This document shows, piece by piece, positions 1-64,000 of a stretch of 64,000 nucleotides of DNA. The position numbers were made by a program, and so were the translations under genes. Within the stretch, counting starts at the first letter, position 1. Every line of letters starts with the position of its first letter. The notes under the pieces were generated by a model. That model was not told the origin of the DNA, did no database searches, and worked only from the letters and a program-made list of their open reading frames with translations. The stretch comes from Alphaproteobacteria bacterium US3C007 (GTDB taxonomy: Bacteria; Pseudomonadota; Alphaproteobacteria; Rhodobacterales; Rhodobacteraceae), in the NCBI GenBank assembly GCA_034423775.1, contig CP139918.1:2728001-2792000 (forward strand). The letters run 5' to 3'.

Positions 1-198
1 GAGGGCAAAGAAGTCAAGAAATTGCCAATGTCTTTGGGTGAGGCGCTGAGCTATCTCGAGCAAAGCGAAGTGGTGCGCCGCGGCATGCCGGGCGAAATGT
101 ATCGTTTGTACCATGAATATAAATATGACGAATGGGCCCGCTTCATGTCCACGTCAACCGATTGGGACAATGAGATGTATATGGAGTGCTTGCCATAA
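1..198 (+). CDS. Type III glutamine synthetase-like protein (C-terminal 65 residues)
   Basis: The gene is cut by the left window edge; only the last 65 codons remain, open from base 1 to TAA at 196-198. The visible part ends in YMECLP, preceded by a helical region with YHEYKYDEW. That pattern fits the C-terminus of type III glutamine synthetases (GlnT) and the related gamma-glutamylmethylamide synthetases (GmaS). The three genes directly downstream are glutamate synthase-like subunits, and such clusters normally carry a GlnT or GmaS gene, which supports the call. The catalytic part lies outside the window, so ammonia-ligating and methylamine-ligating activity cannot be told apart here. Confidence 0.75.
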   Translation, partial: EGKEVKKLPMSLGEALSYLEQSEVVRRGMPGEMYRLYHEYKYDEWARFMSTSTDWDNEMYMECLP

Positions 199-274
199 GG
201 CATTTCCAAAATTGTAATGCGGCGGGCTAACCCCGCCAAACTTCTGACGCAACCCGATGGAGGTGGGATGTAAT

Positions 275-1210
275 ATGTGTGGTATCGCAGGATTAATTCA
301 TAAGGGCAAAAGCTCAAATGTGGGGGGGGAGATGACAGCAATGTTGCAGGCCCTCAAGCATCGCGGGCCGGATTCGACGGGCTACGCTGTCTATGGCGAG
401 CCAACCGAAGGCGATTATGTGCTTCGTTTGAAAGTGGCGGAAGCCGAAGATATGGCCAAAGGCCGTGGCATTCATCAGGTTTTGGCGGATCGCATCACGG
501 AGGTGGAAGCGATCATGCAAGAGCATGGCGTGACGGTGAAAACGAAAGAGCACGCAACCGAATATGCTCTGCGCTATCTGATTTCCCATGAGGGGGATAC
601 CACCGCACTGGCCGAGCATATTGAAGAAACCGATGGCGTTGAAATTTTATCGCTTGGAAATGGCCTAGAGCTGATCAAAGATTTGGGCGATGCGTCAGAT
701 GTGGCCGGGCTTTATGGTCTGAATGAATTTAACGGAACGCATGGCATTGGCCATACGCGAATGGCAACCGAGTCGGATGTGGATATTCGCTCCGCGCACC
801 CCTATTGGGCCTTTCCCTATAATGACGTGAGCGTTGTACATAACGGACAAATCACAAATTATTGGATTATGCGCCGCCAGATGGAGCGCAAAGGCCATCG
901 CTTTATGTCAAATTGTGACAGCGAACTTTTGGCTGTTTACACTGCGAACAATTTAGCAAATGGCGTAACGCTTGAGCAATCATTGCGCAATTCAATCGAA
1001 GAAATTGACGGCGTCTTTACCTATTTGGTCGCTACCAAAGATCAACTGGGCATGGCCAAAGATACGATGGCTGCAAAGCCATTGGTGCTTTACGAAAGCG
1101 ATGATTTGATCGCTATGGCATCAGAAGAAGTCGCTATTCGGGCCATTCTTCCCCAAGAAATTGACACTTACGATCCCTATGATGAGGAGGTACGCGTATG
1201 GCAAGCCTAA
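275..1210 (+). CDS. glxB: Class II glutamine amidotransferase subunit of a glutamate synthase-like enzyme (GlxB/MgsA type)
   Basis: The start at 275 is chosen because it gives Met-Cys-Gly-Ile with the catalytic N-terminal Cys2 of Ntn amidotransferases and sits 7 bases after a strong GGAGGTGGG. An upstream in-frame ATG at 257 would bury the nucleophile. Visible motifs are RGPDSTGY near residue 35, the GHTRMAT loop near residue 165, and HNGQITNY. In this family the subunit hydrolyses glutamine and passes ammonia to an FMN partner, encoded two genes downstream. The MgsA homologues do the same in N-methylglutamate synthase. A long segment between the N-terminal strand and GHTRMAT resembles the insertion seen in GlxB-like proteins. 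It overlaps the next gene by 13 bases. Confidence 0.85.
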   Translation: MCGIAGLIHKGKSSNVGGEMTAMLQALKHRGPDSTGYAVYGEPTEGDYVLRLKVAEAEDMAKGRGIHQVLADRITEVEAIMQEHGVTVKTKEHATEYALRYLISHEGDTTALAEHIEETDGVEILSLGNGLELIKDLGDASDVAGLYGLNEFNGTHGIGHTRMATESDVDIRSAHPYWAFPYNDVSVVHNGQITNYWIMRRQMERKGHRFMSNCDSELLAVYTANNLANGVTLEQSLRNSIEEIDGVFTYLVATKDQLGMAKDTMAAKPLVLYESDDLIAMASEEVAIRAILPQEIDTYDPYDEEVRVWQA

Positions 1211-2067
1211 GCGATACTGAACTAAAGCAAATGAGTCAGGAAGAGCGGGTGACCGCGCTTGGAATGCGCACCGAGGCACTGACGGGAAAATCGCTTTACA
1301 TTGAGTTTGATCCGGATGCGGAAGAGCGCTTCACATACCCTTGGGCGCCCGAAGTCGATTACAATAAGCGCACCGAACTTGATACAGATGAAATGACCAC
1401 CACCGAGGTGAATTCCAAAATTCGGGCCCTCATGGCCGAAGGCTATGGCACGATTGTGCTGAAAAATCCGCGCGGAAAGCATTCGCTGGGCGTGGGGATC
1501 CTAAGCCGGTTGAATTTAATTATTGAGGGCTCGTTGGGCTATTTTGGTGTTGGGTTGATCGATGGTCCGAATGTGCGCATCAACGGGCGCGTGGGCTGGT
1601 CTTGCGGCGAAAATATGATGGCTGGAACGATTGTCATTGAAAAAAACGCCGGTTCGACCTTTGGCGCTGCGATCCGCGGCGGGGATCTGGTCTGTCGGGG
1701 GTCGGTTGGCTCTCGGACAGGTATTGACCAAAAAGGCGGTACGATACTTGTCGGTGGTGACACGGGGGCTTTATCGGGCTTTATGATGCAACGCGGTCGG
1801 ATGGTTGTGTGTGGAAATGCGGGTAAAAACCTTGGCGATTCAATGTATGACGGCACCATTTTTGTGGGCGGTAAGATTCAATCGCTTGGAGTGGATGCAA
1901 TCGAGGCGGAATTGACTGACCTTGATCGCGACTGGCTCACCGCAAAGCTGACCCAATATGGCATGATGCCCGATAAGGGTGTTGACCATTTTACAAAGAT
2001 TGTCGCTGGGAAACAGCTTTGGAACTACGACAATCTTGAACCCAATGAAAAGAAAATAATTCTGTAA
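1198..2067 (+). CDS. glxC: GXGXG-domain subunit of a glutamate synthase-like enzyme (GlxC/MgsB type)
   Basis: The 289-residue protein carries the glycine-rich right-handed beta-helix of the GltB C-terminal domain. Repeated patterns such as GSLGYFGVGL, GRVGWSCGENM, GGDTGALSGFM and CGNAGKNLGDSMYDG run from about residue 110 to 240. In glutamate synthases this domain is structural and positions the amidotransferase against the FMN domain; here it is a separate subunit. The start ATG at 1198 has GATGAGGAGG just upstream and lies inside the end of glxB, so the two are probably translationally coupled. A charged N-terminal extension of about 70 residues makes it longer than the family members I remember (about 225-230 residues). 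GlxC versus MgsB cannot be settled from this sequence alone. Confidence 0.82.
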   Translation: MASLSDTELKQMSQEERVTALGMRTEALTGKSLYIEFDPDAEERFTYPWAPEVDYNKRTELDTDEMTTTEVNSKIRALMAEGYGTIVLKNPRGKHSLGVGILSRLNLIIEGSLGYFGVGLIDGPNVRINGRVGWSCGENMMAGTIVIEKNAGSTFGAAIRGGDLVCRGSVGSRTGIDQKGGTILVGGDTGALSGFMMQRGRMVVCGNAGKNLGDSMYDGTIFVGGKIQSLGVDAIEAELTDLDRDWLTAKLTQYGMMPDKGVDHFTKIVAGKQLWNYDNLEPNEKKIIL

Positions 2068-2089
2068 GTCTAAGGAAAGGATAATACCT

Positions 2090-3454
2090 ATGGCTGACGG
2101 TGATATGCCAAGAAAGAAAGCGCTGGATCGTGATGTAAACCGCATCGGTGACAGCTTTGTATTCCCACCCCGTGTGATGGATGACATCCATATCAAATCC
2201 GAGCTTGGACGCTATCGGATGCGCGGCTTCTCTTTGTTCAAGAAAATTCCACACTGGGATGATCTAACCTTCTTGCCGGGCACGTTGACGCGGTTCGTGA
2301 TCGAAGGGTATCGCGAAAAATGTGAAACCAAAACGGTGATTGGTCCCCGCGCAAAGCGTCCGCTTGAGCTGGATATTCCAATCTATATCACAGGGATGAG
2401 CTTTGGGGCGCTGAGCTATGAGGCGAAAACCGCGCTGGCGCGGGGCGCCACAATGGCGGGTACCGCAACTTGCTCGGGTGAAGGGGGGATGATCCCGGAT
2501 GAGCGCCGCTATAGCTCAAAATGGTTTTATCAGTGCATTCAATCGCGCTACGGGTTCAACCCAAACCACTTGGTCTTGGCGGATGGCTGCGAGTTTTTTA
2601 TCGGACAGGGCTGTAAAGTGGGCCTTGGTGGGCATTTGATGGGGCAAAAAGTGACCGATCAGGTGGCTGAAATGCGCTCATTGCCCGCAGGCATTGACCA
2701 ACGTTCACCCGCGCGCCACCCTGATTGGCTAGGCCCTGATGATCTGGCGCTTAAGATTCAAGAGATCCGCGAAGCCACAGATTGGCAAATTCCAATCCAG
2801 TTAAAACTGGGTGCGGCGCGGGTTTATGATGATGTTCGTATGGCGGTGAAATGCGATCCAGACTCGATTTACATCGATGGGATGGAAGGCGGCACAGGCG
2901 CCGGGCCGCATTTGGCGACCGAAGACACAGGGGTGCCCGGAATGGCCGCGATCCGTCAGGCGCGCAAAGCCATCGATGATCTTGGCAAACGCGGCGAAAT
3001 CAGCTTGATTTATGCAGGCGGCATCAGAAACGGTGCCGATGTTGCGAAAGCCATTGCGCTGGGCGCAGATGCGATCGCCATCGGGCATTCCGCGATGATG
3101 GCCTTGAATTGCAACAAGGATATCCCGGAAGCCAATTATCCCGAAGAAATCGGTGCAGAGCCCGGATATTGCTACCACTGCCATACCGGGCGCTGCCCTG
3201 TTGGCGTGGCGACGCAAGATCCCGCGCTGCGCACCCGTCTTGATCCGGATGAAGCTGCCGAGCGCGTGTATAACTTTTTGCACACGCTGACGATCGAAGC
3301 GCAGCTTTTTGCCCGCGCCTGCGGCAAAACCAATCTGCATAGCCTTGAGCCTGAGGATCTGGCCGCGTTGACGATGGAAGCCTCTGCCATGGCAGGCGTT
3401 CCTTTAGCTGGCACGAACCACACTGTGGGCGTCGAAGATTACCACCATCTCTAA
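2090..3454 (+). CDS. glxD: FMN-binding glutamate synthase domain protein (GlxD/MgsC type)
   Basis: The 454-residue protein matches the FMN/[3Fe-4S] synthase domain of GltB. It has MSFGALSYEAK near residue 105, GGTGAGPHLATEDTG near residue 265, the phosphate-binding AGGIRNGADVAKAIALGADA, and a cysteine cluster CNK...CYHCHTGRCPVG for the iron-sulfur cluster. It should reduce a 2-imino acid to glutamate or, in an N-methylglutamate synthase, form N-methylglutamate from methylamine-derived nitrogen. The start ATG at 2090 follows GGAAAGG. It is the last clearly recognisable enzyme subunit of the glx operon, and the next gene starts 12 bases on. No methylglutamate dehydrogenase genes follow, which leaves the substrate open. 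Confidence 0.85.
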   Translation: MADGDMPRKKALDRDVNRIGDSFVFPPRVMDDIHIKSELGRYRMRGFSLFKKIPHWDDLTFLPGTLTRFVIEGYREKCETKTVIGPRAKRPLELDIPIYITGMSFGALSYEAKTALARGATMAGTATCSGEGGMIPDERRYSSKWFYQCIQSRYGFNPNHLVLADGCEFFIGQGCKVGLGGHLMGQKVTDQVAEMRSLPAGIDQRSPARHPDWLGPDDLALKIQEIREATDWQIPIQLKLGAARVYDDVRMAVKCDPDSIYIDGMEGGTGAGPHLATEDTGVPGMAAIRQARKAIDDLGKRGEISLIYAGGIRNGADVAKAIALGADAIAIGHSAMMALNCNKDIPEANYPEEIGAEPGYCYHCHTGRCPVGVATQDPALRTRLDPDEAAERVYNFLHTLTIEAQLFARACGKTNLHSLEPEDLAALTMEASAMAGVPLAGTNHTVGVEDYHHL

Positions 3455-3466
3455 GGAGGAGTTACA

Positions 3467-3880
3467 ATGGCTGGAACACAATATCGCGGATCTGAAATCA
3501 AAGACGTCAATCAGTTTTTGAATGATGCTGATGGTTTGGAAAGCGAACGCGAAAAAGAAATTGGTCAGCATATTGGCTATCGGTATGATGTGAACTTGGT
3601 GCCCGATAAAAGCCGGATCACGCCCTATTTAGCCAAATATATGGAAATTATGGGCTGGGATGATCTGAACTGGCTGGAAGATATTCATATGGGCTATGAA
3701 GAGGGCGCGCCGGCGGTGTTTGACCGCAACAATAATGGCTGGGTGCGTATCCCCAGCAGTATTGATCTGCCGGATAATCAACAGGATCGGGATATGATTG
3801 CACGCGAATTGCTCTTGAAGTTTCAGATGTCTGATCGCCATCCTTTGGCCAATCTGCGCAAAGCCTATATGAAGTTTTAA
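3467..3880 (+). CDS. Hypothetical 137-residue protein in the glx operon
   Basis: Not recognised. The protein is acidic and aromatic-rich, with no signal peptide, membrane segment or cysteine cluster; features include YRYDVNLVPDKS near residue 45, a tryptophan-rich MGWDDLNWLEDIHMGY near residue 65, and a basic tail. The ATG at 3467 follows a perfect AAGGAGGAG, so expression is likely strong. It lies 12 bases after glxD and 4 bases before the amidase, so it should be in the same transcript. Its position suggests a small accessory subunit or assembly factor for the glutamate synthase-like complex, but this rests on context only. Confidence 0.75.
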   Translation: MAGTQYRGSEIKDVNQFLNDADGLESEREKEIGQHIGYRYDVNLVPDKSRITPYLAKYMEIMGWDDLNWLEDIHMGYEEGAPAVFDRNNNGWVRIPSSIDLPDNQQDRDMIARELLLKFQMSDRHPLANLRKAYMKF

Positions 3881-3884
3881 GGTC

Positions 3885-4742
3885 TTGCTGCGCCCGCTGA
3901 ATATTGCATGTCTGCAAACGCATCCCAAAGCCTCGATATCTGAGGCGATTGCGGAGGCGATGCCACTGGCAGAGGCAGCTGCAAAAGCGGGCGCAGAATT
4001 TATATTTTTGCCCGAATATTGCGGTGGATTGGCCAGCGAAGGCGCCGCGCTGCGGCCCCCCGTTGCACAAGAAAAAGACCACCCGATGCTGCGGGTGTTT
4101 CAAGCTTTTGCACAAAACTATCAGGTTTGGGTTATGTTGGGCTCGATCGCTGTAACCGCGCCTGATGCAAAAATACTAAACCGTGGCTACATCATTGACT
4201 CCGCAGGTAATGTTCAAAGCCATTATGATAAAATACATCTGTTCGACGTAGAAATTTCGGAACAAGAAGTATATCGGGAAAGCGCGCATGTCACGCCCGG
4301 CGCTGCGGTTCAAGTGACGCCCGCCTGTGGTATGCAGTTGGGCCATACGATCTGTTATGATCTGCGGTTTCCAAAACTGTTCCGCGATTTGGCGCAAGCA
4401 GGGGCAGAGGCGATTGCGGTGCCGGCCGCGTTTGTAAAGAAAACAGGGCAGGCGCATTGGCATGTTCTCAACCGCGCGCGGGCGATTGAAAATGGATGCT
4501 TTATCATCGCCCCGTGTGCGGTAGGGCCTATTCCGGGGGGGGGTGAAAGTTACGGTCACAGCTTGATTATAGACCCTTGGGGGCGGGTTTTGGCTGATGG
4601 CGGTGAAGATCAGGGCTTTATTCAAGCCACGATTGACCTCTCTCAGGCGCGGTGGGTGCGCTCAAAAATTCCAAGCTTAACGCATGACCGGGCGTATAGC
4701 CTGCAGTCGGCAGAAATGACAGAAAGATACCAGGATCTATGA
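3885..4742 (+). CDS. Nitrilase-superfamily amidase (Nit1, deaminated-glutathione-amidase-like)
   Basis: The 285-residue protein is a carbon-nitrogen hydrolase with the full Glu-Lys-Cys triad visible: LPEYCGG near residue 45 (Glu), YDKIHLFDVE near residue 110 (Lys) and CYDLRFPKLF near residue 152 (Cys). The later AHWHVLNRARAIENGCF and SYGHSLIIDPWG are typical of the Nit1/deaminated glutathione amidase branch, which removes the aberrant amide of deaminated glutathione; omega-amidases are close relatives. The start is TTG at 3885, four bases after the preceding stop; no better ATG exists before the conserved LNIACLQ strand. It overlaps the next gene by ATGA. Operon linkage to the glx genes hints that the true substrate may be a glutamine-derived amide. 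Confidence 0.85.
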   Translation: MLRPLNIACLQTHPKASISEAIAEAMPLAEAAAKAGAEFIFLPEYCGGLASEGAALRPPVAQEKDHPMLRVFQAFAQNYQVWVMLGSIAVTAPDAKILNRGYIIDSAGNVQSHYDKIHLFDVEISEQEVYRESAHVTPGAAVQVTPACGMQLGHTICYDLRFPKLFRDLAQAGAEAIAVPAAFVKKTGQAHWHVLNRARAIENGCFIIAPCAVGPIPGGGESYGHSLIIDPWGRVLADGGEDQGFIQATIDLSQARWVRSKIPSLTHDRAYSLQSAEMTERYQDL

Positions 4743-5323
4743 GTTCAGTTGCATCCCTTTTGGGCGATAGCTACGCCAACCACCCTTTGAAAGACCGGTT
4801 TTTAAAATGGCAATGCCATTGTCGGCAAATGATGATGCGTGATAATATGGGCCGCCCGGATGCCACAATCATGCCCGAAGTTTATTTGAAAGACGACGCG
4901 CAAGCGATGGGAACCATTATCACCATTATGAACAAACTGCCGGCCTATTCTGAAACACCCGAGATGCTGCATATGGCGCGTAAAACCAACGATCCTGCGC
5001 AGCGCCGCAACCAAGCGATCCAATATTTTTCCGCAACCTTTTACCAAAAGCACAAACAGTTTTCGGATATCTTAACCTCGACATTTCCGCCCCATTCCCC
5101 AGGGGCGGCCAAAATTAGGAGCGCGGAAACCTGTCGTCTGGTTTTTGCAGCCTATGCGCAAAGCTTTGAAATTCGGTGTAAAGTCTGGAAACTCACCCCC
5201 AAAAACCTTTTGAATCAATCGACAATCGCGCATAATCGCTTGTTCAACCCAGAGCTGCCGGGCAATACGATTGTTTTGGGCTTTGAACCGGATTGGTCAA
5301 GCTCGCAAGAATTGAAGGTTTGA
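4739..5323 (+). CDS. Conserved-looking hypothetical protein (194 residues)
   Basis: Not recognised. It starts in an ATGA overlap with the amidase stop and is therefore likely cotranslated with it. The soluble protein begins with a leucine-rich helix and a WQCHCRQMMMRD segment around residues 24-35, has a middle helix-rich part (ALMNKLP-like, RRNQAIQYF), and ends near FEPDWSSSQ. There is no signal peptide or membrane span. CHC and a later ETCRLVF could bind metal, but only three cysteines are well placed. Its codon use matches the neighbours. It is followed within 10 bases by a DUF1330 gene. Confidence 0.7.
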   Translation: MSSVASLLGDSYANHPLKDRFLKWQCHCRQMMMRDNMGRPDATIMPEVYLKDDAQAMGTIITIMNKLPAYSETPEMLHMARKTNDPAQRRNQAIQYFSATFYQKHKQFSDILTSTFPPHSPGAAKIRSAETCRLVFAAYAQSFEIRCKVWKLTPKNLLNQSTIAHNRLFNPELPGNTIVLGFEPDWSSSQELKV

Positions 5324-5331
5324 AAAAAGCT

Positions 5332-5625
5332 ATGGCCTACGGATATGTGATTGCGCAAATCAACATTCATGACCCAGAAGCCTACGCCACCTATGTGAAA
5401 ATGGTTCAACCCACTTTGGATCTTTTTGGTGGTCAGTTTTTGGTACGGGGCGGAAAAGCCCGCAGCTTTGAAGGCGCGCCGCCGGGCGATCGGCATGTTA
5501 TCATTCAATTCCCCAGCTATGACAAAGCGATGAATTGGTATGCCTCGGATGCCTATGCGCCAGCCAAGAGGCAAAGGCTCTCTGCCTCATCCAGCGTTCA
5601 AACCATCGTTGAAGGTGTTCTGTAA
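5332..5625 (+). CDS. DUF1330 family protein (dimeric alpha-beta barrel)
   Basis: The 97-residue protein starts MAYGYVIAQINIHDPEAY and contains GGQFLVRGGK near residue 45 and the HVIIQFPSYDKAMNWY strand-helix unit, all typical of DUF1330 proteins of the dimeric alpha-beta barrel fold. Family members have no agreed function. The ATG at 5332 is preferred over an upstream TTG at 5293 that would add 13 residues outside the family pattern and overlap the previous gene. It is the last gene of the left-hand operon and converges with the LysR gene. The C-terminus (QRLSASSSVQTIVEG) is close to the usual family end. Confidence 0.8.
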   Translation: MAYGYVIAQINIHDPEAYATYVKMVQPTLDLFGGQFLVRGGKARSFEGAPPGDRHVIIQFPSYDKAMNWYASDAYAPAKRQRLSASSSVQTIVEGVL

Positions 5626-5668
5626 GCCCCTTTATTGGAATCTGCACATCGGGTTTTACGCGGTTTTT

Positions 5669-6610
5669 TTAAAGCGTTGAGGCGTTTGGTTGCTGATATC
5701 TTTGCCGGCTCGCAGATACCTCCAAAAGCCAATTTTCAACCCGATCGCGCTCTGGAAAACTAGGGCCATCGCTTGCTTTCAGCAAATAATAGCCATGATC
5801 TGTTCTGGCCGAAATGTTACCCAATGGTCGGATAAGTTTGTTATCTTCAAGCAGATGATCTACCAAATGGGCCCATCCAAGCGCAATTCCCAATCCGTTT
5901 ACGGCAGCTTCAATCGCAAGAGGATAGGTGTTCAAGCTGACTGTTTCTTCAAATTCAGCCACTGCGTGATGCATCAAATCAAACCAAGCGCGCCAGGTCA
6001 TCCACTCGGTATGCATGGTGTGAATGCCGATTAAGGAGCTTTGCGACATTGCGGCCAATGTGGTGATGCCGGGGTTTTTCCGCAAAAATTCCGGCGAACA
6101 GACCGGGAATATTGTTTCGCCAAATAATAACTCTGCCGAATAGCCTGACCAATGCCCATTGCCCCGTAAAATTGTTAAATCGACATCTTCCGCCAGACAT
6201 TCATCATCGTCATCTGAGGACAGTAAGTTGATGTTAACTGGTTCGTAAAGCGCGTTGAAGCGCGGTAATTTGGGCATCAAATAAAGCCCCGCCACCGAGT
6301 TGGTTGCCGCGATTGTCACAGCATTGTTTAACGTGGCTTCCAGCAGGTTTTGTGAGAGGGCTCGCAACTGATCAAGCAAGGGTAAAATATCATCAAAAAA
6401 CCTTTGCCCACGCGGGGTTAGGTGAATCGAGCGGTGTCCGCGATTGAATAAATTTATTTTATAATGCAGCTCTAAAAGCCGAACTTTCCTGCTGATGGCC
6501 GTTTCGCTGATGTTCAGCGCTTTAGAAGCACCTGCAAAACTGTTGTTAACCGCCGCAGATTCAAATGCAAGTAGATAATCTAGGCGTGGTAATACATTGT
6601 TTTTATTCAT
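5669..6610 (-). CDS. LysR-family transcriptional regulator (GcvA-like), divergent from the TMAO genes
   Basis: The 313-residue protein has an N-terminal winged helix-turn-helix (residues about 8-65: ASKALNISETAISRKVRLLE, then LTPRGQRFF) followed by a LysR substrate-binding domain with SSLIGIHTMHTEW. This order is typical of GcvA-like LysR regulators. The ATG at 6610 is chosen over an upstream in-frame start at 6688 because family members begin just before the HTH. It is transcribed away from tmoX across a roughly 200-base gap holding two overlapping palindromes, so it is the natural candidate regulator of the tmoXWV-tdm genes. The effector is unknown; TMAO or a breakdown product would fit. 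Confidence 0.9.
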   Translation of the reverse strand: MNKNNVLPRLDYLLAFESAAVNNSFAGASKALNISETAISRKVRLLELHYKINLFNRGHRSIHLTPRGQRFFDDILPLLDQLRALSQNLLEATLNNAVTIAATNSVAGLYLMPKLPRFNALYEPVNINLLSSDDDDECLAEDVDLTILRGNGHWSGYSAELLFGETIFPVCSPEFLRKNPGITTLAAMSQSSLIGIHTMHTEWMTWRAWFDLMHHAVAEFEETVSLNTYPLAIEAAVNGLGIALGWAHLVDHLLEDNKLIRPLGNISARTDHGYYLLKASDGPSFPERDRVENWLLEVSASRQRYQQPNASTL

Positions 6611-6753
6611 TTGTTTTGACCAATCATAGTTTAATTTAGTGAAAACGAGAATGGCGTTAGCGTAACCTTGTCTGAGATATATTGCCACTAATTTTTAGAC
6701 CCTAAGCCCATAAAATCTATGTGCGGAAAACGTGACCAAATTTGCGAAGCTAT

Positions 6754-6772
6754 GGGCATGCCCGAATTCGGG
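6754..6772. promoter_or_regulatory. Overlapping perfect palindromes upstream of tmoX (candidate operator)
   Basis: GGGCATGCCC (6754-6763) and CCCGAATTCGGG (6761-6772) are both perfect inverted repeats and share three bases. They end 35 bases before the tmoX start codon, between it and the divergent LysR gene. Their position fits a regulator-binding site or a 5' UTR hairpin. They do not follow the usual T-N11-A LysR pattern exactly, so another regulator is possible. Confidence 0.5.
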
Positions 6773-6807
6773 TAGAGCCAACCAAAAAAATATATTAGGG
6801 GGAAAAA

Positions 6808-7752
6808 ATGAATAAATTTACTCGGAAGGTTGCAGCTGGAGCCATGTCGTTAGCGGTCGGTTTTTCAGCTGGCCAAGTATATGCGGCGGATTCAAGTAAG
6901 CCCATCGTTATACCCACTCACAATTGGTCTAGTCAGGTTGTGATGGCCTATGTAATCGGCGGTATTTTTGAAAGTATGGGGAATAACGTCGATTATGTTC
7001 CCGCCGATACGCAAGCTGTTTATGAAGCCATTCGTAATGGTGATGTGACGATTTCGCACGAGGTCTGGCAATCCACATTTGGAGCTTCTTTTTACAATGC
7101 AATGGCAAAAGGAGGTATAATCGACGCCGGGACTCACGCGGCCATGACGTTAGAGGAAATGGGAGTTCCACAATATGTAATCGATGATAATCTTTGCCCA
7201 GGTCTTCCAAATTGGGAGGCTTTGAAAGATTGTCATGAGGTTTTTGCAACTCCGGACTCTGGCGGAAAAGGCCGCTGGCTTGAGGGTCCGCAGAGTTGGC
7301 ATGGTAACCAAATGCCAGAACGTCTTGCAGGGCTTGGTTTGGACGACAAATATATGGTCAAATTCGCCGGATCTGCTGACGCAATCTGGGCAGAGCTATC
7401 ATCAGCAAAAAAAGAGGGAAGAGGCGTAATTACTTTTAATTGGACGCCTAATTTCACCGATGCTGATGGTTTTGTTTTTATTGAATTCCCGCCATATTTT
7501 GATGGATGTCGCGTAGGGGATGGAGGTGACGGTGCTTGTGGTTCTCCAAAAGGTTGGCTGAAGAAAGCGGCGAATTATAAGTTTCCTAAGACACATCCGG
7601 CTGCATATACGGCATTTACAAAAATCTCCTTCACATCAAACCAAATTGGTCAAATGGCCGCTTTAGTTGATATTGATAAGATGAGCCACCAAGATGCGGC
7701 TAAAGCATGGCTTGCCGCTAATGAAGAAGTTTGGAAGCCATTTACGCAATAG
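6808..7752 (+). CDS. tmoX: Periplasmic substrate-binding protein of a TMAO/betaine ABC transporter (TmoX-like)
   Basis: The 314-residue protein begins with a cleavable signal peptide (MNKFTRK, then a hydrophobic stretch ending AGQVYA at about residue 26) and continues as an OpuAC/ProX-type binding protein. Visible features are THNWSSQVVMAYVIG near residue 37 and WQSTFGASFY near residue 83, with several tryptophans of the kind that form the aromatic cage for quaternary amines. It should capture TMAO or a related betaine in the periplasm for the ATPase and permease downstream. The start has GGGGG six bases upstream. The choice of TMAO over glycine betaine rests on the adjacent demethylase gene. 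Its AT-rich codon use differs from tdm. Confidence 0.85.
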   Translation: MNKFTRKVAAGAMSLAVGFSAGQVYAADSSKPIVIPTHNWSSQVVMAYVIGGIFESMGNNVDYVPADTQAVYEAIRNGDVTISHEVWQSTFGASFYNAMAKGGIIDAGTHAAMTLEEMGVPQYVIDDNLCPGLPNWEALKDCHEVFATPDSGGKGRWLEGPQSWHGNQMPERLAGLGLDDKYMVKFAGSADAIWAELSSAKKEGRGVITFNWTPNFTDADGFVFIEFPPYFDGCRVGDGGDGACGSPKGWLKKAANYKFPKTHPAAYTAFTKISFTSNQIGQMAALVDIDKMSHQDAAKAWLAANEEVWKPFTQ

Positions 7753-7796
7753 TTTAGTTTGGCTTCGCGTTTCAACTAGCTTTAAAACAAAGAAGG

Positions 7797-7837
7797 TTGT
7801 GCGCTTTCAGCGGATTTGTCTGCAAGCGCACAATTTT
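7797..7837 (+). terminator. Strong stem-loop between tmoX and tmoW (partial terminator or RNA-processing site)
   Basis: TTGTGCGCTT (7797-7806) pairs perfectly with AAGCGCACAA (7824-7833), and TTTT follows. The 195-base gap between tmoX and tmoW is otherwise empty. A hairpin here would let the binding protein be made in excess over the membrane parts, by partial termination or by protecting the upstream mRNA 3' end. This is a common arrangement in ABC transporter operons. Confidence 0.7.
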
Positions 7838-7947
7838 CGAGTTGAAAAGAGCAAGTGTGGGTCAGTGCTGTCGCACAGTATATCTTGAATTTATGTGGTT
7901 GAATGCGGAAATTGGATCCTCTGCCGGCGACCTAACAGGAAATAAAA

Positions 7948-9018
7948 ATGAATCATCCCAACGTCCAGGCTACTGACAACCGTCCAATAATTAAATGTGA
8001 GTCAGTTTATAAAATATTCGGTGAAAATTCTAAGAGGATGCTTCAACAAGTAAATGGACAGGTCGATACAAAGCAGTTTCAAGCTGCCGGCTTAGTTGTA
8101 GGGGTTAACAATGCCAGCTTCGAAGTTTCAAAAGGAGAAATGCTTGTAATAATGGGTCTATCGGGCTCTGGAAAATCAACGTTATTGCGCTGTATTTCAC
8201 GACTTTCAGAGCCAACTTCGGGCCAAATATTTATAGATGGCGAAGACCTAGTGGGAATGAGCCCGCGAAAGCTGATCGAATTACGCCGAAATAAAATGGG
8301 GATGGTTTTTCAAAACTTTGCTCTGTTGCCACATAAAACCGTGCTTGAGAATATCGCGTTTCCATTGCAAGTGAAGGGTCAGACCACGGCTGATAGTATA
8401 AAACGTGCTTTGGAAATGGTAGAGCTTGTTGGCCTGGCAGGTCGAGAAAATTACTTTCCAAGAGAGCTTTCTGGCGGTCAACAACAAAGGGTGGGTATCG
8501 CTCGCTCGCTCGCGGTTGAACCAGATATTTGGTTTCTTGATGAACCATTTTCAGCGCTTGACCCCCTTATCAGAAAAGAAATGCAAGATGAGTTCATGCG
8601 TTTGCAGGGCGTGCTGAAAAAAACAATTCTCTTTGTTACGCATGATTTTAACGAGGCGTTACGTCTCGCGGATCGGATCGCAATTATGAAAGATGGGATA
8701 ATTGAACAGCTTGATACCCCTGCTAATATCGTTCTGAACCCAGCCACCAGCTACGTGCAAAAATTTACTGAAGAAGTACCGCGAGAAAAAGTACTGAAGA
8801 TAGAGGCGGTAATGGACCCACCGTCTGAACATGCCACTGATGCAACGTTCCAAATCTCAAAAGACGCGATTATTGAAACAGTGGCTGAAGCCGTACTTTC
8901 TGCAAAGAACCCAGTGGATGTCGTGGATGCGCAGGGAACCATTGTTGGCTCGGTACAAGCATCAAAGGTAATCCGTGTGCTATTCGGCAAAACTGTTACC
9001 AATCGGGTTATGGAGTAA
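7948..9018 (+). CDS. tmoW: ATP-binding protein of a TMAO/betaine ABC transporter (TmoW-like)
   Basis: The 356-residue ProV-family ATPase has Walker A GLSGSGKST (about residue 70), Q-loop MGMVFQNFALLPH, signature LSGGQQQRVGIARSL (about 174) and Walker B IWFLDEPFSALDP. A C-terminal extension of about 80 residues after residue 275 corresponds to the regulatory region found in ProV/OpuAA-type ATPases. It drives import through the permease encoded 9 bases downstream. The N-terminal extension before the ATPase core (CESVYKIFG...) is normal for the family. Known Ruegeria TMAO transporters keep the order binding protein, ATPase, permease, as here. Confidence 0.9.
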   Translation: MNHPNVQATDNRPIIKCESVYKIFGENSKRMLQQVNGQVDTKQFQAAGLVVGVNNASFEVSKGEMLVIMGLSGSGKSTLLRCISRLSEPTSGQIFIDGEDLVGMSPRKLIELRRNKMGMVFQNFALLPHKTVLENIAFPLQVKGQTTADSIKRALEMVELVGLAGRENYFPRELSGGQQQRVGIARSLAVEPDIWFLDEPFSALDPLIRKEMQDEFMRLQGVLKKTILFVTHDFNEALRLADRIAIMKDGIIEQLDTPANIVLNPATSYVQKFTEEVPREKVLKIEAVMDPPSEHATDATFQISKDAIIETVAEAVLSAKNPVDVVDAQGTIVGSVQASKVIRVLFGKTVTNRVME

Positions 9019-9027
9019 GCTGAGAAG

Positions 9028-11088
9028 ATGGTAATGATAACCCGCAATTCCAAGCTTGTTCAGTTTGTAATTCTCTTGATAATATTTTTCAGTCTTTATT
9101 TTGGAATAGAGGCCGCTGATGACAATATATTGTGGCGCTTTCCTGCCCTGATTGCTGGGCTTCCAGGTGCAATAAATGTGTTTGTCGAGCATTTGATGTA
9201 TGATTGGATGCCGATACAAATTTATGATCCTGAACTCGACGATTACGAGGACTCAGCTTTAATTAAAGAAATCACAAGAAGCTTTTCTCGTGCAGTTCTC
9301 TTTTTTATAGAACTAATCCGTGAGCTACTTCTCGGGGGTGTAAAAACTATCGTAGCGTTCACGAGCTGGGATTTTGTGGGAGAGAATGACTGGGCGGTTT
9401 GGCCCGCTTTACCCTGGACATTCGTTGCAGGAGGCGCTGCATTTTTAGGCTACACATTGAAAGGCAAAGGTTTAGCTTTTTTGGCGGGTAGCTCTGCCGC
9501 CTACATAGCTATTTTTGGTCAATGGGAGCCCGCGATGGAGACTTTATCCTTTGTCTTAGTCGCAGCGCCAGTTTCATGTTTTTTAGGTTTGGTATTTGGG
9601 GTCCTCTGCTTCAAAAGCCGGTCAATAGAAATTGTCATGATGCCGTTATTAAACATTGCTCAGACAATGCCTCATTTTTCCTATTTGGTGCCCGTCATGG
9701 TCTTTTTTGGCGTGGGAGATCATGCTGGGGCCATCGCCACTATTATCTTTGCCACGCCTCCTATGATACGTCTCACCTTGCTGGGGCTTAAAAGCGTACC
9801 GCCGGAGGTTTTTGAAGCAGGTATGATGAGCGGCTGCAATGATTATCAGATCTTGATGCAAGTTCTCATTCCCACTGCGAGAAGAGATATTTTGATCGGT
9901 ATCAACCAGGTTATAATGCAATGTCTGGCGATGGCCGTTATTGCGTCATTTATCGGTGCGAAAGGCTTGGGTTTCAATCTTCTTCTTGCGCTGAACCAAT
10001 TACGTGTTGGTCAAGCATTAGAGCTTGGGATTTGCATTGTATTGATAGCGGTGGTTTTGGACAAATTATCGCTGGCATGGGCCAATAAGCCGGTGGATTA
10101 TTTTGCGGATCGAGGGATCTTAATCCGCCATAAAAATATTCTGACATTGCTCGGAATATTTTTGATCAGCGTTCTGTTTTGTGTTTTTGGTCGTTATGCA
10201 TTCAGTGAAGAGGTAAACTACCTCTACCTGATCCCCCATAATCAGGGAATTACTACAGAAAATTTCTGGCAAGCCGGTGTCGATTGGATGGTTGAGCATT
10301 GGTATCAAGGTCTTCAGGGATTTAATACAGCACTTATAAAAGGCGTTTTGATGCCTATGAAGGCGGCTTATCTCGGCATGCCGGTGATTGCGACCTTCGT
10401 GCTAATAATGGGTGTGGGATATATTATTGGGGGACTAAAATCAGCTTTAGTGGTGTGTGGGTTTTTGATGTTTATCGCACTGACTGAGTGGTGGGATCGA
10501 GCCTTAATCACTGCTTATATGGCATCATTTGCGGTAATCGTATCTGTGAGCTTAGGAGTGTTAGCAGGCACGTTGGCCGCACAACATCAAAAAGCGAGTA
10601 AGATGATCTTACTGGTTTGCGATACGTTTCAAACATTTCCATCGTTTATTTACCTGATACCTGTAATAATGCTTTTTGGTGTTACTGACACATCCGTTCT
10701 AATCGCGGTTATCGTTTACGCGACAATACCAGCAACTCGCTATACGGTTGAGGGGCTCAAAAGCGTACCTCAATCGTTGCATGATGCAGGCTCAATGTCA
10801 GGCGTGAATAAAATGCAAAGATGGTTAAAAATAGAATTGCCAATGGCATTTCCTCATATAATGCTTGGGGTCAACCAGACTGTCATTTTTGCTTTATTTA
10901 TGATAATTATCGGAGCGATGATTGGAACGGATGATTTAGGACAATACATCCTAAAAGCTCTTTCTGATAAAAATGGAACCGGAAATGGCCTCATGCTAGG
11001 CCTGTGCGTCGCGTTTATCGGTTTATCCGTTGATCACTTAATTCTGACATGGGCAAACAAGCGCAAAGCGTTGCTTGGTTTAGTATAG
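9028..11088 (+). CDS. tmoV: Double-length permease of a TMAO/betaine ABC transporter (TmoV-like)
   Basis: The 686-residue membrane protein contains two tandem ProW-type permease domains in one chain. Each half has its own cytoplasmic EAA-type loop: EAGMMSGCNDYQI...LIP near residue 270 and DAGSMSGVNKMQ...ELP near residue 590. Hydrophobic segments begin at about residue 10 and recur in both halves. One polypeptide therefore replaces the usual permease dimer. It follows tmoW by 9 bases and precedes tdm by 9 bases. The sequence is markedly AT-rich compared with tdm. Substrate assignment to TMAO is by context; the family also carries glycine betaine and choline. Confidence 0.88.
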   Translation: MVMITRNSKLVQFVILLIIFFSLYFGIEAADDNILWRFPALIAGLPGAINVFVEHLMYDWMPIQIYDPELDDYEDSALIKEITRSFSRAVLFFIELIRELLLGGVKTIVAFTSWDFVGENDWAVWPALPWTFVAGGAAFLGYTLKGKGLAFLAGSSAAYIAIFGQWEPAMETLSFVLVAAPVSCFLGLVFGVLCFKSRSIEIVMMPLLNIAQTMPHFSYLVPVMVFFGVGDHAGAIATIIFATPPMIRLTLLGLKSVPPEVFEAGMMSGCNDYQILMQVLIPTARRDILIGINQVIMQCLAMAVIASFIGAKGLGFNLLLALNQLRVGQALELGICIVLIAVVLDKLSLAWANKPVDYFADRGILIRHKNILTLLGIFLISVLFCVFGRYAFSEEVNYLYLIPHNQGITTENFWQAGVDWMVEHWYQGLQGFNTALIKGVLMPMKAAYLGMPVIATFVLIMGVGYIIGGLKSALVVCGFLMFIALTEWWDRALITAYMASFAVIVSVSLGVLAGTLAAQHQKASKMILLVCDTFQTFPSFIYLIPVIMLFGVTDTSVLIAVIVYATIPATRYTVEGLKSVPQSLHDAGSMSGVNKMQRWLKIELPMAFPHIMLGVNQTVIFALFMIIIGAMIGTDDLGQYILKALSDKNGTGNGLMLGLCVAFIGLSVDHLILTWANKRKALLGLV

Positions 11089-11097
11089 GGGGCTGGA

Positions 11098-13482
11098 ATG
11101 AATACACCCGTTTTATTTTCAACACCCGAAACAAAAGCAGGGGTTCGCAAGCCCGGTATGATGGTTTTGCCGCAAGGGGTTGAAAGGCATCCTGTGCCTG
11201 GAGGGGGCAGCCGTGCCGTACCAATTTTTGCTGGTGATCAGATTACGCTGCAAGATGTGGAAGGTTTGCAACCCATTGAAATGGTATTTTTTGGGCCCGA
11301 CAAACGATCAGATGCCGCGATGTTGGGGGCCAAAGGCGGGCGCAGCCCAGAGGGGTTGATTGCCGCGCTTACCGGGCACCCATCTGGTAAAAAAGTAATC
11401 GCTGCGCTTGAGAAAACAGGGTTTTCAATCGCCGATGCCGATGCCAGTCTCGTGTTTGAAGGCGGCTCGCGCGCGGGAGAGACGGCAAGTTTTCAGGCCG
11501 TATCGGATGGATTATTGATCATATGCGCCGCGGGTGGCGCGATGGATGCGCATCAGCAATGGGCCCCAAGCGATGTGGTGTTGTTTATCACGCGGATTAA
11601 TAAGCGGCCCTTGAAAGACATGTCATTGGTGCATGACCCACTGGCCGACCCTTTGGTGAGTTTGCATATTCAACCAGGCGAGGCAAAACCTTATGAGGTG
11701 AAGGCGGGGGAATATATTCAAGTTTTAGACGTGCAGGGCAGAGAATGCAGCGATTTTCAAGCCTTTTCGCGCCGCGCTTTGGACGCTGGATTGGAGCGCG
11801 ATATCGATCCCACAACGACGCGGTCTTTGATGGGGGCGCTTTACCCCAAGCCAGGGCTCTTGGCAAAATACTTTAGCGTTGATCAGGAACCTTTGGTCGA
11901 GATTATCCAAGACACGGTGGGCCGCCATGATACATTTGGATTGGCCTGTACCGCGCGGTATTACGAAGATCTTGGCTATCCGGGCCATGTCAACTGTTCG
12001 GATAATATCAACCTTGAAATGCAGGCCTATGATGTGCGTCCGCGGGGCGGCTGGCCAGCGATAAACTTCTTTTTCAATACGATTTTAGACGAGACCAATG
12101 CGATTTCGATGGATGAGCCTTATTCGCGGCCCGGAGATTATGTTTTGATGCGGGCGCTCACAGATTTAGTTTGTGTTTCAACGGGTTGTCCGTGTGATGT
12201 TGATCCAGCAAATGGCTGGCAGCCAAGCGATATTCAAGTCTGGACCTATCGCGAAAATGAAGATTTCAAGCGCTCGATTGGCTGGCGCAAAACTCCGGGG
12301 GCTGATGTGGAAGAAACGAAAAAAACTGGGTTTCACGATTGTTTTGCCCGCCATACGCGCAATTTTGTGGAATATGCCGGATATTGGCTGGCGCAGGACA
12401 TGATGCATCATGGCAGCATAGCTGAATATTGGGCTGCGCGCGAAAAAGCGGTTATTATGGATCTATCGCCGCTTCGAAAATATGAAGTGACGGGCCCTGA
12501 TGCCGAAGCGCTGATGCAGCTATCTATCACGCGGGATGTGAAAAAAATTCCGGTCGGCGGCATCGTCTATACCGCGATGTGCTATGAACATGGTGGTATG
12601 ATTGACGATGGCACGTTGTTTCGCTTGGGGGATACCAATTTTCGGTGGATCGGCGGCAATGACCAATCCGGGCTTTGGCTGCGCAAACAAGCCGAGGAGC
12701 GTGGCCTAAACGCATGGGTGCGTTCTTCCACGGACCATCATTGCAATGTGGCGGTGCAAGGGCCGTTGTCGCGCGAAATTCTGAAAGATGTGATTTGGAC
12801 GCCCCCCGCGCAGCCCACTGTTGAAGAGCTGCAATGGTTTCGCTTTTCGATTGGCCGGATTGGCGGCTTTCATGGCCCCTCCGTGGTGCTCAGTCGGACC
12901 GGATATTCTGGAGAGCTGGGCTATGAGGTGTTTTGCCATCCGAAAGACGCAGAACAGGTTTTTGACGCGATTTGGGCCGCAGGTGCGCCGCATGGGCTTA
13001 CGCCTTTTGGGCTTGCTGCGCTTGATATGGTGCGGATTGAGGCTGGGTTGATCTTTGCTGGCTCGGAATTTGATGATCAAACCGATCCAATGGAGGCAGG
13101 CATTGGTTTTACGGTGCCTTTGAAAAGTAAAACTGATGAATTTATCGGCCGCGCAGCGCTCGAGCGGCGCAAAGCCCATCCGCAAAAGAAACTTGTCGGG
13201 CTTGAATTGGAGGGCGGTGTTGTGCCAACGCCGGGCGATTGTATCCATATCGGGAAGCCACAAGTGGGCGTTGTGACCTCGGCGATGCGCTCGCCTGTTT
13301 TGGGCAAAGTGATTGCTTTGGCACGGATAGATTTGGCCCATGCCGAGATTGGCACTGAGTTGGAAGTTGGGCGGCTGGATGGGGACCAACTGCGCTTACC
13401 AGCTAAAATTGTTGCATTCCCGCATTTCGATCCGAAGAAAGAGCGGGTGAAGGGCAATTATGAGGGCGTGCGAGGCAGGTGA
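11098..13482 (+). CDS. tdm: Trimethylamine N-oxide demethylase (Tdm), DUF1989-GcvT fusion
   Basis: The 794-residue protein joins a DUF1989 domain (about residues 180-390) to a GcvT/aminomethyltransferase-fold domain (about 415-790). This is the architecture of Tdm, which splits TMAO into dimethylamine and formaldehyde and captures the formaldehyde on tetrahydrofolate. Candidate zinc ligands of DUF1989 are visible at Cys217 (RECSDF), His277-Cys284 (GRHDTFGLAC) and Cys359/364/366 (CVSTGCPCDVD). The C-terminal half shows DLSPLRKYEV, MIDDGTLFRL and RTGYSGELGYEVF. The gene is 9 bases after the transporter permease, so uptake and demethylation are one transcription unit. Other DUF1989-GcvT proteins exist, but linkage to a tmoXWV transporter favours Tdm. 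The flavin oxygenase Tmm, which makes TMAO, is not in the window. Confidence 0.88.
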   Translation: MNTPVLFSTPETKAGVRKPGMMVLPQGVERHPVPGGGSRAVPIFAGDQITLQDVEGLQPIEMVFFGPDKRSDAAMLGAKGGRSPEGLIAALTGHPSGKKVIAALEKTGFSIADADASLVFEGGSRAGETASFQAVSDGLLIICAAGGAMDAHQQWAPSDVVLFITRINKRPLKDMSLVHDPLADPLVSLHIQPGEAKPYEVKAGEYIQVLDVQGRECSDFQAFSRRALDAGLERDIDPTTTRSLMGALYPKPGLLAKYFSVDQEPLVEIIQDTVGRHDTFGLACTARYYEDLGYPGHVNCSDNINLEMQAYDVRPRGGWPAINFFFNTILDETNAISMDEPYSRPGDYVLMRALTDLVCVSTGCPCDVDPANGWQPSDIQVWTYRENEDFKRSIGWRKTPGADVEETKKTGFHDCFARHTRNFVEYAGYWLAQDMMHHGSIAEYWAAREKAVIMDLSPLRKYEVTGPDAEALMQLSITRDVKKIPVGGIVYTAMCYEHGGMIDDGTLFRLGDTNFRWIGGNDQSGLWLRKQAEERGLNAWVRSSTDHHCNVAVQGPLSREILKDVIWTPPAQPTVEELQWFRFSIGRIGGFHGPSVVLSRTGYSGELGYEVFCHPKDAEQVFDAIWAAGAPHGLTPFGLAALDMVRIEAGLIFAGSEFDDQTDPMEAGIGFTVPLKSKTDEFIGRAALERRKAHPQKKLVGLELEGGVVPTPGDCIHIGKPQVGVVTSAMRSPVLGKVIALARIDLAHAEIGTELEVGRLDGDQLRLPAKIVAFPHFDPKKERVKGNYEGVRGR

Positions 13483-13724
13483 TCAACGCCAAAGCGCCTT
13501 CGGGCCGCCTATCCTGCCGCAAGCGCGCTGCGGCCTGTGAGATGCGCCGCTGGTATGTGGCTGGTACAGTTCTTTGGCCATACGTGCGCAGGGGTGAATG
13601 GCTCTGATCTGCCATTTGAGCCGTCGATATGAGTTGCACGCAAGACCGCCAAAGCCTGCGCAGCATTGCTTGGTTGTGTTTTTTAAATCTATGATAGTGG
13701 CGCTGCGCGCTGGCGGCTTTGTAT

Positions 13725-14267
13725 TTAGGTTTCCCCAGTAAAACGCACCTTTCCGATATAGGCAAGGTTGCGGTTCCGCTGAGCATAGTCAATGCCGTAG
13801 CCGACCACAAATTCATCCTGAATGCTGAACCCGATCCAATCGGCTTGAATATCTACTTCGCGCCGCGACGGTTTGTCGAGCAATGCGATGGTTTTCATCC
13901 GCGCAGGGTTTCGCGAAGCCAGCAGGCCGGTCACATGATGCAGCGTAAAACCGGTATCCACGATATCTTCCACAACCAAAACGTCTCGATCCTCAATTGC
14001 CCCGCGTAAATCTTTTAGGATCCGAACTTCGCGCGAGCTTTCCATTCCGTCGCCATAAGAAGAGGCTTCCAAGAAATCCACCTCCACGGGCAAATCAAGC
14101 TCGCGGACCAGATCTGCGATAAACACGAAAGAACCGCGTAGCAAACCAACCACCACCAGTTTATTGGTGCCCGAAAATTCATCTCGGATTTCCCGGCTTA
14201 AACTCTCAATTCGGGCCGCGATTGACTTTGCCGAGATCATTTCATCGATGACATATGGACGCTGCAC
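13725..14267 (-). CDS. hpt: Hypoxanthine phosphoribosyltransferase
   Basis: The 180-residue protein has the type I phosphoribosyltransferase core: [16 protein letters not shown] (PPi loop), [11 protein letters not shown] and the PRPP-binding [17 protein letters not shown] near residue 105. It salvages hypoxanthine and guanine to IMP and GMP using PRPP in the cytoplasm. The length is normal for bacterial Hpt. The start [12 protein letters not shown] is the only good one. It is divergent from the RatA/Coq10-like gene. The roughly 240-base gap between its end and tdm holds no gene I can support. Confidence 0.93.
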
Positions 14268-14339
14268 GGCAAAACCCTCTTGATTTTCGTGTCCTACATT
14301 ACTTAAAGAATGCCGACTGTCACGTCAAAAAGAAGCGAA

Positions 14340-14786
14340 ATGCCAACTCATCAAGAAACAAAAATTTTACCCTATAGCGCCGAGCAGATGTATTCACTGG
14401 TGGCGGATGTTGCTGCTTATCCAGAGTTTTTGCCTTGGTGTTCGGCGGCGCGTCTGCGCTCGACTGTGCTCGAAGGTTCCAGCGAAATTCTGGAAGCTGA
14501 TTTGGTAATTAGTTTTAAAGTGTTTCGCGAACGCTTTGGCTCGCGCGTCACTTTATGGCCGGCCGATCTTAAAATAGATACAGAATATCTTGATGGCCCT
14601 TTTAAATACATGGTGTCAAATTGGGCATTTCGCAACGTGGAGGGCGGCTGCGAAGTGACTTTCTTTGTTGATTTCGAATTCAAAAATGCGATCTTGCAAG
14701 GCATTATTGGCGTTGTGTTCAACGAAGCGATGCAGCGCGTTGTGCGGGCGTTTGAGCGGCGCGCCGCTGATTTGTTCAAGGCATGA
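14340..14786 (+). CDS. RatA/Coq10-like START-domain protein
   Basis: The 148-residue protein is a polyketide-cyclase/START-fold protein. The N-terminus MPTHQETKILPYSAEQMYSL, the VAAYPEFLPWC motif near residue 30 and VDFEFKNAILQGIIG near the end are hallmarks of the Coq10/RatA family. Mitochondrial Coq10 binds ubiquinone and supports respiration; E. coli RatA is described as a ribosome-association toxin. In alphaproteobacteria a Coq10-like quinone role is the more likely one, by inference. The ATG at 14340 is preferred to an in-frame ATG at 14310 because the family begins at this point. Its stop codon abuts the bidirectional hairpin shared with amt. Confidence 0.85.
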   Translation: MPTHQETKILPYSAEQMYSLVADVAAYPEFLPWCSAARLRSTVLEGSSEILEADLVISFKVFRERFGSRVTLWPADLKIDTEYLDGPFKYMVSNWAFRNVEGGCEVTFFVDFEFKNAILQGIIGVVFNEAMQRVVRAFERRAADLFKA

Positions 14787-14788
14787 AA

Positions 14789-14816
14789 AAAGGCGCTTTT
14801 CCTAAAAAGCGCCTTT
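14789..14816 (-). terminator. Intrinsic terminator between the RatA-like gene and amt
   Basis: AAAGGCGCTTTT (14789-14800) pairs with AAAAGCGCCTTT (14805-14816) around a 4-base loop. Read on the minus strand, the stem is followed by a run of six T, so it terminates amt. It directly follows the stop of the plus-strand gene and could serve both directions. Confidence 0.85.
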
Positions 14817-14838
14817 AAACTTGGTATCGCTATAATAA

Positions 14839-14878
14839 GCTGTTTAGCTGTTTAGCTGTTTAGCTGTTTAGCTGTTTA
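14839..14878. repeat. Five perfect copies of an 8-bp tandem repeat (GCTGTTTA) at the 3' end of amt
   Basis: GCTGTTTA is repeated five times without a mismatch from 14839 to 14878. The amt stop codon lies within it on the opposite strand. Because 8 is not a multiple of 3, copy-number slippage would shift the spacing between the stop and the terminator, not the protein, unless the first unit is affected. Confidence 0.95.
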
Positions 14879-16049
14879 GCTCATAGGCGCGTTCGCCGTG
14901 CACCGACAGGTCAAGCCCATTGCTTTCGGTTTCGGCATCGACGCGCAGCGGGAAGATCAGGCCAACCAGTTTGATCAGGATAAACGTTACAACAAGCGTA
15001 AACACACCCACAATGAGCAACCCGCCCAGCTGCGCGGTCCAGCTGCCTTGTCCGAACAGAGCGATCATCACCGTGCCAAAAATTCCTCCGACGCCGTGTA
15101 CGGCAAAAACATCCAGCGTATCATCGATATTGAAAATATTGCGCACAAAATTGACCGCTTCTTGGCATAATATGCCTGCCACGGCGCCGATGATTAAAGC
15201 CTCTACAGGGCCCACAAAACCCGAGGCAGGCGTTATCGAGGCAAGCCCGGCAATGGTGCCGGTGACCAATCCCACCAGCGATGCGCGGCCATATTTTATT
15301 TTTTCCCAAAGAGCCCAGGTTAAAGAGGCGGTGGCTGCGGAAATATGGGTCACGGTTAAGGCCATTGCGGCGCCGCCATCAGCGGCCAGTTGCGAGCCTC
15401 CGTTAAAGCCAAACCAGCCAACCCACAGCATTGCCGCGCCGATCATCACCATCCCAGGATTGTGGGGTGGTTTGCTTTTATCGCGCCGCGGACCCAACAT
15501 CGCAGCTATCAATAAGGCAGCAAGGCCGGCGGTTTCATGCACAACGATACCGCCTGCAAAATCGCGGACGCCCGTCTCGCCGAAGATGCCGCCATCGGCC
15601 ATCATACCACCGCCCCAAATCCAATGCACAACCGGCGCGTAACAAATCAGCATCCAAAGGCCTGAAAAAGTAAGAACAAAGGCAAATCCGATCCGCTCTA
15701 CATAGGCCCCAACGATCAAGGCCGGAGTGATGATTGCGAAAGTCATTTGAAAGGCGAAGAACAGCACTTCGGGCAGCGTGCCAGATAGGCTTTCGGCATC
15801 GACACCAGCTAGAAAGGCTTTGTCCAAGCCGCCCCAAAATCCGCTGTCTGCAGGCCCGAAGGCGATTGAATAGCCCGCAGCCAGCCAGAGCAAGCTCATC
15901 AGGCACGCGATTGCGTAGCATTGCATAAACACGCTTAATACATTGCGCGCGCGCACGAGCCCGCCGTAAAATAAGGCAAGGCCGGGTAGCGTCATAAACA
16001 GCACCAACGCTGTGGCGACGATGATCCAGGCGGTATCTGCTGGGTTCAT
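14868..16049 (-). CDS. amt: Ammonium transporter
   Basis: The 393-residue Amt/MEP/Rh protein has the typical N-terminus (DTAWIIVATALVLFMT, then LPGLALFYGGLVRARNVLS) and the family signature around DFAGGIVVHETAGLAALL. About eleven membrane helices are expected. It conducts ammonium across the inner membrane. The start at 16049 is supported by GGGAGAAG upstream on the minus strand; an in-frame ATG at 16100 lies outside the family pattern. No glnK is adjacent in the window, which is unusual because amt is often paired with it. Nitrogen control by the NtrBC system encoded 4 kb away is likely. The last codons (ELNS) are written by the 8-bp repeat. Confidence 0.93.
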   Translation of the reverse strand: MNPADTAWIIVATALVLFMTLPGLALFYGGLVRARNVLSVFMQCYAIACLMSLLWLAAGYSIAFGPADSGFWGGLDKAFLAGVDAESLSGTLPEVLFFAFQMTFAIITPALIVGAYVERIGFAFVLTFSGLWMLICYAPVVHWIWGGGMMADGGIFGETGVRDFAGGIVVHETAGLAALLIAAMLGPRRDKSKPPHNPGMVMIGAAMLWVGWFGFNGGSQLAADGGAAMALTVTHISAATASLTWALWEKIKYGRASLVGLVTGTIAGLASITPASGFVGPVEALIIGAVAGILCQEAVNFVRNIFNIDDTLDVFAVHGVGGIFGTVMIALFGQGSWTAQLGGLLIVGVFTLVVTFILIKLVGLIFPLRVDAETESNGLDLSVHGERAYELNS

Positions 16050-16125
16050 TTGATCTTCTCCCTTTGAAGTTTCGGGAGGCATGGCGCAAAAAGCAGCCAA
16101 AAAGAAATATAAAGCTTAAAAATAA

Positions 16126-16136
16126 TGCAAAATGCA
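16126..16136. promoter_or_regulatory. TGCA-N3-TGCA inverted repeat upstream of amt
   Basis: TGCA-AAA-TGCA lies 77 bases before the amt start in an AT-rich intergenic stretch. It resembles the half-sites of NtrC-type boxes (TGCAC...GTGCA) but is too short to assign. It is listed as a candidate control element only. Confidence 0.25.
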
Positions 16137-16187
16137 CAGCTATATTTTTTAAGCGTCTATATATGTGGCGTAAATTTTAATGGGTGC

Positions 16188-16679
16188 CTATTTTTTAAGC
16201 GAAATCTGAAAGCCTTCAAGCGCCGCGCAAAAGAGGCGTAGCGCATGATCGCGCGCTGCCTGTCGCACAGCGTCGCGCCCGATACTACCAAACTCTTGTG
16301 TTTCGACGCTAAGAAGTTTCGTTTTATGCGCCACGCCAAAGCACACACGCCCCTCTGGCTTGAAATCAGACCCGCCGGGCCCCGCGATCCCCGTGATCGA
16401 GACGGCTAGCTGCGCTGCGCACCCGTTCAGCGCGCCAAGCGCCATTTCACCCGCGACCTGTTCGGATACAGCGCCATGCTGTTCTAAGCTGCGCTCTGAA
16501 ACGCCCAAAAGCTGAGTTTTTGAGAGATTAGAATAGGTCACAAGGCCGCATTCAAAAATTTCGGAGGAACCTGGTTGTTCGGTCAATTTGGCAGCAACAA
16601 GGCCACCAGTGCAGCTTTCAGCCGTGGCAAGTTTGATCCGTTGGTCGCGGGCGAGGCGGATGATCGCTTTTACACTCAT
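16188..16679 (-). CDS. pncC: Nicotinamide-nucleotide amidohydrolase (PncC, CinA C-terminal domain)
   Basis: The 163-residue protein is the stand-alone CinA C-terminal domain, with LATAESCTGGLVAAKL near residue 18, CGLVTYSN near residue 44 and SITGIAGPGGSDFKPEGRV near residue 93. It deamidates nicotinamide mononucleotide to NaMN in the NAD salvage cycle. The start at 16679 overlaps the pgpA stop by ATGA, so translation is coupled. An upstream in-frame ATG at 16748 lies well inside pgpA and is rejected. It is the last gene of the ispD-ispF-pgpA-pncC operon. Confidence 0.92.
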   Translation of the reverse strand: MSVKAIIRLARDQRIKLATAESCTGGLVAAKLTEQPGSSEIFECGLVTYSNLSKTQLLGVSERSLEQHGAVSEQVAGEMALGALNGCAAQLAVSITGIAGPGGSDFKPEGRVCFGVAHKTKLLSVETQEFGSIGRDAVRQAARDHALRLFCAALEGFQISLKK

Positions 16680-17173
16680 GAAAGCAGACCATGGAACAGC
16701 CCCGCCAAGGCAATCACACCAAGCGCTGCGAATAGGCCGGCGAAACAATCATCCAACATCACCCCGATTGCATCGCTGCGCCGATCTGCCCAGCCGATAA
16801 TGCTGGGTTTCCAAATGTCAAAAAGGCGAAAAAGCAAGAAGGCAGCAACCCAGCCCGGCCATAAGGCAAAAAGCGAGGCGCCAGCATGGGTTGCTCCAAC
16901 GGCTAAGGGCAAAAGTGCAATCCATTGCCCGGCCACTTCGTCAATGATCACTTCAGAAGGATCATGGTTTTTATGCAATTGCGTATAGCTCTGCGTGGCC
17001 CACCATCCAAGAGAAAGGATGAGGGGCAGGGCAATCAGCGTGCCTAACAGCCCTGCCGAATGAAACATCGCGGCGAAAAGCGGCAATGTTGCAAGTGAGC
17101 CCCAGGTGCCGGGCGCGAAGCCAATGAAGCCAAGCCCCATCAGCGTAGCGATATTGCGGCTTAGGCTTTGCAT
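16676..17173 (-). CDS. pgpA: Phosphatidylglycerophosphatase A
   Basis: The 165-residue inner membrane protein has [14 protein letters not shown] near residue 18, the acidic [11 protein letters not shown] near residue 78, FRLFDIWKP and [13 protein letters not shown] near residue 140. All are characteristic of PgpA, which dephosphorylates phosphatidylglycerophosphate to phosphatidylglycerol. Several hydrophobic segments are visible. It overlaps ispF by 13 bases upstream and pncC by 4 bases downstream, giving a tightly packed operon. Confidence 0.93.
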
Positions 17174-17643
17174 AATAAGGCGCTGGCAAGACTGGCGATA
17201 CCTTCTTGGCGCCCGGTAAAGCCAAGCTTTTCGCTGGTTGTGGCTTTCACGCTGATCCGATCAGCCTTTATGCCCAGCAGATCAGCCAGGTGAGATTGCA
17301 TGCGCGCAGCATGCGGTCCAATTTTTGGCATTTCGCAAATGATCGTGCAGTCGATATTGCTGATGTAAAAGTCATGTTTTGCCACCAGAGCTGCAGCATG
17401 CTTCAAAAAAACTGCGCTGGCTGCGCCTTTCCATTGCGGGTCAGAGGGTGGAAAGTGGCGTCCAATATCCCCTAAGGCCAGCGCGCCATAAAGCGCGTCG
17501 GTGATGGCATGCATCGCGACATCGGCATCTGAATGGCCTTTAAGCTGCGCGTTATGGGGAATGGCAATGCCGCAAAGAATGACCTGATTGCCTGGTTCAA
17601 ACGCGTGTACATCATAGCCGTTGCCCAACCGGATGTCTTTCAT
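17161..17643 (-). CDS. ispF: 2-C-methyl-D-erythritol 2,4-cyclodiphosphate synthase
   Basis: The 160-residue protein begins with [12 protein letters not shown] (metal-binding Asp and His) and contains [26 protein letters not shown] and [15 protein letters not shown], the standard IspF motifs. It makes MEcPP in the non-mevalonate isoprenoid pathway. It starts in an ATGA overlap with the ispD stop. Many alphaproteobacteria fuse IspD and IspF into one protein; here they are two separate, overlapping genes. Confidence 0.96.
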
Positions 17644-18293
17644 CTTCGATCCTTCATTATTTTGCTGGCCCGCTCGAAATCTTCGGGGATTGTTATCTTT
17701 ATGTTTTCTTCATGCCCGGAAATGATTTTTACGCTCAACCCGGCCTGCATGGCGACTTCTACATCATCGGCGGCGGCTCCGCAGGCTTGCGCATGTGCTT
17801 GCAAGATGCTTTCAAAGTCAAACCCTTGGGGTGTTTGGGCGCGAAATAAATTCTCTCTTGCAACCGTTTCATCCACCAAGCCATCCTGCCCCCGCCAAAG
17901 CGCATCGGTGATCGGCAGAGCGGGCGCTGCGCCTGAATGTGTTTGCAGCGCCTCGATCACATCAGTGATACATTTTGCGCTGATCAAAGGGCGCGCCACA
18001 TCATGGATTAAAACCTGTTTTGGCGCAGCGGCGCGCAAAGCGCGCAAGCCATTGTAAACAGATTGATTGCGGGTTGCGCCGCCAAGCGCGGTTTTAATCG
18101 TCGGATCGGTGAGCCTATTTTGATCTTCGGGATGCAGCACCACGAGGATTGTATCGATATTGCGATGCTGTTTAAAGGCGTTCAGTGTATGGTCGATCAC
18201 CCGCTTTCCCGCGAGCATTTGCCATTGCTTTGGGTCATTGCCGCCTGCGCGGGTGCCACGCCCTGCGGCCACGATAAGAGCTGCTATCGACAT
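17640..18293 (-). CDS. ispD: 2-C-methyl-D-erythritol 4-phosphate cytidylyltransferase
   Basis: The 217-residue protein has the nucleotidyltransferase N-terminus [21 protein letters not shown], a [13 protein letters not shown] segment, IHDVARPLI and a C-terminal [11 protein letters not shown]. It joins CTP to methylerythritol phosphate in the MEP isoprenoid pathway. The start at 18293 (MSIAALIV) follows AGGATGG and is chosen over an upstream ATG at 18314. It is the first gene of the ispD-ispF-pgpA-pncC operon and is divergent from dusB. Confidence 0.95.
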
Positions 18294-18449
18294 TTTTTTT
18301 CCATCCTGCACCATCGTGTTTACGGTTTTCTGATTTCACTGGCAATCAGAGATAGTTGATTAAATTTTAGGCATTTTTTTAAAATTGGTTATAAATTTGG
18401 CGTGTGGTGCTTGTTTCGCGCTGAGAGAGGCTCTACCCATGCCTCGAAC

Positions 18450-19439
18450 ATGATTGGAATGGCAATGATCGATCTGGGAGCAATGAAGATAGAGACACCT
18501 GTTTTTCTGGCGCCATTGGCCGGGATCACAGATCTGCCCTTTCGAAATCTAGTCACAGGGTTTGGGGCGGGTTTGGTTGTGAGTGAAATGATTGCCTCGC
18601 AGGATATGGTGATTGCCCGCGCGGGATCTCGTGAGAAAGCTGAATTGGGGCTGGGGTTCGAAAAAACAGCGGTTCAATTGGCGGGGCGCGAGGCGTTTTG
18701 GATGCGCGAGGCTGCGCGGATGGTTGAAGATCAGGGGGCGCGGATGATCGATATCAATATGGGTTGCCCTGCGAAAAAAGTGGTGTCCGGCTATTCTGGT
18801 TCGGCCTTATTGAAAGATCTAGATCACGCTTTGCGTTTGATCGAGGCGGTGGTTCAGGCGGTGAATCTTCCGGTCAGCTTAAAAACCCGCTTGGGTTGGG
18901 ACGATAATTTGTTGAATGCACCGGAATTGGCGCGTCGCGCCGAAGCTGCGGGGATTTCAATGATCACGATACACGGGCGCACGCGGTGTCAGTTTTACAA
19001 AGGGTCGGCGGACTGGTCGGCGATCGCAAAGGTGAAAGAGGCGGTTTCAATTCCGGTTATCGCCAATGGTGACATCACAGATTTAGAGGCTGGCCGCGCG
19101 GCTTTAAAGGCATCGGGGGCCGATGGTGTTATGGTTGGACGCGGCGCGCAAGGTCGGCCTTGGTTTTTATCGCAGCTTGCTGCCGGGCTCTATGGGAAAA
19201 AAAATGCCGTATCGCTCAAAACCAAAGATTTGATCGAATTGGTTCAGAAACATTATCAGGATATGCTTTCGTTTTACGGAGAGGCTTTGGGAATCCGCGT
19301 GGCGCGCAAACATTTGGGATGGTATATGGACGAGGCCAATGCGCCGGCTGCTCTGCGCCGTGAAATTTTAACATCACAGAACCCAAAGCATGTGCTTTGC
19401 AATTTGCCCGAAGCGCTGGCCCAGCGTGAGGGGGTATGA
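18450..19439 (+). CDS. dusB: tRNA-dihydrouridine synthase (DusB/NifR3)
   Basis: The protein is a TIM-barrel FMN enzyme with [12 protein letters not shown], the catalytic NMGCPAKKV cysteine loop, [22 protein letters not shown] and the phosphate-binding [18 protein letters not shown]. It reduces uridine to dihydrouridine in tRNA D-loops. In Rhodobacteraceae it classically precedes ntrB-ntrC (hence NifR3), as here, overlapping ntrB by ATGA. The start is uncertain: ATG codons at 18450, 18459 and 18468 are all possible, and no Shine-Dalgarno decides it. Confidence 0.93.
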
Positions 19440-20518
19440 GCGAGATGTCGATGGGAGCAATCTGGTCTTCTTTGCCAGTGCCGGTTTTGGTGATCGGTGA
19501 AAAGGATATTATAAGCGAGATTAACCCTGCTGCAGAGGGTTTTTTGAATATGTCTGAGCGGGCTTTGGTGGGGACCTCGCTGTGGCGCTGTATTTCGATA
19601 AACACGCAGGTTTCTGAAAGCTTTGAGCGCGCCCGAGAAAATTTAACGCCTTTATTTGTGAATGATGTTTCGGTTGAGATGGGCCCTAAATCGACGGTTT
19701 TGTGCAATTTGAAGTTCACGCCTTTGCTGGGCATGGCGGGTTTTATGCTGTTGCTGATCGAGCCGCGGAATTTGGCCGGCCGGTTGACGCAAACGCAAAG
19801 CGGTAAATCGGCGGCAAAATCTGCTATTGGAATGGCTGAAATGCTGGCGCATGAGATTAAAAACCCTTTGGCTGGTATCATGGGCGCGGCCCAATTGCTG
19901 TCGATGAGCTTGCCGCCGAAAGATTTAGAGTTGACCGATTTAGTGGTGGCTGAAACACGGCGTATTTTGAAGTTACTTGAGCAGGTTGAACAATTCGGAA
20001 ACCTGAAGCTCGTCCAGAAATCTGCAGTTAATATCCATGATATATTGGATCGGGTGCGCCGATCTTCGCAATTGGGGTTTGGCGCGCATATGACCTATAT
20101 TGAAGAATATGACCCGTCATTGCCAGCGGCCTATGGGGATGCCGATCAATTGCTGCAAGTGGTTTTGAATCTGGTAAAAAACGCCTCTGAAGCCGCCTCG
20201 CCATCGGGAGGGAAAATTCGCCTCAAAACCTATTACGAGCATTCTTTTCGGATGCGCCGTTCGGATGGCTCAGGGCAAAATCTACCGCTGCAAATTGAAA
20301 TCTGTGACGATGGGCCAGGCTTGCCCAACGATATCAGGTCGGATGTTTTTGATCCTTTTGTGTCGGGGCGCGAGAATGGCACAGGGCTTGGCTTGGCCTT
20401 GGCCAGCAAAATAATTTCAGATCATGATGGATGGTTATCGGTGGATTCTGTGCCGGGCAAAACGGTGTTTCGCATCTCTTTGCCCTTGGTGCCACGCGAA
20501 GAGAAAGTGAAAGGATAA
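19436..20518 (+). CDS. ntrB: Nitrogen regulation sensor histidine kinase NtrB
   Basis: The 360-residue soluble kinase has an N-terminal PAS-like domain ([18 protein letters not shown]), an H-box [19 protein letters not shown] near residue 138, an N-box [12 protein letters not shown] and G-boxes DDGPGLP and [12 protein letters not shown]. It phosphorylates or dephosphorylates NtrC according to the PII-sensed nitrogen state. It overlaps dusB by four bases and precedes ntrC by three bases, the standard order in the Rhodobacter group. No membrane span is present, as expected for NtrB. Confidence 0.94.
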
Positions 20519-20521
20519 ATT

Positions 20522-21895
20522 ATGGACGGAACAGTACTGGTCGCAGATGATGACAGAACCATTCGCACCGTTCTCACCCAAGCGCTGACGCGGGCAGGCT
20601 GCCGTGTCCATGCGACGTCCAGCCTAACCACGCTGATGCGCTGGGTTGGTGAGGGCAAAGGGGATGCGGTGATAACCGATGTTATGATGCCCGATGGCAA
20701 TGGTCTTGAGATGCTGCCAAAGATTTCTTTAGATCGCCCCGAGCTGCCGGTGATCGTAATCTCAGCGCAAAACACCATTATGACGGCGATCCAAGCCGCA
20801 GAAGCAGAAGCTTTTGATTATCTTCCAAAACCGTTTGACCTGCCCGACTTGATGAAACGTTGTGCCCGCGCGCTTGAACAGAAACAGCCCGTGGCCTCCA
20901 AGCCGCAGCTCGAGGTCACGCCGGATGTGGAAGAGGATGGGTTGCCCCTCGTGGGCAAAACGCCGGCGATGCAAGGCCTTTACCGCTTAGTTGCACGGGT
21001 AATGAATTCTGATCTGCCGGTGCTTATCTCCGGTGAATCTGGAACCGGAAAAACGCTTATCGCAAAAGTTCTGCACGATTATTCAGATCGGAGAAATCTG
21101 CCTTTCGTGGTGGTGAATGAAACAGATTTGGTTGCTTTAGACGGGCCAGCGAAAATCCTTGCCCGGGCCAAGGGCGGCACAATTTTATTTGAGGAAATCA
21201 CCGATATAAATGAAGAAGGTCAGGGCCGGATTGTGAGAATGATTGACAATCCGGGCGAGTTTTCACCGCGGTTTATCGCCACCATGCAAGGGGAGGTGAG
21301 CGGTGAGGTTGGTCCAAAAATGGTGCGCAGCGATCTTTATTATCGCTTGGGGGGCGCCACGATCCATGCGCCTGCCTTGCGTGAGCGCGTGGATGACATC
21401 CAGCTTCTAAGCGCCTTTTTTCTGGCCCGCGCAGAACGCGATGGTGGCCTTCAACGCGTTGTTACCAAAGAAGCAGAACAATTGTTTCGAAATTATAGCT
21501 GGCCGGGAAATGTTCGACAGCTTGAGAATGTTGTAAAGCGGCTTTCGCTAACCGCGCGCGCTTCGGAAATCACGCTGACCGAGGTGGAACAAGTTTTGGG
21601 AAGCCAACCGGCCATGAACTCGGCGCTGCAAAAAGGCTCATCAGATCGGTTATCTGCGGATGTTGAGCGCCATCTCAGGCGGTATTTTGATTTGCATGGC
21701 AGCGTTTTACCGCCGCCGGGCCTGCATGCGCGCATTTTGAAAGAGCTTGAACATCCATTGATTTCCATTGCCTTAGAGGCGACAGGGGGCAACCAAGCCA
21801 AATGCGCTGATCTTTTGGGGATAAACCGCAACACTTTGCGCAAGAAGATCAATGAGCTTGACATTAAGGTCACACGTCGACGAAAACTGATGTAA
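20522..21895 (+). CDS. ntrC: Nitrogen response regulator NtrC lacking the sigma-54 contact loop
   Basis: The 457-residue regulator has a receiver domain with phospho-acceptor Asp in [12 protein letters not shown], an AAA+ domain with Walker [10 protein letters not shown] near residue 174, and a Fis-type C-terminal helix-turn-helix ([20 protein letters not shown]). The GAFTGA loop between Walker A and B is absent; the sequence runs from [14 protein letters not shown] directly to [11 protein letters not shown]. The Walker B acidic pair is Glu-Glu instead of Asp-Glu. Rhodobacter capsulatus NtrC is known to lack GAFTGA and to work with sigma-70 polymerase, so this protein should do likewise. It likely controls amt and glutamine synthetase genes. 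Confidence 0.94.
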
Positions 21896-21961
21896 AGAAG
21901 TCACAGTGATCGGCTGATATGCGGCAGCGCAAAATGTTTAAACATCGGAATCGAGACTAGC

Positions 21962-24214
21962 ATGAGCGTGCGCGCGATGCGGCTTCGATGGGTTGATCTT
22001 GTCAGTCTTAGGCGTTGGCGTCGGCTGGTAAGTTTTATAAATCTGGCTCTTGTCTGTTTGGGGCCAGCGCTTGCCGCGTTAACCTATGTCACCTTAGGCC
22101 CTTTGGATGCTGGCTCGGGCTCAACGCTTTTGCGTTTGGTTTTATTTTCCGATTTTATATATGTGATGTTGATCGTTGCACTGGTGTTGCAGCGCGTTTT
22201 GCGCATCATTGCGCAAAGGCGGCAAAAATCCTCGGGCTCGCGCTTGCATTTGAGGCTGACAGGGGTGTTCAGCATTATGGCGCTTTTGCCGACGATTACG
22301 GTTGCAGCCTTCGCGCTTTTATCAATTAACATGGGATTCGAGGCGTGGTTTTCAGACCGTGTTCAGCGCGTCATCGGCGCATCATTATCGGCTGCAGATT
22401 CCTATCAGCAAGACCAAAGACGTGCGCTTGCAGAAGATGCAGACGCGCTTGCCGAAGCTTTGGAAAGTTACCGACGCGCCCGCGGTGTGGTTGACTTGCA
22501 AAACTTTCGAGTCTTTTTGAGCGATGAACAAGTTAAAATACAACGGGGTTTGCGAGAAGCCTTTGTGATCAATGGAATGGGTGATTTGATTCTGCGCGGA
22601 AACCGGTCTTATTTGTTTGATTATGAACCCCCGTCTGCCCAAGATTTTACAGCTGCCTTAACCGAGATTTTGCTGATTGAAGATCTTCCAAATAACGAAT
22701 TACGGGCTTTGATATACCTGTCAGGTTTTGCGGATTATTACCTGTTGGTATCGCGCGATATTGACGGAAATTTATACGGTTTGCTTGACGAAACCCGCGA
22801 AACCGCCAAGCTGTATCAGCAGTTGGAAAGCGAACGTGGCTACGAATTGTTTCAATTCGGTTTGATTTATTTGGCGTTTGCAGTGCTGTTAATCGTTTCA
22901 TCAATTCTATTGGCCCTGCTCTTTGCCGAGCGGCTGTCAAGGCCGATCGGCCGTCTTGCCGGGGCCGCTCAGGCGGTTGGTGAGGGTAATCTTGACACCC
23001 AAGTCATCGAGGAAGAGGGCGATGATGAGCTGTCATCGCTGTCGCGTTATTTCAACCAGATGACGCGGCAGTTGAAACAGCAACGCGACCGTTTGCTTGA
23101 GAATACGCAACAAATAGAACGACGCGGACGCGTGTTTGACAGCGTTTTATCTTCGGTTACATCGGGTGTGTTTGGGCTTGATCCCAAAGGAATGATCACA
23201 TTTGCAAACCCTTCTGCCGAAAGGCTTTTGGGGAAAAATAAAACCGATAACGCATCTCAGTTGAGCCTAGCAGTGCCAGAATTCGCGCCTTTGCTTGAGC
23301 GTCTGCAAAACAGCCGGTCAGATAATTTACAAGAAGAGGTTAAAATTCTTCGACTTGGGCGTTTGGAAAGCTTTTTGGTACGCCTTGCACCGCGCCGGCG
23401 CGAAGATGGACGGCTTGAAGGCTATGTGGTGGCCTTTGATGATGTAACAGATCTGGTGTCGGCCCAAAGATCTGCGGCATGGGGGGATGTGGCGCGGCGC
23501 ATTGCCCATGAAATCAAAAACCCTTTGACGCCCATTCAGCTCTCTGCAGAGCGCATTCAACGAAAATTTGCGCCACAACTCGGCGCTGAGAGTGGCCAAC
23601 TGGAGCAAATGACGGATGTGATTATCCGACAAACCAATGATTTACGGCGTATTGTGGATGAGTTTTCTAAATTTGCCAGAATGCCGGAATTGGTCAAGAA
23701 ATCTGAAAATTTAAATGAAGTTTTGGCTGCCGCCGTCACGTTGCAGGAATCTGGACAGCCGGGTGTAACGTTTGAATTAAAGATGCCCGATGAAGAAATT
23801 TGGGCAGAAATTGATGCAACGATGTTGTCGCAAGCGCTCACCAATGTACTCAAAAATGCTGGAGAAGCAATTGAGGCTGGCTGGCGGTCGGGCCTAGGCA
23901 CTGACAGGCAGGGTGAGATACGGGTTGAAATGCAAGCCGCGCAATCGGGCTTTACCATCGCAATCTCTGATAATGGGATCGGATTGCCTCAAGATCGGAG
24001 TAAACTGTTCGAGCCCTATGTGACAACGCGTGAAAACGGAACAGGTTTGGGGTTGGCAATCGTAAAGAAAATCATTCAAGAACATGGTGGAACTTTAAGT
24101 TTGTTGGATGCCGCGCCCTTTTCAAACGGCAGTCATCCAGGGGCAAAGGTTTTGATCGACTTAACCCATAGTGATCAAACGTTAATGGATTCAAAGCAAA
24201 AGGAACCAAATTAG
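21962..24214 (+). CDS. ntrY: Membrane sensor histidine kinase NtrY
   Basis: The 750-residue kinase has an N-terminal set of transmembrane helices (residues about 20-125), an extracytoplasmic loop, another helix near residue 300, a HAMP linker (ERLSRPIGRLAGAAQ), a PAS domain (VTSGVFGLDPKGMITFANPSAERLLG), the H-box [21 protein letters not shown] and the ATPase box GTGLGLAIVKKI. Together with NtrX, which starts two bases after its stop, it forms the second nitrogen/redox two-component system of alphaproteobacteria, linked in relatives to envelope, nitrogen and redox control. The ATG at 21962 is the only plausible start; several arginines precede the first helix. Confidence 0.93.
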   Translation: MSVRAMRLRWVDLVSLRRWRRLVSFINLALVCLGPALAALTYVTLGPLDAGSGSTLLRLVLFSDFIYVMLIVALVLQRVLRIIAQRRQKSSGSRLHLRLTGVFSIMALLPTITVAAFALLSINMGFEAWFSDRVQRVIGASLSAADSYQQDQRRALAEDADALAEALESYRRARGVVDLQNFRVFLSDEQVKIQRGLREAFVINGMGDLILRGNRSYLFDYEPPSAQDFTAALTEILLIEDLPNNELRALIYLSGFADYYLLVSRDIDGNLYGLLDETRETAKLYQQLESERGYELFQFGLIYLAFAVLLIVSSILLALLFAERLSRPIGRLAGAAQAVGEGNLDTQVIEEEGDDELSSLSRYFNQMTRQLKQQRDRLLENTQQIERRGRVFDSVLSSVTSGVFGLDPKGMITFANPSAERLLGKNKTDNASQLSLAVPEFAPLLERLQNSRSDNLQEEVKILRLGRLESFLVRLAPRRREDGRLEGYVVAFDDVTDLVSAQRSAAWGDVARRIAHEIKNPLTPIQLSAERIQRKFAPQLGAESGQLEQMTDVIIRQTNDLRRIVDEFSKFARMPELVKKSENLNEVLAAAVTLQESGQPGVTFELKMPDEEIWAEIDATMLSQALTNVLKNAGEAIEAGWRSGLGTDRQGEIRVEMQAAQSGFTIAISDNGIGLPQDRSKLFEPYVTTRENGTGLGLAIVKKIIQEHGGTLSLLDAAPFSNGSHPGAKVLIDLTHSDQTLMDSKQKEPN

Positions 24215-24215
24215 C

Positions 24216-25589
24216 ATGGGCGATATTTTAATCGTTGATGATGAGCGCGATATTCGCGAGCTGATTTCAGATATTTTACAAGATGAAGGATTTGAAACCC
24301 GCATCGCAGGAACAGCTGAAGAGTGTATGAAAGAAGTAGACGCCGCGCCGCCCGGCTTGTTGATCTTAGATCTCTGGTTGAAAGACCGTGATCTTGACGG
24401 GATTGATATCTTAAAAAAGGTGAAGAAGAATTATCCCCATGTGCCCGTTGTGATTATATCTGGGCATGGCAATATCGAAATCGCAGTCGCCGCGATCAAA
24501 CAGGGCGCGTATGATTTTATCGAGAAACCCTTCAATATTAACCAGCTTTTGGTTGTTATTCGGCGCGCGATGGAAGCATCCCAACTGCGGCGTGAAAATT
24601 TGGAATTGCGCTCTAAAGAGGAACCAGCCAGCGATATGATTGGACAAAGCTCAGGGTTCAAGACGCTTTTGTCAAACTTGGATAAGGTCACCAAATCAAA
24701 TGCGCGGGTGCTGTTAACGGGGGCTTCTGGCTCAGGCAAAGAGGTTGCGGCGCGCTATATCCATGCCCATTCTGATCGCGCGCATGGCCCCTTCATTATT
24801 GTGAATTCTGCGTCCATTGCGCCCGACCAGATGGAAAATCTACTGTTTGGAAGCGAATCCACGAAACCTCAAGAAGGCGAGGGTTTATTTGCTCAAGCAA
24901 ATGGCGGATCGATTTATTTTGATGAAATCGCAGACATGCATCTAGAGACGCAATCCAAAATTTTAAGGGTCTTGGTGGACCAACAATTTCAACGGCCAGG
25001 CTCGCATGATCTGGTTAAGCTAGAAATGCGCGTGATTTCTTCAACCAGCCGGGATTTGCCTGCTGCAATTGAACAAAAAAGGTTTCGCGAAGAGCTGTAT
25101 CATCGGTTGAATGTGGTACCTATCTCTGTGCCCGCGCTTAGCGAAAGGCGCGAAGACATTCCGCTTTTGGCAAAATTTTTTCTTGAGCAATTTCATCAAA
25201 TTCAAGCTTATCCGCAAAGAACATTAAGCGATCAGGCAGCCGCGATGTTACAAGCGATGGAGTGGCCTGGTAATATTCGTGAATTGAAAAACTTGCTCGA
25301 ACGCATTTTGATTTTAAGCGAGGGCCAAGGTGAAATCACTTCTGATGATTTGCCAACCGACACGGCGTCACAGGCGGCTGGGGCCAATGGGCCGGTCTTG
25401 CAGGGTTTGGCATCTTTGCCTTTGCGCGACGCGCGCGAGGCTTTTGAACGCGAATATTTGATGGTTCAAATCGAACGTTTTGGAGGCAATATCAGCAAGA
25501 CAGCCCAGTTTGTTGGGATGGAGCGAAGCGCGTTGCATCGCAAATTAAAGTCGCTCTCGATCGTCTCTGGCGTAAAACAGCTGGATTGA
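24216..25589 (+). CDS. ntrX: Response regulator NtrX lacking GAFTGA
   Basis: The 457-residue protein has a receiver domain (ILIVDDERDIRELIS; phospho-Asp in LLILDLWLKDRDLDG), an AAA+ domain with Walker A TGASGSGKE near residue 170 and Walker B GGSIYFDEIAD, and a Fis-type C-terminus (NISKTAQFVGMERSALHRKL). Between them LLFGSESTKPQEGEGLF replaces the usual FGHEKGAFTGA segment, so it should not drive sigma-54 polymerase. It is translated two bases after ntrY. As in other alphaproteobacteria it probably acts as an ordinary activator or repressor. Confidence 0.93.
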   Translation: MGDILIVDDERDIRELISDILQDEGFETRIAGTAEECMKEVDAAPPGLLILDLWLKDRDLDGIDILKKVKKNYPHVPVVIISGHGNIEIAVAAIKQGAYDFIEKPFNINQLLVVIRRAMEASQLRRENLELRSKEEPASDMIGQSSGFKTLLSNLDKVTKSNARVLLTGASGSGKEVAARYIHAHSDRAHGPFIIVNSASIAPDQMENLLFGSESTKPQEGEGLFAQANGGSIYFDEIADMHLETQSKILRVLVDQQFQRPGSHDLVKLEMRVISSTSRDLPAAIEQKRFREELYHRLNVVPISVPALSERREDIPLLAKFFLEQFHQIQAYPQRTLSDQAAAMLQAMEWPGNIRELKNLLERILILSEGQGEITSDDLPTDTASQAAGANGPVLQGLASLPLRDAREAFEREYLMVQIERFGGNISKTAQFVGMERSALHRKLKSLSIVSGVKQLD

Positions 25590-25682
25590 ACCGGTTAGGG
25601 GTTCGAGATATGGTGTAGATCGAAACCGTTTCGGTGGCGGGTTTGCGCACTCAAATACTGTTCCCAATAGAAGGGAAAAGAA

Positions 25683-27059
25683 ATGAAGATTATTATTTGT
25701 GGTGCTGGCCAAGTTGGCTGGCAAATCGCGCGACACTTATCGGGCGAGCGCAATGATGTAACGGTCGTTGACAGCAATCCTGATTTGGTCAGGCGCGCTA
25801 TGGATACGCTTGACGTGCAGGGCGTATCAGGCTTTGCCTCTTATCCCGATGTTTTGGAAAAAGCCGGTGCCAAAGATGCTGAAATGATCATTGCGGCGAC
25901 CCATTCGGATGAGGTGAACATGGTCACCTGTCAAGTGGCGCATTCGGTGTTTGATATTCCCCGAAAAATAGCCCGGTTGCGCAGCAAATCTTATTTAGAT
26001 GCCATTTATTCGGATCTTTATCGCCGTGATCATATGCCGATTGATGTGGTGATCAGCCCGGAACGCGAAGTTGCGGATGCGGCGCTGAAACGGCTTTCGG
26101 CCCTTGCTGCGTTTGATACCGAATTGTTTCTGGATGAGCAGGCTCAATTGCTGGGCCTGCGGCTTGACGAAAATTGTCCGGTGCTGAACACGCCCTTGCG
26201 GCAGCTTAATGATCTTTTTTCAACGCTCAGGGTGATCGTAATCGGGGTTCGCCGCCAAACCGCTTTATTCGCCCCCGAGGCGGGGGATCAATTATTCGCT
26301 GGTGATGAAATTTACGTGATGTGCCACGCTGAAGATACGGTGCGCACGATGGAAGTGTTTGGAAAATCGCAAGGCAAGCAAGATCGGGTTGTACTTGTAG
26401 GGGGCGGCAATGTCGGGCTGTCAATTGCCAAATCCTTAGAATCTCGGACCCAACGCGTGCGCAGCAAGATCATTGAAAAAGATAGAAATATCGCTGAACA
26501 TGCCGCCAATGAGCTTGAAAAAACCATTGTCTTGAATGGTGATGGGCTCAATTCCGCGTTGCTTGCAGAGGCCAATATTGGCAAAAGCGATGTCATCTTG
26601 GCGGTGACAGATGATGATAAAACCAATATGTTGGCGGCAGTTCGGGCAAAAATGTCGGGGTGCCCCCGATCGATTGTTTTAATCAATGACCCGTCCTTGG
26701 TACCGCTTATGGCGCCTTTGGGGATTGATGCGTTTATCAATCCGCGCGCAACCACCGTAAGTTCGATTTTGCGACATATCCGTCATGGGCGGGTGCGTGG
26801 TGTTTATTCAATTGGTGATGCAGAAGCTGAAATTATTGAAGCCAAGGTGTTGTCAACATCGCCGATTGCGGGGCAGAAGATTTCCGATATCGACTTTCCC
26901 GAAGGTGTTTTGGTTGGAGGGGTGCTAAAATCGGGCATAATGATGAAGCCCGTAGGGACAACCCGTATTGAAGAGGGTGATGTCATCGCTTTGTTTTCTT
27001 TGGCTAAGGATATCACCGAAGTGGAGCGTCTGTTGCAAGTTTCCATAGATTTTTTCTAA
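25683..27059 (+). CDS. trkA: Trk system potassium transporter regulatory subunit TrkA
   Basis: The 458-residue cytoplasmic protein contains two RCK/NAD-binding halves: MKIIICGAGQVGWQIARHL at the N-terminus and VVLVGGGNVGLSIAKSLE near residue 235, each followed by a TrkA-C domain (SPIAGQKISDIDFPEG near residue 395). It gates the TrkH channel in response to NAD(H) or nucleotides. The start has AGAAGGGAAAAGAAATG upstream. trkH begins three bases after its stop. Linkage to ntrX, hfq and hflX is a common alphaproteobacterial order. Confidence 0.95.
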   Translation: MKIIICGAGQVGWQIARHLSGERNDVTVVDSNPDLVRRAMDTLDVQGVSGFASYPDVLEKAGAKDAEMIIAATHSDEVNMVTCQVAHSVFDIPRKIARLRSKSYLDAIYSDLYRRDHMPIDVVISPEREVADAALKRLSALAAFDTELFLDEQAQLLGLRLDENCPVLNTPLRQLNDLFSTLRVIVIGVRRQTALFAPEAGDQLFAGDEIYVMCHAEDTVRTMEVFGKSQGKQDRVVLVGGGNVGLSIAKSLESRTQRVRSKIIEKDRNIAEHAANELEKTIVLNGDGLNSALLAEANIGKSDVILAVTDDDKTNMLAAVRAKMSGCPRSIVLINDPSLVPLMAPLGIDAFINPRATTVSSILRHIRHGRVRGVYSIGDAEAEIIEAKVLSTSPIAGQKISDIDFPEGVLVGGVLKSGIMMKPVGTTRIEEGDVIALFSLAKDITEVERLLQVSIDFF

Positions 27060-27062
27060 CCT

Positions 27063-28574
27063 ATGCAGCGTCACCTTTTATATTTGCCCTTCGCGCTGCA
27101 AATATTTGGCGTGATGGCGATTTCGATGATTGTGCCAAGCCTATATGCTTTGGTAACAGAGCAGTTTTTCGAGGCCCGCATGTTTTTCTACACGGGGCTT
27201 TTGGGCGTTACGTTTCTAGCGCTTATCGGGCTTGCGCGTTCAAATCAAACTTCGCGTGAAACGGCGCTTGATCAAATGTTATCATTGGCGTTGATCTTCG
27301 TTTTTTTGCCCGTGTTTTTAGCCATTCCAGAGTATTCAGTTATTCGAACAACGTCGTTTTTAAATGCCTATCTCGATATGGTAAGCGCCTTAACCACAAC
27401 TGGGTTTGAGGTGTTTCCTGCAGGGCGCTTGTCCGATGCTTTACATTTATGGCGTGCGCTCGTGGGCTGGATGGGGGGGGCTTTAATTTGGGTGGCTGCG
27501 GTGGCAATTTTAGCACCGCTGAACCTGGGTGGGTTTGAGCTTACCGGGCAACACGCGAACGCACGGCGTCAAGCGAATTTTATATCTACTTCTGAAAGAA
27601 AATTATTTTTAATGCGCAGCGTGCAAACTTTGATGCCACTTTATATTGGCCTGACTGCGGTATTATGGCTGGGCTTCATTCTGTCTGGTGCATCTGGATA
27701 TAACGGCTTTATCTTTGCGCTATCCGTTCTGTCGACAAGCGGAATAACGGCCTATCAGGGGGTTGCAGGCCTGTCTTCGGGGATTTGGGCAGAGGTTTTG
27801 ATCGTTTTGTTCTTTACGCTGGCGCTGAGCAGGGTTCTTTGGGCCCCCGAAAAAACAACGGGCTTTGCCAAGGGGCTCTTGAGAGATGTCGAATTGCGCC
27901 TGGCCATTTGGATCACCATTTTGCTCAGCTGCGTTCTCTTCATTAAGCAAGTTTCTTCATCGGCCGCGCCTTTGGCAGAATATGGGCCAGAGGGTTTGCT
28001 GGCTTTGATATGGGGCAATCTATTCACTATTTTATCTTTTTTAAGCACGACGGGCTGGTCGAGCCAATATTGGGAACCCATTGCGCCTTTGAGCAACGCG
28101 GGAATCCCAGGGTTTTTATTTTTGGGCTTAGGCCTAATTGGTGGCGGTATCGCAACCACTGCCGGCGGCGTAAAGCTGCTTCGGTTTTATATTCTGTATT
28201 TAAACGCTTTACGCGAGGTCGGTCGTTTGGTGCATCCTTCCTCGGTCGGAAAAACAAAAAGCCAAAATCAGTATGATCTCGGGCAGGGGGCTTTTGCAGC
28301 CTGGATTTTCTTTATGCTATTCGGTCTTAGTTTGGCTGGGATCACGCTGTCTCTTGCGGCTTCTGGGCTTAGTTTTGAGACGGCTCTGGCTTTATGCGTC
28401 AGCGCCATCAGCACCACTGGGCCCGCTTTGATGATGGTCATAGAAGGCCCTTTTGATATGATTGCATTACCCGGTCTGGCGAAGGCGATATTATGCCTTG
28501 CGATGGTTTTGGGGCGGCTTGAAATACTGGTCATTTTGGCGCTTTTGCGCCCTGAAATTTGGTTGCGCCAATAA
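27063..28574 (+). CDS. trkH: Trk-type potassium transporter membrane subunit TrkH
   Basis: The 503-residue integral membrane protein has four potassium-pore loops, each with the selectivity glycine: LTTTGFEV near residue 112, STSGITAYQG near 225, STTGWSSQ near 330 and STTGPALM near 450. A GGGIATTAGGVKLLR segment matches the intramembrane loop of TrkH. It forms the K+ channel that TrkA gates. It follows trkA by three bases. The length and number of hydrophobic segments agree with the family. Confidence 0.94.
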   Translation: MQRHLLYLPFALQIFGVMAISMIVPSLYALVTEQFFEARMFFYTGLLGVTFLALIGLARSNQTSRETALDQMLSLALIFVFLPVFLAIPEYSVIRTTSFLNAYLDMVSALTTTGFEVFPAGRLSDALHLWRALVGWMGGALIWVAAVAILAPLNLGGFELTGQHANARRQANFISTSERKLFLMRSVQTLMPLYIGLTAVLWLGFILSGASGYNGFIFALSVLSTSGITAYQGVAGLSSGIWAEVLIVLFFTLALSRVLWAPEKTTGFAKGLLRDVELRLAIWITILLSCVLFIKQVSSSAAPLAEYGPEGLLALIWGNLFTILSFLSTTGWSSQYWEPIAPLSNAGIPGFLFLGLGLIGGGIATTAGGVKLLRFYILYLNALREVGRLVHPSSVGKTKSQNQYDLGQGAFAAWIFFMLFGLSLAGITLSLAASGLSFETALALCVSAISTTGPALMMVIEGPFDMIALPGLAKAILCLAMVLGRLEILVILALLRPEIWLRQ

Positions 28575-28684
28575 GTTGCATCGCCTAGCTCTTTGAATTA
28601 TGAGTCGAGTGTAAAGAAAAAGCTGTCGGCGCGGCTTTTACACCCTGCATATTCAAGGCGCTGCAAAAATAAAAAGGTAATACA

Positions 28685-28924
28685 ATGGCCTCTGACCGTC
28701 AAAATCTTCAAGATGCATTCTTAAATCACGTTCGCAAAACGAAAATTCCGGTGACCGTGTTTTTAATCAATGGGGTGAAGCTTCAAGGTGTGATCACTTG
28801 GTTCGATAATTTTTGTATCTTGCTTCGCCGAGACGGGCAGTCACAGCTTGTGTATAAGCACGCAATTTCCACGATCATGCCGTCTCAATCGATTTCGCTT
28901 TATGAAGGTGAAGATCAAAATTGA
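28685..28924 (+). CDS. hfq: RNA chaperone Hfq
   Basis: The 79-residue protein has the Sm1 motif ([22 protein letters not shown]) and the Sm2 motif ([14 protein letters not shown]), with NLQDAFLN conserved at the N-terminus. It forms a hexameric ring that binds sRNAs and mRNA A-rich tracts. The start follows AAAAGGTAATAC. Its stop overlaps the hflX start (TTGA). The short C-terminus is normal for alphaproteobacteria. The CcsR-like sRNA at the right end of the window is a possible client. Confidence 0.97.
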
Positions 28925-30195
28925 TAGAGCATGAGGGCAGGGTTACGCGCGCCTGGGTGCTGCATCCTGAACTTAAAACCGTGTCCGGCCGCCGCGATCC
29001 CGTGGCTGCCTTGGCTGAGGCCACGTCCTTGGCGCGGGCTTTGCCCGAGCTGGATGTTGTTGGAGCAACAGTTATTGGCTTGAAAAAGCTGCTTCCGGGC
29101 ACGCTTTTTGGTTCTGGAAAATTGACAGAATTAAAAGAGATTTTTGAAGAGCACAATGTCGAACTGGTGCTACTGGACGGCCATGTCACCCCCGTTCAAC
29201 AGCGCAATTTGGAAAAAAAATGGGGCGTAAAGCTTCTGGATCGCACGGCGCTTATTCTGGAAATCTTTTCAGACCGGGCTTCAACGCGCGAAGGCGTGTT
29301 GCAAGTGGAAATGGCAGCATTAGGGTATCAACGCACCCGTTTGGTGCGCGCCTGGACGCATTTGGAGCGGCAGCGCGGTGGTCTGGGTTTCGTGGGTGGC
29401 CCAGGTGAGACGCAGATTGAGGCGGATAGGCGCGCGATTGATGATCAATTGCTGCGACTGCGCCGGCAATTGGATAAGGTTGTAAAGACCCGTGCGCTAC
29501 ATCGGGCCGCGCGGGCCAAGGTGCCGTTTCCGATTGTGGCTTTGATCGGATATACAAATGCGGGTAAATCAACTCTATTCAACCGCCTGACGGGCGCGCA
29601 GGTGATGGCGAAAGATATGTTGTTTGCAACGCTTGACCCCACGATGCGTAATTTAACGCTGGCAACTGGGCATCGCGTCATTCTATCCGATACGGTTGGG
29701 TTTATCTCAGACTTGCCCACGGAATTGGTGGCGGCGTTTCGCGCAACATTGGAAGAGGTATTAAGCGCTGATATCATTATCCACGTTCGTGACATTGCGC
29801 ATGCCTCAAGCGAGGAGCAAGCGACAGATGTAGAGCGTACGCTTGAAAAGCTGGGTGTGTCTTCACAGGTTCCGCTTCTAGAAGTTTGGAATAAAATTGA
29901 CGAGTTAGAGGAAGAGGCCCGCGCGTCGGTGTTGCTAAGGGCTGAGCGGCAGGAAAATGTGATTGCGATTTCGGCGCTGACTGGTGCAGGATTAGGGGGG
30001 TTGCAAACGCGTATTTCAACCCAGCTTAACGTGTCTCGCTATGTGATGGATGTGAAGTTATCGCATGCCGAGGGGCGGCGCAGGGCATGGCTGTATCAAG
30101 AAGGCGTAATCTTAAAAGAAGAAACCACCGAGACCGGTTCGATATTTGAAGTGGAATGGGATGACGCGCAGCGCCAGCAATTCGACGCTCTGTAA
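28921..30195 (+). CDS. hflX: GTPase HflX
   Basis: The 424-residue protein has an N-terminal HflX domain ([24 protein letters not shown]), a [13 protein letters not shown] linker and a GTPase domain with G1 [12 protein letters not shown] near residue 215, G3 [10 protein letters not shown] and G4 NKID. It rescues or splits stalled 70S ribosomes during stress. The start is taken as TTG at 28921, which overlaps the hfq stop and gives a natural N-terminus; no ATG occurs before conserved sequence. hfq-hflX adjacency is widespread in proteobacteria. Confidence 0.94.
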
Positions 30196-30219
30196 GCCTG
30201 ATATCATTTTAGGCGTGGA

Positions 30220-32736
30220 TTAATTTGGACGAATATGGGTTATGCCTATGGCACCAGCGCGCGCCAACTCCAAATCAAGTGACATTGGAATATAGTCTTG
30301 ATTGCGCCACAAGGCGCTGAAATTATCATAATATTGCGATAGAAAATGTCCCGATTGGCCGGTGGTTGTGATGAAAACGGAACTGTTCGGGTCGGCTAAA
30401 TCATAAACGCCCCGATAGGTGGCCGCGTGTATGTTGTGAAAAGGATGGGGCGGGTGCCCCGATGTTTTGCCACGTTGCAACGTGTGGTCGCCGCCACTGG
30501 TGGGTTGAATAATGTTCAAAAAATACCCAATCAAAGGGATATGTCCTAAAGTGGGATGCAGATGCTGCGCGCGATGCGCCATGCCCCACTCTAGCCTGCT
30601 TGGGTCACGCCCGTAATGCTCTTGCAGCCAGATTAACGCGTCTTCCAATGCCATTTTGGCCATGACTGCGCAGGTTTCGATCGGTTGTGTTTGTACGATG
30701 TCGCACCAATGGCTGGCACCATCAATATCGCGAAACACCCGTTCGATGAAAAGCGGTTCTAGCGCTGGAAACGCCTGGCTCAGATCTCCCAATTCATCTT
30801 GAATAAGGCGGCGTTGAAGCGCACGCATCCAGGCTGCGTAGATCAAGGGTTGCGGATCATGTTGGTTCATATCGCCGTTCCAAGAGGCCAATAAATCCAA
30901 TGCGTCTTTTTTGCGTTGTTCCAAGCTGCCATTTGGAGCTGATTGCCCAGTATACCACAAATCACTGGCAATGAGGGGAAGCAGGGTTTGCGCCGCAAAG
31001 CTGACACTGTCGGATTGGGCTTCGATAAAGCTGTCTTTGGTGTGAATTTCGCGCGCTTGCATCAGACGGTTCCAGCGTTGGATGCGTTGGCTGTCACCCC
31101 AGCTAAAGGAGATATGGTTGGGGAAGGCCGCTGCTGTCACTTTGTTATTTGTATTTCCCAAAATACCTTCTTCAGGAGTTTTGTTTTCGGGGTTTTGTGC
31201 ATAGCTTAACATCCCGCGCCATTGATTTTCGGATAAATGTCCCAAGCTGGGCATACGGCCCTGCGTTTGATGCGCTGTATTGCGCCGCGGCAAAGCTCCA
31301 ACCGTTTTTTGGACGATGCGCGTTTGATCAACCATAATTATGTTTTCTGAAGGTGTGATTTGCGGTTCCAAGGCGGCCAACGCTTGGTCGATATTTTGGG
31401 CCTGCATCAGCTCAAATTTTGCACTGAAGGTTTTGTCTTTCGCGTTAAAACCGGTCCAAGCCAGCGCGGGTACAAATCCTTTTGGCGTGACCGAAGCAAG
31501 ATTAAGCTGGGTTTGACTGAAAACAGGCCCATGGGTTGTTGCGCGTAACGTCATGGTGACGGGTTTTTGATCTTTAATGTTTATGATTGATGCGCGCGTG
31601 GAAAAACGCCGAAAGCCCGTTGGGGTTTTGTAATAATCGGAACGCGCCGGATCGAGCTGCTCCATGTAAATATCCTGATCATCCGCAAATGAGGCGGTTA
31701 TCGCCCATCCCAAGCGGTCACTGCGCCCGGTTAAAATCAGCGGTATACCGGGTATGCTGCCTCCAATAACACCGCCGCTTTGCAGTTCTAAATGGGCCAA
31801 ATACCACTGCCCGGGAACGGATAATGCGCCATGTGGGTCATTCGCCAGCAATGTGCCTTGGTTTGCAGAGCGGCTTGGAGCGGCTGCAAACGCGTTGGAG
31901 GCTCCTGCAAAGCCGCGTTTTGGCAGCACCCAATCCGAAATTGCCGCCCAGTCTTGCGCGCTGTCTGTGGGGCGCTGCCCTGTTGGCGATAAAGGAGGGG
32001 TAAAAAGAGAAGAATAACTGCGCGGCTTTGCGCCGATATGAAAGGGCGCATCTGGCAGGATTTCCTCAACATGGTCACTGTTTTCCAAGATTAAGGAAAC
32101 CTGTGCTCTGAGAATTTCTTCTTTCAAATGACCGCTCTGCTGAAAGCCGATAAGCTTTAGAAGGGCCAAGCTGTCTATGGGTTGCCAAGCGGCAAACGGG
32201 CTATCAAACAGGAACATCTCAGGCGCACCGCGGCCAAGCGCCGCGCGGTTAATATGCTCGATTCGCGCATTTACGCCTGCGGCATAGGCTGAAAGAGCAG
32301 CTTGCGCTTGCGCTGTTTGATATTGCAGCGAGTCGGCGGCATAGCTGTAAAGGTCTAACCGGCGCATCAACTTATCCGTTTCAAGGGATCGAGCACCAAA
32401 AACCTCCGACAGGCGCCCTTGGGCGGTGCGCCTTAGCATCGCCATATGCCAAAGCCTGTCTTGGGCATGCACAAACCCCAATGCGAAGAAGATGTCATGA
32501 TCGTTTTCGGCCTTAATATGGGGCACATTCGCGGTGTCTCGGATGATTTCAATAGATCCTTGGGCCTGAGAAAACTGCAAATTTTGAGCGTAGTTGGGCA
32601 GGGATTGCGCAGCCAAATAGTAAATCAAGGTACCGGCGCACAGGATCGCGATCAGGACAAGCACCGTAAGCCGAACCATCCAACGAAATACCATTGCCAT
32701 CCAAAATGCCTTTTTAACTGATCTGACCTCTTGCAT
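30220..32736 (-). CDS. Penicillin acylase family protein (Ntn hydrolase)
   Basis: The 838-residue protein has an N-terminal signal anchor (VLVLIAILCAGTLIYYL near residue 24) and the penicillin amidase layout: an alpha-chain-like region (IKAENDHDIFFALGFVHAQDRLWHM), then the autocatalytic site GASNAF near residue 275, whose serine becomes the beta-chain nucleophile, then DPHGALSVPGQWYLAHLE. Family members cleave amides such as beta-lactam side chains or acyl-homoserine lactones. In marine bacteria N-acyl-homoserine lactone or lipid-amide hydrolysis is plausible, but the substrate cannot be read from sequence. The protein should act in the periplasm. The start could also be an internal Met at residue 13 or 15. 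Confidence 0.88.
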   Translation of the reverse strand: MQEVRSVKKAFWMAMVFRWMVRLTVLVLIAILCAGTLIYYLAAQSLPNYAQNLQFSQAQGSIEIIRDTANVPHIKAENDHDIFFALGFVHAQDRLWHMAMLRRTAQGRLSEVFGARSLETDKLMRRLDLYSYAADSLQYQTAQAQAALSAYAAGVNARIEHINRAALGRGAPEMFLFDSPFAAWQPIDSLALLKLIGFQQSGHLKEEILRAQVSLILENSDHVEEILPDAPFHIGAKPRSYSSLFTPPLSPTGQRPTDSAQDWAAISDWVLPKRGFAGASNAFAAAPSRSANQGTLLANDPHGALSVPGQWYLAHLELQSGGVIGGSIPGIPLILTGRSDRLGWAITASFADDQDIYMEQLDPARSDYYKTPTGFRRFSTRASIINIKDQKPVTMTLRATTHGPVFSQTQLNLASVTPKGFVPALAWTGFNAKDKTFSAKFELMQAQNIDQALAALEPQITPSENIIMVDQTRIVQKTVGALPRRNTAHQTQGRMPSLGHLSENQWRGMLSYAQNPENKTPEEGILGNTNNKVTAAAFPNHISFSWGDSQRIQRWNRLMQAREIHTKDSFIEAQSDSVSFAAQTLLPLIASDLWYTGQSAPNGSLEQRKKDALDLLASWNGDMNQHDPQPLIYAAWMRALQRRLIQDELGDLSQAFPALEPLFIERVFRDIDGASHWCDIVQTQPIETCAVMAKMALEDALIWLQEHYGRDPSRLEWGMAHRAQHLHPTLGHIPLIGYFLNIIQPTSGGDHTLQRGKTSGHPPHPFHNIHAATYRGVYDLADPNSSVFITTTGQSGHFLSQYYDNFSALWRNQDYIPMSLDLELARAGAIGITHIRPN

Positions 32737-32786
32737 CGCCTAGCACGAGCAGACACAAGTAGAAAACAAACTTTTGGGAAAATATT

Positions 32787-33659
32787 ATGGCTAAAATTGC
32801 ATTTTTAGGTCTTGGCGTGATGGGATACCCAATGGCGGGGCATTTACAGGCTAAGGGCCATAGCGTGACGGTTTATAACAGAACACGAGAAAAATCGTCT
32901 GCTTGGGTGGCAGAGTATGGTGGGGCGCAACAAAATACGCCGCGCGCGGCCGCTGAGGGCGCAGAATTTGTCATGGCCTGCGTGGGCAATGACCATGATT
33001 TGCGTTCGGTGGTTTTGGGAGATGACGGGGCCTTGGAGGGCATGTCCGACGGCAGTGTTTTCGTAGATCATACGACGGTTTCGGCTCTGGTCACGGATGA
33101 GTTATTCTTAGCGGCGAAATCCAATGGAATTGATTTTGTAGATGCTCCGATTTCTGGGGGTCAAGCCGGCGCGGAAAATGGTGTTTTGTCAATCATGTGC
33201 GGGGGCGCGCAGCCGGCTTATGATCGCGCCGAGCCGGTTATGGCGGCCTATTCGCGCATTTGCCGGCGCATCGGCGAAAGTGGCGCTGGACAAAAAACCA
33301 AAATGTGCAACCAAATTGCGATTGCAGGCTTGGTGCAAGGCCTCTCAGAGGCACTGCATTTTGCAGAAAAGTCTGGCTTGGACGGGCGGGCCGTTGTCGA
33401 AGTCATCAGCCAAGGCGCAGCGGGAAGTTGGCAAATGTCAAATCGATACGAAACGATGGTGGATGATCACTTTGAGCACGGGTTTGCGGTGGATTGGATG
33501 CGCAAGGATTTAAAGATTTGCCTTGAGGCAGCGGGCGAAAATGGTGCCTCGTTACCGGTGACGGCCTTGGTCGATCAGTTTTACAATGATGTCCAGAAGC
33601 TGGGTGGGGGGCGTTGGGATACCTCAAGTCTCATTAAACGATTGCGCAGTTTTGATTGA
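32787..33659 (+). CDS. NAD(P)-dependent beta-hydroxyacid dehydrogenase (3-hydroxyisobutyrate dehydrogenase family)
   Basis: The 290-residue protein starts with the Rossmann motif FLGLGVMGYPMAGHL, shows DAPISGGQAGAENGVLSIMCGG near residue 120 and the catalytic-lysine helix GQKTKMCNQIAIAGLVQGLSEAL near residue 172. These are the signatures of 3-hydroxyisobutyrate dehydrogenase and tartronate semialdehyde reductase. Which acid is used cannot be decided; valine breakdown (3-hydroxyisobutyrate) or glyoxylate metabolism are the usual options. It is divergent from the penicillin acylase gene and stands alone. Confidence 0.9.
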   Translation: MAKIAFLGLGVMGYPMAGHLQAKGHSVTVYNRTREKSSAWVAEYGGAQQNTPRAAAEGAEFVMACVGNDHDLRSVVLGDDGALEGMSDGSVFVDHTTVSALVTDELFLAAKSNGIDFVDAPISGGQAGAENGVLSIMCGGAQPAYDRAEPVMAAYSRICRRIGESGAGQKTKMCNQIAIAGLVQGLSEALHFAEKSGLDGRAVVEVISQGAAGSWQMSNRYETMVDDHFEHGFAVDWMRKDLKICLEAAGENGASLPVTALVDQFYNDVQKLGGGRWDTSSLIKRLRSFD

Positions 33660-34071
33660 AAAGATCCCCATATTTCAATGTTTTTTAATTTGGCCATTGT
33701 GTTTACAGGGTCAACCACCATATGGTGTAGATGGTAGGAGCGATTTAAATCAGGCTCCACCAAACAGTTTCACTGACCTTCGATCAGGCCTTTATATAGC
33801 CTTGAAGAGCAGATTGATTAGACCACGTTCGGTCGACATATCAGCCTGAACCGCAATCGCGGAAGGGGCTTAAATTGGCAAGTTTTGATACCCAACAAGG
33901 TCAAAGCTGCTGGAGATGAAAAGCGATGCAACGCGCGCGGAAAACAACAGTTAAAATCGGGGGCCACGGCTCTTTTCTGTTGAGGTGTGCCGAGCTTGCC
34001 CGTAAAAGACGCGCCCCAAAGGCTTTCGGTGTGACGCACCGAGCCAGCGGTCAGCCGCGCAATTGGAAAAC
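33660..34071 (+). other. 412-base gene-free leader upstream of rne
   Basis: No convincing gene is present. The region holds a small hairpin CGGTG-TGACG-CACCG shortly before the rne start and the palindrome CACCATATGGTG near 33720. RNase E mRNAs commonly have long structured 5' leaders through which the enzyme controls its own level, so this may be the rne leader and promoter region. No sequence match to a described leader could be tested. Confidence 0.45.
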
Positions 34072-36924
34072 ATGCCTAAGAAAATGCTTATCGATGCCAC
34101 CCACGCCGAGGAAACGCGCGTGGTTGTGGTTGACGGAAATAAAGTTGAAGAATTTGATTTTGAATCCGAAAACAAACGCCAGCTTGCTGGAAATATATAC
34201 CTAGCCAAAGTTACTCGTGTAGAGCCGTCTTTGCAGGCGGCCTTCGTCGATTACGGCGGAAATCGCCACGGATTTTTGGCGTTTTCTGAAATCCATCCCG
34301 ATTATTATCAAATCCCGATTGCCGACAGGCAGGCTTTGATGGAAGAAGAGCAGGCCTATGCCGAAGCGCAGCAAAGGCAGGAAGAGGAAGAAGACGCGCC
34401 CAAAAAACGCGGACGAGGGCGGCGCGGGCGTTCAAAAGCGCAGACCATTGCCACCGAAGACGCGGTTCAGCAGTCTGAGGTTGATGAAGATCAAGTTTCC
34501 GGAATGGAAACGATCGATTTAACGGATGAATCGGAAATATCAGGCGTGGGTGCAAAATCGACGTCGCCGGAAACGGCTGATGGCGATGACGCAGCCGTTG
34601 TGGGCGATGATCTAATGGGCGCGCAAGACGACAGTTCAGAGGGTGGTGAGACTATTGCTGCGCAAGAGATTGCTGATGAGAAAGAGCAAGAGACCATCGC
34701 TGAAGCGGCGCAAGTGCCAGGCGATCAGGGTGCAGCAGGCAGTTCTTTGGAAATTAGTGATGAGCAGGATGTCAAAGACGCAGATGACGCCGGCGAGGAG
34801 CGCAAACCAAGCTCGGCAGAGCGTGATGAAACAATCGAATCTATATCCGATGATGATGACACATTCGATTTACGCCCAGCGCGCAAGCCGCGTCCGCGTC
34901 GCTACAAAATCCAAGAAGTCGTTAAAGTGCGGCAGATCATGCTGGTGCAGGTTGTCAAAGAAGAGCGTGGTAATAAAGGCGCCGCACTCACAACTTATTT
35001 GTCATTGGCTGGGCGCTATTGCGTTTTAATGCCAAACACAGCCCGTGGCGGCGGCATCAGCCGTAAAATTACCAATGTGGTTGATCGGAAGAAACTGAAA
35101 GAAATCGCCCATGAATTAGAGGTGCCGAAAGGCGCAGGCCTGATCATTCGGACCGCCGGAGCGAAGCGCACCAAAACAGAGATTAAGCGTGATTGTGAAT
35201 ATCTTCAGCGGATGTGGGAGCAGATCCGTGAATTGACGCTGCAATCTATGGCACCAGCGAAGATCTATGAAGAAGGCGATTTGATCAAAAGATCCATTCG
35301 CGATCTATATAATCGGGAAATCGATGAGGTTCTTATCGAAGGCGATCGTGGATATCGCATCGCCAAAGATTTCATGAAAATGATCATGCCGTCGCATGCC
35401 AAAAACGTGAAAAGCTATCAGGATGCGATGCCCCTATTCGCACGTTATCAAGTGGAAAGTTATCTTTCTTCGATGTTCAACCCTACGGTGCAGTTGAAAT
35501 CGGGTGGTTATATTGTGATCGGCGTGACGGAAGCCTTGGTCGCGGTAGATGTGAACTCGGGCCGCGCCACAAAAGAAGGCTCGATCGAAGATACGGCGCT
35601 TAAAACCAATTTAGAAGCTGCTGAAGAAGTGGCGCGCCAATTGCGATTGCGTGATCTTGCAGGTTTAATCGTGATCGATTTCATCGATATGGATGAGCGC
35701 AAAAACAATCTGGCGGTTGAGAAACGCATTAAGGATAAATTGAAAAGCGACCGTGCCCGCATTCAGGTGGGCCGCATTTCAGGTTTTGGGTTGCTCGAGA
35801 TGAGCAGACAGCGTTTGCGCCCCGGCATGATCGAGGCCACCACGCAACCATGCCCGCATTGTCATGGAACGGGCTTAATCCGTTCTGAAGACAATCTGTC
35901 TCTGTCTATTTTGCGGCAAATTGAGGAAGAAGGTGTGCGCCGACGGTCGCGTGAGGTCTTAGTGAAGTGTCCGGTTGTGATCGCGAACTTCCTGATCAAT
36001 CAAAAACGGGATCATATTGCACAAATTGAAGCCCGCTATGGTTTGTCTGTAAGGATCGAAGCGCATCCGCATCTTATTAGCCCCGATTTTGAAATTGAGA
36101 AATTCAAAACGGCCACGCGGGTTGTGCCAGAGGCATCAATGCCTGTGATCTCTGCAGAGGTTGTGCATATGGAGCAGGTGGAGGAAGACGTTGCCGAGCA
36201 GGAGGCGCAAGCTGATCTTGACGCGGACGCTGGCGATAGTGACGCCAAGCCGAAGAAACGGCGGCGGCGGCGGCGGCGGCGTAAATCGTCAAACGGAGAG
36301 GCTGACAACGCTCCAGAGGCGGCCACTTCCCTGCAAGTAGAAGACAATGGAGAGGCCTCTCCCCCTGCGGAAGAAACACCCCAAGGCGCGTCTTCAGAAG
36401 AAGATACGTCTGCAAAAACCAGTGAACCAACGCTAAAAGAGGGCGAAAGTGCTTCGGTTGACAGTGAAGCAGGCGCAGACTTGAACAGTGCACCTACCGC
36501 GACAGACGAGAAACCAAAGCCTGCCCGCAAGCGTACCCGTAAACCGCGGGCTGCCAAGAGTGTTGAGGCCGAGCCTGAGGCAGATCCAGCCAATTTAGTG
36601 GCCAGTACCGCCCCTACCGCTGATCCGTCGGATTCTCCAGAAGAAGCTGAGGTGAAGCCAAAGCCAAAGCGGGCGCCACGAAAAACCAAAAAGCAAAAAG
36701 AGGCAGAGCTTCAGGCCGCTGAAGCGCAAGCTGCTTCTGCTGCAGAGGACGCCGCTGAGGCACCCCAGCCCGCTCAACAAAGTGAAGCCGTTGAGGCCAG
36801 CGTGGAAACACCGAGCGCGCCGAATGAAACCGTGTCAGAGCTGAAAGCTTCTAGCGCGGCATCAGATGAAACCAGCGTCGAACCCAAGCCCAAAAAGCGG
36901 GGTTGGTGGTCGCGAGGAAGCTGA
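34072..36924 (+). CDS. rne: Ribonuclease E
   Basis: The 950-residue protein has the RNase E/G core: KMLIDATHAEETRVVVVDGN at the start, an S1 domain (GNIYLAKVTRVEPSLQAAFVDYG) interrupted by an acidic insertion of about 180 residues (residues about 105-280), the DNase I-like catalytic region (VDVNSGRATKEGS, IVIDFIDMDERKN) and the zinc link CPHCHGTG near residue 600. A C-terminal low-complexity arm has an arginine-rich tract (KKRRRRRRRRRKSS) and alternating acidic and Lys/Pro-rich segments, probably for RNA and degradosome partners. The acidic S1 insertion is typical of alphaproteobacteria. ATG at 34072 is preferred over TTG at 34063. Confidence 0.96.
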   Translation: MPKKMLIDATHAEETRVVVVDGNKVEEFDFESENKRQLAGNIYLAKVTRVEPSLQAAFVDYGGNRHGFLAFSEIHPDYYQIPIADRQALMEEEQAYAEAQQRQEEEEDAPKKRGRGRRGRSKAQTIATEDAVQQSEVDEDQVSGMETIDLTDESEISGVGAKSTSPETADGDDAAVVGDDLMGAQDDSSEGGETIAAQEIADEKEQETIAEAAQVPGDQGAAGSSLEISDEQDVKDADDAGEERKPSSAERDETIESISDDDDTFDLRPARKPRPRRYKIQEVVKVRQIMLVQVVKEERGNKGAALTTYLSLAGRYCVLMPNTARGGGISRKITNVVDRKKLKEIAHELEVPKGAGLIIRTAGAKRTKTEIKRDCEYLQRMWEQIRELTLQSMAPAKIYEEGDLIKRSIRDLYNREIDEVLIEGDRGYRIAKDFMKMIMPSHAKNVKSYQDAMPLFARYQVESYLSSMFNPTVQLKSGGYIVIGVTEALVAVDVNSGRATKEGSIEDTALKTNLEAAEEVARQLRLRDLAGLIVIDFIDMDERKNNLAVEKRIKDKLKSDRARIQVGRISGFGLLEMSRQRLRPGMIEATTQPCPHCHGTGLIRSEDNLSLSILRQIEEEGVRRRSREVLVKCPVVIANFLINQKRDHIAQIEARYGLSVRIEAHPHLISPDFEIEKFKTATRVVPEASMPVISAEVVHMEQVEEDVAEQEAQADLDADAGDSDAKPKKRRRRRRRRKSSNGEADNAPEAATSLQVEDNGEASPPAEETPQGASSEEDTSAKTSEPTLKEGESASVDSEAGADLNSAPTATDEKPKPARKRTRKPRAAKSVEAEPEADPANLVASTAPTADPSDSPEEAEVKPKPKRAPRKTKKQKEAELQAAEAQAASAAEDAAEAPQPAQQSEAVEASVETPSAPNETVSELKASSAASDETSVEPKPKKRGWWSRGS

Positions 36925-36930
36925 GACAAG

Positions 36931-36973
36931 CGCCTGCCTCACGTAAAATGGGGCAGGCGGGCTCAGTTTTTTT
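36931..36973 (+). terminator. Hairpin between rne and tusA
   Basis: CGCCTGCC (36931-36938) pairs with GGCAGGCG (36952-36959); a run of seven T follows after seven bases (36967-36973). It lies between the convergent rne and tusA genes. The gap between stem and T tract makes it a weaker intrinsic terminator than usual. Confidence 0.6.
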
Positions 36974-37187
36974 CGATTTTATACAGGGTAACCCCGTCAC
37001 TTTGCTCTTCGATATCCAACAAAATATGGCCTGATTCTGCGCAATAATGCGGCATGTCAACAATCGCGGCTGGATCCGTCGCAAAGACATGAAGGATATC
37101 GCCCTGCGCAAGCTTAGAAAGCGTTTTGCGGGCTTTTAACACGGGCAGAGGGCATAAAAGACCCTTCGTATCGAGTTTTGTAATCAT
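36963..37187 (-). CDS. tusA: TusA/SirA-family sulfurtransferase
   Basis: The 74-residue protein has the diagnostic CPLPVLKARKTL motif near residue 12, with the persulfide-carrying cysteine, and a two-layer alpha/beta pattern ending YKIEKN. TusA-family proteins relay sulfur for tRNA thiolation, molybdenum cofactor or sulfur oxidation. No tusBCDE genes are nearby, so which pathway it serves is open. It is convergent with rne and divergent from ccdA. Confidence 0.9.
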   Translation of the reverse strand: MITKLDTKGLLCPLPVLKARKTLSKLAQGDILHVFATDPAAIVDMPHYCAESGHILLDIEEQSDGVTLYKIEKN

Positions 37188-37278
37188 GGGGCCGAGATAT
37201 TATTTTACTCTAAAGAAGTCCACTGACTTGTGATTAGCCCTATGCTGGCCTAGATGGAACGCAAGAAGCGGGGGTTTG

Positions 37279-38028
37279 ATGTTTGGAATTGACATAATTG
37301 ATGCGGGTTTGCTGCCTGGAATGTTGGTTGCATTTCTGGCAGGCATTCTATCCTTTTTGAGCCCTTGTGTGTTGCCAGTCGTTCCGCCCTATTTAGCATA
37401 TATGAGTGGAATTTCAGCGACTGAATTGACGGATAAATCTGCCTCTAAATCGGCTGTATTGCCGGCTTTGTTTTTTGTCCTTGGATTGTCGACGGTGTTT
37501 TTACTTTTGGGCTTTACGGCATCAGCCTTTGGCCTTTTGTTTTTAAGTTACCAAAGCAGTTTCAATACGCTGGCCGGACTTTTGGTCATGCTTTTTGGGC
37601 TGCATTTTTTAAGCGTCATTCGAATTGGGTTCTTGGATCGTGAGGCGCGCTTTGATGTAGGAGATCGCGGCGGATCTTCGTTTGGTGCATATATATTGGG
37701 GCTGGCCTTTGCCTTTGGCTGGACGCCCTGTATCGGGCCACAACTGGGCGCGATATTATCTTTGGCAGCCAGCGAGGCGTCGATTGCCCGCGGTACCATT
37801 TTATTGGCAGTTTACGCCTTGGGCTTGGGGCTGCCATTTTTGCTTGTTGCCGCTTTTTTGTCAAAATTGACTGTTACGCTGGGTTGGATGAAACGGCATA
37901 TGCAGCAGATCGAGCGGATCATGGGGCTGCTGTTATGGACCATCGGGTTATTGATGTTGACAGGTGGGTTTTCCGATCTGTCTTATTGGTTGCTTGAGCG
38001 GTTTCCTGCGCTTGGCGCGCTTGGATAG
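37279..38028 (+). CDS. ccdA: Cytochrome c biogenesis thiol transporter CcdA
   Basis: The roughly 249-residue inner membrane protein has the two conserved cysteine-proline motifs, SPCVLPVVPPYLAYMSG near residue 30 and GWTPCIGPQLGAILSLA near residue 150, within six or so hydrophobic helices. CcdA passes electrons from cytoplasmic thioredoxin to periplasmic thioredoxin-like proteins for haem attachment to cytochrome c. The start is ATG at 37279; TTG at 37276 is also in frame. Linkage to the sulfur carrier tusA may be incidental. Confidence 0.93.
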   Translation: MFGIDIIDAGLLPGMLVAFLAGILSFLSPCVLPVVPPYLAYMSGISATELTDKSASKSAVLPALFFVLGLSTVFLLLGFTASAFGLLFLSYQSSFNTLAGLLVMLFGLHFLSVIRIGFLDREARFDVGDRGGSSFGAYILGLAFAFGWTPCIGPQLGAILSLAASEASIARGTILLAVYALGLGLPFLLVAAFLSKLTVTLGWMKRHMQQIERIMGLLLWTIGLLMLTGGFSDLSYWLLERFPALGALG

Positions 38029-38075
38029 GCTTTTCATCGTTGCAATGCGCTTTGCGCGTTGGGAGGGATGGGGCA

Positions 38076-39269
38076 ATGCAGGCACAAGACGTTACACGGC
38101 GATTGATTTTTTACGTACCGGGGTTTGATCCTTTTCCCCTGCGCCGCTATCGTGAATTGTATCGCAAGGAAGCAAAGCGACAAGCTGCCTTGGCTGGGTA
38201 TCAGATTTCTCAATTGCCACCCGATCCCGCTTTGGGCGCAGATTGGGGCGTGGACTCTGTGTTTGAGGGTCAGAGGGCCTTCGCCGCTTTTATCGTTTTA
38301 GGCTGGTCTGATCTTGTCAAACACGCCATGTCTGCCGGCATCTTGCGCACCTATGCGGCGTTGTTTCAAACGCTCTGGATCTATCTTTATAGCCGCGCCT
38401 TTTTTGATTTGATTCAAATGCGCAAAGGGCCGGTTATTGCCGCGCTTTATCCTGTAGTGATGCTGCTGAGCCAGCTTTTTATTGCACTTTTTACGGCTTG
38501 GCTTGTGAGCTTGAATTTTAGCAGCTTTTGGTTGAGCGTGCCTTTCGCCAGCGTCATTTTTATTGCTATTTTACGCGGTTTTAAGGCGTTGGACCGGATC
38601 TTTTTTGCCTATTATTTAATGCAGGATTTTGCCTTTTCCGCCCAGTTAAGAGGTGCTTATCCTGCGCCTTTACAACAGCGCATCAATGCCTTTAGCGCCC
38701 GCATCGAAAAAGCACTCAAAGAAAATTGGGATGAAATATTGGTGGTGGGGCATTCATCTGGCGCGCATATCGCGATCAGCGCTTTGGCGCAGATTGAGCG
38801 CTCAGCCGCCTTCGATCAGGCCCCCGCTACGGTTGGGTTTCTATCGCTTGGTCAAGTGATCCCCATGGTGGCTTTTCTTCCCAATGCGGGCCAATTGCGG
38901 CGTGATTTGTACGATATTTCGCGCAGTACTGCTATCTACTGGGTGGATATTACGGCTCCGGGTGATGGATGCTCTTTTTCCCTTTGCGATCCAGTTGCGG
39001 TTTCTGCGCTACCATTGGCTGGTCAAACTGGCCCTTTGGTTTTATCCGCGGCCTTTTCGCAGGCGCTGTCCCCCAGGCGTTGGCGGCGCTTGCGATGGCG
39101 ATTTTTCAAGCTGCATTTTCAATATCTATGCGCCTTTGATGAGACCCATCATTATGATTACTTTGCAATTACGGCCGGCCCGATCACCTTGCGCAAACGC
39201 TTCTGCAATCGTAAGCCGTCAAAACAAGTGCAAAAGATTGCCTATAACCGCTACCGAGAAATCGCGTGA
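38076..39269 (+). CDS. Membrane-associated alpha/beta-hydrolase-like protein of unknown substrate
   Basis: Not assigned to a named family. The protein of about 397 residues starts with IFYVPGFDPFPLRRYRELY, has two adjacent hydrophobic helices (about residues 125-175, VVMLLSQLFIALFTAW and PFASVIFIAIL), and then the nucleophile elbow VVGHSSGAHIAISAL near residue 235 (GxSxG serine). That pattern suggests a lipase or esterase fold anchored in the membrane. The start at 38076 has GGGAGGG nine bases upstream. It overlaps the cytochrome P450 gene by four bases (GTGA), so the two are probably made together, perhaps acting on one hydrophobic substrate. Confidence 0.72.
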   Translation: MQAQDVTRRLIFYVPGFDPFPLRRYRELYRKEAKRQAALAGYQISQLPPDPALGADWGVDSVFEGQRAFAAFIVLGWSDLVKHAMSAGILRTYAALFQTLWIYLYSRAFFDLIQMRKGPVIAALYPVVMLLSQLFIALFTAWLVSLNFSSFWLSVPFASVIFIAILRGFKALDRIFFAYYLMQDFAFSAQLRGAYPAPLQQRINAFSARIEKALKENWDEILVVGHSSGAHIAISALAQIERSAAFDQAPATVGFLSLGQVIPMVAFLPNAGQLRRDLYDISRSTAIYWVDITAPGDGCSFSLCDPVAVSALPLAGQTGPLVLSAAFSQALSPRRWRRLRWRFFKLHFQYLCAFDETHHYDYFAITAGPITLRKRFCNRKPSKQVQKIAYNRYREIA

Positions 39270-40618
39270 TCGATCTGCCACCAAAGCCCCATTCAAGACC
39301 TGAAAAATATTCTTTTTTGAAATATTTAAAGGCCTTTCGCCAAGATATATTATCTGCGCAACCCAATCATTTGTATCGCGCTTGGATGGCCGAATTTCGA
39401 ACACTTTTTTTTCATTCTTTTTTGATCAACCAGCCGGCCTTAATCCAACTTGTTTTGCAGCAGCGCCCGGATGATTTTCCGAAATCTTCGCGGATTGCGA
39501 CGGGCTTATATTCTTTGTTGGGTGACAGTGTTTTTTTAACCACGGGCAGCACTTGGCAACGGCAGCGGCGCATTGTGAACCCTGCCTTTGAGGGCGGGCG
39601 GCTTAAGCAGGCTTTTCCGGCCATTCAAGCCGCTGGTGATGCGTTCTTAGCCGAGCTTTCGCCCGGAACGGTCGATGTAGAGCCATTGGCCAGTAAATTG
39701 GCTGCAGATGTGATTTTTCGCACGCTTTTTTCTGTTCCAATCGAAGATAAAACCGCGAGCAAAGTATTTGACGCTTTTCGAACCTATCAGCGTCAACAAC
39801 CGGTTGCTAATCTGCCTGCGCTGGTGCCCGCGCTGCGCTGGCTGCCATTTTGGCAAAATCGCCGGGTGAAAAGGTCGGCGCTTGAAATCAGAGGCTTGAT
39901 CACGCATCTGACCCATATACGACAAGACCAGATTGCCGCAGGCCGCGCACCGCAAGACTTGGCGACGCGGCTGTTGAGCACGCAAGATCCCGAAACAGGC
40001 ACGCGGCTTTCCCTATCTGAAATGGTCGATCAGGTTATGATTTTCTTTCTTGCGGGCCATGAAACCAGCGCTGCTGCGCTCAGTTGGGCGTTATATTTGC
40101 TGGCACGCTATCCTCAGTTTCAAGATCAAGTGGCGCAAGAAGCCGCCCATCTGACGGGTTCAGAAGACTTTGCCGCAATGCGAAACCTGCCATTCACCCG
40201 TGATGTATTTCGCGAGACGCTGCGCCTTTATCCCCCCGTGCCGATGATGGTGCGCGAGGTCAAGCAAAGGGGCGAAGTGTTTCGGGGCCGCCGCGTGCCT
40301 AAAAATAGCTTGATCATAATTAGCCCTTGGTATGTGCAGCGGCAGAATAGGATCTGGGAACGTCCGGATGAATTTGACCCCATGCGTTGGCAAGAAATGC
40401 CGATTGCTGACTGCCAGCGTCAGGCCTTTTTGCCATTTTCGTCTGGGCCACGCATCTGCCCTGGTGCAGGTTTTGCGATGATTGAAGGGCCTTATCTATT
40501 GGCGCGCATCGTTCAGAAATATCGGTTAAGCTGCCGCGATTTGCCGGTTCCGCAGCCCTTGGCGCATCTCACTTTAAGGGCAAGGTCAGGAATTTATCTG
40601 CGTTTTGATCCCCGCTAA
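39266..40618 (+). CDS. Cytochrome P450
   Basis: The 450-residue soluble P450 has the oxygen-binding I-helix AGHETSAAALSW near residue 265, the K-helix ETLRLYPPVP and the haem-cysteine loop FSSGPRICPGAGFA near residue 400. A distinct WQRQRRIVNPAF C-helix is also visible. It resembles the class that takes fatty acids or terpenoid-like substrates, but the substrate is unknown. The start overlaps the preceding hydrolase-like gene, here as GTG at 39266 (first residue Met). No ferredoxin partner is adjacent. Confidence 0.92.
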   Translation: MIDLPPKPHSRPEKYSFLKYLKAFRQDILSAQPNHLYRAWMAEFRTLFFHSFLINQPALIQLVLQQRPDDFPKSSRIATGLYSLLGDSVFLTTGSTWQRQRRIVNPAFEGGRLKQAFPAIQAAGDAFLAELSPGTVDVEPLASKLAADVIFRTLFSVPIEDKTASKVFDAFRTYQRQQPVANLPALVPALRWLPFWQNRRVKRSALEIRGLITHLTHIRQDQIAAGRAPQDLATRLLSTQDPETGTRLSLSEMVDQVMIFFLAGHETSAAALSWALYLLARYPQFQDQVAQEAAHLTGSEDFAAMRNLPFTRDVFRETLRLYPPVPMMVREVKQRGEVFRGRRVPKNSLIIISPWYVQRQNRIWERPDEFDPMRWQEMPIADCQRQAFLPFSSGPRICPGAGFAMIEGPYLLARIVQKYRLSCRDLPVPQPLAHLTLRARSGIYLRFDPR

Positions 40619-40658
40619 GGCTGTTGCAGAACCGCAGGTTTTATCGCAGGAACGAGTG

Positions 40659-40895
40659 TTAATTATCGTTATGGCGGCTCAATCGCATATAATATTGTAA
40701 AACATAATCGCGAATTGCGCTTGCCAAACCTTCTTCAAAGGGGCGCTCTTCATCTACTTTGGCTGCCAATGCGTTGATGGCAAGGTTTTCATCGGCGGCA
40801 ATTTGGCGAAAAGCAGTCCAAAACCGATCTTCAAGCGAAACGCTTGTGCGATGGCCGCGCAAGGTTAATGAGCGTTTTTTGGGCTTGAGGCTCAT
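40659..40895 (-). CDS. Ribbon-helix-helix domain protein
   Basis: The 78-residue protein has the ribbon-helix-helix pattern RTSVSLEDRFWTAFRQIA near residue 16, followed by an amphipathic helix and an aromatic tail (YVLQYYMRL). Proteins of this RHH family are common in alphaproteobacteria and assumed to bind DNA. Its start overlaps the stop of the DUF4169 gene as ATGA, so it is the third gene of a fumC-DUF4169-RHH operon. Confidence 0.82.
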   Translation of the reverse strand: MSLKPKKRSLTLRGHRTSVSLEDRFWTAFRQIAADENLAINALAAKVDEERPFEEGLASAIRDYVLQYYMRLSRHNDN

Positions 40896-41068
40896 CGATC
40901 GCTTTTATGCCCCTCAAGATGCGCGTCTAGGCCACTTTGCGCGTTTTGTTCTGCCTTTTTCTGGGCTTTTGTCCGCCCGAATTTCACCGCGTTTTCAGTG
41001 GCTTTGGTTTTTTTCTGAGCGGCTTGTTTTGCTTTTCGGAATTGGTTGAGATTGATCGATTGGCTCAT
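40892..41068 (-). CDS. DUF4169 family small protein
   Basis: This 58-codon gene overlaps at both ends: its start ATGA coincides with the fumC stop and its stop with the ATG of the RHH gene. The protein begins [20 protein letters not shown] and is strongly basic, with repeated Lys/Ala/Gln and a short hydrophilic end (HLEGHKSDR). This matches the DUF4169 small proteins of alphaproteobacteria, whose function is unknown. The perfect overlaps and lack of any frame break argue it is real. Confidence 0.85.
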
Positions 41069-42459
41069 GCTTTGGGCCCGACCATGTTTTCCGGGCGCAC
41101 CACCCGTTCAAAAGTTTCTGCATCGACAAAGCCAAGCGCGATAGCTTCTTGTTTCAGCGTGGTGCCGTTTTTATGCGCTGTTTTGGCAACTTTTGTGGCG
41201 TTATCATAGCCAATCTCAGGCGCTAGCGCGGTGACCAGCATCAAGCTTTCACGCATCAGTTTGTCAATACGGGTTTCATCGGCTTCCAACCCATCGATCA
41301 AATTATCGGTAAACGCATCGCATGCATCACCGAGCAGCTGCATAGATTGCAACACGTTATAGGCCATCATGGGTTTATAAACGTTCAGTTCGAAATGCCC
41401 TTGGCTGCCAGCAAACCCGACCGCGGCATCATTGCCAAACACTTGCGCACAGACCTGCGTGAGGGCTTCGCATTGCGTGGGGTTTACTTTACCCGGCATG
41501 ATCGAACTGCCAGGTTCATTTTCGGGCAAGACCAATTCGCCAAGACCGCAGCGGGGGCCTGAGCCGAGCAAACGAATGTCATTGGCAATTTTAAACAGGC
41601 TGGCTGCCGTTGTTTTTAAGCTGCCCGATATTTCTACCATCGCATCATGCGCGGCCAATGCCTCGAATTTATTTGGCGCTGTCACAAAGGGCAAACCCGT
41701 GATTTTCGCCATATTACGCGCGACAAGAACATCCCAACCTTGTTTTGTATTCAGGCCCGTACCCACCGCGGTGCCGCCTTGGGCCAATTCATAAATATCC
41801 GTGAGGCTGGTGTTGATCCGCTTGATCGCCATCGCAACTTGATGCGCATAGCCAGAAAATTCTTGTGATAACGTCAGCGGCGTTGCATCTTGGGTATGCG
41901 TGCGTCCAATTTTGATGATGCCCTCAAACGCCTCAATTTTCGTCAAAAGGGCCTTATGCAGTTTCTGCAAACCAGGCAGCAAAACCTTTTCGGCAGTCAT
42001 CGCAGTGGCAATATGCATGGCGGTTGGGAATGTATCATTTGAGGATTGGCCCATATTGCAGTGATCATTGGGATGCACTGGCTCTTTTGAGCCGATGGTG
42101 CCTCCCATTAGCTCGATTGCTCTATTGGCGATCACTTCATTTGCATTCATGTTTGATTGCGTGCCCGAGCCGGTCTGCCAAACCACCAAGGGAAAATTAT
42201 CGTCAAACTTGCCGTCGATCACTTCGGAAGCGGCCTCGATAATAGCGGTTGCGCGCGGGCTATCCAAACTGCCCAACTCTAGATTGGCCTCTGCACAGGC
42301 GCGTTTAATCACCCCTAAAGCGCGAATAATTGCAATAGGCTGGCGCTCCCATCCGATCGGGAAGTTTAAGATCGAGCGCTGCGTTTGAGCGCCCCAATAT
42401 TTTGTATGCTCAACCTCTAACGGACCAAAGCTGTCGGTTTCTGTTCTGGTCTCTGTCAT
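41065..42459 (-). CDS. fumC: Class II fumarate hydratase
   Basis: The 464-residue enzyme begins [16 protein letters not shown] and contains [18 protein letters not shown] near residue 100, [15 protein letters not shown] near 185 and the signature [16 protein letters not shown] near residue 320, holding the catalytic serine. It hydrates fumarate to malate in the TCA cycle without an iron-sulfur cluster. The start at 42459 follows GGAGATCCCCC; an in-frame ATG at 42519 is rejected because the family begins here. The stop overlaps the DUF4169 start. Confidence 0.96.
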
Positions 42460-42573
42460 GGGGGATCTCCGGTTCGGGTTATTTCTATCGCTTTTAAAGC
42501 CGAGTTGCCGCCTGAGCAATATCCCGGCTTGTATAAATTGAAGGGTATAGTTCGCTTGCTTTAAGCGGCGAAT

Positions 42574-43074
42574 TTATTTCCGAAAGCTGTCCAAGCTGAC
42601 CACATCTGCTTTCTGTGTGTCGCTGTTGGGCTTCTTAAGCTCGGGCTCATTTAACCCAAGAACCTCAAGCGGTCTTTCTGGCGTTTCCTGGGGGTCTAAA
42701 TCCTCATCAACATGCTCCTCATTGGTTTTTTCAAACCGAACCCCAAATTCAACTGAAGGATCCACGAAGGTTATGATCGAGGCATAGGGGATATAAAGCG
42801 CTTCGGGTTCATCGCCAAAGCTGAGTGTTACGGAAAACCCATCCTCTTGGACCACGAGATTTTCAAACCAATGCTGCATGACGATGGTGATTTCTTCGGG
42901 ATAACGCGTTACCAGCCAATCGGCGATTTCAACATCAGGATGCATGGTTTCCAAGGTAATGAAGAAATGATGCTCCCCTGGAAGCCCGTTATCGGCCACG
43001 CGTTGTAAAACTTCCTTTATAAAGCCGCGCATCGCCCGGTTCATAATGTTTCCGTAGTCTAAATCGCCGCTCAT
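42574..43074 (-). CDS. sspB: ClpXP adaptor SspB (alphaproteobacterial type)
   Basis: The 166-residue protein starts MSGDLDYGNIMNRAMRGFI and has HHFFITLETMHPDVEIADWL, LSFGDEPEALYIPYASIITFVDPSVEFGVRF and a flexible acidic linker ending DVVSLDSFRK, the ClpX-docking tail. It delivers SsrA-tagged proteins to ClpXP, so it works with the tmRNA gene encoded 2 kb away. The start at 43074 is chosen over an in-frame ATG at 43143, which lies outside the family pattern. Confidence 0.9.
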   Translation of the reverse strand: MSGDLDYGNIMNRAMRGFIKEVLQRVADNGLPGEHHFFITLETMHPDVEIADWLVTRYPEEITIVMQHWFENLVVQEDGFSVTLSFGDEPEALYIPYASIITFVDPSVEFGVRFEKTNEEHVDEDLDPQETPERPLEVLGLNEPELKKPNSDTQKADVVSLDSFRK

Positions 43075-43307
43075 CTCGAACCCCTGCTTATTTGAAACCA
43101 CAATAAAAGGTTTTGCGCATTGTGAAAGGGTGCTCAGCGACAAATCCCAAAGATTTTCGATTTAAGCTGATAATCGCGGGTTAAGGGCCGATCTAAACGG
43201 CATGCAGGGCAGTGTTTAAGAATATATGTGACGATTTTACAAAATACCCTCTGTCCTTCTGCAGCCTTAAAGCCCGAAGGTCGGCGCAAAACGCGAGAAG
43301 ATCCTTT

Positions 43308-43655
43308 TTAGGTGTCATGATGGGCACGGCTGTCCGCGGGCGCTTCAGCCCGCTTGTGCATGCCATAATCCCGCAAAACCTGCGTAACCTTAAGCCGGTA
43401 ATCTGAAAATATCCCTTCTCGCCCCAATCTTTGCGCCGCTCGATGCTCGGCAAGCGCGCGCCATCGGTCCACGGCAGCTTGATCTTCAAAAAAGGAAATA
43501 GACAAGAGCTTGTCGGGGTTGCTCATGCTTTGAAAGCGCTCAACGCTGATAAAGCCTTCAATCTCCTCTACCATCGGGCGCATAGCCGCGGCTATATCTA
43601 GATAATCTTGCTTGCGCCCAACCGCTGGTATAACTTCGAAAATTATAGCGATCAT
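43308..43655 (-). CDS. Antibiotic biosynthesis monooxygenase-domain protein
   Basis: The 115-residue protein has the ferredoxin-like ABM fold: MIAIIFEVIPAVGRKQDYL, then FISVERFQSMSNPDKLLSISFFEDQAAVDRWRA. Such proteins range from haem-degrading and quinol monooxygenases to proteins with no known activity, so the substrate is not assigned. It stands alone between sspB and the tmRNA region. The tail after about residue 95 (HKRAEAPADSRAHHDT) is hydrophilic and of unclear purpose. Confidence 0.82.
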   Translation of the reverse strand: MIAIIFEVIPAVGRKQDYLDIAAAMRPMVEEIEGFISVERFQSMSNPDKLLSISFFEDQAAVDRWRALAEHRAAQRLGREGIFSDYRLKVTQVLRDYGMHKRAEAPADSRAHHDT

Positions 43656-43759
43656 TTGCGCTTCCTCTCACGTATCCACCACATCTTGCCTCAGTCTTGC
43701 AGACAGTTTTGGTTTTGAACAGGTTTCTTGAGGGGCTGTAACAAAGTGCGAACGGCAGA

Positions 43760-43797
43760 AACGGGCCTGTATCTTGATAGAATGACCCGTTGTTTTT
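43760..43797 (+). terminator. Orphan intrinsic terminator-like hairpin
   Basis: AACGGG (43760-43765) pairs with CCCGTT (43786-43791), and GTTTTT follows. No plus-strand gene precedes it within 100 bases, so it either ends an unseen short RNA or is chance. A second self-complementary GCCGGC pair follows near 43815-43837. Confidence 0.4.
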
Positions 43798-43875
43798 GCA
43801 TAGCGGGTATGTGCCGGCAGATCTAACCAGCCGGCAGGCTTTGCACTATCTCATTATCGGATAAAGGAGATTGAT

Positions 43876-43974
43876 ATGTCTAAATTTGTATCGCAGCTAA
43901 GCCGAAAATTCTTGGCCTCATTCGATAAATCAGCCGCATGCCACACCGAAAAAGCACGCGGTTTATATTTGTGA
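43876..43974 (+). CDS. Possible 32-residue small protein
   Basis: A 32-codon frame begins MSKFVSQLSRKF five bases after a near-perfect AAGGAGA ribosome site (43863-43870). The peptide is basic and amphipathic. The good ribosome site is the only strong evidence; the frame is too short to judge by composition and an antisense frame also exists. Nothing is recognised. Confidence 0.3.
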   Translation: MSKFVSQLSRKFLASFDKSAACHTEKARGLYL

Positions 43975-44840
43975 CGATGTTCCAGTAGGGCAGGGTGCAG
44001 TGGGCTGTGTTTTGTGAAAACATGTTGCTTGCGCTCTGCCTTTGGTTCATCCATGTCGGTTCTCTGATAGATTTTTGGCGGGTGTGCGGCCGGGCAGTTG
44101 TATTTTTTGATCAACCTAGCCTTTGAAAAGACTATAAGATTTGTTCTAACGGGGCTATCTCAGGTTTGATTTCAGTGAGTTTTGCAAACCGCCACTTATT
44201 TCTTGGGTAAAGTAGCTTTTCAGAAGTAAATAAGAATGCTGATGGGGTTGAGGACACATCTTACGCGGGCGTGTATTTAAGTGGGTTTGGTCTTTGCCCC
44301 TTGCACTTAAAATCTCTGCGGCTTTGTGATGATGGCACGAGATCACGATCAATCTGGTATTTCTCATACCCGATTGTCACCAAAGTTTTTGGCAATGGAA
44401 AGAGCCAAAAATATTTAGAATTTAATGGACCTAAATTATTTCTTATTGGCGAATGGTGCAAAGCCTGTATGCATTTAAAGCGCGAGGGGGATGTTGGTTT
44501 TTTATGTAGAGCGGATTGAACACCAACAGCGCCTAAACGCATCTGTTTCAGACGGTGTTTCTTCATCTCACCACATATCCGCACTTATTTTTGGCATTTG
44601 GCAGAGGCTTTTTAACAGATTTTGACCTGATGATTGCCAAAAAAGGGCGATTGTCTTCCTTTGGCGTATTCGGTGTTCAGAGCATGCCAGAAATTCCTAC
44701 GGGGCAAACATGGTGCAGCATCTTTGAAAAGATATAGAAATTAAAGGCTGTTTTCAAACCGCTGCTTAGCCGGATAAGGTTCGACAGCCAGCTTGGCCCT
44801 GACAGAATTGGGGAAAAGTGAAGGCTTCTGTTGCCAGGTG
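43975..44840. other. Gene-poor stretch between the small ORF and the tmRNA gene
   Basis: Several short frames occur here (for example 44271-44519 and 44555-44737 on the plus strand), but none has a recognisable domain, good ribosome site or consistent codon use. No tRNA or repeat was seen. It may be decayed coding sequence. Confidence 0.4.
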
Positions 44841-45123
44841 CCTTCGAACCCCGCCTAAAGCTGCAAAGCGTTAGGGCTTAAGTTTTCAATAGTTCCGGTC
44901 GCTTACGCGGCCATCGCCATTGGAGCACGATTGTCATTTGCAATTGTACATTTTGAACCGATACGGTGGTATCTCGCCGAAACAAAGCTAACCCTTTTAC
45001 ACGTTCGTCGATCCTATTTCGACCCCTCAGCCGCCAAATGAACGGATTTTGGTGGAGTCGCCGGGTACCGCCCCCGGGTCCGATCCGGTTATTATGAGCG
45101 CGTTTATGTCCATAGTTCCAAAG
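44841..45123 (-). ncRNA. ssrA: Permuted two-piece tmRNA (ssrA)
   Basis: On the minus strand the acceptor piece comes first and ends GGCGACTCCACCA, with the CCA at 45052-45050. The coding piece starts at about 45026 with GGGGTCGAAAT. GGGGTCG pairs with CGACTCC to form the acceptor stem (one G-U). A T-arm CCGGG-N7-CCCGG lies just before the acceptor strand. The tag reading frame (44941-44903) encodes ANDNRAPMAMAA followed by TAA, a normal alphaproteobacterial proteolysis tag. GTTCGAAGG near the coding 3' end pairs with CTTTGGAAC near the acceptor 5' end (8 of 9). Only 23 bases separate the two pieces. It rescues stalled ribosomes; the tag is handed to ClpXP by SspB. Outer ends are approximate. 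Confidence 0.93.
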
Positions 45124-45213
45124 AACATGTTTAGAATATGATAGGCTTGGGCTGATTTCAATAGGCAATGCCGCGATCGCCTAGATCAAAGACTTTTTTC
45201 AAGCTTAGATCTT

Positions 45214-45981
45214 TCAGTCAGGATAGACCTTTTTTTGGTTATCAATGTCGGTTTTGTTTTTTTGCTTGGCTGCAAAAACATTATCCGCGAGGTTTTTGGT
45301 ATAATCGCTCAGGGCCAATAGCGCATGCTCTATCTGCTGTTGATTACGTTGTTCAAGCGCATCTGCGATATCTGTGTGCAAGCTGATAATTTTTTCTCGG
45401 TTGCGCGCGGTAAAGGTGATCATGTTCATCAGCGGCTGCATCGCTTCAACAGCTCCGGTTAATTGATAAGATAGGATCACGTTATGCGCCGATTCTACCA
45501 AGGCCCGATGAAAGGTTACATCAGACGCACACCAGCCTTCATCGCTTAATCCCGGTTGGGTTTGACGGTGTATTTCAGCGCGCATGGTTGCCAACTGGTC
45601 TGCGGTGCGGCGCTGGGCGGCGAAAGGCGCGCAAGAACGTTCAAGCGCAAAGCGCGCCTCGCAGGCCACGTCAAAGCTGACATCATTCATTGATAACAGC
45701 AGCGTTGAGGTGGTGATTTGTTGGCTATGGGCCTCTTCATAGCTGATCTGGTTGATAAACGCTCCTCCAAATGCGCCGCGCTGCGTGCGGATCAAAGATT
45801 GAGCGGCCAGCCGTTTTAAAGCCTCGCGCACGGTGGGGCGCGAGACTTCGAATTGCTCTGCCAACTCTGCTTCTGAGGGCAAGCGGTCATTCACGTTTAA
45901 CTGACCGCCTATAATCGCGTCGCGAATGGCCTTTGCGATCTGAGCTGAATAATCAGTATTTTTTGTGGGATCAATTTTCAT
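45214..45981 (-). CDS. FadR-family GntR transcriptional regulator of the DMSP operon
   Basis: The 255-residue protein has a GntR winged helix (LPSEAELAEQFEVSRPTVREALKRLAA, residues about 33-60) and an all-helical FCD ligand domain with the metal-type histidines expected in VTFHRALVESAHN. It is divergent from the DUF2182-DUF1326-dmdA-acuI genes, and a perfect GTC-N-GAC-type operator lies directly against its start codon, so it probably represses or controls both itself and that operon. The ligand is likely DMSP or a downstream intermediate, by inference. Confidence 0.9.
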   Translation of the reverse strand: MKIDPTKNTDYSAQIAKAIRDAIIGGQLNVNDRLPSEAELAEQFEVSRPTVREALKRLAAQSLIRTQRGAFGGAFINQISYEEAHSQQITTSTLLLSMNDVSFDVACEARFALERSCAPFAAQRRTADQLATMRAEIHRQTQPGLSDEGWCASDVTFHRALVESAHNVILSYQLTGAVEAMQPLMNMITFTARNREKIISLHTDIADALEQRNQQQIEHALLALSDYTKNLADNVFAAKQKNKTDIDNQKKVYPD

Positions 45982-46006
45982 TTGTCAGACAATTAAAAGT
46001 CTGACA
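45982..46006. promoter_or_regulatory. Palindromic operator for the GntR regulator
   Basis: TTGTCAGACAA (45982-45992) is a perfect odd palindrome. A second copy of the GTC-T-GAC core is at 45999-46005, 15 bases centre to centre, and the two halves TGTCAGAC and GTCTGACA also form one larger inverted repeat. FadR-type GntR proteins bind such N-TNGTNNNACNA-like sites. It lies between the regulator and the dmdA operon, touching the regulator's start codon, which suits autorepression. Confidence 0.75.
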
Positions 46007-46081
46007 TTAGAAAAGCAAGCTCTATATGTGAGTCGATATTTGGCCGATCCTCTCTGTGATCTTATTAAATAGGTCTATTTT

Positions 46082-46864
46082 ATGAACGAAAAACAGATCC
46101 CTTTTAGAAATGTGTTTTGGCTTGGTTTCTTTGCCTGCGTTCTACTTGCGTGGTGGGTTATGTTTGATATGAGCCTGTCCATGGGGCTGGATCTGATTGG
46201 TCGGCCGGGTATGATGGCCGAAAAAATGCGCGGCATGGACCCTAGTATGGGAATGCCGATGCCGATGGCGCGGTTCACCCCCGTATTTGGAATGTGGGCG
46301 ATCATGATGGCGGCGATGATGCTGCCCACTATGGTGCCAACGTTGCGCAGTTATGAGGATTTGATGATCAGTGCGGATGGAACGCGGGCCGGTTGGCTGG
46401 GCGTGGTGTTGGGCTATATGGTTATCTGGCTGGTTTTTGCTGCGGCGATTGCCTCAGTGCAATTGTTGCTGCTCTATCAAGGCATCGTCGACATGTTGGG
46501 GATAGCCAAATCAAAAGCAGTCTCCGTTGCGTTATTGGTTGCGGTTGGCGCGTTTCAATTCACGCGCATGAAAGAGCTGTGTCATGGGGTTTGCCACAGC
46601 CCAAGCTTGTATTTCTTGGGGAAGTGGAAGCCGGGCTTTATGGGCGGTGTTCGTATGGGGCTTGGCCTTGGTGCCTTTTGCGTGGGCTGCTGTTGGGGTT
46701 TTATGGCTTTGGGGTTTGTCGGGGGCGTGATGAGCTTGCTGTGGATGGGGGCTGCGACTTTATTCATGGTCCTGGAAAAATTGCCGCAAATAGGACAGCG
46801 GGTTACAAAGCCGATGGGTATTTTGTTGATCTTGGGCGGCGGTGTTCTCGCCGTTGCAGGGTAA
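46082..46864 (+). CDS. DUF2182 integral membrane protein in the dmdA operon
   Basis: The 260-residue protein has about six hydrophobic segments, a methionine-rich loop (MGMPMPMARF near residue 57) and CVGCCWGFMALGF near residue 200. This matches DUF2182, a family of predicted metal-binding membrane proteins of unknown function. It is the first gene of the unit running into a DUF1326 gene, dmdA and acuI. Pairing of DUF2182 with DUF1326 is a recurrent association. Metal supply or export linked to DMSP metabolism is one possibility, but not supported by any direct evidence here. Confidence 0.85.
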   Translation: MNEKQIPFRNVFWLGFFACVLLAWWVMFDMSLSMGLDLIGRPGMMAEKMRGMDPSMGMPMPMARFTPVFGMWAIMMAAMMLPTMVPTLRSYEDLMISADGTRAGWLGVVLGYMVIWLVFAAAIASVQLLLLYQGIVDMLGIAKSKAVSVALLVAVGAFQFTRMKELCHGVCHSPSLYFLGKWKPGFMGGVRMGLGLGAFCVGCCWGFMALGFVGGVMSLLWMGAATLFMVLEKLPQIGQRVTKPMGILLILGGGVLAVAG

Positions 46865-46888
46865 ATTTGTAAATGGGAGTGATGAAAA

Positions 46889-47593
46889 ATGGCGGTTAAA
46901 AAACGTCCAGATGCGGATAGGTTGCCGATCAGTCAAAGAATTGATCAGCGAATGGACAACCCTAAACGCCGGAAGATGAACCCCACGGATTGGGCGATTA
47001 AGGGCGAGCTGTTCATGAATTGCTCTTGCACCGTCTTTTGCCCCTGCGTGGTATCTTTGGGTGCGCATCCTCCAACAGAAGGGCATTGCCATGCTTGGAT
47101 GGCGGTTGTGATTGATGAGGGCCATTATCAGGGCGAAAGCCTGTCGGGTTTGAATATTGGTCTGCTTGTCGACATCCCTGGGCGGATGGGCGAGGGCCAA
47201 TGGAAAGTGGCGGCCTATATTGATGAGCGCGCCAACCAAACCGCGTATAATGGCTTGCTGAAAATTTTCAGCGGTGCGGCTGGTGGAACGACGGGATTAT
47301 TCACCATGCTGGTCTCTGAGATCATTGGCGCCGAGCGAGAAAAAGTGGAAATCATGCGCGAAGGCAATCGCCGCGGGTTGTATATAGGCCGTAAAATCGC
47401 CGGCGAGATTGAAGCTTTAGAAGGCAAAGATGCAGACAGCCCGGTTATGATCCAGAATTCCAAATATTGGATGGGTCCCAATATCGTTGCGGCGCGTGGT
47501 TTAAAATCAAAAGTACGCGACTTTGGTCGTATTTGGGATTTTGGCGGCAAGTCAGCTGAAATTTGTCAAATTGATTGGCATGGGCCGAAATAG
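46889..47593 (+). CDS. DUF1326 protein in the dmdA operon
   Basis: The 234-residue soluble protein carries the DUF1326 hallmark NCSCTVFCPCVVS near residue 45, four cysteines in CSC...CPC arrangement followed by HCHAW, which looks like a metal site. It follows the DUF2182 gene by 24 bases and precedes dmdA by 55 bases. An alternative start at 46976 (MNPTDWAIKGE) would remove a basic N-terminal stretch and is closer to family starts. Function unknown; a metallochaperone or enzyme partner of the membrane protein is plausible. Confidence 0.83.
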   Translation: MAVKKRPDADRLPISQRIDQRMDNPKRRKMNPTDWAIKGELFMNCSCTVFCPCVVSLGAHPPTEGHCHAWMAVVIDEGHYQGESLSGLNIGLLVDIPGRMGEGQWKVAAYIDERANQTAYNGLLKIFSGAAGGTTGLFTMLVSEIIGAEREKVEIMREGNRRGLYIGRKIAGEIEALEGKDADSPVMIQNSKYWMGPNIVAARGLKSKVRDFGRIWDFGGKSAEICQIDWHGPK

Positions 47594-47648
47594 CGGCTCT
47601 TTTTGAAAATTTTTGGGTATTCCCATATTTGTCAAAGGTTGAATAGCG

Positions 47649-48752
47649 ATGGCTTTGATTTCTCCTTCGCGCCGTTTGCGGCGCACTCCGTTCTCTGATG
47701 GCGTGGAAGCCGCAGGGGTAAAAGCATATACGGTTTATAACCATATGCTGCTGGCAACGATGTTTCGTTCGATCGAAGAAGATTACCATCACCTTAAATC
47801 TGCGGTGCAGATCTGGGATGTGGCCTGCGAGCGCCAGATTGAACTGCGCGGCCCTGATGCGGGGCGGTTAATGCAGATGCTGACCCCTCGAGATTTGCGC
47901 TCAATGCTGGCTGGTCAGTGTTTTTACGTGCCAATCGTGGATGAAACCGGTGGGATGCTGAATGATCCGGTTGCCGTCAAGATTTCGGATGAGCGTTGGT
48001 GGATTTCCATTGCGGATAGTGATCTGCTGCATTGGGTTAAAGCGATCGCGCATTCTTTGCGTCTCGATGTTTTGGTGGATGAGCCTGATATCTCGCCCTT
48101 GGCCATTCAGGGCCCAAAGGCGGATGATTTGATGGCGAACGTTTTTGGCGATGCCATTCGCGATATTAAGTTTTTTCGTTATGGGATGTTTGATTTTCAG
48201 GGCCGCACCTTGGTTATTGCGCGGTCGGGATATTCAAAACAAGGCGGATTTGAAATTTATGTTGAAGGTTCGGATATTGGGATGGATCTTTGGAACGCGC
48301 TGATGGAGGCTGGAAAGCCCTATGATGTATGGGCGGGTTGCCCGAATTTGATTGAGCGGATTGAGGGTGGATTGCTAAGTTTTGGCAATGATATGACAAT
48401 GCAAAACACGCCGCATGAATGTGGTTTGGGAAAGTTTTGCAACACGCAAACGGCGATTGGGTGCATCGGGCGCGACGCGTTGCTGCGGGTTGCCAAAGAA
48501 GGCCCTGTGAAACAAATTCGCGCGCTGGAAATTGAGGGATTGCCCGTGGGCCCCTGCGATCAGCTCTGGCCGGTGATGGCCAAAGGCAAACAAGTCGGCG
48601 CGGTCAGCTCAGCCGCTTGGTCTCCTGACTTTAAAACCAATGTTGCGATTGGTATGGTGCGTATGACGCATTGGGATGCTGGCACCGATGTTGATGTGGT
48701 GACAAAGGATGGCGTGCGCGCAGCGCGCGTGCATGAGAAATTTTGGATTTAA
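47649..48752 (+). CDS. dmdA: Dimethylsulfoniopropionate demethylase DmdA
   Basis: The 367-residue GcvT-fold protein matches DmdA along its length: SPSRRLRRTPFSDGVEAAGV at the N-terminus, VQIWDVACERQIELRG near residue 55, GGMLNDPVAVKI near 100, RSGYSKQGGFEIYVEG near 200 and HECGLGKFCNTQ near 257. It transfers a methyl group of DMSP to tetrahydrofolate, giving methylmercaptopropionate and 5-methyl-THF. The near-family enzyme of glycine cleavage (GcvT) lacks these specific segments. acuI directly follows. The start MALISPSRRLRR has a typical DmdA beginning. Confidence 0.95.
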   Translation: MALISPSRRLRRTPFSDGVEAAGVKAYTVYNHMLLATMFRSIEEDYHHLKSAVQIWDVACERQIELRGPDAGRLMQMLTPRDLRSMLAGQCFYVPIVDETGGMLNDPVAVKISDERWWISIADSDLLHWVKAIAHSLRLDVLVDEPDISPLAIQGPKADDLMANVFGDAIRDIKFFRYGMFDFQGRTLVIARSGYSKQGGFEIYVEGSDIGMDLWNALMEAGKPYDVWAGCPNLIERIEGGLLSFGNDMTMQNTPHECGLGKFCNTQTAIGCIGRDALLRVAKEGPVKQIRALEIEGLPVGPCDQLWPVMAKGKQVGAVSSAAWSPDFKTNVAIGMVRMTHWDAGTDVDVVTKDGVRAARVHEKFWI

Positions 48753-48762
48753 AGGAAAACTT

Positions 48763-49755
48763 ATGTTCAATGCAGTTTTGATTGAAAAAGACGAAGATGG
48801 AACGGTAACAGCTGGGATAAAAGCGTTGTCGGAAGAGCAATTGCCTGACGGGGATGTGACCGTTGCGGTGGATTATTCTACGGTCAATTATAAAGATGGT
48901 TTATGCTTTACCGCCAATGGCGGTGGTTTGGTGCGTAATTATCCGCATGTGCCGGGGATCGATTTTGCCGGAACGGTTGAGAGCTCGCAGGATCCCCGTT
49001 ATTCCGCAGGTGATAAGGTGGTTCTGACCGGTTGGCGCGTTGGCGAAGCACATTGGGGGGGCTTCTCTCAAAAAGTTCGGGTGAAGGCGGATTGGCTTGT
49101 GCCGCTACCCGATGGCGTGACACCGCGACAAGCAATGGGGGTTGGCACTGCGGGAATCGCTGCGATGTTTGGTATTCTTGCGCTTGAAGATCACGGCCTT
49201 ACACCCGAAAAAGGTACGGTTTTGGTGACAGGGGCCGCGGGCGGCGTGGGTTCAATTGCGGTCGCGATATTGTCGAATTTGGGTTATAAAGTTGCCGGCG
49301 TCACGGGGCGGCCTGAAAGCGAAGCCTATTTAAAATCATTGGGGGTTAGCGAAATCATACCGCGCGATGAGGTGAATGAGGCGATTAAACGGCCGATGGA
49401 ATCGGCGCGTTGGGCGGGGATCGTAGATGCGGTTGGCGGCGAAATGCTGGCGCGTGTTTTAGGCCAATTGGTTTATGGCGGTTCGGCCGCGGCGATTGGC
49501 AATGCGGGCGGTGCGAAACTGCCCGCCAACGTTATCCCATTTTTATTGCGAGGCGTTAACCTCTTGGGCATCGACTCGGTTATGCAGCCTTATGAAAACC
49601 GCCTTCGCGCCTGGCAGCGGATCGGCAAAGATTTACCGATGGACAAGCTTGAGGCGATGATTAGCCCAGCCGTATTGGCTGATATGCCCGAATTGGGGGC
49701 GCAAATCCTGAAAGGTCAAGTGCAAGGGCGCGTGGTTGTGGATGTGAATGCGTAG
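48763..49755 (+). CDS. acuI: Acrylyl-CoA reductase AcuI (YhdH family)
   Basis: The 330-residue zinc-free medium-chain dehydrogenase has VNYKDGLCFTANGG near residue 38, HVPGIDFAGTV, the cofactor loop VTGAAGGVGSIAVAILSNLG near residue 150 and GIDSVMQPYENR near the end. These are YhdH/AcuI features. It reduces toxic acryloyl-CoA to propionyl-CoA with NADPH. It follows dmdA by 10 bases with AAAGGAAAAC upstream and is commonly linked to dmdA in roseobacters. Confidence 0.95.
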   Translation: MFNAVLIEKDEDGTVTAGIKALSEEQLPDGDVTVAVDYSTVNYKDGLCFTANGGGLVRNYPHVPGIDFAGTVESSQDPRYSAGDKVVLTGWRVGEAHWGGFSQKVRVKADWLVPLPDGVTPRQAMGVGTAGIAAMFGILALEDHGLTPEKGTVLVTGAAGGVGSIAVAILSNLGYKVAGVTGRPESEAYLKSLGVSEIIPRDEVNEAIKRPMESARWAGIVDAVGGEMLARVLGQLVYGGSAAAIGNAGGAKLPANVIPFLLRGVNLLGIDSVMQPYENRLRAWQRIGKDLPMDKLEAMISPAVLADMPELGAQILKGQVQGRVVVDVNA

Positions 49756-49768
49756 CCCCATTTAAAAC

Positions 49769-49816
49769 GCTCCGCCGCTGGGTTTTGAAACCTTGTTCGG
49801 GCGGAGCTTTTTTTTT
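49769..49816 (+). terminator. Intrinsic terminator after acuI
   Basis: GCTCCGCC (49769-49776) pairs with GGCGGAGC (49800-49807), followed by nine T. It is the first of two terminators in tandem ending the dmdA-acuI transcript. Confidence 0.9.
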
Positions 49817-49822
49817 GAAACA

Positions 49823-49856
49823 GGTGCGGGCTGTATTAATCCCGCACCTTTTTTTT
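49823..49856 (+). terminator. Second tandem terminator between acuI and the BCCT gene
   Basis: GGTGCGGG (49823-49830) pairs with CCCGCACC (49841-49848), followed by eight T. Two strong terminators in 90 bases separate the convergent DMSP operon and transporter gene; in the opposite direction the T-run is poor. Confidence 0.9.
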
Positions 49857-49858
49857 GG

Positions 49859-51544
49859 TCAAACCGCGTCTGGCGTTTCAGCTTTGGTGTTTGCATCCGC
49901 GCTTGGGTCATAAATAATCTCGACGCCGGCTTTCTCGCGTATGCTGTCTTTATAAATAGCCTTTATCAGCGCGATCCCCATCAATGCCATCACCATACTG
50001 AAGGGCAGGGCGCCAATCACCATAGCCGTTTGAATTGCTCCTAAGCCCCCGATAATCAACAGCGCGCCAACCACCAATCCCAAAGCCGAGCCCCAAAAGA
50101 TAATATGCGGGCGCCCTTTGGGCCCTTCATCGCCACCGGAATTGATGGTGTTAATGATCAAGACCGCGGAATCGGCTGAGGTGACCAAATAGGTCAGCAA
50201 GAGGATCACCACGACAACCGCCATCATCCAGGCCTGCGAGCTGCTAAGAATAACGTCGAGCATCACAAAAAGCTGTGCTTGTGAACCCGCCGTGATGATG
50301 CTGTCGCCAGCGGTGCCATCCAGCGTTAAATCAACGGCGGTTCCCCCAACGATGGCAAACCAAATAAAACACATGGTGGCGGGAATAAGCATTGCGCCCA
50401 AGACATATTCGCGAATGGTGCGGCCTTTTGAAATTCGGGCAAGGAAAACACCGACAAAAGGTGCAAAAGCGATCCACCAAGCCCAGTAAAACACCGACCA
50501 GGCGCCTTGCCACGCGCTTAACGCATCGCCGGTTTCACTGCCGTCGGCCTTCCAGACGGTGAATAAGGTTTTCGGAAGCGTGACAAAATAATCAAACATG
50601 CCAACGATCAGCGCCTGCAGGCCAAAGAATGTACTGCCGAAGACAAGGAAAAAGAACAATATGAAAAAGCTTAGACCCATATTGATGTTTGAAAGCCATT
50701 TGATCCCTTTGCCCACGCCCGAAAGCGCCGATAGGGTTGAGGCGCCCATTATCACCAAAAGCGCAAGGATGATGCCGGCGGTCGAGGCCGTGCCTTCCGC
50801 GTTTAACACCCAGTCTCCGATACCCACACGGTGCAAGCCTGCAACAAATTGCTGAACGCCAAAGCCCAAGGTTTGGGCCACGCCAAGCACCGTGGCCACA
50901 ACGGCTACGATGTCAATAATGCTGCCGACCGGTCCCGAAAGGCTTTTGCCGAATAAAGGCGCAAGACCGGATCGAATGGTGAGGGGCAGGTTACGCCGAT
51001 AAGAGAAATACGCCAGCGCTAGGCCGACCAACGCATAGCAGGCCCAAGCAGAGACGCCCCAATGCAAGAATGACCAGCGGTAAGCTGCGCGCACATTATC
51101 GGCCTCATATCCCGTGGACAATCCGCGAATGACGTCGGGATTATTACCAAAATGATAAATTGGTTCGGCGGTTGCAAAGGTGAGCATTCCGATCCCGATC
51201 CCAGCGCCGAACATCATCGAAAACCAAGAAAAATTCGAAAATTCGGGTGTGTCGCCAGGTCGGCCAAGCAAGAGCTTGCCCGAGCTTGGAACCAGAGCAA
51301 ATAACAAACAAACCACAACATAGAAGGCGATGACGAAGATATACCAACTGGCAAAATTGGTTAACAGAAACGAATTTAAGGCGCTTAGGACATTGCTGGC
51401 GTTTTCTGGAAAAACAACCGCCCAAATAATCAGCGCGCTTACCAATATTTTCGCACTGATGGTGACGTCCTTGCTGAATCCGGAATAAAACCCCGTATCA
51501 GATGTTTCTATTGGAAGGTTCATTAATGCTGGCTTTGTGGCCAT
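49859..51544 (-). CDS. BCCT-family osmolyte transporter (betaine/DMSP type)
   Basis: The 561-residue protein has about twelve membrane segments with the BCCT glycine track GAGIGIGMLTFATAEP near residue 120 and the tryptophan-rich WAWWIAFAPFVGVFLARISKGRTI near residue 350, which forms the quaternary-amine site. Members carry betaine, choline, carnitine or DMSP (DddT). Its place next to dmdA and acuI, convergent and about 100 bases away, makes DMSP uptake likely, but glycine betaine cannot be excluded. The tail after the last helix is short and hydrophilic. Confidence 0.9.
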   Translation of the reverse strand: MATKPALMNLPIETSDTGFYSGFSKDVTISAKILVSALIIWAVVFPENASNVLSALNSFLLTNFASWYIFVIAFYVVVCLLFALVPSSGKLLLGRPGDTPEFSNFSWFSMMFGAGIGIGMLTFATAEPIYHFGNNPDVIRGLSTGYEADNVRAAYRWSFLHWGVSAWACYALVGLALAYFSYRRNLPLTIRSGLAPLFGKSLSGPVGSIIDIVAVVATVLGVAQTLGFGVQQFVAGLHRVGIGDWVLNAEGTASTAGIILALLVIMGASTLSALSGVGKGIKWLSNINMGLSFFILFFFLVFGSTFFGLQALIVGMFDYFVTLPKTLFTVWKADGSETGDALSAWQGAWSVFYWAWWIAFAPFVGVFLARISKGRTIREYVLGAMLIPATMCFIWFAIVGGTAVDLTLDGTAGDSIITAGSQAQLFVMLDVILSSSQAWMMAVVVVILLLTYLVTSADSAVLIINTINSGGDEGPKGRPHIIFWGSALGLVVGALLIIGGLGAIQTAMVIGALPFSMVMALMGIALIKAIYKDSIREKAGVEIIYDPSADANTKAETPDAV

Positions 51545-51857
51545 TTTGTTATCCTTTTTACTGGTAAACGATCTTGTCTAACAAAATTTTTTAGCTTTGC
51601 GTTTAGATGAGTTTGCCGCTTAACCCTTAAATCTTATCAGTTTTTTTACGTTTATTTCGCTGCACTCATGGTTGGCCACTGGCTGCTGCATGGGCGTATT
51701 TAAAAATATTCTTTAATAAATAGTCTTTAGTATTGTTTTTATATACAAAAGTATAAATTTGGTCAATCTGTGAAAATTGGGGGGTGGCTTGGTCGAATAG
51801 GCTTGTAACTGGGGCTAAAATTGGGTCCTGTCTTCCTCTCATTATACCGGGGTTGCC
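51545..51857. other. AT-rich intergenic region between the BCCT gene and the class V aminotransferase
   Basis: No gene is supported. The 313 bases are very AT-rich from about 51700 to 51770, with a TATAC-AAAA-GTATA inverted repeat at 51742-51755. They should hold the divergent promoters of both neighbours. No known operator is recognised. Confidence 0.5.
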
Positions 51858-53078
51858 ATGCTTGATTGTGCGTTTGTAAGATCTCAATTTCCCGCTTTCA
51901 GCGAAGCTGCTTTGCAGGGACAGGCATTTTTTGAGAATGCGGGCGGCTCTTACACCTGTCAGCAGGTGATCGATCGTTTGTTCCGATTTTACACACAGCG
52001 TAAAGTTCAACCCTATGGGGCTTATGCAGCCTCTGGGTTGGGTGGCGCCGAGATGGATGAAGCGGGTGCGCGTTTATCCGCCATGATGGGTGTTGCGGCG
52101 GAAGAGCTTAGTTTTGGGCCATCAACGACCCAAAATACCTATGTGCTTGCGCAGGCTTTCAGGGCTTTTTTGGCAAAAGGCGATGCGATTATTGTAACCA
52201 ACCAGGACCATGAAGCCAATTCAGGGGCGTGGCGGCGGCTTGAAGATGCGGGCATTATTGTCAAAGAATGGGGTTTAAACGCTTTAACCGGCCAATTGGA
52301 TATTGCCGACTTAGAGAATCTATTGGACCAAGACGTAAAATTGGTGTGTTTTCCGCATTGCTCAAACGTGGTGGGGCAAGTGAACCCCGTTGCGCAGATT
52401 GTTGCTTTGATACATGCAAATGGATCTTTTGCCTGCGTAGATGGGGTGAGCTATGCGCCGCATGGCCTGCCAAACCTTGCCGAATTGGGGGCAGATATCT
52501 ATCTGTTTTCTTCCTATAAAACCTATGGTCCGCATCAGGGTATTATGGTGGTGCGCGAAGCGTTGGCGCGGCAATTGCCCAATCAGGGGCATTTTTTCAA
52601 TTCGGATTACCTAAGCAAACGGTTCACGCCGGCAGGGCCTGATCATGCGCAAATAGCCGCCTGTGCGGGTATGGCTGATTATATTGATGCACTATATGAG
52701 GCGCATTTCACGGCGGCTGCAGTACCAGTAAAGCGCGCCGAGGCGGTTCATGATTTGATGCGGGCGCATGAGCAAAGCTTACTACAGCCTGTGCTTGATC
52801 TTTTGCGCGCGAAAAACGCGGTGCGGCTGCTCGGGTCTGACAAAGCCGAAAATCGCGCGCCAACCGTTGCGATTGATCTGGGAACTTCGGCGCGGCCCAT
52901 GGCCAAAGCCCTCGCCGCGCGCGGCATCATGGCAGGTGATGGGGATTTTTACGCCAATCGGGCGTTGCGCGCGATGGGTGTTGATCCTAATCAAGGCGTG
53001 TTGCGGCTGAGTTTTGTTCATTATACGAACCAAGCCGAAATTGATAAATTGCTGAATGCACTAGATGATTTACTTTGA
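51858..53078 (+). CDS. Class V aminotransferase (cysteine desulfurase-like)
   Basis: The 406-residue protein has the class V aminotransferase fold: NAGGSYTCQQVIDRL near the N-terminus, SFGPSTTQNTYVLAQAF, NQDHEANSGAWRRLED, CVDGVSYAPHGLPNL and the PLP-lysine region FSSYKTYGPHQGI near residue 225. Proteins of this type are annotated as cysteine desulfurase-like without a suf or isc partner. The PLP lysine is present, but the mobile cysteine loop of true desulfurases is not obvious, so desulfurase activity is uncertain. Confidence 0.82.
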   Translation: MLDCAFVRSQFPAFSEAALQGQAFFENAGGSYTCQQVIDRLFRFYTQRKVQPYGAYAASGLGGAEMDEAGARLSAMMGVAAEELSFGPSTTQNTYVLAQAFRAFLAKGDAIIVTNQDHEANSGAWRRLEDAGIIVKEWGLNALTGQLDIADLENLLDQDVKLVCFPHCSNVVGQVNPVAQIVALIHANGSFACVDGVSYAPHGLPNLAELGADIYLFSSYKTYGPHQGIMVVREALARQLPNQGHFFNSDYLSKRFTPAGPDHAQIAACAGMADYIDALYEAHFTAAAVPVKRAEAVHDLMRAHEQSLLQPVLDLLRAKNAVRLLGSDKAENRAPTVAIDLGTSARPMAKALAARGIMAGDGDFYANRALRAMGVDPNQGVLRLSFVHYTNQAEIDKLLNALDDLL

Positions 53079-53114
53079 TCCAGATCAGGTTGCGGCATCG
53101 TAAAAGCTAAAAAT

Positions 53115-54548
53115 ATGCGAGGGAATGTGCAGCAAAACGCTCCGATTATTTACTGGGTTCGCCGCGATTTACGTCTGAGTGACAATCCAGCGCTTCGTGC
53201 CGCGGCTGAGCAGGGCAGGCCGGTGCTGCCGGTGTTTATTCGAGACGCGGCTGTGGATCGTTTAGGTGCGGCGCCAAAATGGCGGCTTGGGCTGGGTTTG
53301 GAACAGTTTGATCAGGCGTTGCAGGGGGTTGGAAGCCGGCTGACGTTTCGATCTGGCGCAGCGCTGGAAACCTTGCGCGCGCTGATCAAAGAAAGCGGTG
53401 CCGATGCAGTGTTTTGGGCGCGTGAGTATGACCCTAAATCGGTACAGCGCGATAGCGATATAAAAGGAAAGCTGAAAGATCTTGGGATTAATGCGCGCAG
53501 TTTCGGCGGTAAATTGCTACATGAGCCGTGGAGCGTAGAAACCAAGACAGGCGGCTATTATAAGGTGTACACGCCTTTTTGGAATGCGGTTAAAAATCGA
53601 GACATTCCCGCGCCGCTACCCGGCGTGGTAAAACTTCAAGCACCGGCTAATTTTCCACCTTCAGAAAACCTGTCTGGCTGGTCACTTGGATCTGGGATGC
53701 AACGGGGGGCGGCGGTCGTGCGCTCGTATGTAAGGCTGGGTGAAGAGGCAGCGCAAACGCGTTTGGCCGATTTTTGTCAGTCCGACATTGCCTCATATAA
53801 TCGGTTGAGAGACGTTCCGGCCGTTTTGGGCACCTCTGGTCTTTCGGAAAACCTGGCTGTTGGGGAAATCAGCCCCTATCAATGCTGGCATGCCGGCCTG
53901 CGGGCCTTGCAGGATGGCAAAGAGGGCGCTGAGACGTTTTTGAAAGAGATTGTTTGGCGCGAGTTCGCCTATCACCTGATGCATCATACGCCGCATATTT
54001 TGGATCAAAATTGGAAACCTGGTTGGGATAGGTTTCCTTGGAACAAAGATGAACAGAATCCGGCAGTACTGGCATGGAAACAAGGCCGCACAGGCATGCC
54101 TTTTGTTGATGCTGCGATGCGCGAAATGTATGTAACCGGGCGCATGCACAACCGAGGCCGAATGATCGTGGCCTCCTTCCTTACAAAACATCTGATGACT
54201 GATTGGCGTATCGGATTGCGATGGTTCGAATCGTGTTTGATCGATTGGGACGCTGCCAGCAACGCGATGGGTTGGCAATGGTCGGCAGGGTCGGGGCCGG
54301 ATGCCACTCCGTATTTTCGGGTTTTTAACCCAGAGACGCAATTGGCCAAATTTGATCCCAAAACCCTGTATCAACGCCAATGGCTGGCCGAGGGATCTTC
54401 TGCGCCAAGCCGTACCGCTTCACTTTATTTTGAGGCTATACCAAAAAGCTGGAATTTATCTGCTGATTTGGCTTATCCTAACCCCGTTATTTCGCTGGCC
54501 GAGGGACGTCAGCGTGCGTTAGATAACTATAAGAACCGTGACTTTTAA
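53115..54548 (+). CDS. phrB: Deoxyribodipyrimidine photolyase
   Basis: The 477-residue flavoprotein has WVRRDLRLSDNPAL at the N-terminus, FLKEIVWREFAYHLMHHTP near residue 275, and a C-terminal FAD region with MHNRGRMIVASFLTKHLM and DWDAASNAMGWQWSAGSG. It uses blue light to split cyclobutane pyrimidine dimers, useful for a surface-water organism. The class I photolyase layout and the tryptophan-rich core are intact. It is followed 6 bases later by the cyclopropane synthase gene. Confidence 0.94.
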   Translation: MRGNVQQNAPIIYWVRRDLRLSDNPALRAAAEQGRPVLPVFIRDAAVDRLGAAPKWRLGLGLEQFDQALQGVGSRLTFRSGAALETLRALIKESGADAVFWAREYDPKSVQRDSDIKGKLKDLGINARSFGGKLLHEPWSVETKTGGYYKVYTPFWNAVKNRDIPAPLPGVVKLQAPANFPPSENLSGWSLGSGMQRGAAVVRSYVRLGEEAAQTRLADFCQSDIASYNRLRDVPAVLGTSGLSENLAVGEISPYQCWHAGLRALQDGKEGAETFLKEIVWREFAYHLMHHTPHILDQNWKPGWDRFPWNKDEQNPAVLAWKQGRTGMPFVDAAMREMYVTGRMHNRGRMIVASFLTKHLMTDWRIGLRWFESCLIDWDAASNAMGWQWSAGSGPDATPYFRVFNPETQLAKFDPKTLYQRQWLAEGSSAPSRTASLYFEAIPKSWNLSADLAYPNPVISLAEGRQRALDNYKNRDF

Positions 54549-54554
54549 GAGGTA

Positions 54555-55763
54555 ATGATGCTGTTTACGTCGACCCAAAATCAAAAGAACTTGCCACGCT
54601 ATTTTTCAAGAGTGTTTGATATGGCCTGCAATATGAATTTTGGCCAGTTGGACTTTGCTCTAAGCGATGGCCGCGTGTTTCGGGCGATTGGCAGAAACCA
54701 GGGCCCGATCGCGCAGTTGAATATTCACAATCCTGATATTTTTGCGCGCCTGATCCGAGAGGGGGATTTGGGGTTTTGTGATGCCTATCTGGATCAGTGG
54801 TGGAGCACGCCAGACTTGCAGGCGTTTATGGATTTGATACACGCAGATAATGACGATTTGTATGATGGATTTCCGGGAATGGCGTTGGTGCGTTTCTATG
54901 AAAAATTTCGATTTTGGCTACAGCGCAACTCAAAAAAACAAGCGTTGAAAAATATCAGTTACCACTATGATTTGGGCAATGATTTTTATCAGTTATGGCT
55001 TGATGAAACGATGACCTATTCCTCTGCCTTGTTCAAAACCGGACAAGAAAGCTTAGAAAATGCGCAATTGGCTAAATACGCCTCGATGGTCGAACAGATG
55101 GATGTGCAATCGGGTGATCATATTTTAGAAATTGGCTGCGGGTGGGGTGGATTTGCAGAATATGCTGCAAAAGAGCATGGATTAAGGGTAACCGGCCTTA
55201 CCCTGAGCAACGAGCAGCTTGTATTTGCCCGCGAACGCATTGAAGCATTGGGCCTGTCCGATTTGGTAGAGTTCAAGCTGCAAGATTATCGGGATGAAAC
55301 CGGGCAATATGACGGGATTGCAAGCATCGAAATGTTTGAAGCTGTGGGTCAAAAATATTGGCCTTCATATTTTAAAGTTTTGCGCGATTGTTTGAAACCC
55401 GGGCGGCATGCGACGCTTCAGATTATAACGGTGCAAGATGCGCGCTGGGACGTCTATCAAAGAGGTGTGGATTTCATTCAGAAATATATTTTTCCGGGTG
55501 GAATGCTGCCAAGTCCGAGCGCTTTGAGAACCGAGATTGAAACCGCCGGTCTGAATGTGGTCCGATCCTTAGAATTTGGCGAAAGCTATTCGCAAACCTT
55601 GCGCCGCTGGCATGATGTGTTCAATGGAAAATGGGATCAAGTCGCGGCTTTGGGATTTGATGAGCGCTTTCGCCGCATGTGGAATTTTTACCTTACATCT
55701 TGCGCTGCAACGTTTTCGACCAGCAATTGTGACGTCACGCAGATTACCGTGACCAACCGGTAG
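54555..55763 (+). CDS. cfa: Cyclopropane-fatty-acyl-phospholipid synthase family methyltransferase
   Basis: The 402-residue protein has the SAM motif LEIGCGWGGFAEYAAKEHG near residue 195, preceded by SYHYDLGNDFYQLWLDETMTYSSA near residue 135, and later GIASIEMFEAVGQKYW and FPGGMLPSPSALRTE. These are Cfa-family signatures; Cfa adds a methylene group from SAM to unsaturated membrane lipids. The close photolyase linkage (6 bases) suggests a stress-response unit, though this is inference. Length is normal. Confidence 0.9.
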   Translation: MMLFTSTQNQKNLPRYFSRVFDMACNMNFGQLDFALSDGRVFRAIGRNQGPIAQLNIHNPDIFARLIREGDLGFCDAYLDQWWSTPDLQAFMDLIHADNDDLYDGFPGMALVRFYEKFRFWLQRNSKKQALKNISYHYDLGNDFYQLWLDETMTYSSALFKTGQESLENAQLAKYASMVEQMDVQSGDHILEIGCGWGGFAEYAAKEHGLRVTGLTLSNEQLVFARERIEALGLSDLVEFKLQDYRDETGQYDGIASIEMFEAVGQKYWPSYFKVLRDCLKPGRHATLQIITVQDARWDVYQRGVDFIQKYIFPGGMLPSPSALRTEIETAGLNVVRSLEFGESYSQTLRRWHDVFNGKWDQVAALGFDERFRRMWNFYLTSCAATFSTSNCDVTQITVTNR

Positions 55764-55950
55764 CCGGCTTTTGGGCGCGTTATGGGGTGTGATCTTTACC
55801 TATGCCTTGCACCCGCTGCGTCTGATCTATGGTCTTTAAAAACAGACCCACAGTTCACAAAACTGCAATAGCGTAGCGGGGCTTTCGCTTGAGTTATGTG
55901 CCCAGAGCCACTAAGGGGTTGGCACACACGGTCGAATTGAAAGGGGTTTC

Positions 55951-56985
55951 ATGCATTATGCGCCTGCCTTAGAGCATTTGGTTGGCAATACGCCATTGAT
56001 CAAGCTGCAAAATGCCAGCAAGGAAACCGGATGTACGATTTTAGGAAAGGCTGAATTTCGCAATCCAGGCCAATCTGTCAAGGACCGCGCAGCTTTGTTC
56101 ATCATCAAAGATGCAATCGCAAAAGGCATGCTTCGTCCCGGTGGCGTAATCGTTGAAGGGACCGCAGGGAATACGGGGATTGGATTGGCCGTGGTTGGCG
56201 CCTCAATGGGTTTTAAAACGGTGATTGTAATTCCCGACACCCAAAGCCAGGAAAAAAAAGACGCGTTGCGTCTGCTTGGGGCGCGGTTGGTCGAAGTACC
56301 CGCCGTGCCGTATAAAAACCCAAATAATTATGTGCGCTATTCCGGCCGCTTGGCGGCTGAAATTGCTAAAACCAGCCCAAATGGCGCGATTTGGGCCAAT
56401 CAATTCGATAATATTGCCAATCGGCAGGCGCATATTGAAACCACGGGTCCTGAAATCTGGGAGCAAACCGAGGGCAAGGTAGATGGCTTCATCTGTGCTG
56501 TTGGTTCTGGGGGAACCCTGTCTGGCGTTGCGGCAGCCTTGCAGCCGAAAGGCGTTAAAATAGGATTGGCTGATCCGATGGGGGCTGCGCTTTATTCCTA
56601 TTACACCGAGGGCGTTTTCAAATCTGAAGGCGGATCTATTTCTGAAGGTATCGGGCAGGGGCGTGTGACTGCAAACTTAGAGGGTTTTCAGCCGGATTTT
56701 GCCTATCAGATCAGTGATCACGACGCGTTGCCGATCGTTTTTGATCTGATGCAGCATGAAGGCTTATGTTTAGGGGGGTCGTCAGGGATCAACGTGGCAG
56801 GCGCGATGCGCATGGCCCGCGAATTGGGACCCGGACATACGATTGTAACCATTCTTTGCGATTCTGGCGCGCGTTATCAGTCAAAGCTGTTTAATCGCAC
56901 GTTTTTGCGTGAGAAGGGCCTGCCTGTCCCTGATTGGCTGGAAGAGACGACGAGCGTCGTGCCCGAAGTGTACGAAACCCCGTGA
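55951..56985 (+). CDS. cysK: Cysteine synthase A
   Basis: The 344-residue PLP enzyme has NPGQSVKDRAALFI near residue 40 (PLP lysine), GTAGNTGIGLAVVG near residue 70, AVGSGGTLSGVAAAL near residue 180 and LCLGGSSGINVAGAM near residue 270. It joins sulfide to O-acetylserine. The stop overlaps the start of the MscS gene by GTGA. The 187-base gap upstream holds a short fragment with a membrane-protein-like translation and no other gene. Confidence 0.94.
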   Translation: MHYAPALEHLVGNTPLIKLQNASKETGCTILGKAEFRNPGQSVKDRAALFIIKDAIAKGMLRPGGVIVEGTAGNTGIGLAVVGASMGFKTVIVIPDTQSQEKKDALRLLGARLVEVPAVPYKNPNNYVRYSGRLAAEIAKTSPNGAIWANQFDNIANRQAHIETTGPEIWEQTEGKVDGFICAVGSGGTLSGVAAALQPKGVKIGLADPMGAALYSYYTEGVFKSEGGSISEGIGQGRVTANLEGFQPDFAYQISDHDALPIVFDLMQHEGLCLGGSSGINVAGAMRMARELGPGHTIVTILCDSGARYQSKLFNRTFLREKGLPVPDWLEETTSVVPEVYETP

Positions 56986-59306
56986 AGGCGGTCGCTAAAT
57001 TATGGGCTTGGGGCCTACTGTGGTTTATTTGGATGGGTCTCAGCCTAGCCGCTTTTGCCCAATCGAGCCTTCCGGATTATACGCGGTGGAGCTCTGAGTC
57101 TGCTTATGTAGAGCGGCAAATCTTGCAACAGAACGTTTCGGAAAGCCTGCGCGGTTTGGTTGCAGACTGGCGGGATCAATTTATCCGGGCAAGCGATGCG
57201 AATTCGGGGCGTATTGCGACGTTACAGGAACAAATATTAGCGCTTGGTGATCCCCCAGCGGAGGGGCAGAACGATCCTTTGGCGCAGCGCCGAAGGGCGT
57301 TGAACGCGGATTTGGCAAAGCTGCAAGTGCCCGTTGCGCAAGCGCAAGAAGCCCTGAGTAAGGCGCAGGGGCTGGTCAAGGAAATCGATCAGCTGATCCG
57401 CGCTGAACAAAAATCAGCATTGTTCGAATTGTCAAAAAGCCCGCTCTCGATAGTGGCTTGGCCTAAAGCTTTGCTAGAGCTCAGCGATATTATGGGCGGC
57501 TTACTAGGGGAAACGTTTGAAACCATACCGCTTGCGCTGACGCTGCTGGCGGGGAAGCAGCTTCTTGCTTCTTTTGTGTTGAGCCTTCTTATCGCGTTGC
57601 TATTACTGCTTGCCGCGCCGCGCATCGTGCAGCGGCTTAGCAGAGATCTGACTTATCAACGCCAGGGTCTGGTCTCGAGCACTGGTTTTTTAAGCACGCT
57701 GGTGATCGCTGTGGTGAAAGCGTCGGGGCTGCATTTTCTTTTATTGACGCTGTTGGAAAACGGTTTTTTGGGATTTCAAGGCACGTTGTTGATCGAGCGG
57801 GCGCTAGATCATTATTGGGCGGCTTGGATTTTTGGGGCGTTCTGGCTAGGGCAACGCTTATTCGTAGGAGAAACAGCGGTTTTAACCGCGGATGGCAACC
57901 AAAGTGACGAGCGCAATGCCCGATTGGTTGGTGCCTTGGCAATTGTGTTTATTGTTCATGCGGTGCTCGAACTGGTCGCGCATCATGAAGCCAGCTCACA
58001 GCATGTTCTGGTGATTTGGACGTTTCCCCTTTTGGTTTTAACAACGTTGATTTTGATGCGCTTGGCGCAACAACCTACTGAAAACGCTGAGGAAGCGGTC
58101 GCGCTTGGCGCGTCTGCAGAGAAAACAGCGCCGCTTTACCAAACGATGATGTGGTTGCTCAGACGCGTTTCTCGCTTTGTTGCGATTATTGCCACTTTGG
58201 CTGGTGCGCTGGGCTATATGAACGCCGCCAATGCTTTGCTGTACCCGTTTGTGCTCACGCTTGGCTTGTTGGCGTCAATTTTAGTTTTGCAGCGTTTGGT
58301 GAGCGATACATATGAAGTTTTCCTTGGCAAGGCCGGCGCAGGCAAGGATGCGTTGCTGCCGATTTTAATCGGCTTTTCGTTCCTTATATTGGCGCTGCCG
58401 GTTTTTGCGCTTATTTGGGGCGCGCGGGCGGTGGATCTGATAGAGCTTTGGAGCCAGGTGTTGAGCGGTGTTCAAATTGGTGAAACGCGCCTGTCACCTG
58501 GTGAGTTTTTAACGTTTGTCATCATTTTTACCGCGGGCTATATGGCCACCCGGTTTGTTCAATCGGCGTTAAAAGGCTCTGTACTGCCCAAAACATCGAT
58601 TGATCCGGGCGCTCAAACAGCGCTTGTATCGGGAATTGGATATATCGGCATCTTCCTGGCCGCGCTGGTTGCGATTTCTTCGATTGGGATCGATCTGTCA
58701 TCTCTGGCCATCGTTGCGGGTGCGTTATCGGTTGGCATCGGCTTTGGGTTACAAAATATCGTGTCAAATTTTGTATCTGGCATTATATTATTGATCGAGC
58801 GCCCAGTGAGTGAGGGCGACTGGATCGAGGTGGGCGGAAAAATGGGCTATGTGCGCAATATTTCTGTTCGCTCCACGCGGATCGAAACGTTTGATCGCAG
58901 CGATATTATTGTTCCAAATGCGGATCTTGTTGCCGGGGTGGTCACAAATTACACCCGCGGCAACACTTTGGGCCGGGTTATTGTTCCCGTTGGCGTGGCT
59001 TATGGAACGGATACCAAACATGTGGAAAGGCTATTATTAGAGATCGCAGGAAACCACCCGCTGGTGATGGGTGATCCTGCCCCATATGTGGTTTTTAGCG
59101 CCTTTGGTGATAGCAGTTTGAATTTTGAAATCAGAGCTATTTTGCGCGATGTGAATGCGATGTTGCGCGTGAAAACAGATTTAAACCATGAGATTGCGGC
59201 CGTGTTCCAAGCCGAAGGGATTGAGATGCCCTTTGTTCAACGCGATATTTGGCTCCGAAACCCAGAAGCGCTTACCGAAGGCGCAAAAAACTCAAAAAGT
59301 GGCTAA
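56982..59306 (+). CDS. Large MscS-family mechanosensitive channel
   Basis: The 774-residue protein has a signal peptide (LWFIWMGLSLAAFAQ), a coiled-coil-like periplasmic domain (about residues 30-155, DUF3772 type), about ten membrane helices, and the MscS core: pore-lining GALSVGIGFGLQNIVSNFVSG near residue 595, then IERPVSEGDWIEVGGKMGYV and NADLVAGVVTNYT. It should release solutes in response to hypoosmotic shock. The start is the GTG at 56982, overlapping the cysK stop; an upstream in-frame ATG at 56934 lies inside cysK and is rejected. Confidence 0.9.
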   Translation: MKAVAKLWAWGLLWFIWMGLSLAAFAQSSLPDYTRWSSESAYVERQILQQNVSESLRGLVADWRDQFIRASDANSGRIATLQEQILALGDPPAEGQNDPLAQRRRALNADLAKLQVPVAQAQEALSKAQGLVKEIDQLIRAEQKSALFELSKSPLSIVAWPKALLELSDIMGGLLGETFETIPLALTLLAGKQLLASFVLSLLIALLLLLAAPRIVQRLSRDLTYQRQGLVSSTGFLSTLVIAVVKASGLHFLLLTLLENGFLGFQGTLLIERALDHYWAAWIFGAFWLGQRLFVGETAVLTADGNQSDERNARLVGALAIVFIVHAVLELVAHHEASSQHVLVIWTFPLLVLTTLILMRLAQQPTENAEEAVALGASAEKTAPLYQTMMWLLRRVSRFVAIIATLAGALGYMNAANALLYPFVLTLGLLASILVLQRLVSDTYEVFLGKAGAGKDALLPILIGFSFLILALPVFALIWGARAVDLIELWSQVLSGVQIGETRLSPGEFLTFVIIFTAGYMATRFVQSALKGSVLPKTSIDPGAQTALVSGIGYIGIFLAALVAISSIGIDLSSLAIVAGALSVGIGFGLQNIVSNFVSGIILLIERPVSEGDWIEVGGKMGYVRNISVRSTRIETFDRSDIIVPNADLVAGVVTNYTRGNTLGRVIVPVGVAYGTDTKHVERLLLEIAGNHPLVMGDPAPYVVFSAFGDSSLNFEIRAILRDVNAMLRVKTDLNHEIAAVFQAEGIEMPFVQRDIWLRNPEALTEGAKNSKSG

Positions 59307-59633
59307 CCATTCACGGTTAACGGTTCCGAGCCTCGTAACGGATACGCGGTTTCGAAAATCAGATCGCAGCTTGAGCGCAGAAGAGCTATGCGCCGCCTCT
59401 GATAAGTGATGTGCCTGTTTACGATCAATTGCGTATCGATCGGTGTTGTGGCTCCGTGTTAAGTAAGGGGCATTTCCTGCGGCAAGAAAGGTTTGCAAGC
59501 TGAGTGCAATAGGCAGACGCGTTATCCCTCTGAACAATTTATAGGGTCTTGAAGTCTTGCGTTCTGTCGCTTTTCTGGTGGAGGCATAAGGCCTCTTGCA
59601 AATCACCCAGTGGTCGGGCTAAACCCCGCATAT
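59307..59633. other. Intergenic region between the MscS gene and tRNA-Ser
   Basis: No gene is supported. At its left edge CTAACC-ATTCAC-GGTTAA forms an inverted repeat resembling CtrA-type TTAACCAT half-sites, but this is weak. The rest probably holds the tRNA promoter. Confidence 0.4.
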
Positions 59634-59723
59634 GGACAGGTGGCCGAGTGGTCGAAGGCGCACGCCTGGAAAGTGTGTAGGCGGGAGACCGTCTCCAGGG
59701 TTCGAATCCCTGTCTGTCCGCCA
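59634..59723 (+). tRNA. tRNA-Ser (GGA anticodon)
   Basis: The 90-base gene has acceptor stem GGACAGG/TCTGTCC, D-arm GGCCGAGTGGTCGAAGGC, anticodon loop CTGGAAA with GGA, a long variable arm typical of serine tRNAs, the T-loop GGTTCGAATCC and an encoded CCA at 59721-59723. It reads UCC and UCU codons. Sequence to the right becomes AT-rich and gene content changes, so it may mark an integration site. Confidence 0.97.
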
Positions 59724-59806
59724 CAAACTCGGTTGTAAGTAAATTTATATTAAATAAAAACAATAACTTAGGTTAAGATTATATCTGAGTGATCTTATTG
59801 CAGGCA

Positions 59807-59842
59807 ATTTTGCTGTACTTTTTGCTGTACATTTTGCTGTAC
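59807..59842. repeat. Three copies of a 12-bp tandem repeat downstream of tRNA-Ser
   Basis: Three 12-base units of (A/T)TTTTGCTGTAC follow directly, one mismatch among them (the first base). They lie 84 bases after the tRNA in a gene-free stretch. On the minus strand they could read as a VQQ-type repeat. Origin unknown; such repeats occur near integration points. Confidence 0.85.
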
Positions 59843-60047
59843 CTCATCATTTGAAAAAATAAGCCATTTGAGCTACAATTCCGAATGAGTATTATTGATC
59901 GTTGGGGTCTGTTTTACCTCTATAAGCGCGCGCCTGTGCGCGTCGCTGTTAACCAGCGTGAATGGTACTTTTGCATTGTCTTAATAGGAAACCGTCTCGA
60001 CTATGGGTTGAGGCAGACTGTTTTTAACAGTGGAAAAGCCTGTTAAT

Positions 60048-60070
60048 GTTCAAATGCTGCCTCTCCGCCA
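60048..60070 (+). other. tRNA-Ser 3'-end-like fragment (possible att remnant)
   Basis: GTTCAAAT-GCTGC-CTCTCCGCCA resembles the T-arm and 3' acceptor strand of a second serine tRNA (CTCTCC-G-CCA). No matching 5' acceptor GGAGAG lies 85-95 bases upstream, so it is not a whole tRNA. A fragment of this sort can be an attachment site left by an integrated element. Confidence 0.4.
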
Positions 60071-60184
60071 CTCCAGCGGCTCTAATATCTGAGCGGTCGC
60101 AGTTAAATTATATGCTCCGACTCATTTGGGACTCCACATATCTTGGCTCTACGTTATTCTGGAGTAAATTGTTGGAGGAAATGT

Positions 60185-60697
60185 ATGCTTAATTTTGGGA
60201 AGGTTAGCGTGACGAAGGGCTTGGGTGAATGGATCGCTCTACACAAACGTATGGCACCTAAAATGTCTGAGGCTGGTATGTCCTTTCGTTTTGTGGCGGC
60301 GGACCCAAATGAAGAAACACTTTTCTTAGTCATTGAAATGACTGGAGACGTTGGCCAAATACTAGAGTCAACAAACAGTCCGGAAGCTTTAAAAATGCGC
60401 GAAGCATCTGGCGTGAGAGTAGAAACACAAGAAATCATCTCTGCTTTGCAGGAACATAAAGTATGGAACACAGAGGCGACGTCTACCTCTCAGAAAATTG
60501 CTGGTGAAATTGAAATTCCTGATGATTTTGATTTAGAGGATAGTGCTAGTTACCTTAACTTATCAAATAAAGAGTTATTAGTTTGGAGTGGTATAAGCCT
60601 TGAGGCAGATAAGTTGTATTTCATCGCGGAATGCGAAGACGTAAATATGAGCGGTTGTGAAGCTATTTCAGAAATTCACGCTTTATATTATCCATGA
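60185..60697 (+). CDS. Hypothetical protein (170 residues) in the accessory region
   Basis: Not recognised with certainty. The ATG at 60185 follows TTGGAGGAAATGT, a strong ribosome site. The first 90 residues (LNFGKVSVTKGLGEWIALHK, then SFRFVAADPNEETLFLVIEM) look like one strand-helix-strand half of a small alpha/beta barrel, resembling antibiotic monooxygenase or DUF1330-type folds. The second half is acidic with two cysteines. Codon use is AT-rich, unlike genes left of the tRNA. It is likely cotranscribed with nothing downstream, since a 75-base gap follows. Confidence 0.75.
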   Translation: MLNFGKVSVTKGLGEWIALHKRMAPKMSEAGMSFRFVAADPNEETLFLVIEMTGDVGQILESTNSPEALKMREASGVRVETQEIISALQEHKVWNTEATSTSQKIAGEIEIPDDFDLEDSASYLNLSNKELLVWSGISLEADKLYFIAECEDVNMSGCEAISEIHALYYP

Positions 60698-60772
60698 TTT
60701 TGAAAGCGAACTTCGTGCGCACCAGACTTATGGTATTACTGATAACGCAGGCTACGTAGGTGGAGCCTGACC

Positions 60773-61105
60773 TTGCTTTTTGACAGATATAAGAAGTTCT
60801 GGGAGGAGGGCGATATTGAAGCCTTCACATCCATTATCCATGCAGACATTGAAATCATCATGCATTCAACGGGTGGAGTGATAGATTATGACCTTTGGAT
60901 GGAACGAATTTCAGCAGTGATGCTTTCAGATGCTTATGCGGAAAATATTAGATGCCTTTATGAAAATGACGATATTATGGTTGTTCATCAAATAACCAAT
61001 GCAGCTAATGGCACTAGAGACGCTGTCATGTACGTGTTTACTAAAGAAGATGGAATGCTGACAAAGCTTGAAACTGGGGCGACTCCTTTACCGCCAAAGA
61101 AATAA
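60773..61105 (+). CDS. NTF2-like (SnoaL-type) protein
   Basis: The 110-residue protein has the helix-beta pattern of NTF2-like/SnoaL domains: MLFDRYKKFWEEGDIEAFTSIIHADIEI followed by DLWMERISAVML and MVVHQITNAANGTRDAVMYVF. Such domains serve as ketosteroid isomerase-like enzymes or ligand-binding proteins; no function can be named. The start is TTG at 60773, 7 bases after GGTGGAG, and no ATG is available. Like its neighbours it is AT-rich. Confidence 0.7.
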   Translation: MLFDRYKKFWEEGDIEAFTSIIHADIEIIMHSTGGVIDYDLWMERISAVMLSDAYAENIRCLYENDDIMVVHQITNAANGTRDAVMYVFTKEDGMLTKLETGATPLPPKK

Positions 61106-61219
61106 ACCCACCCGCTCCGATATCTAAGGGGTCACCGATAAGCCGCATGGAAAACTAAGTTTTAGACTTCACATATTTCCGTACCGCATTATTCTTAGGA
61201 AGATAACTGGAGACACCCA

Positions 61220-61618
61220 ATGCAACCGAAAACCACTTTGACCATTGCTTCAGTGATAGGCTTGATTTTTTCTTTCGCGATGTTTTTAGCGCCTGAGTTT
61301 GTTACTCGTGAGCAATTTCCAAACTCAGAAGGGCAAGGTTTTGCTGATCTTGTGACGCTTCGCTATGCGATCGCAAGCATAATTCTAGCCTTGGTCATAA
61401 TAAGTTATCATTTGCGCGACATTACCGGCCATGCATTTCAGATACATGTAATGAGAGGATATACTCTAGCGTTCAGTGTGGTGTGCATTACCAACCTTGC
61501 GCTCCAGCTCACTGGTAAAATATCTGCGCTTCCACCAATTCTGGGCACAGGTATTATCGCAGTGCTGTCTTTACTGACTTGGCGGCGTTTAGTTAGCAGG
61601 ACAAAAGAGGAAGCCTGA
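61220..61618 (+). CDS. Small membrane protein of unknown function (132 residues)
   Basis: The protein has four hydrophobic segments at about residues 7-25, 43-65, 76-95 and 105-125, with a short polar end (RTKEEA). The ATG at 61220 follows ACTGGAGACA, a good ribosome site. No family is recognised, though four-helix proteins of this size are often DUF-type integral membrane proteins. It lies in the accessory region and shows the same AT-rich codon use. Confidence 0.72.
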   Translation: MQPKTTLTIASVIGLIFSFAMFLAPEFVTREQFPNSEGQGFADLVTLRYAIASIILALVIISYHLRDITGHAFQIHVMRGYTLAFSVVCITNLALQLTGKISALPPILGTGIIAVLSLLTWRRLVSRTKEEA

Positions 61619-61633
61619 TAAAAAAGTAACCCG

Positions 61634-62065
61634 ATGCGCACCATAACCATGGCATTAATGATGACGCTCACAACGAAGGTCAGCGCAGGAAGCGAAGATA
61701 TTTGCACAGCCAATAGCTTGGCGCATAATATGTGCAAAGAAGCAAATAGGCTTGAAAAAGTACTGGCTTCTCAGCTTCCTTTGAAATTGGAGGAAGGCTT
61801 AGAGTTCACTTCAGTATCTTCAGATAAAAATCAGCTTATTACCTATATGACGATTTTGTATGAGCGTTCTGTGCTTGAAGATAAAATCAGAGATGATGGG
61901 CGCTCTATGAAAAGTTTAGAACATGCTATGGAAATAATGAGCGCTGATAGCGCATGTTCCAATGAAGCCAGTAGGGCGTTCATTCAGCTGGGAGGTATTA
62001 GACAATTTATATATACATTTCAGGATGGCGCAGAATTCTTAGATATTTCGGTGGAAAGGTGCTGA
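61634..62065 (+). CDS. Possible secreted protein of unknown function (143 residues)
   Basis: The N-terminus (MRTITMALMMTLTTKVSAGS) resembles a short signal peptide with a cut after KVSA, leaving a mature protein with four cysteines (CTANS, MCKEA, SACSNEA, VERC). That would suit disulfides in the periplasm. It follows the membrane protein by 15 bases. The ribosome site is weak, so the start is uncertain. A terminator-like hairpin follows. Confidence 0.6.
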   Translation: MRTITMALMMTLTTKVSAGSEDICTANSLAHNMCKEANRLEKVLASQLPLKLEEGLEFTSVSSDKNQLITYMTILYERSVLEDKIRDDGRSMKSLEHAMEIMSADSACSNEASRAFIQLGGIRQFIYTFQDGAEFLDISVERC

Positions 62066-62073
62066 GCAGCCTA

Positions 62074-62110
62074 TCGCCATAAGACTCTGGCTGGCTTATA
62101 AGTTTGGCGA
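62074..62110 (+). terminator. Imperfect hairpin after the secreted-protein gene
   Basis: TCGCCATAAG (62074-62083) pairs with CTTAT (62095-62099) and GGCGA (62106-62110), with a 6-base bulge on the right arm. No T-run follows, so it may stabilise the mRNA end more than terminate. Confidence 0.4.
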
Positions 62111-62246
62111 AAGTAATCCCATAAGTCCCATACTAGAAGTAATTATGGTGAAGGCGGTACATATGTGAGGTTACGTTACGTATTAATTGATTTAAAACTG
62201 ATCAACCTTCACGCTTGCCCATCTTTAAGCTTATGGAGATAAAAAT

Positions 62247-62621
62247 ATGCTCAAGGAACGCTTTTCTAAACATTTTTTTGTTATCCACTCTTTTGTATCT
62301 GATGAGGCGCGGCAAGAATATTTAACGCCGCCAGAAAAACGTGATCCGCCCCAGCCGCAAAAGTCAGAATTGCAGTGGGCAGTAGAAGCGATTGGCGAAT
62401 ATGCCCAATGTATGCAGACTTGGTGTGGAAACGATGACTTTTTCTACTGTCATTGGATTGCTGAAAGTGAAGATGATGTTTATCAGCAACTGAATGCCTT
62501 TGAACTTGAGGGTGAAGTGGTTAATTCTAGGGTCAGCGAGATGCACCAATTTATGTCCGCTTATCGGGCCTCCGATGAAATTATGCGCCAGTATCCTGAT
62601 GAAGGTGACAAATGGGACTGA
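62247..62621 (+). CDS. Hypothetical acidic protein (124 residues)
   Basis: The ATG at 62247 follows ATGGAGATAAAAAT, a good ribosome site. The protein has a ferredoxin-like beginning (HFFVIHSFVSDEARQEYL), CMQTWCGNDDFFYCHWIAESEDDVYQQL in the middle and a strongly acidic end (DEGDKWD). The three cysteines and two tryptophans of the middle could form a metal site, but no family is recognised. The pattern of strand, helix and WIAES resembles small DUF4242/DUF3303-type folds. Confidence 0.72.
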   Translation: MLKERFSKHFFVIHSFVSDEARQEYLTPPEKRDPPQPQKSELQWAVEAIGEYAQCMQTWCGNDDFFYCHWIAESEDDVYQQLNAFELEGEVVNSRVSEMHQFMSAYRASDEIMRQYPDEGDKWD

Positions 62622-62689
62622 ACACCATGAGCATCTCGCTCATAGCATAACCAGTTCAATACCTAGCGCCTGTTTATTTACCCGGTTAT

Positions 62690-62881
62690 TTAAACACCTA
62701 AAAACTTAGTCTTAAAGGCAATTGCGAGATATTCCTTAGCGGCTCTTGAATGCTCTTTTTGTAGTGCCGCGATGTCTGCATCTGACTTTAAAGAGGCGGC
62801 TTCAAGTTTACTTTTCGTTAATTCATATCTTTGATCTGCTTCGTCCATGAGCAATTTGCAAACCTCATTTAAGTGTTTCAT
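62690..62881 (-). CDS. Small helical hypothetical protein (63 residues)
   Basis: The protein is lysine- and glutamate-rich (LLMDEADQRYELTKSKLEAA, then AALQKEHSRAAKEYL) with predicted amphipathic helices and perhaps a coiled coil. The start at 62881 follows a TAGAGGTTAG region (weak). It converges with the acidic protein gene. No function can be assigned. Confidence 0.55.
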   Translation of the reverse strand: MKHLNEVCKLLMDEADQRYELTKSKLEAASLKSDADIAALQKEHSRAAKEYLAIAFKTKFLGV

Positions 62882-62968
62882 CTATCTAACCTCTAGAAAT
62901 CAAGTAAATACGAGCTGAAGAAATAGTTTGGCCAACCTCGCTTGATATTCATGGCGGCCCAGCGAGTT

Positions 62969-63160
62969 TTATTCATCAGCAGCTTGAGAATAATCATTGC
63001 GTATCAGTTCGTGTGTTAGACGCTTTTTATATCTACGTTGTCTGCGCCTAGCTTTACTGGAGTTTGCTCTCCAGCCTTCTCGTTTATCTTGTACGAGATC
63101 ATCTAGGTCATCTGCTGTTTCTATGTATTCAGCGTCTGCTTCATAAGTTCTTCTTGCCAT
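62969..63160 (-). CDS. Small basic hypothetical protein (63 residues)
   Basis: The protein starts MARRTYEADAEYIETADD, then turns strongly basic (SSKARRRQRRYKKRLTHELI). The start at 63160 is preferred to 63178. Charge separation (acidic front, basic core) might suit nucleic-acid binding. The frame is short, so it could be spurious, but codon use is consistent and it is well isolated. Confidence 0.5.
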   Translation of the reverse strand: MARRTYEADAEYIETADDLDDLVQDKREGWRANSSKARRRQRRYKKRLTHELIRNDYSQAADE

Positions 63161-63289
63161 GCCTAAAACGTAGGTCAAATCTGAAAAAAGTCAGGTAGGG
63201 CGACCGTAGGTTAGAAAGCAAGATGATCATTTTGAAAGCCACGCGCATACAGTTGGCTACGTTTATAAGCTTTGCTTTTGTAACCGTGC

Positions 63290-63398
63290 AAAAAAGAAAA
63301 GGCGATGCTGTGAAGCACCGCCAGTAAATTGAAAACTTCTGGGAGGAAGAATTTTCAAATGAAACAAGCAATCTGGGAGGAGTAACTTGTTGTCAATA
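63290..63398 (-). ncRNA. CcsR/alpha-r14-like small RNA with two CCUCCC-loop hairpins and a terminator
   Basis: Read on the minus strand, AACAAG/CTTGTT (63391-63363) forms a hairpin whose loop is TTACTCCTCCCAGATTG. GAAAATTCTTC...GAAGTTTTC (63356-63331) forms a second hairpin with CTCCCA in the loop, and GGCGGTGCT-TCAC-AGCATCGCC (63322-63301) is an intrinsic terminator followed by TTTTCTTTTTT. Repeated anti-Shine-Dalgarno CUCCUCCC loops with a terminator are the hallmark of alpha-r14/CcsR sRNAs, which are stress-induced in Rhodobacter. A promoter fits: TTGACC at 63433-63428, 17 bases, then TTATTG at 63410-63405, giving a start near 63398. Length would be about 110 bases. Targets would be mRNA ribosome sites or a protein partner. 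Confidence 0.85.
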
Positions 63399-63412
63399 AA
63401 CTAGCAATAATT

Positions 63413-63423
63413 CTGCATTGCAG
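63413..63423. promoter_or_regulatory. PhaR-like CTGC-N3-GCAG motif overlapping the sRNA promoter
   Basis: CTGCATTGCAG matches the CTGC-N3-4-GCAG site reported for the polyhydroxyalkanoate regulator PhaR; a second TTGCAATGCTGC lies nearby (63435-63446). No phasin gene is visible to either side. It sits in the spacer of the proposed sRNA promoter, so it may control that RNA. Confidence 0.3.
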
Positions 63424-63577
63424 CAATGGTCAAGATTGCAATGCTGCTATGCGGAAATCACATAACCCATTGCAAAGGTTGGATTATATATAGGGCAATA
63501 AAGCGGCTTGTTGCTCAAAAAGTAATCTAATTATAAAAACACATTGCTTTGCTTATGAATAATAGGCTCGAAGTTTA

Positions 63578-63619
63578 GTGGCCAGGCTCTCTGTTTGGGA
63601 GGAGAGCGGGTCTGGTCAC
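63578..63619. other. Long stem-loop with CUCCUCCC on one strand
   Basis: GTGGCCAG-GCTCTC (63578-63591) pairs with GAGAGC-(GGGT)-CTGGTCAC (63602-63619), about 13 pairs with a bulge and one mismatch. The minus-strand loop and stem contain CTCTCCTCCC. It may be a further CcsR-like module or an RNA hairpin of a plus-strand transcript. No terminator is adjacent. Confidence 0.45.
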
Positions 63620-63713
63620 ATAAATAATTATTTAACTTTTCTTTTTATTGCTTGGGTTCCTACTGAAAGAACGGGTTATTCGTTTTGCTTTAAAGTTAGG
63701 GTTACGCCTGTGC

Positions 63714-63878
63714 TTCTTCTGGCGCAGAAGAAAGACGACGAAAAGTGCAATGCAAGAGAAGAGTATAAGGTCAAACATGTCTGGTTACTTCTGGTTTGGA
63801 CATAGTGGGATACGCTGGCCACGAGGCCTTCGCGTTCATGGATTCCAAGGCCAGCTTTGCGGACAAAGCCGCTTTTTT
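63714..63878 (+). ncRNA. Candidate structured RNA ending in an intrinsic terminator
   Basis: Four clean inverted repeats occur in order: TTCTTCTG-GCG-CAGAAGAA (63714-63732), ATGTC...GACAT (63777-63803), GCTGGCC...GGCCAGC (63814-63855) and GCTTTG-CGGA-CAAAGC (63854-63869) followed by CGC and six T. Overlapping open frames show no recognisable domain. The order of hairpins and a strong terminator suggests a non-coding transcript, or the remains of a decayed element. The 5' end is unknown. Confidence 0.45.
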
Positions 63879-63908
63879 CTGCATAGCTGATTAGTGGCCG
63901 CTCTTGGC

Positions 63909-64000
63909 TTAACGACCACTTGTGCTGGCCTCAGCGACAGTCATCTTAAATGCAATCTCGAGTACATTTGCAACGTCGTCATTAGAAACACCTTCTCTTT
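63909..64000 (-). CDS. Partial gene at the right window edge (C-terminal 29 residues)
   Basis: A minus-strand frame is open from the window edge to TAA at 63911-63909 and would encode an ending with NDDVANVLEIAFK and MTVAEASTSGR. The acidic-helical composition looks like real coding sequence. Too little is visible for any identification. It is convergent with the candidate structured RNA terminator. Confidence 0.5.
   Translation of the reverse strand, partial: REGVSNDDVANVLEIAFKMTVAEASTSGR

Follow-up and report, generated by a model that had tools for sequence, protein, structure and literature searches.

A candidate PhaR-type operator at a predicted twin-CCUCCC small RNA gene of a Rhodobacteraceae bacterium

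The window analyzed here (64,000 nucleotides of contig CP139918.1 of Alphaproteobacteria bacterium US3C007, Rhodobacteraceae) most likely encodes, at 63290-63398 on the minus strand, a small RNA of a known stress-RNA type with CCUCCC loops, and the spacer of its promoter holds a candidate PhaR-type operator. RNAs of the CcsR and ar14 types occur widely among alphaproteobacteria; they are described chiefly in stress and nutrient responses and present very general anti-SD loops. PhaR is a PHB-sensing repressor. The explanation that we favor, and hold to be reasonably probable given the sequence, is that the window copy is a CcsR-type anti-SD RNA of roughly 100 nt, devoid of DUF1127, that would be repressed by PhaR and released as PHB accumulates. 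The anatomy of the gene, its sister loci, the operator match, the CCUCCC modules before phaR and the complementarity of the phaR ribosome site were all computed and are laid out below.

The small RNA gene and its promoter

The predicted gene consists of two CCUCCC-loop hairpins and an intrinsic terminator, all on the minus strand. Hairpin 1 (63360-63395) has the loop CUCCUCCC, with CCUCCC at 63380-63375, hairpin 2 (63329-63358) has the loop UUCCUCCC, with CCUCCC at 63346-63341, and the terminator (63290-63322) comprises a stem at 63322-63301 and a U-rich run to about 63290. Promoter-like hexamers (63405-63433), TTGACC at 63433-63428 and TTATTG at 63410-63405, are separated by a 17-nt spacer, and the predicted transcription start, read directly from the sequence, lies near 63398. 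This set of hairpins, terminator and promoter had been described in an earlier note on the same DNA, and both the direct reading and the fold confirm it: the energy of 63398-63286 is -28.3 kcal/mol compared to a shuffle mean of -15.5 (z -4.74; none of the 200 shuffles equals it). The two loops described there as alike do both carry CCUCCC, but only the first has the sequence CUCCUCCC, and the absence of genes holds for likely genes, although a mechanically called 76-aa frame with a TTG start (63141-63371) overlaps the locus.

The hairpins reported in the note are thus present, but a further CCUCCC hairpin went unmentioned. This hairpin (63578-63619, minus strand) precedes the small RNA by about 180 nt, has the loop CUCCUCCC and lacks a terminator. 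Its 20-nt core is identical in a paralog at C1:2675482 and also in genomes G001 and G002; relative to the paralogs (L009, L017, L018), the stem shows a C-G to T-A swap and one broken pair. We considered this hairpin as a widespread or mobile element and rejected the idea, given that, of 61 genomes, only 3 have a site with at most 2 mismatches, and these 3 belong to the same genus.

The individual motifs are no more frequent than expected by chance. CCTCCC within a loop occurs at 4 places in the window, compared to 3-10 in 20 dinucleotide shuffles; a CCTCCC loop followed by a terminator occurs at one place, as it does in 6 of the 20 shuffles; and a twin CCTCCC (gap 15-45) is present once, while 11 of 100 shuffles contain one or more. 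The combination of YGCRNYGCR with a twin CCTCCC is found once in the window versus once in 100 shuffles combined. The case for the RNA therefore rests on its whole anatomy and on its relatives.

Most of the 17-nt spacer is filled by the putative operator TGCTGCAATGCAGAA (63411-63425, minus strand), which contains CTGCNNNGCAG and has a core, TGCAATGCA, that fits YGCRNYGCR. The spacer segment CTGCAATGCAG matches CTGCNNNGCAG, which PMC12542648 gives as the sequence bound by PhaR of Rhodobacter sphaeroides. The same paper presents the Sinorhizobium meliloti PhaR motif as a 21-letter palindrome with the core YGCRNYGCR; against it the window is exact in the core and shows, by eye, one mismatch at the outer edge. 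In phaP1 and phaP2, two PhaR boxes are described as flanking the -35 element (PMC12542648). Upstream of the -35 in the window lies the element CGCATAGCAGCATTGCA (63437-63453, minus strand), which is common to DUF1127-CCUCCC loci and holds two imperfect boxes, CGCATAGCA and AGCATTGCA.

The short box is not rare, with 4 exact copies of CTGCNNNGCAG in the 64-kb window, and the extended box with at most 2 mismatches occurs at 436 sites per strand versus 262 in the control. The perfect form TTYTGCRNYGCARAA is present at 2 places in the 3.62 Mb genome (one in the reversed control): before bdhA and at the sister locus C1:1233797, where it precedes the first loop by 43 nt. This sister shares the PhaR-type palindrome with the phaP promoter. 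No perfect box was found near the loops of C1:2045222 and C1:38752, and the locus type from which the window copy probably derives (L009 type; see below) has imperfect boxes only.

The genome encodes the components that such an operator would call for. The phaR gene (C1:122021-122611) scores 148.7 bits with TIGR01848, above the cut-off, and its product is 99% identical to PhaR of Rhodobacteraceae bacterium SB2 (LGRT01000023.1). The adjoining phaP scores 33 bits with PF09361, also above the cut-off, and fails the NCBIfam phasin model (20.5 versus 30.2). The spacer of the phaP promoter, TTGCAA-17-TATATG, contains a perfect core, and a further box lies upstream of it; the layout is the same as in the window, and its core is the TGCAATGCA of the window operator. 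A 3-hydroxybutyrate dehydrogenase gene, bdhA, is identified by TIGR01963 (352.5 bits). Just past bdhA, the gene with the perfect PhaR-type box, a second DUF1127 gene (L038 1698-1910, minus strand; PF06568 26.4 bits) is found.

Relatives in the genome, in known RNA families and across the Rhodobacteraceae

The pattern CCTCCC-20..50-CCTCCC identifies six loci in the genome, compared to three for the reversed pattern. Besides the window, these are C1:38752, C1:1233797, C1:2045222, C1:2675697 and C1:1931595. The last is probably a chance occurrence, being nearly unchanged in four genomes and folding differently; it may be coding. CCUCCC hairpins with a terminator behind them are possible folds of the other four, with the qualification that in some sister copies one or both hairpins are missing from the minimum-energy fold computed with flanks. 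At C1:38752 (L010) the twin CCUCCC lies directly behind a DUF1127 gene (PF06568 50 bits), and the locus scores 33.7 bits (E 9e-5) with Rfam CcsR1, below the cut-off of 65.3. The CcsR-like architecture suggested in the earlier note is thus borne out within the same genome.

The window RNA is not an isolated novelty, since it is a paralog of C1:2675680. The window copy aligns over its full length, including the promoter and the distant upstream hairpin, with this locus and its G001 and G002 orthologs at 74-76% identity (BLAST); alignment A1, in which L011 is misaligned, was left out of the counts. The C1:2675680 locus is present in all four genus genomes, whereas the window copy is found in both genomes of the same species (in G061 as L031) and was not found in the other two. 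The window copy is probably a species-level duplicate of the older C1:2675680 locus, without DUF1127. Indeed, none of the eight scanned neighboring frames matches DUF1127 in the profile scan, and a motif scan of the window finds none, although this motif misses some true cases elsewhere (L182); the description of the RNA as a stand-alone copy is upheld to this extent.

The kinship with CcsR and ar14 proposed earlier does not extend to the Rfam covariance models. For 63000-64000, ar14 (RF02344) gives 28.2 bits against a cut-off of 58.8, suhB/MmgR (RF00519) gives 27.9 against 41, and CcsR1 (RF02791) is absent from the matches even at E<=10. Covariance membership in any of these three families is rejected on the scores, although the window RNA resembles them. 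It is similar in layout to the CcsR1-4/ccaF1 locus of R. sphaeroides (CIN1 of the cuckoo RNA family), which also combines CCUCCC-loop hairpins with a terminator but, in contrast to the window copy, has a DUF1127 gene (ccaF1) in front; its promoter is described as RpoHI/RpoHII type in PMC10253847, as opposed to the TGC-rich PhaR-type operator in the window. The ar14 RNA NfeR1 likewise has three hairpins and anti-SD CCUCCC loops; in PMC10746234, CCUCCUCCC appears in all three hairpins, compared to CCUCCC in two in the window RNA, and NfeR1, which represses ntrB, is controlled by LsrB and NtrC, not PhaR. The S. meliloti RNA MmgR (suhB, ar8; RF00519) shares with the window RNA an anti-SD motif and a PhaR-type promoter site, the latter being a sequence match only in our case, and the window RNA shows a pair of CCUCCC hairpins in place of the suhB layout. 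According to PMC12542648 and PMC7143759, MmgR is tied to PHB storage and repressed by AniA/PhaR, which binds a site in its promoter (PMC12542648). Of the PhaR (AniA) regulon, the operator type, the repressor gene and the phaP promoter layout are all present in this genome. In the open-access literature that we searched, neither twin-CCUCCC RNAs nor CCUCCC hairpins of phaP 3'UTRs are reported to belong to the PhaR regulon. Elsewhere in the genome, the RNA candidate at L004 1480-1565 (C1:2049165; suhB 24.3 bits) shows by eye a hairpin, a single-stranded UUUCCUCCC and a terminator, and looks closer to MmgR/suhB than the window RNA does; no obvious PhaR box is seen there.

Among 394 family genomes, the box combined with a twin CCTCCC is found at 10 sites in 9 genomes, compared to none for the reversed-pattern control. 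By inspection, three of these belong to this genus, L069 and L075, from other genera, resemble stand-alone RNAs that end in a terminator, L070 and L073 fall within DUF1127 arrays, the palindrome there forming the stem of a hairpin, L071 and L072 are less clear, and L074 is probably coding. A looser box pattern yields 21 sites in 20 of the 394 genomes versus 11 in the control. Seven are shared with the stricter search, four are phaP 5'UTRs in which CCUCCC lies after the box and ahead of the start codon (L159, L165, L166, L173), one is a phaP 3'UTR (L175) and one a stand-alone RNA (L160); the remaining 8 of 21 are coding or unclear (L161, L162, L164, L168, L171, L172, L174, L178). With PF09361 (cut-off 24.9), L166 (28.8) and L173 (28.5) score above and L159 (19.8) and L165 (24.3) below.

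The upstream promoter element, searched as TTYNGCATAGCRGCATTG with at most one mismatch, has 11 occurrences, spread over 9 of the 37 genomes searched, compared to 1 for the control. CCTCCC follows at 10 of the 11 sites including the window, that is, at 9 of the 10 others, L183 being the exception, which adds to the case for the CcsR-like architecture. Arrays of at least four CCTCCC, up to 15, accompany five of the sites, a DUF1127-like frame was found by motif at five, and the DUF1127 loci have a variant second box with one extra base. When the window RNA with its promoter was searched by BLAST over 101 genomes, 9 genomes matched. Outside the genus, promoter-only matches were obtained in 3 genomes: in L194 the match precedes a phasin-like gene (by eye), then a CCUCCC hairpin and terminator; in L195 (G082:C1), a CCUCCC pair next to a DUF1127-like frame; and in L199, a DUF1127-like frame with a CCUCCC array. 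The matches L196, L197 (a CCTCCC stretch without box or DUF1127) and L198 (a terminator end) were taken for chance.

At L195, the CCUCCC pair with the shared promoter element (1498-1670) is located upstream of the DUF1127-like frame (2015-2262), which has its own CCUCCC array; the arrangement is possibly an intermediate between the DUF1127-linked and stand-alone forms. The CCTCCC arrays themselves count 15 motifs in L073 (G008:C38), 8 in L070 (G182:C148) and roughly 8-11 in L190 (G009:C6); many of these motifs lie in hairpins where folded, DUF1127-like frames precede the arrays of L070 and L073 by eye, and two L073 stretches, at 74.4 and 63.8 bits, score above the cut-off of the Rfam ar14 model.

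CCUCCC modules before phaR and the phaR ribosome site

The same motif was examined in 80 named PhaR loci, the titles of which nearly all give Rhodobacteraceae or one of its genera. The gap between phaR and the upstream frame, which was mechanically taken as phaP, could be delimited in 78 of them (L113 and L152, lacking an upstream frame, were dropped). CCTCCC is present in 67 of the 78 gaps, compared to a mean of 5.7 and a maximum of 12 in 200 dinucleotide shuffles; the mirror string CCCTCC occurs in 18 of 78 and GGGAGG outside the last 45 nt in 2. Some upstream frames are too long for phaP, and the examples L112, L119, L127 and L135 are all among the 11 gaps without CCTCCC. In 64 of 66 cases the motif lies in a hairpin loop (mean 16.7, maximum 25 in 30 flank shuffles), and a stable hairpin and T run follow 65 of the 66 sites under a lenient rule (3 T) that has no shuffle control. 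The stem positions shift between species, and alignment A2 of 50 phaP 3'UTR modules misplaces the first stem. The differing stems and the retained loop suggest that the module is an RNA element. In L089, a CCUCCC hairpin is found in the phaP 5'UTR and also in the 3'UTR.

The distance from CCTCCC to the downstream phaR start is roughly 100-210 nt in the majority of the 80 loci, and in 59 of 80 GGGAGG, the complement of the CCUCCC loop, is located within 60 nt of the start of the phaR match. Where phaR starts were modeled (49 of 80 loci), GGGAGG precedes 32 of the 49, compared to 11 of 285 other frames in the same loci and none of the 35 modeled phaP starts. In the present genome, the phaR ribosome site reads UGGGAGGU, complementary to CCUCCCA. 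When predicted pairing to the window loops is compared with that of 45 proxy genes, phaR comes third, phaP 15th and bdhA 17th. Both the pairing and the start-modeling counts use a presumed anti-SD tail.

The proposed circuit and its alternatives

Transcription of the window RNA, binding of PhaR, the response to PHB and the targets are predicted from these sequence comparisons. With little PHB, PhaR would sit on the operator and keep the window RNA off. As PHB granules form, PhaR would be titrated onto them, so that phasin mRNA and the window RNA would be made together, and translation of target mRNAs could be blocked by pairing of the CCUCCC loops to ribosome sites of the GGGAGG type. The phaR mRNA is itself a candidate target, and pairing at its ribosome site would lower PhaR further. 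Feedback of this kind resembles the NfeR1-ntrB loop shown in PMC10746234, and the proposed PhaR control is comparable to the wiring of rhizobial MmgR. It counts against this explanation that an anti-SD loop can pair with many mRNAs, that phaR ranks only third against the 45 proxy sites and that the window copy was found in a single species.

The operator might instead belong to another regulator with a TGC-rich palindrome, which we consider rather unlikely. Before the DUF1127 arrays, the conserved sequence CTGCATAGCRGCATTG...TTGTGCANNYGCAG exceeds the PhaR box and its second half is spaced differently; a related but different regulator is conceivable because the boxes of the parent locus are imperfect and the second half is variant at the DUF1127 loci. 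Set against this, the window box is an exact CTGCNNNGCAG whose core is also found in the phaP promoter of the same genome. Another view, which builds on the earlier note, takes CTTGACC as an RpoH -35. Heat or singlet oxygen would then induce the RNA, as with CcsR1-4, and the palindrome would be incidental or serve another factor. The shape of the RNA, as in CcsR, agrees with this view, but conservation of the promoter does not support it: the L018 ortholog of the parent locus reads CTTATGC, having lost the TTG, the sister locus type C1:1233797 has no comparable -35 by eye, and the TGC-rich palindromes are kept where the -35 is not. We regard RpoH control as unlikely.

It is also conceivable, but quite unlikely in our estimate, that the PhaR link is real while the CCUCCC hairpins act mainly in cis, stabilizing phaP and DUF1127 messages as 3'UTR or terminator elements or masking the phaR ribosome site in a phaP-phaR read-through RNA, in which case the window copy would have no targets in trans and its transcript would be a leftover. 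The spacing of CCTCCC and GGGAGG before phaR, the phaP 5'UTR hairpins of the four looser-pattern loci and the double occurrence in L089 fit such a role. It is harder to reconcile with the copies that lie away from such genes and have promoter-like sequence and a terminator (the window, L012, L069, L075, L160), and PMC8625941 and PMC10746234 describe an action on other genes for relatives of the CcsR and ar14 kinds.

Returning to repression of the window RNA by PhaR, placement in a PHB circuit with phasin, phaR and bdhA would supply CcsR/ar14-type RNAs with carbon storage as a concrete signal and phaR as a testable target, and would tie a stress-RNA type to carbon storage in a marine-type bacterium. 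It also suggests that Rhodobacteraceae have an equivalent of the PhaR-small RNA wiring of rhizobial MmgR in which another RNA is used. Only tentatively do we extend the proposal to CCUCCC-loop RNAs as an RNA arm of the PhaR/PHB circuit across Rhodobacteraceae, in which phaP 3'UTRs, stand-alone twins and DUF1127 arrays would be PhaR-controlled and pair back on the GGGAGG site of phaR, forming a double-negative switch that might lock the storage state.

With respect to genomic context, the small RNA gene is adjoined by a gene for a TetR-like regulator (TetR_N 23.2 versus 24; a weak match, at 24.3 bits far below the cut-off, to the acrylate regulator AcuR), which occupies 63909-64000 of the window on the minus strand and continues in L036 to 2535.
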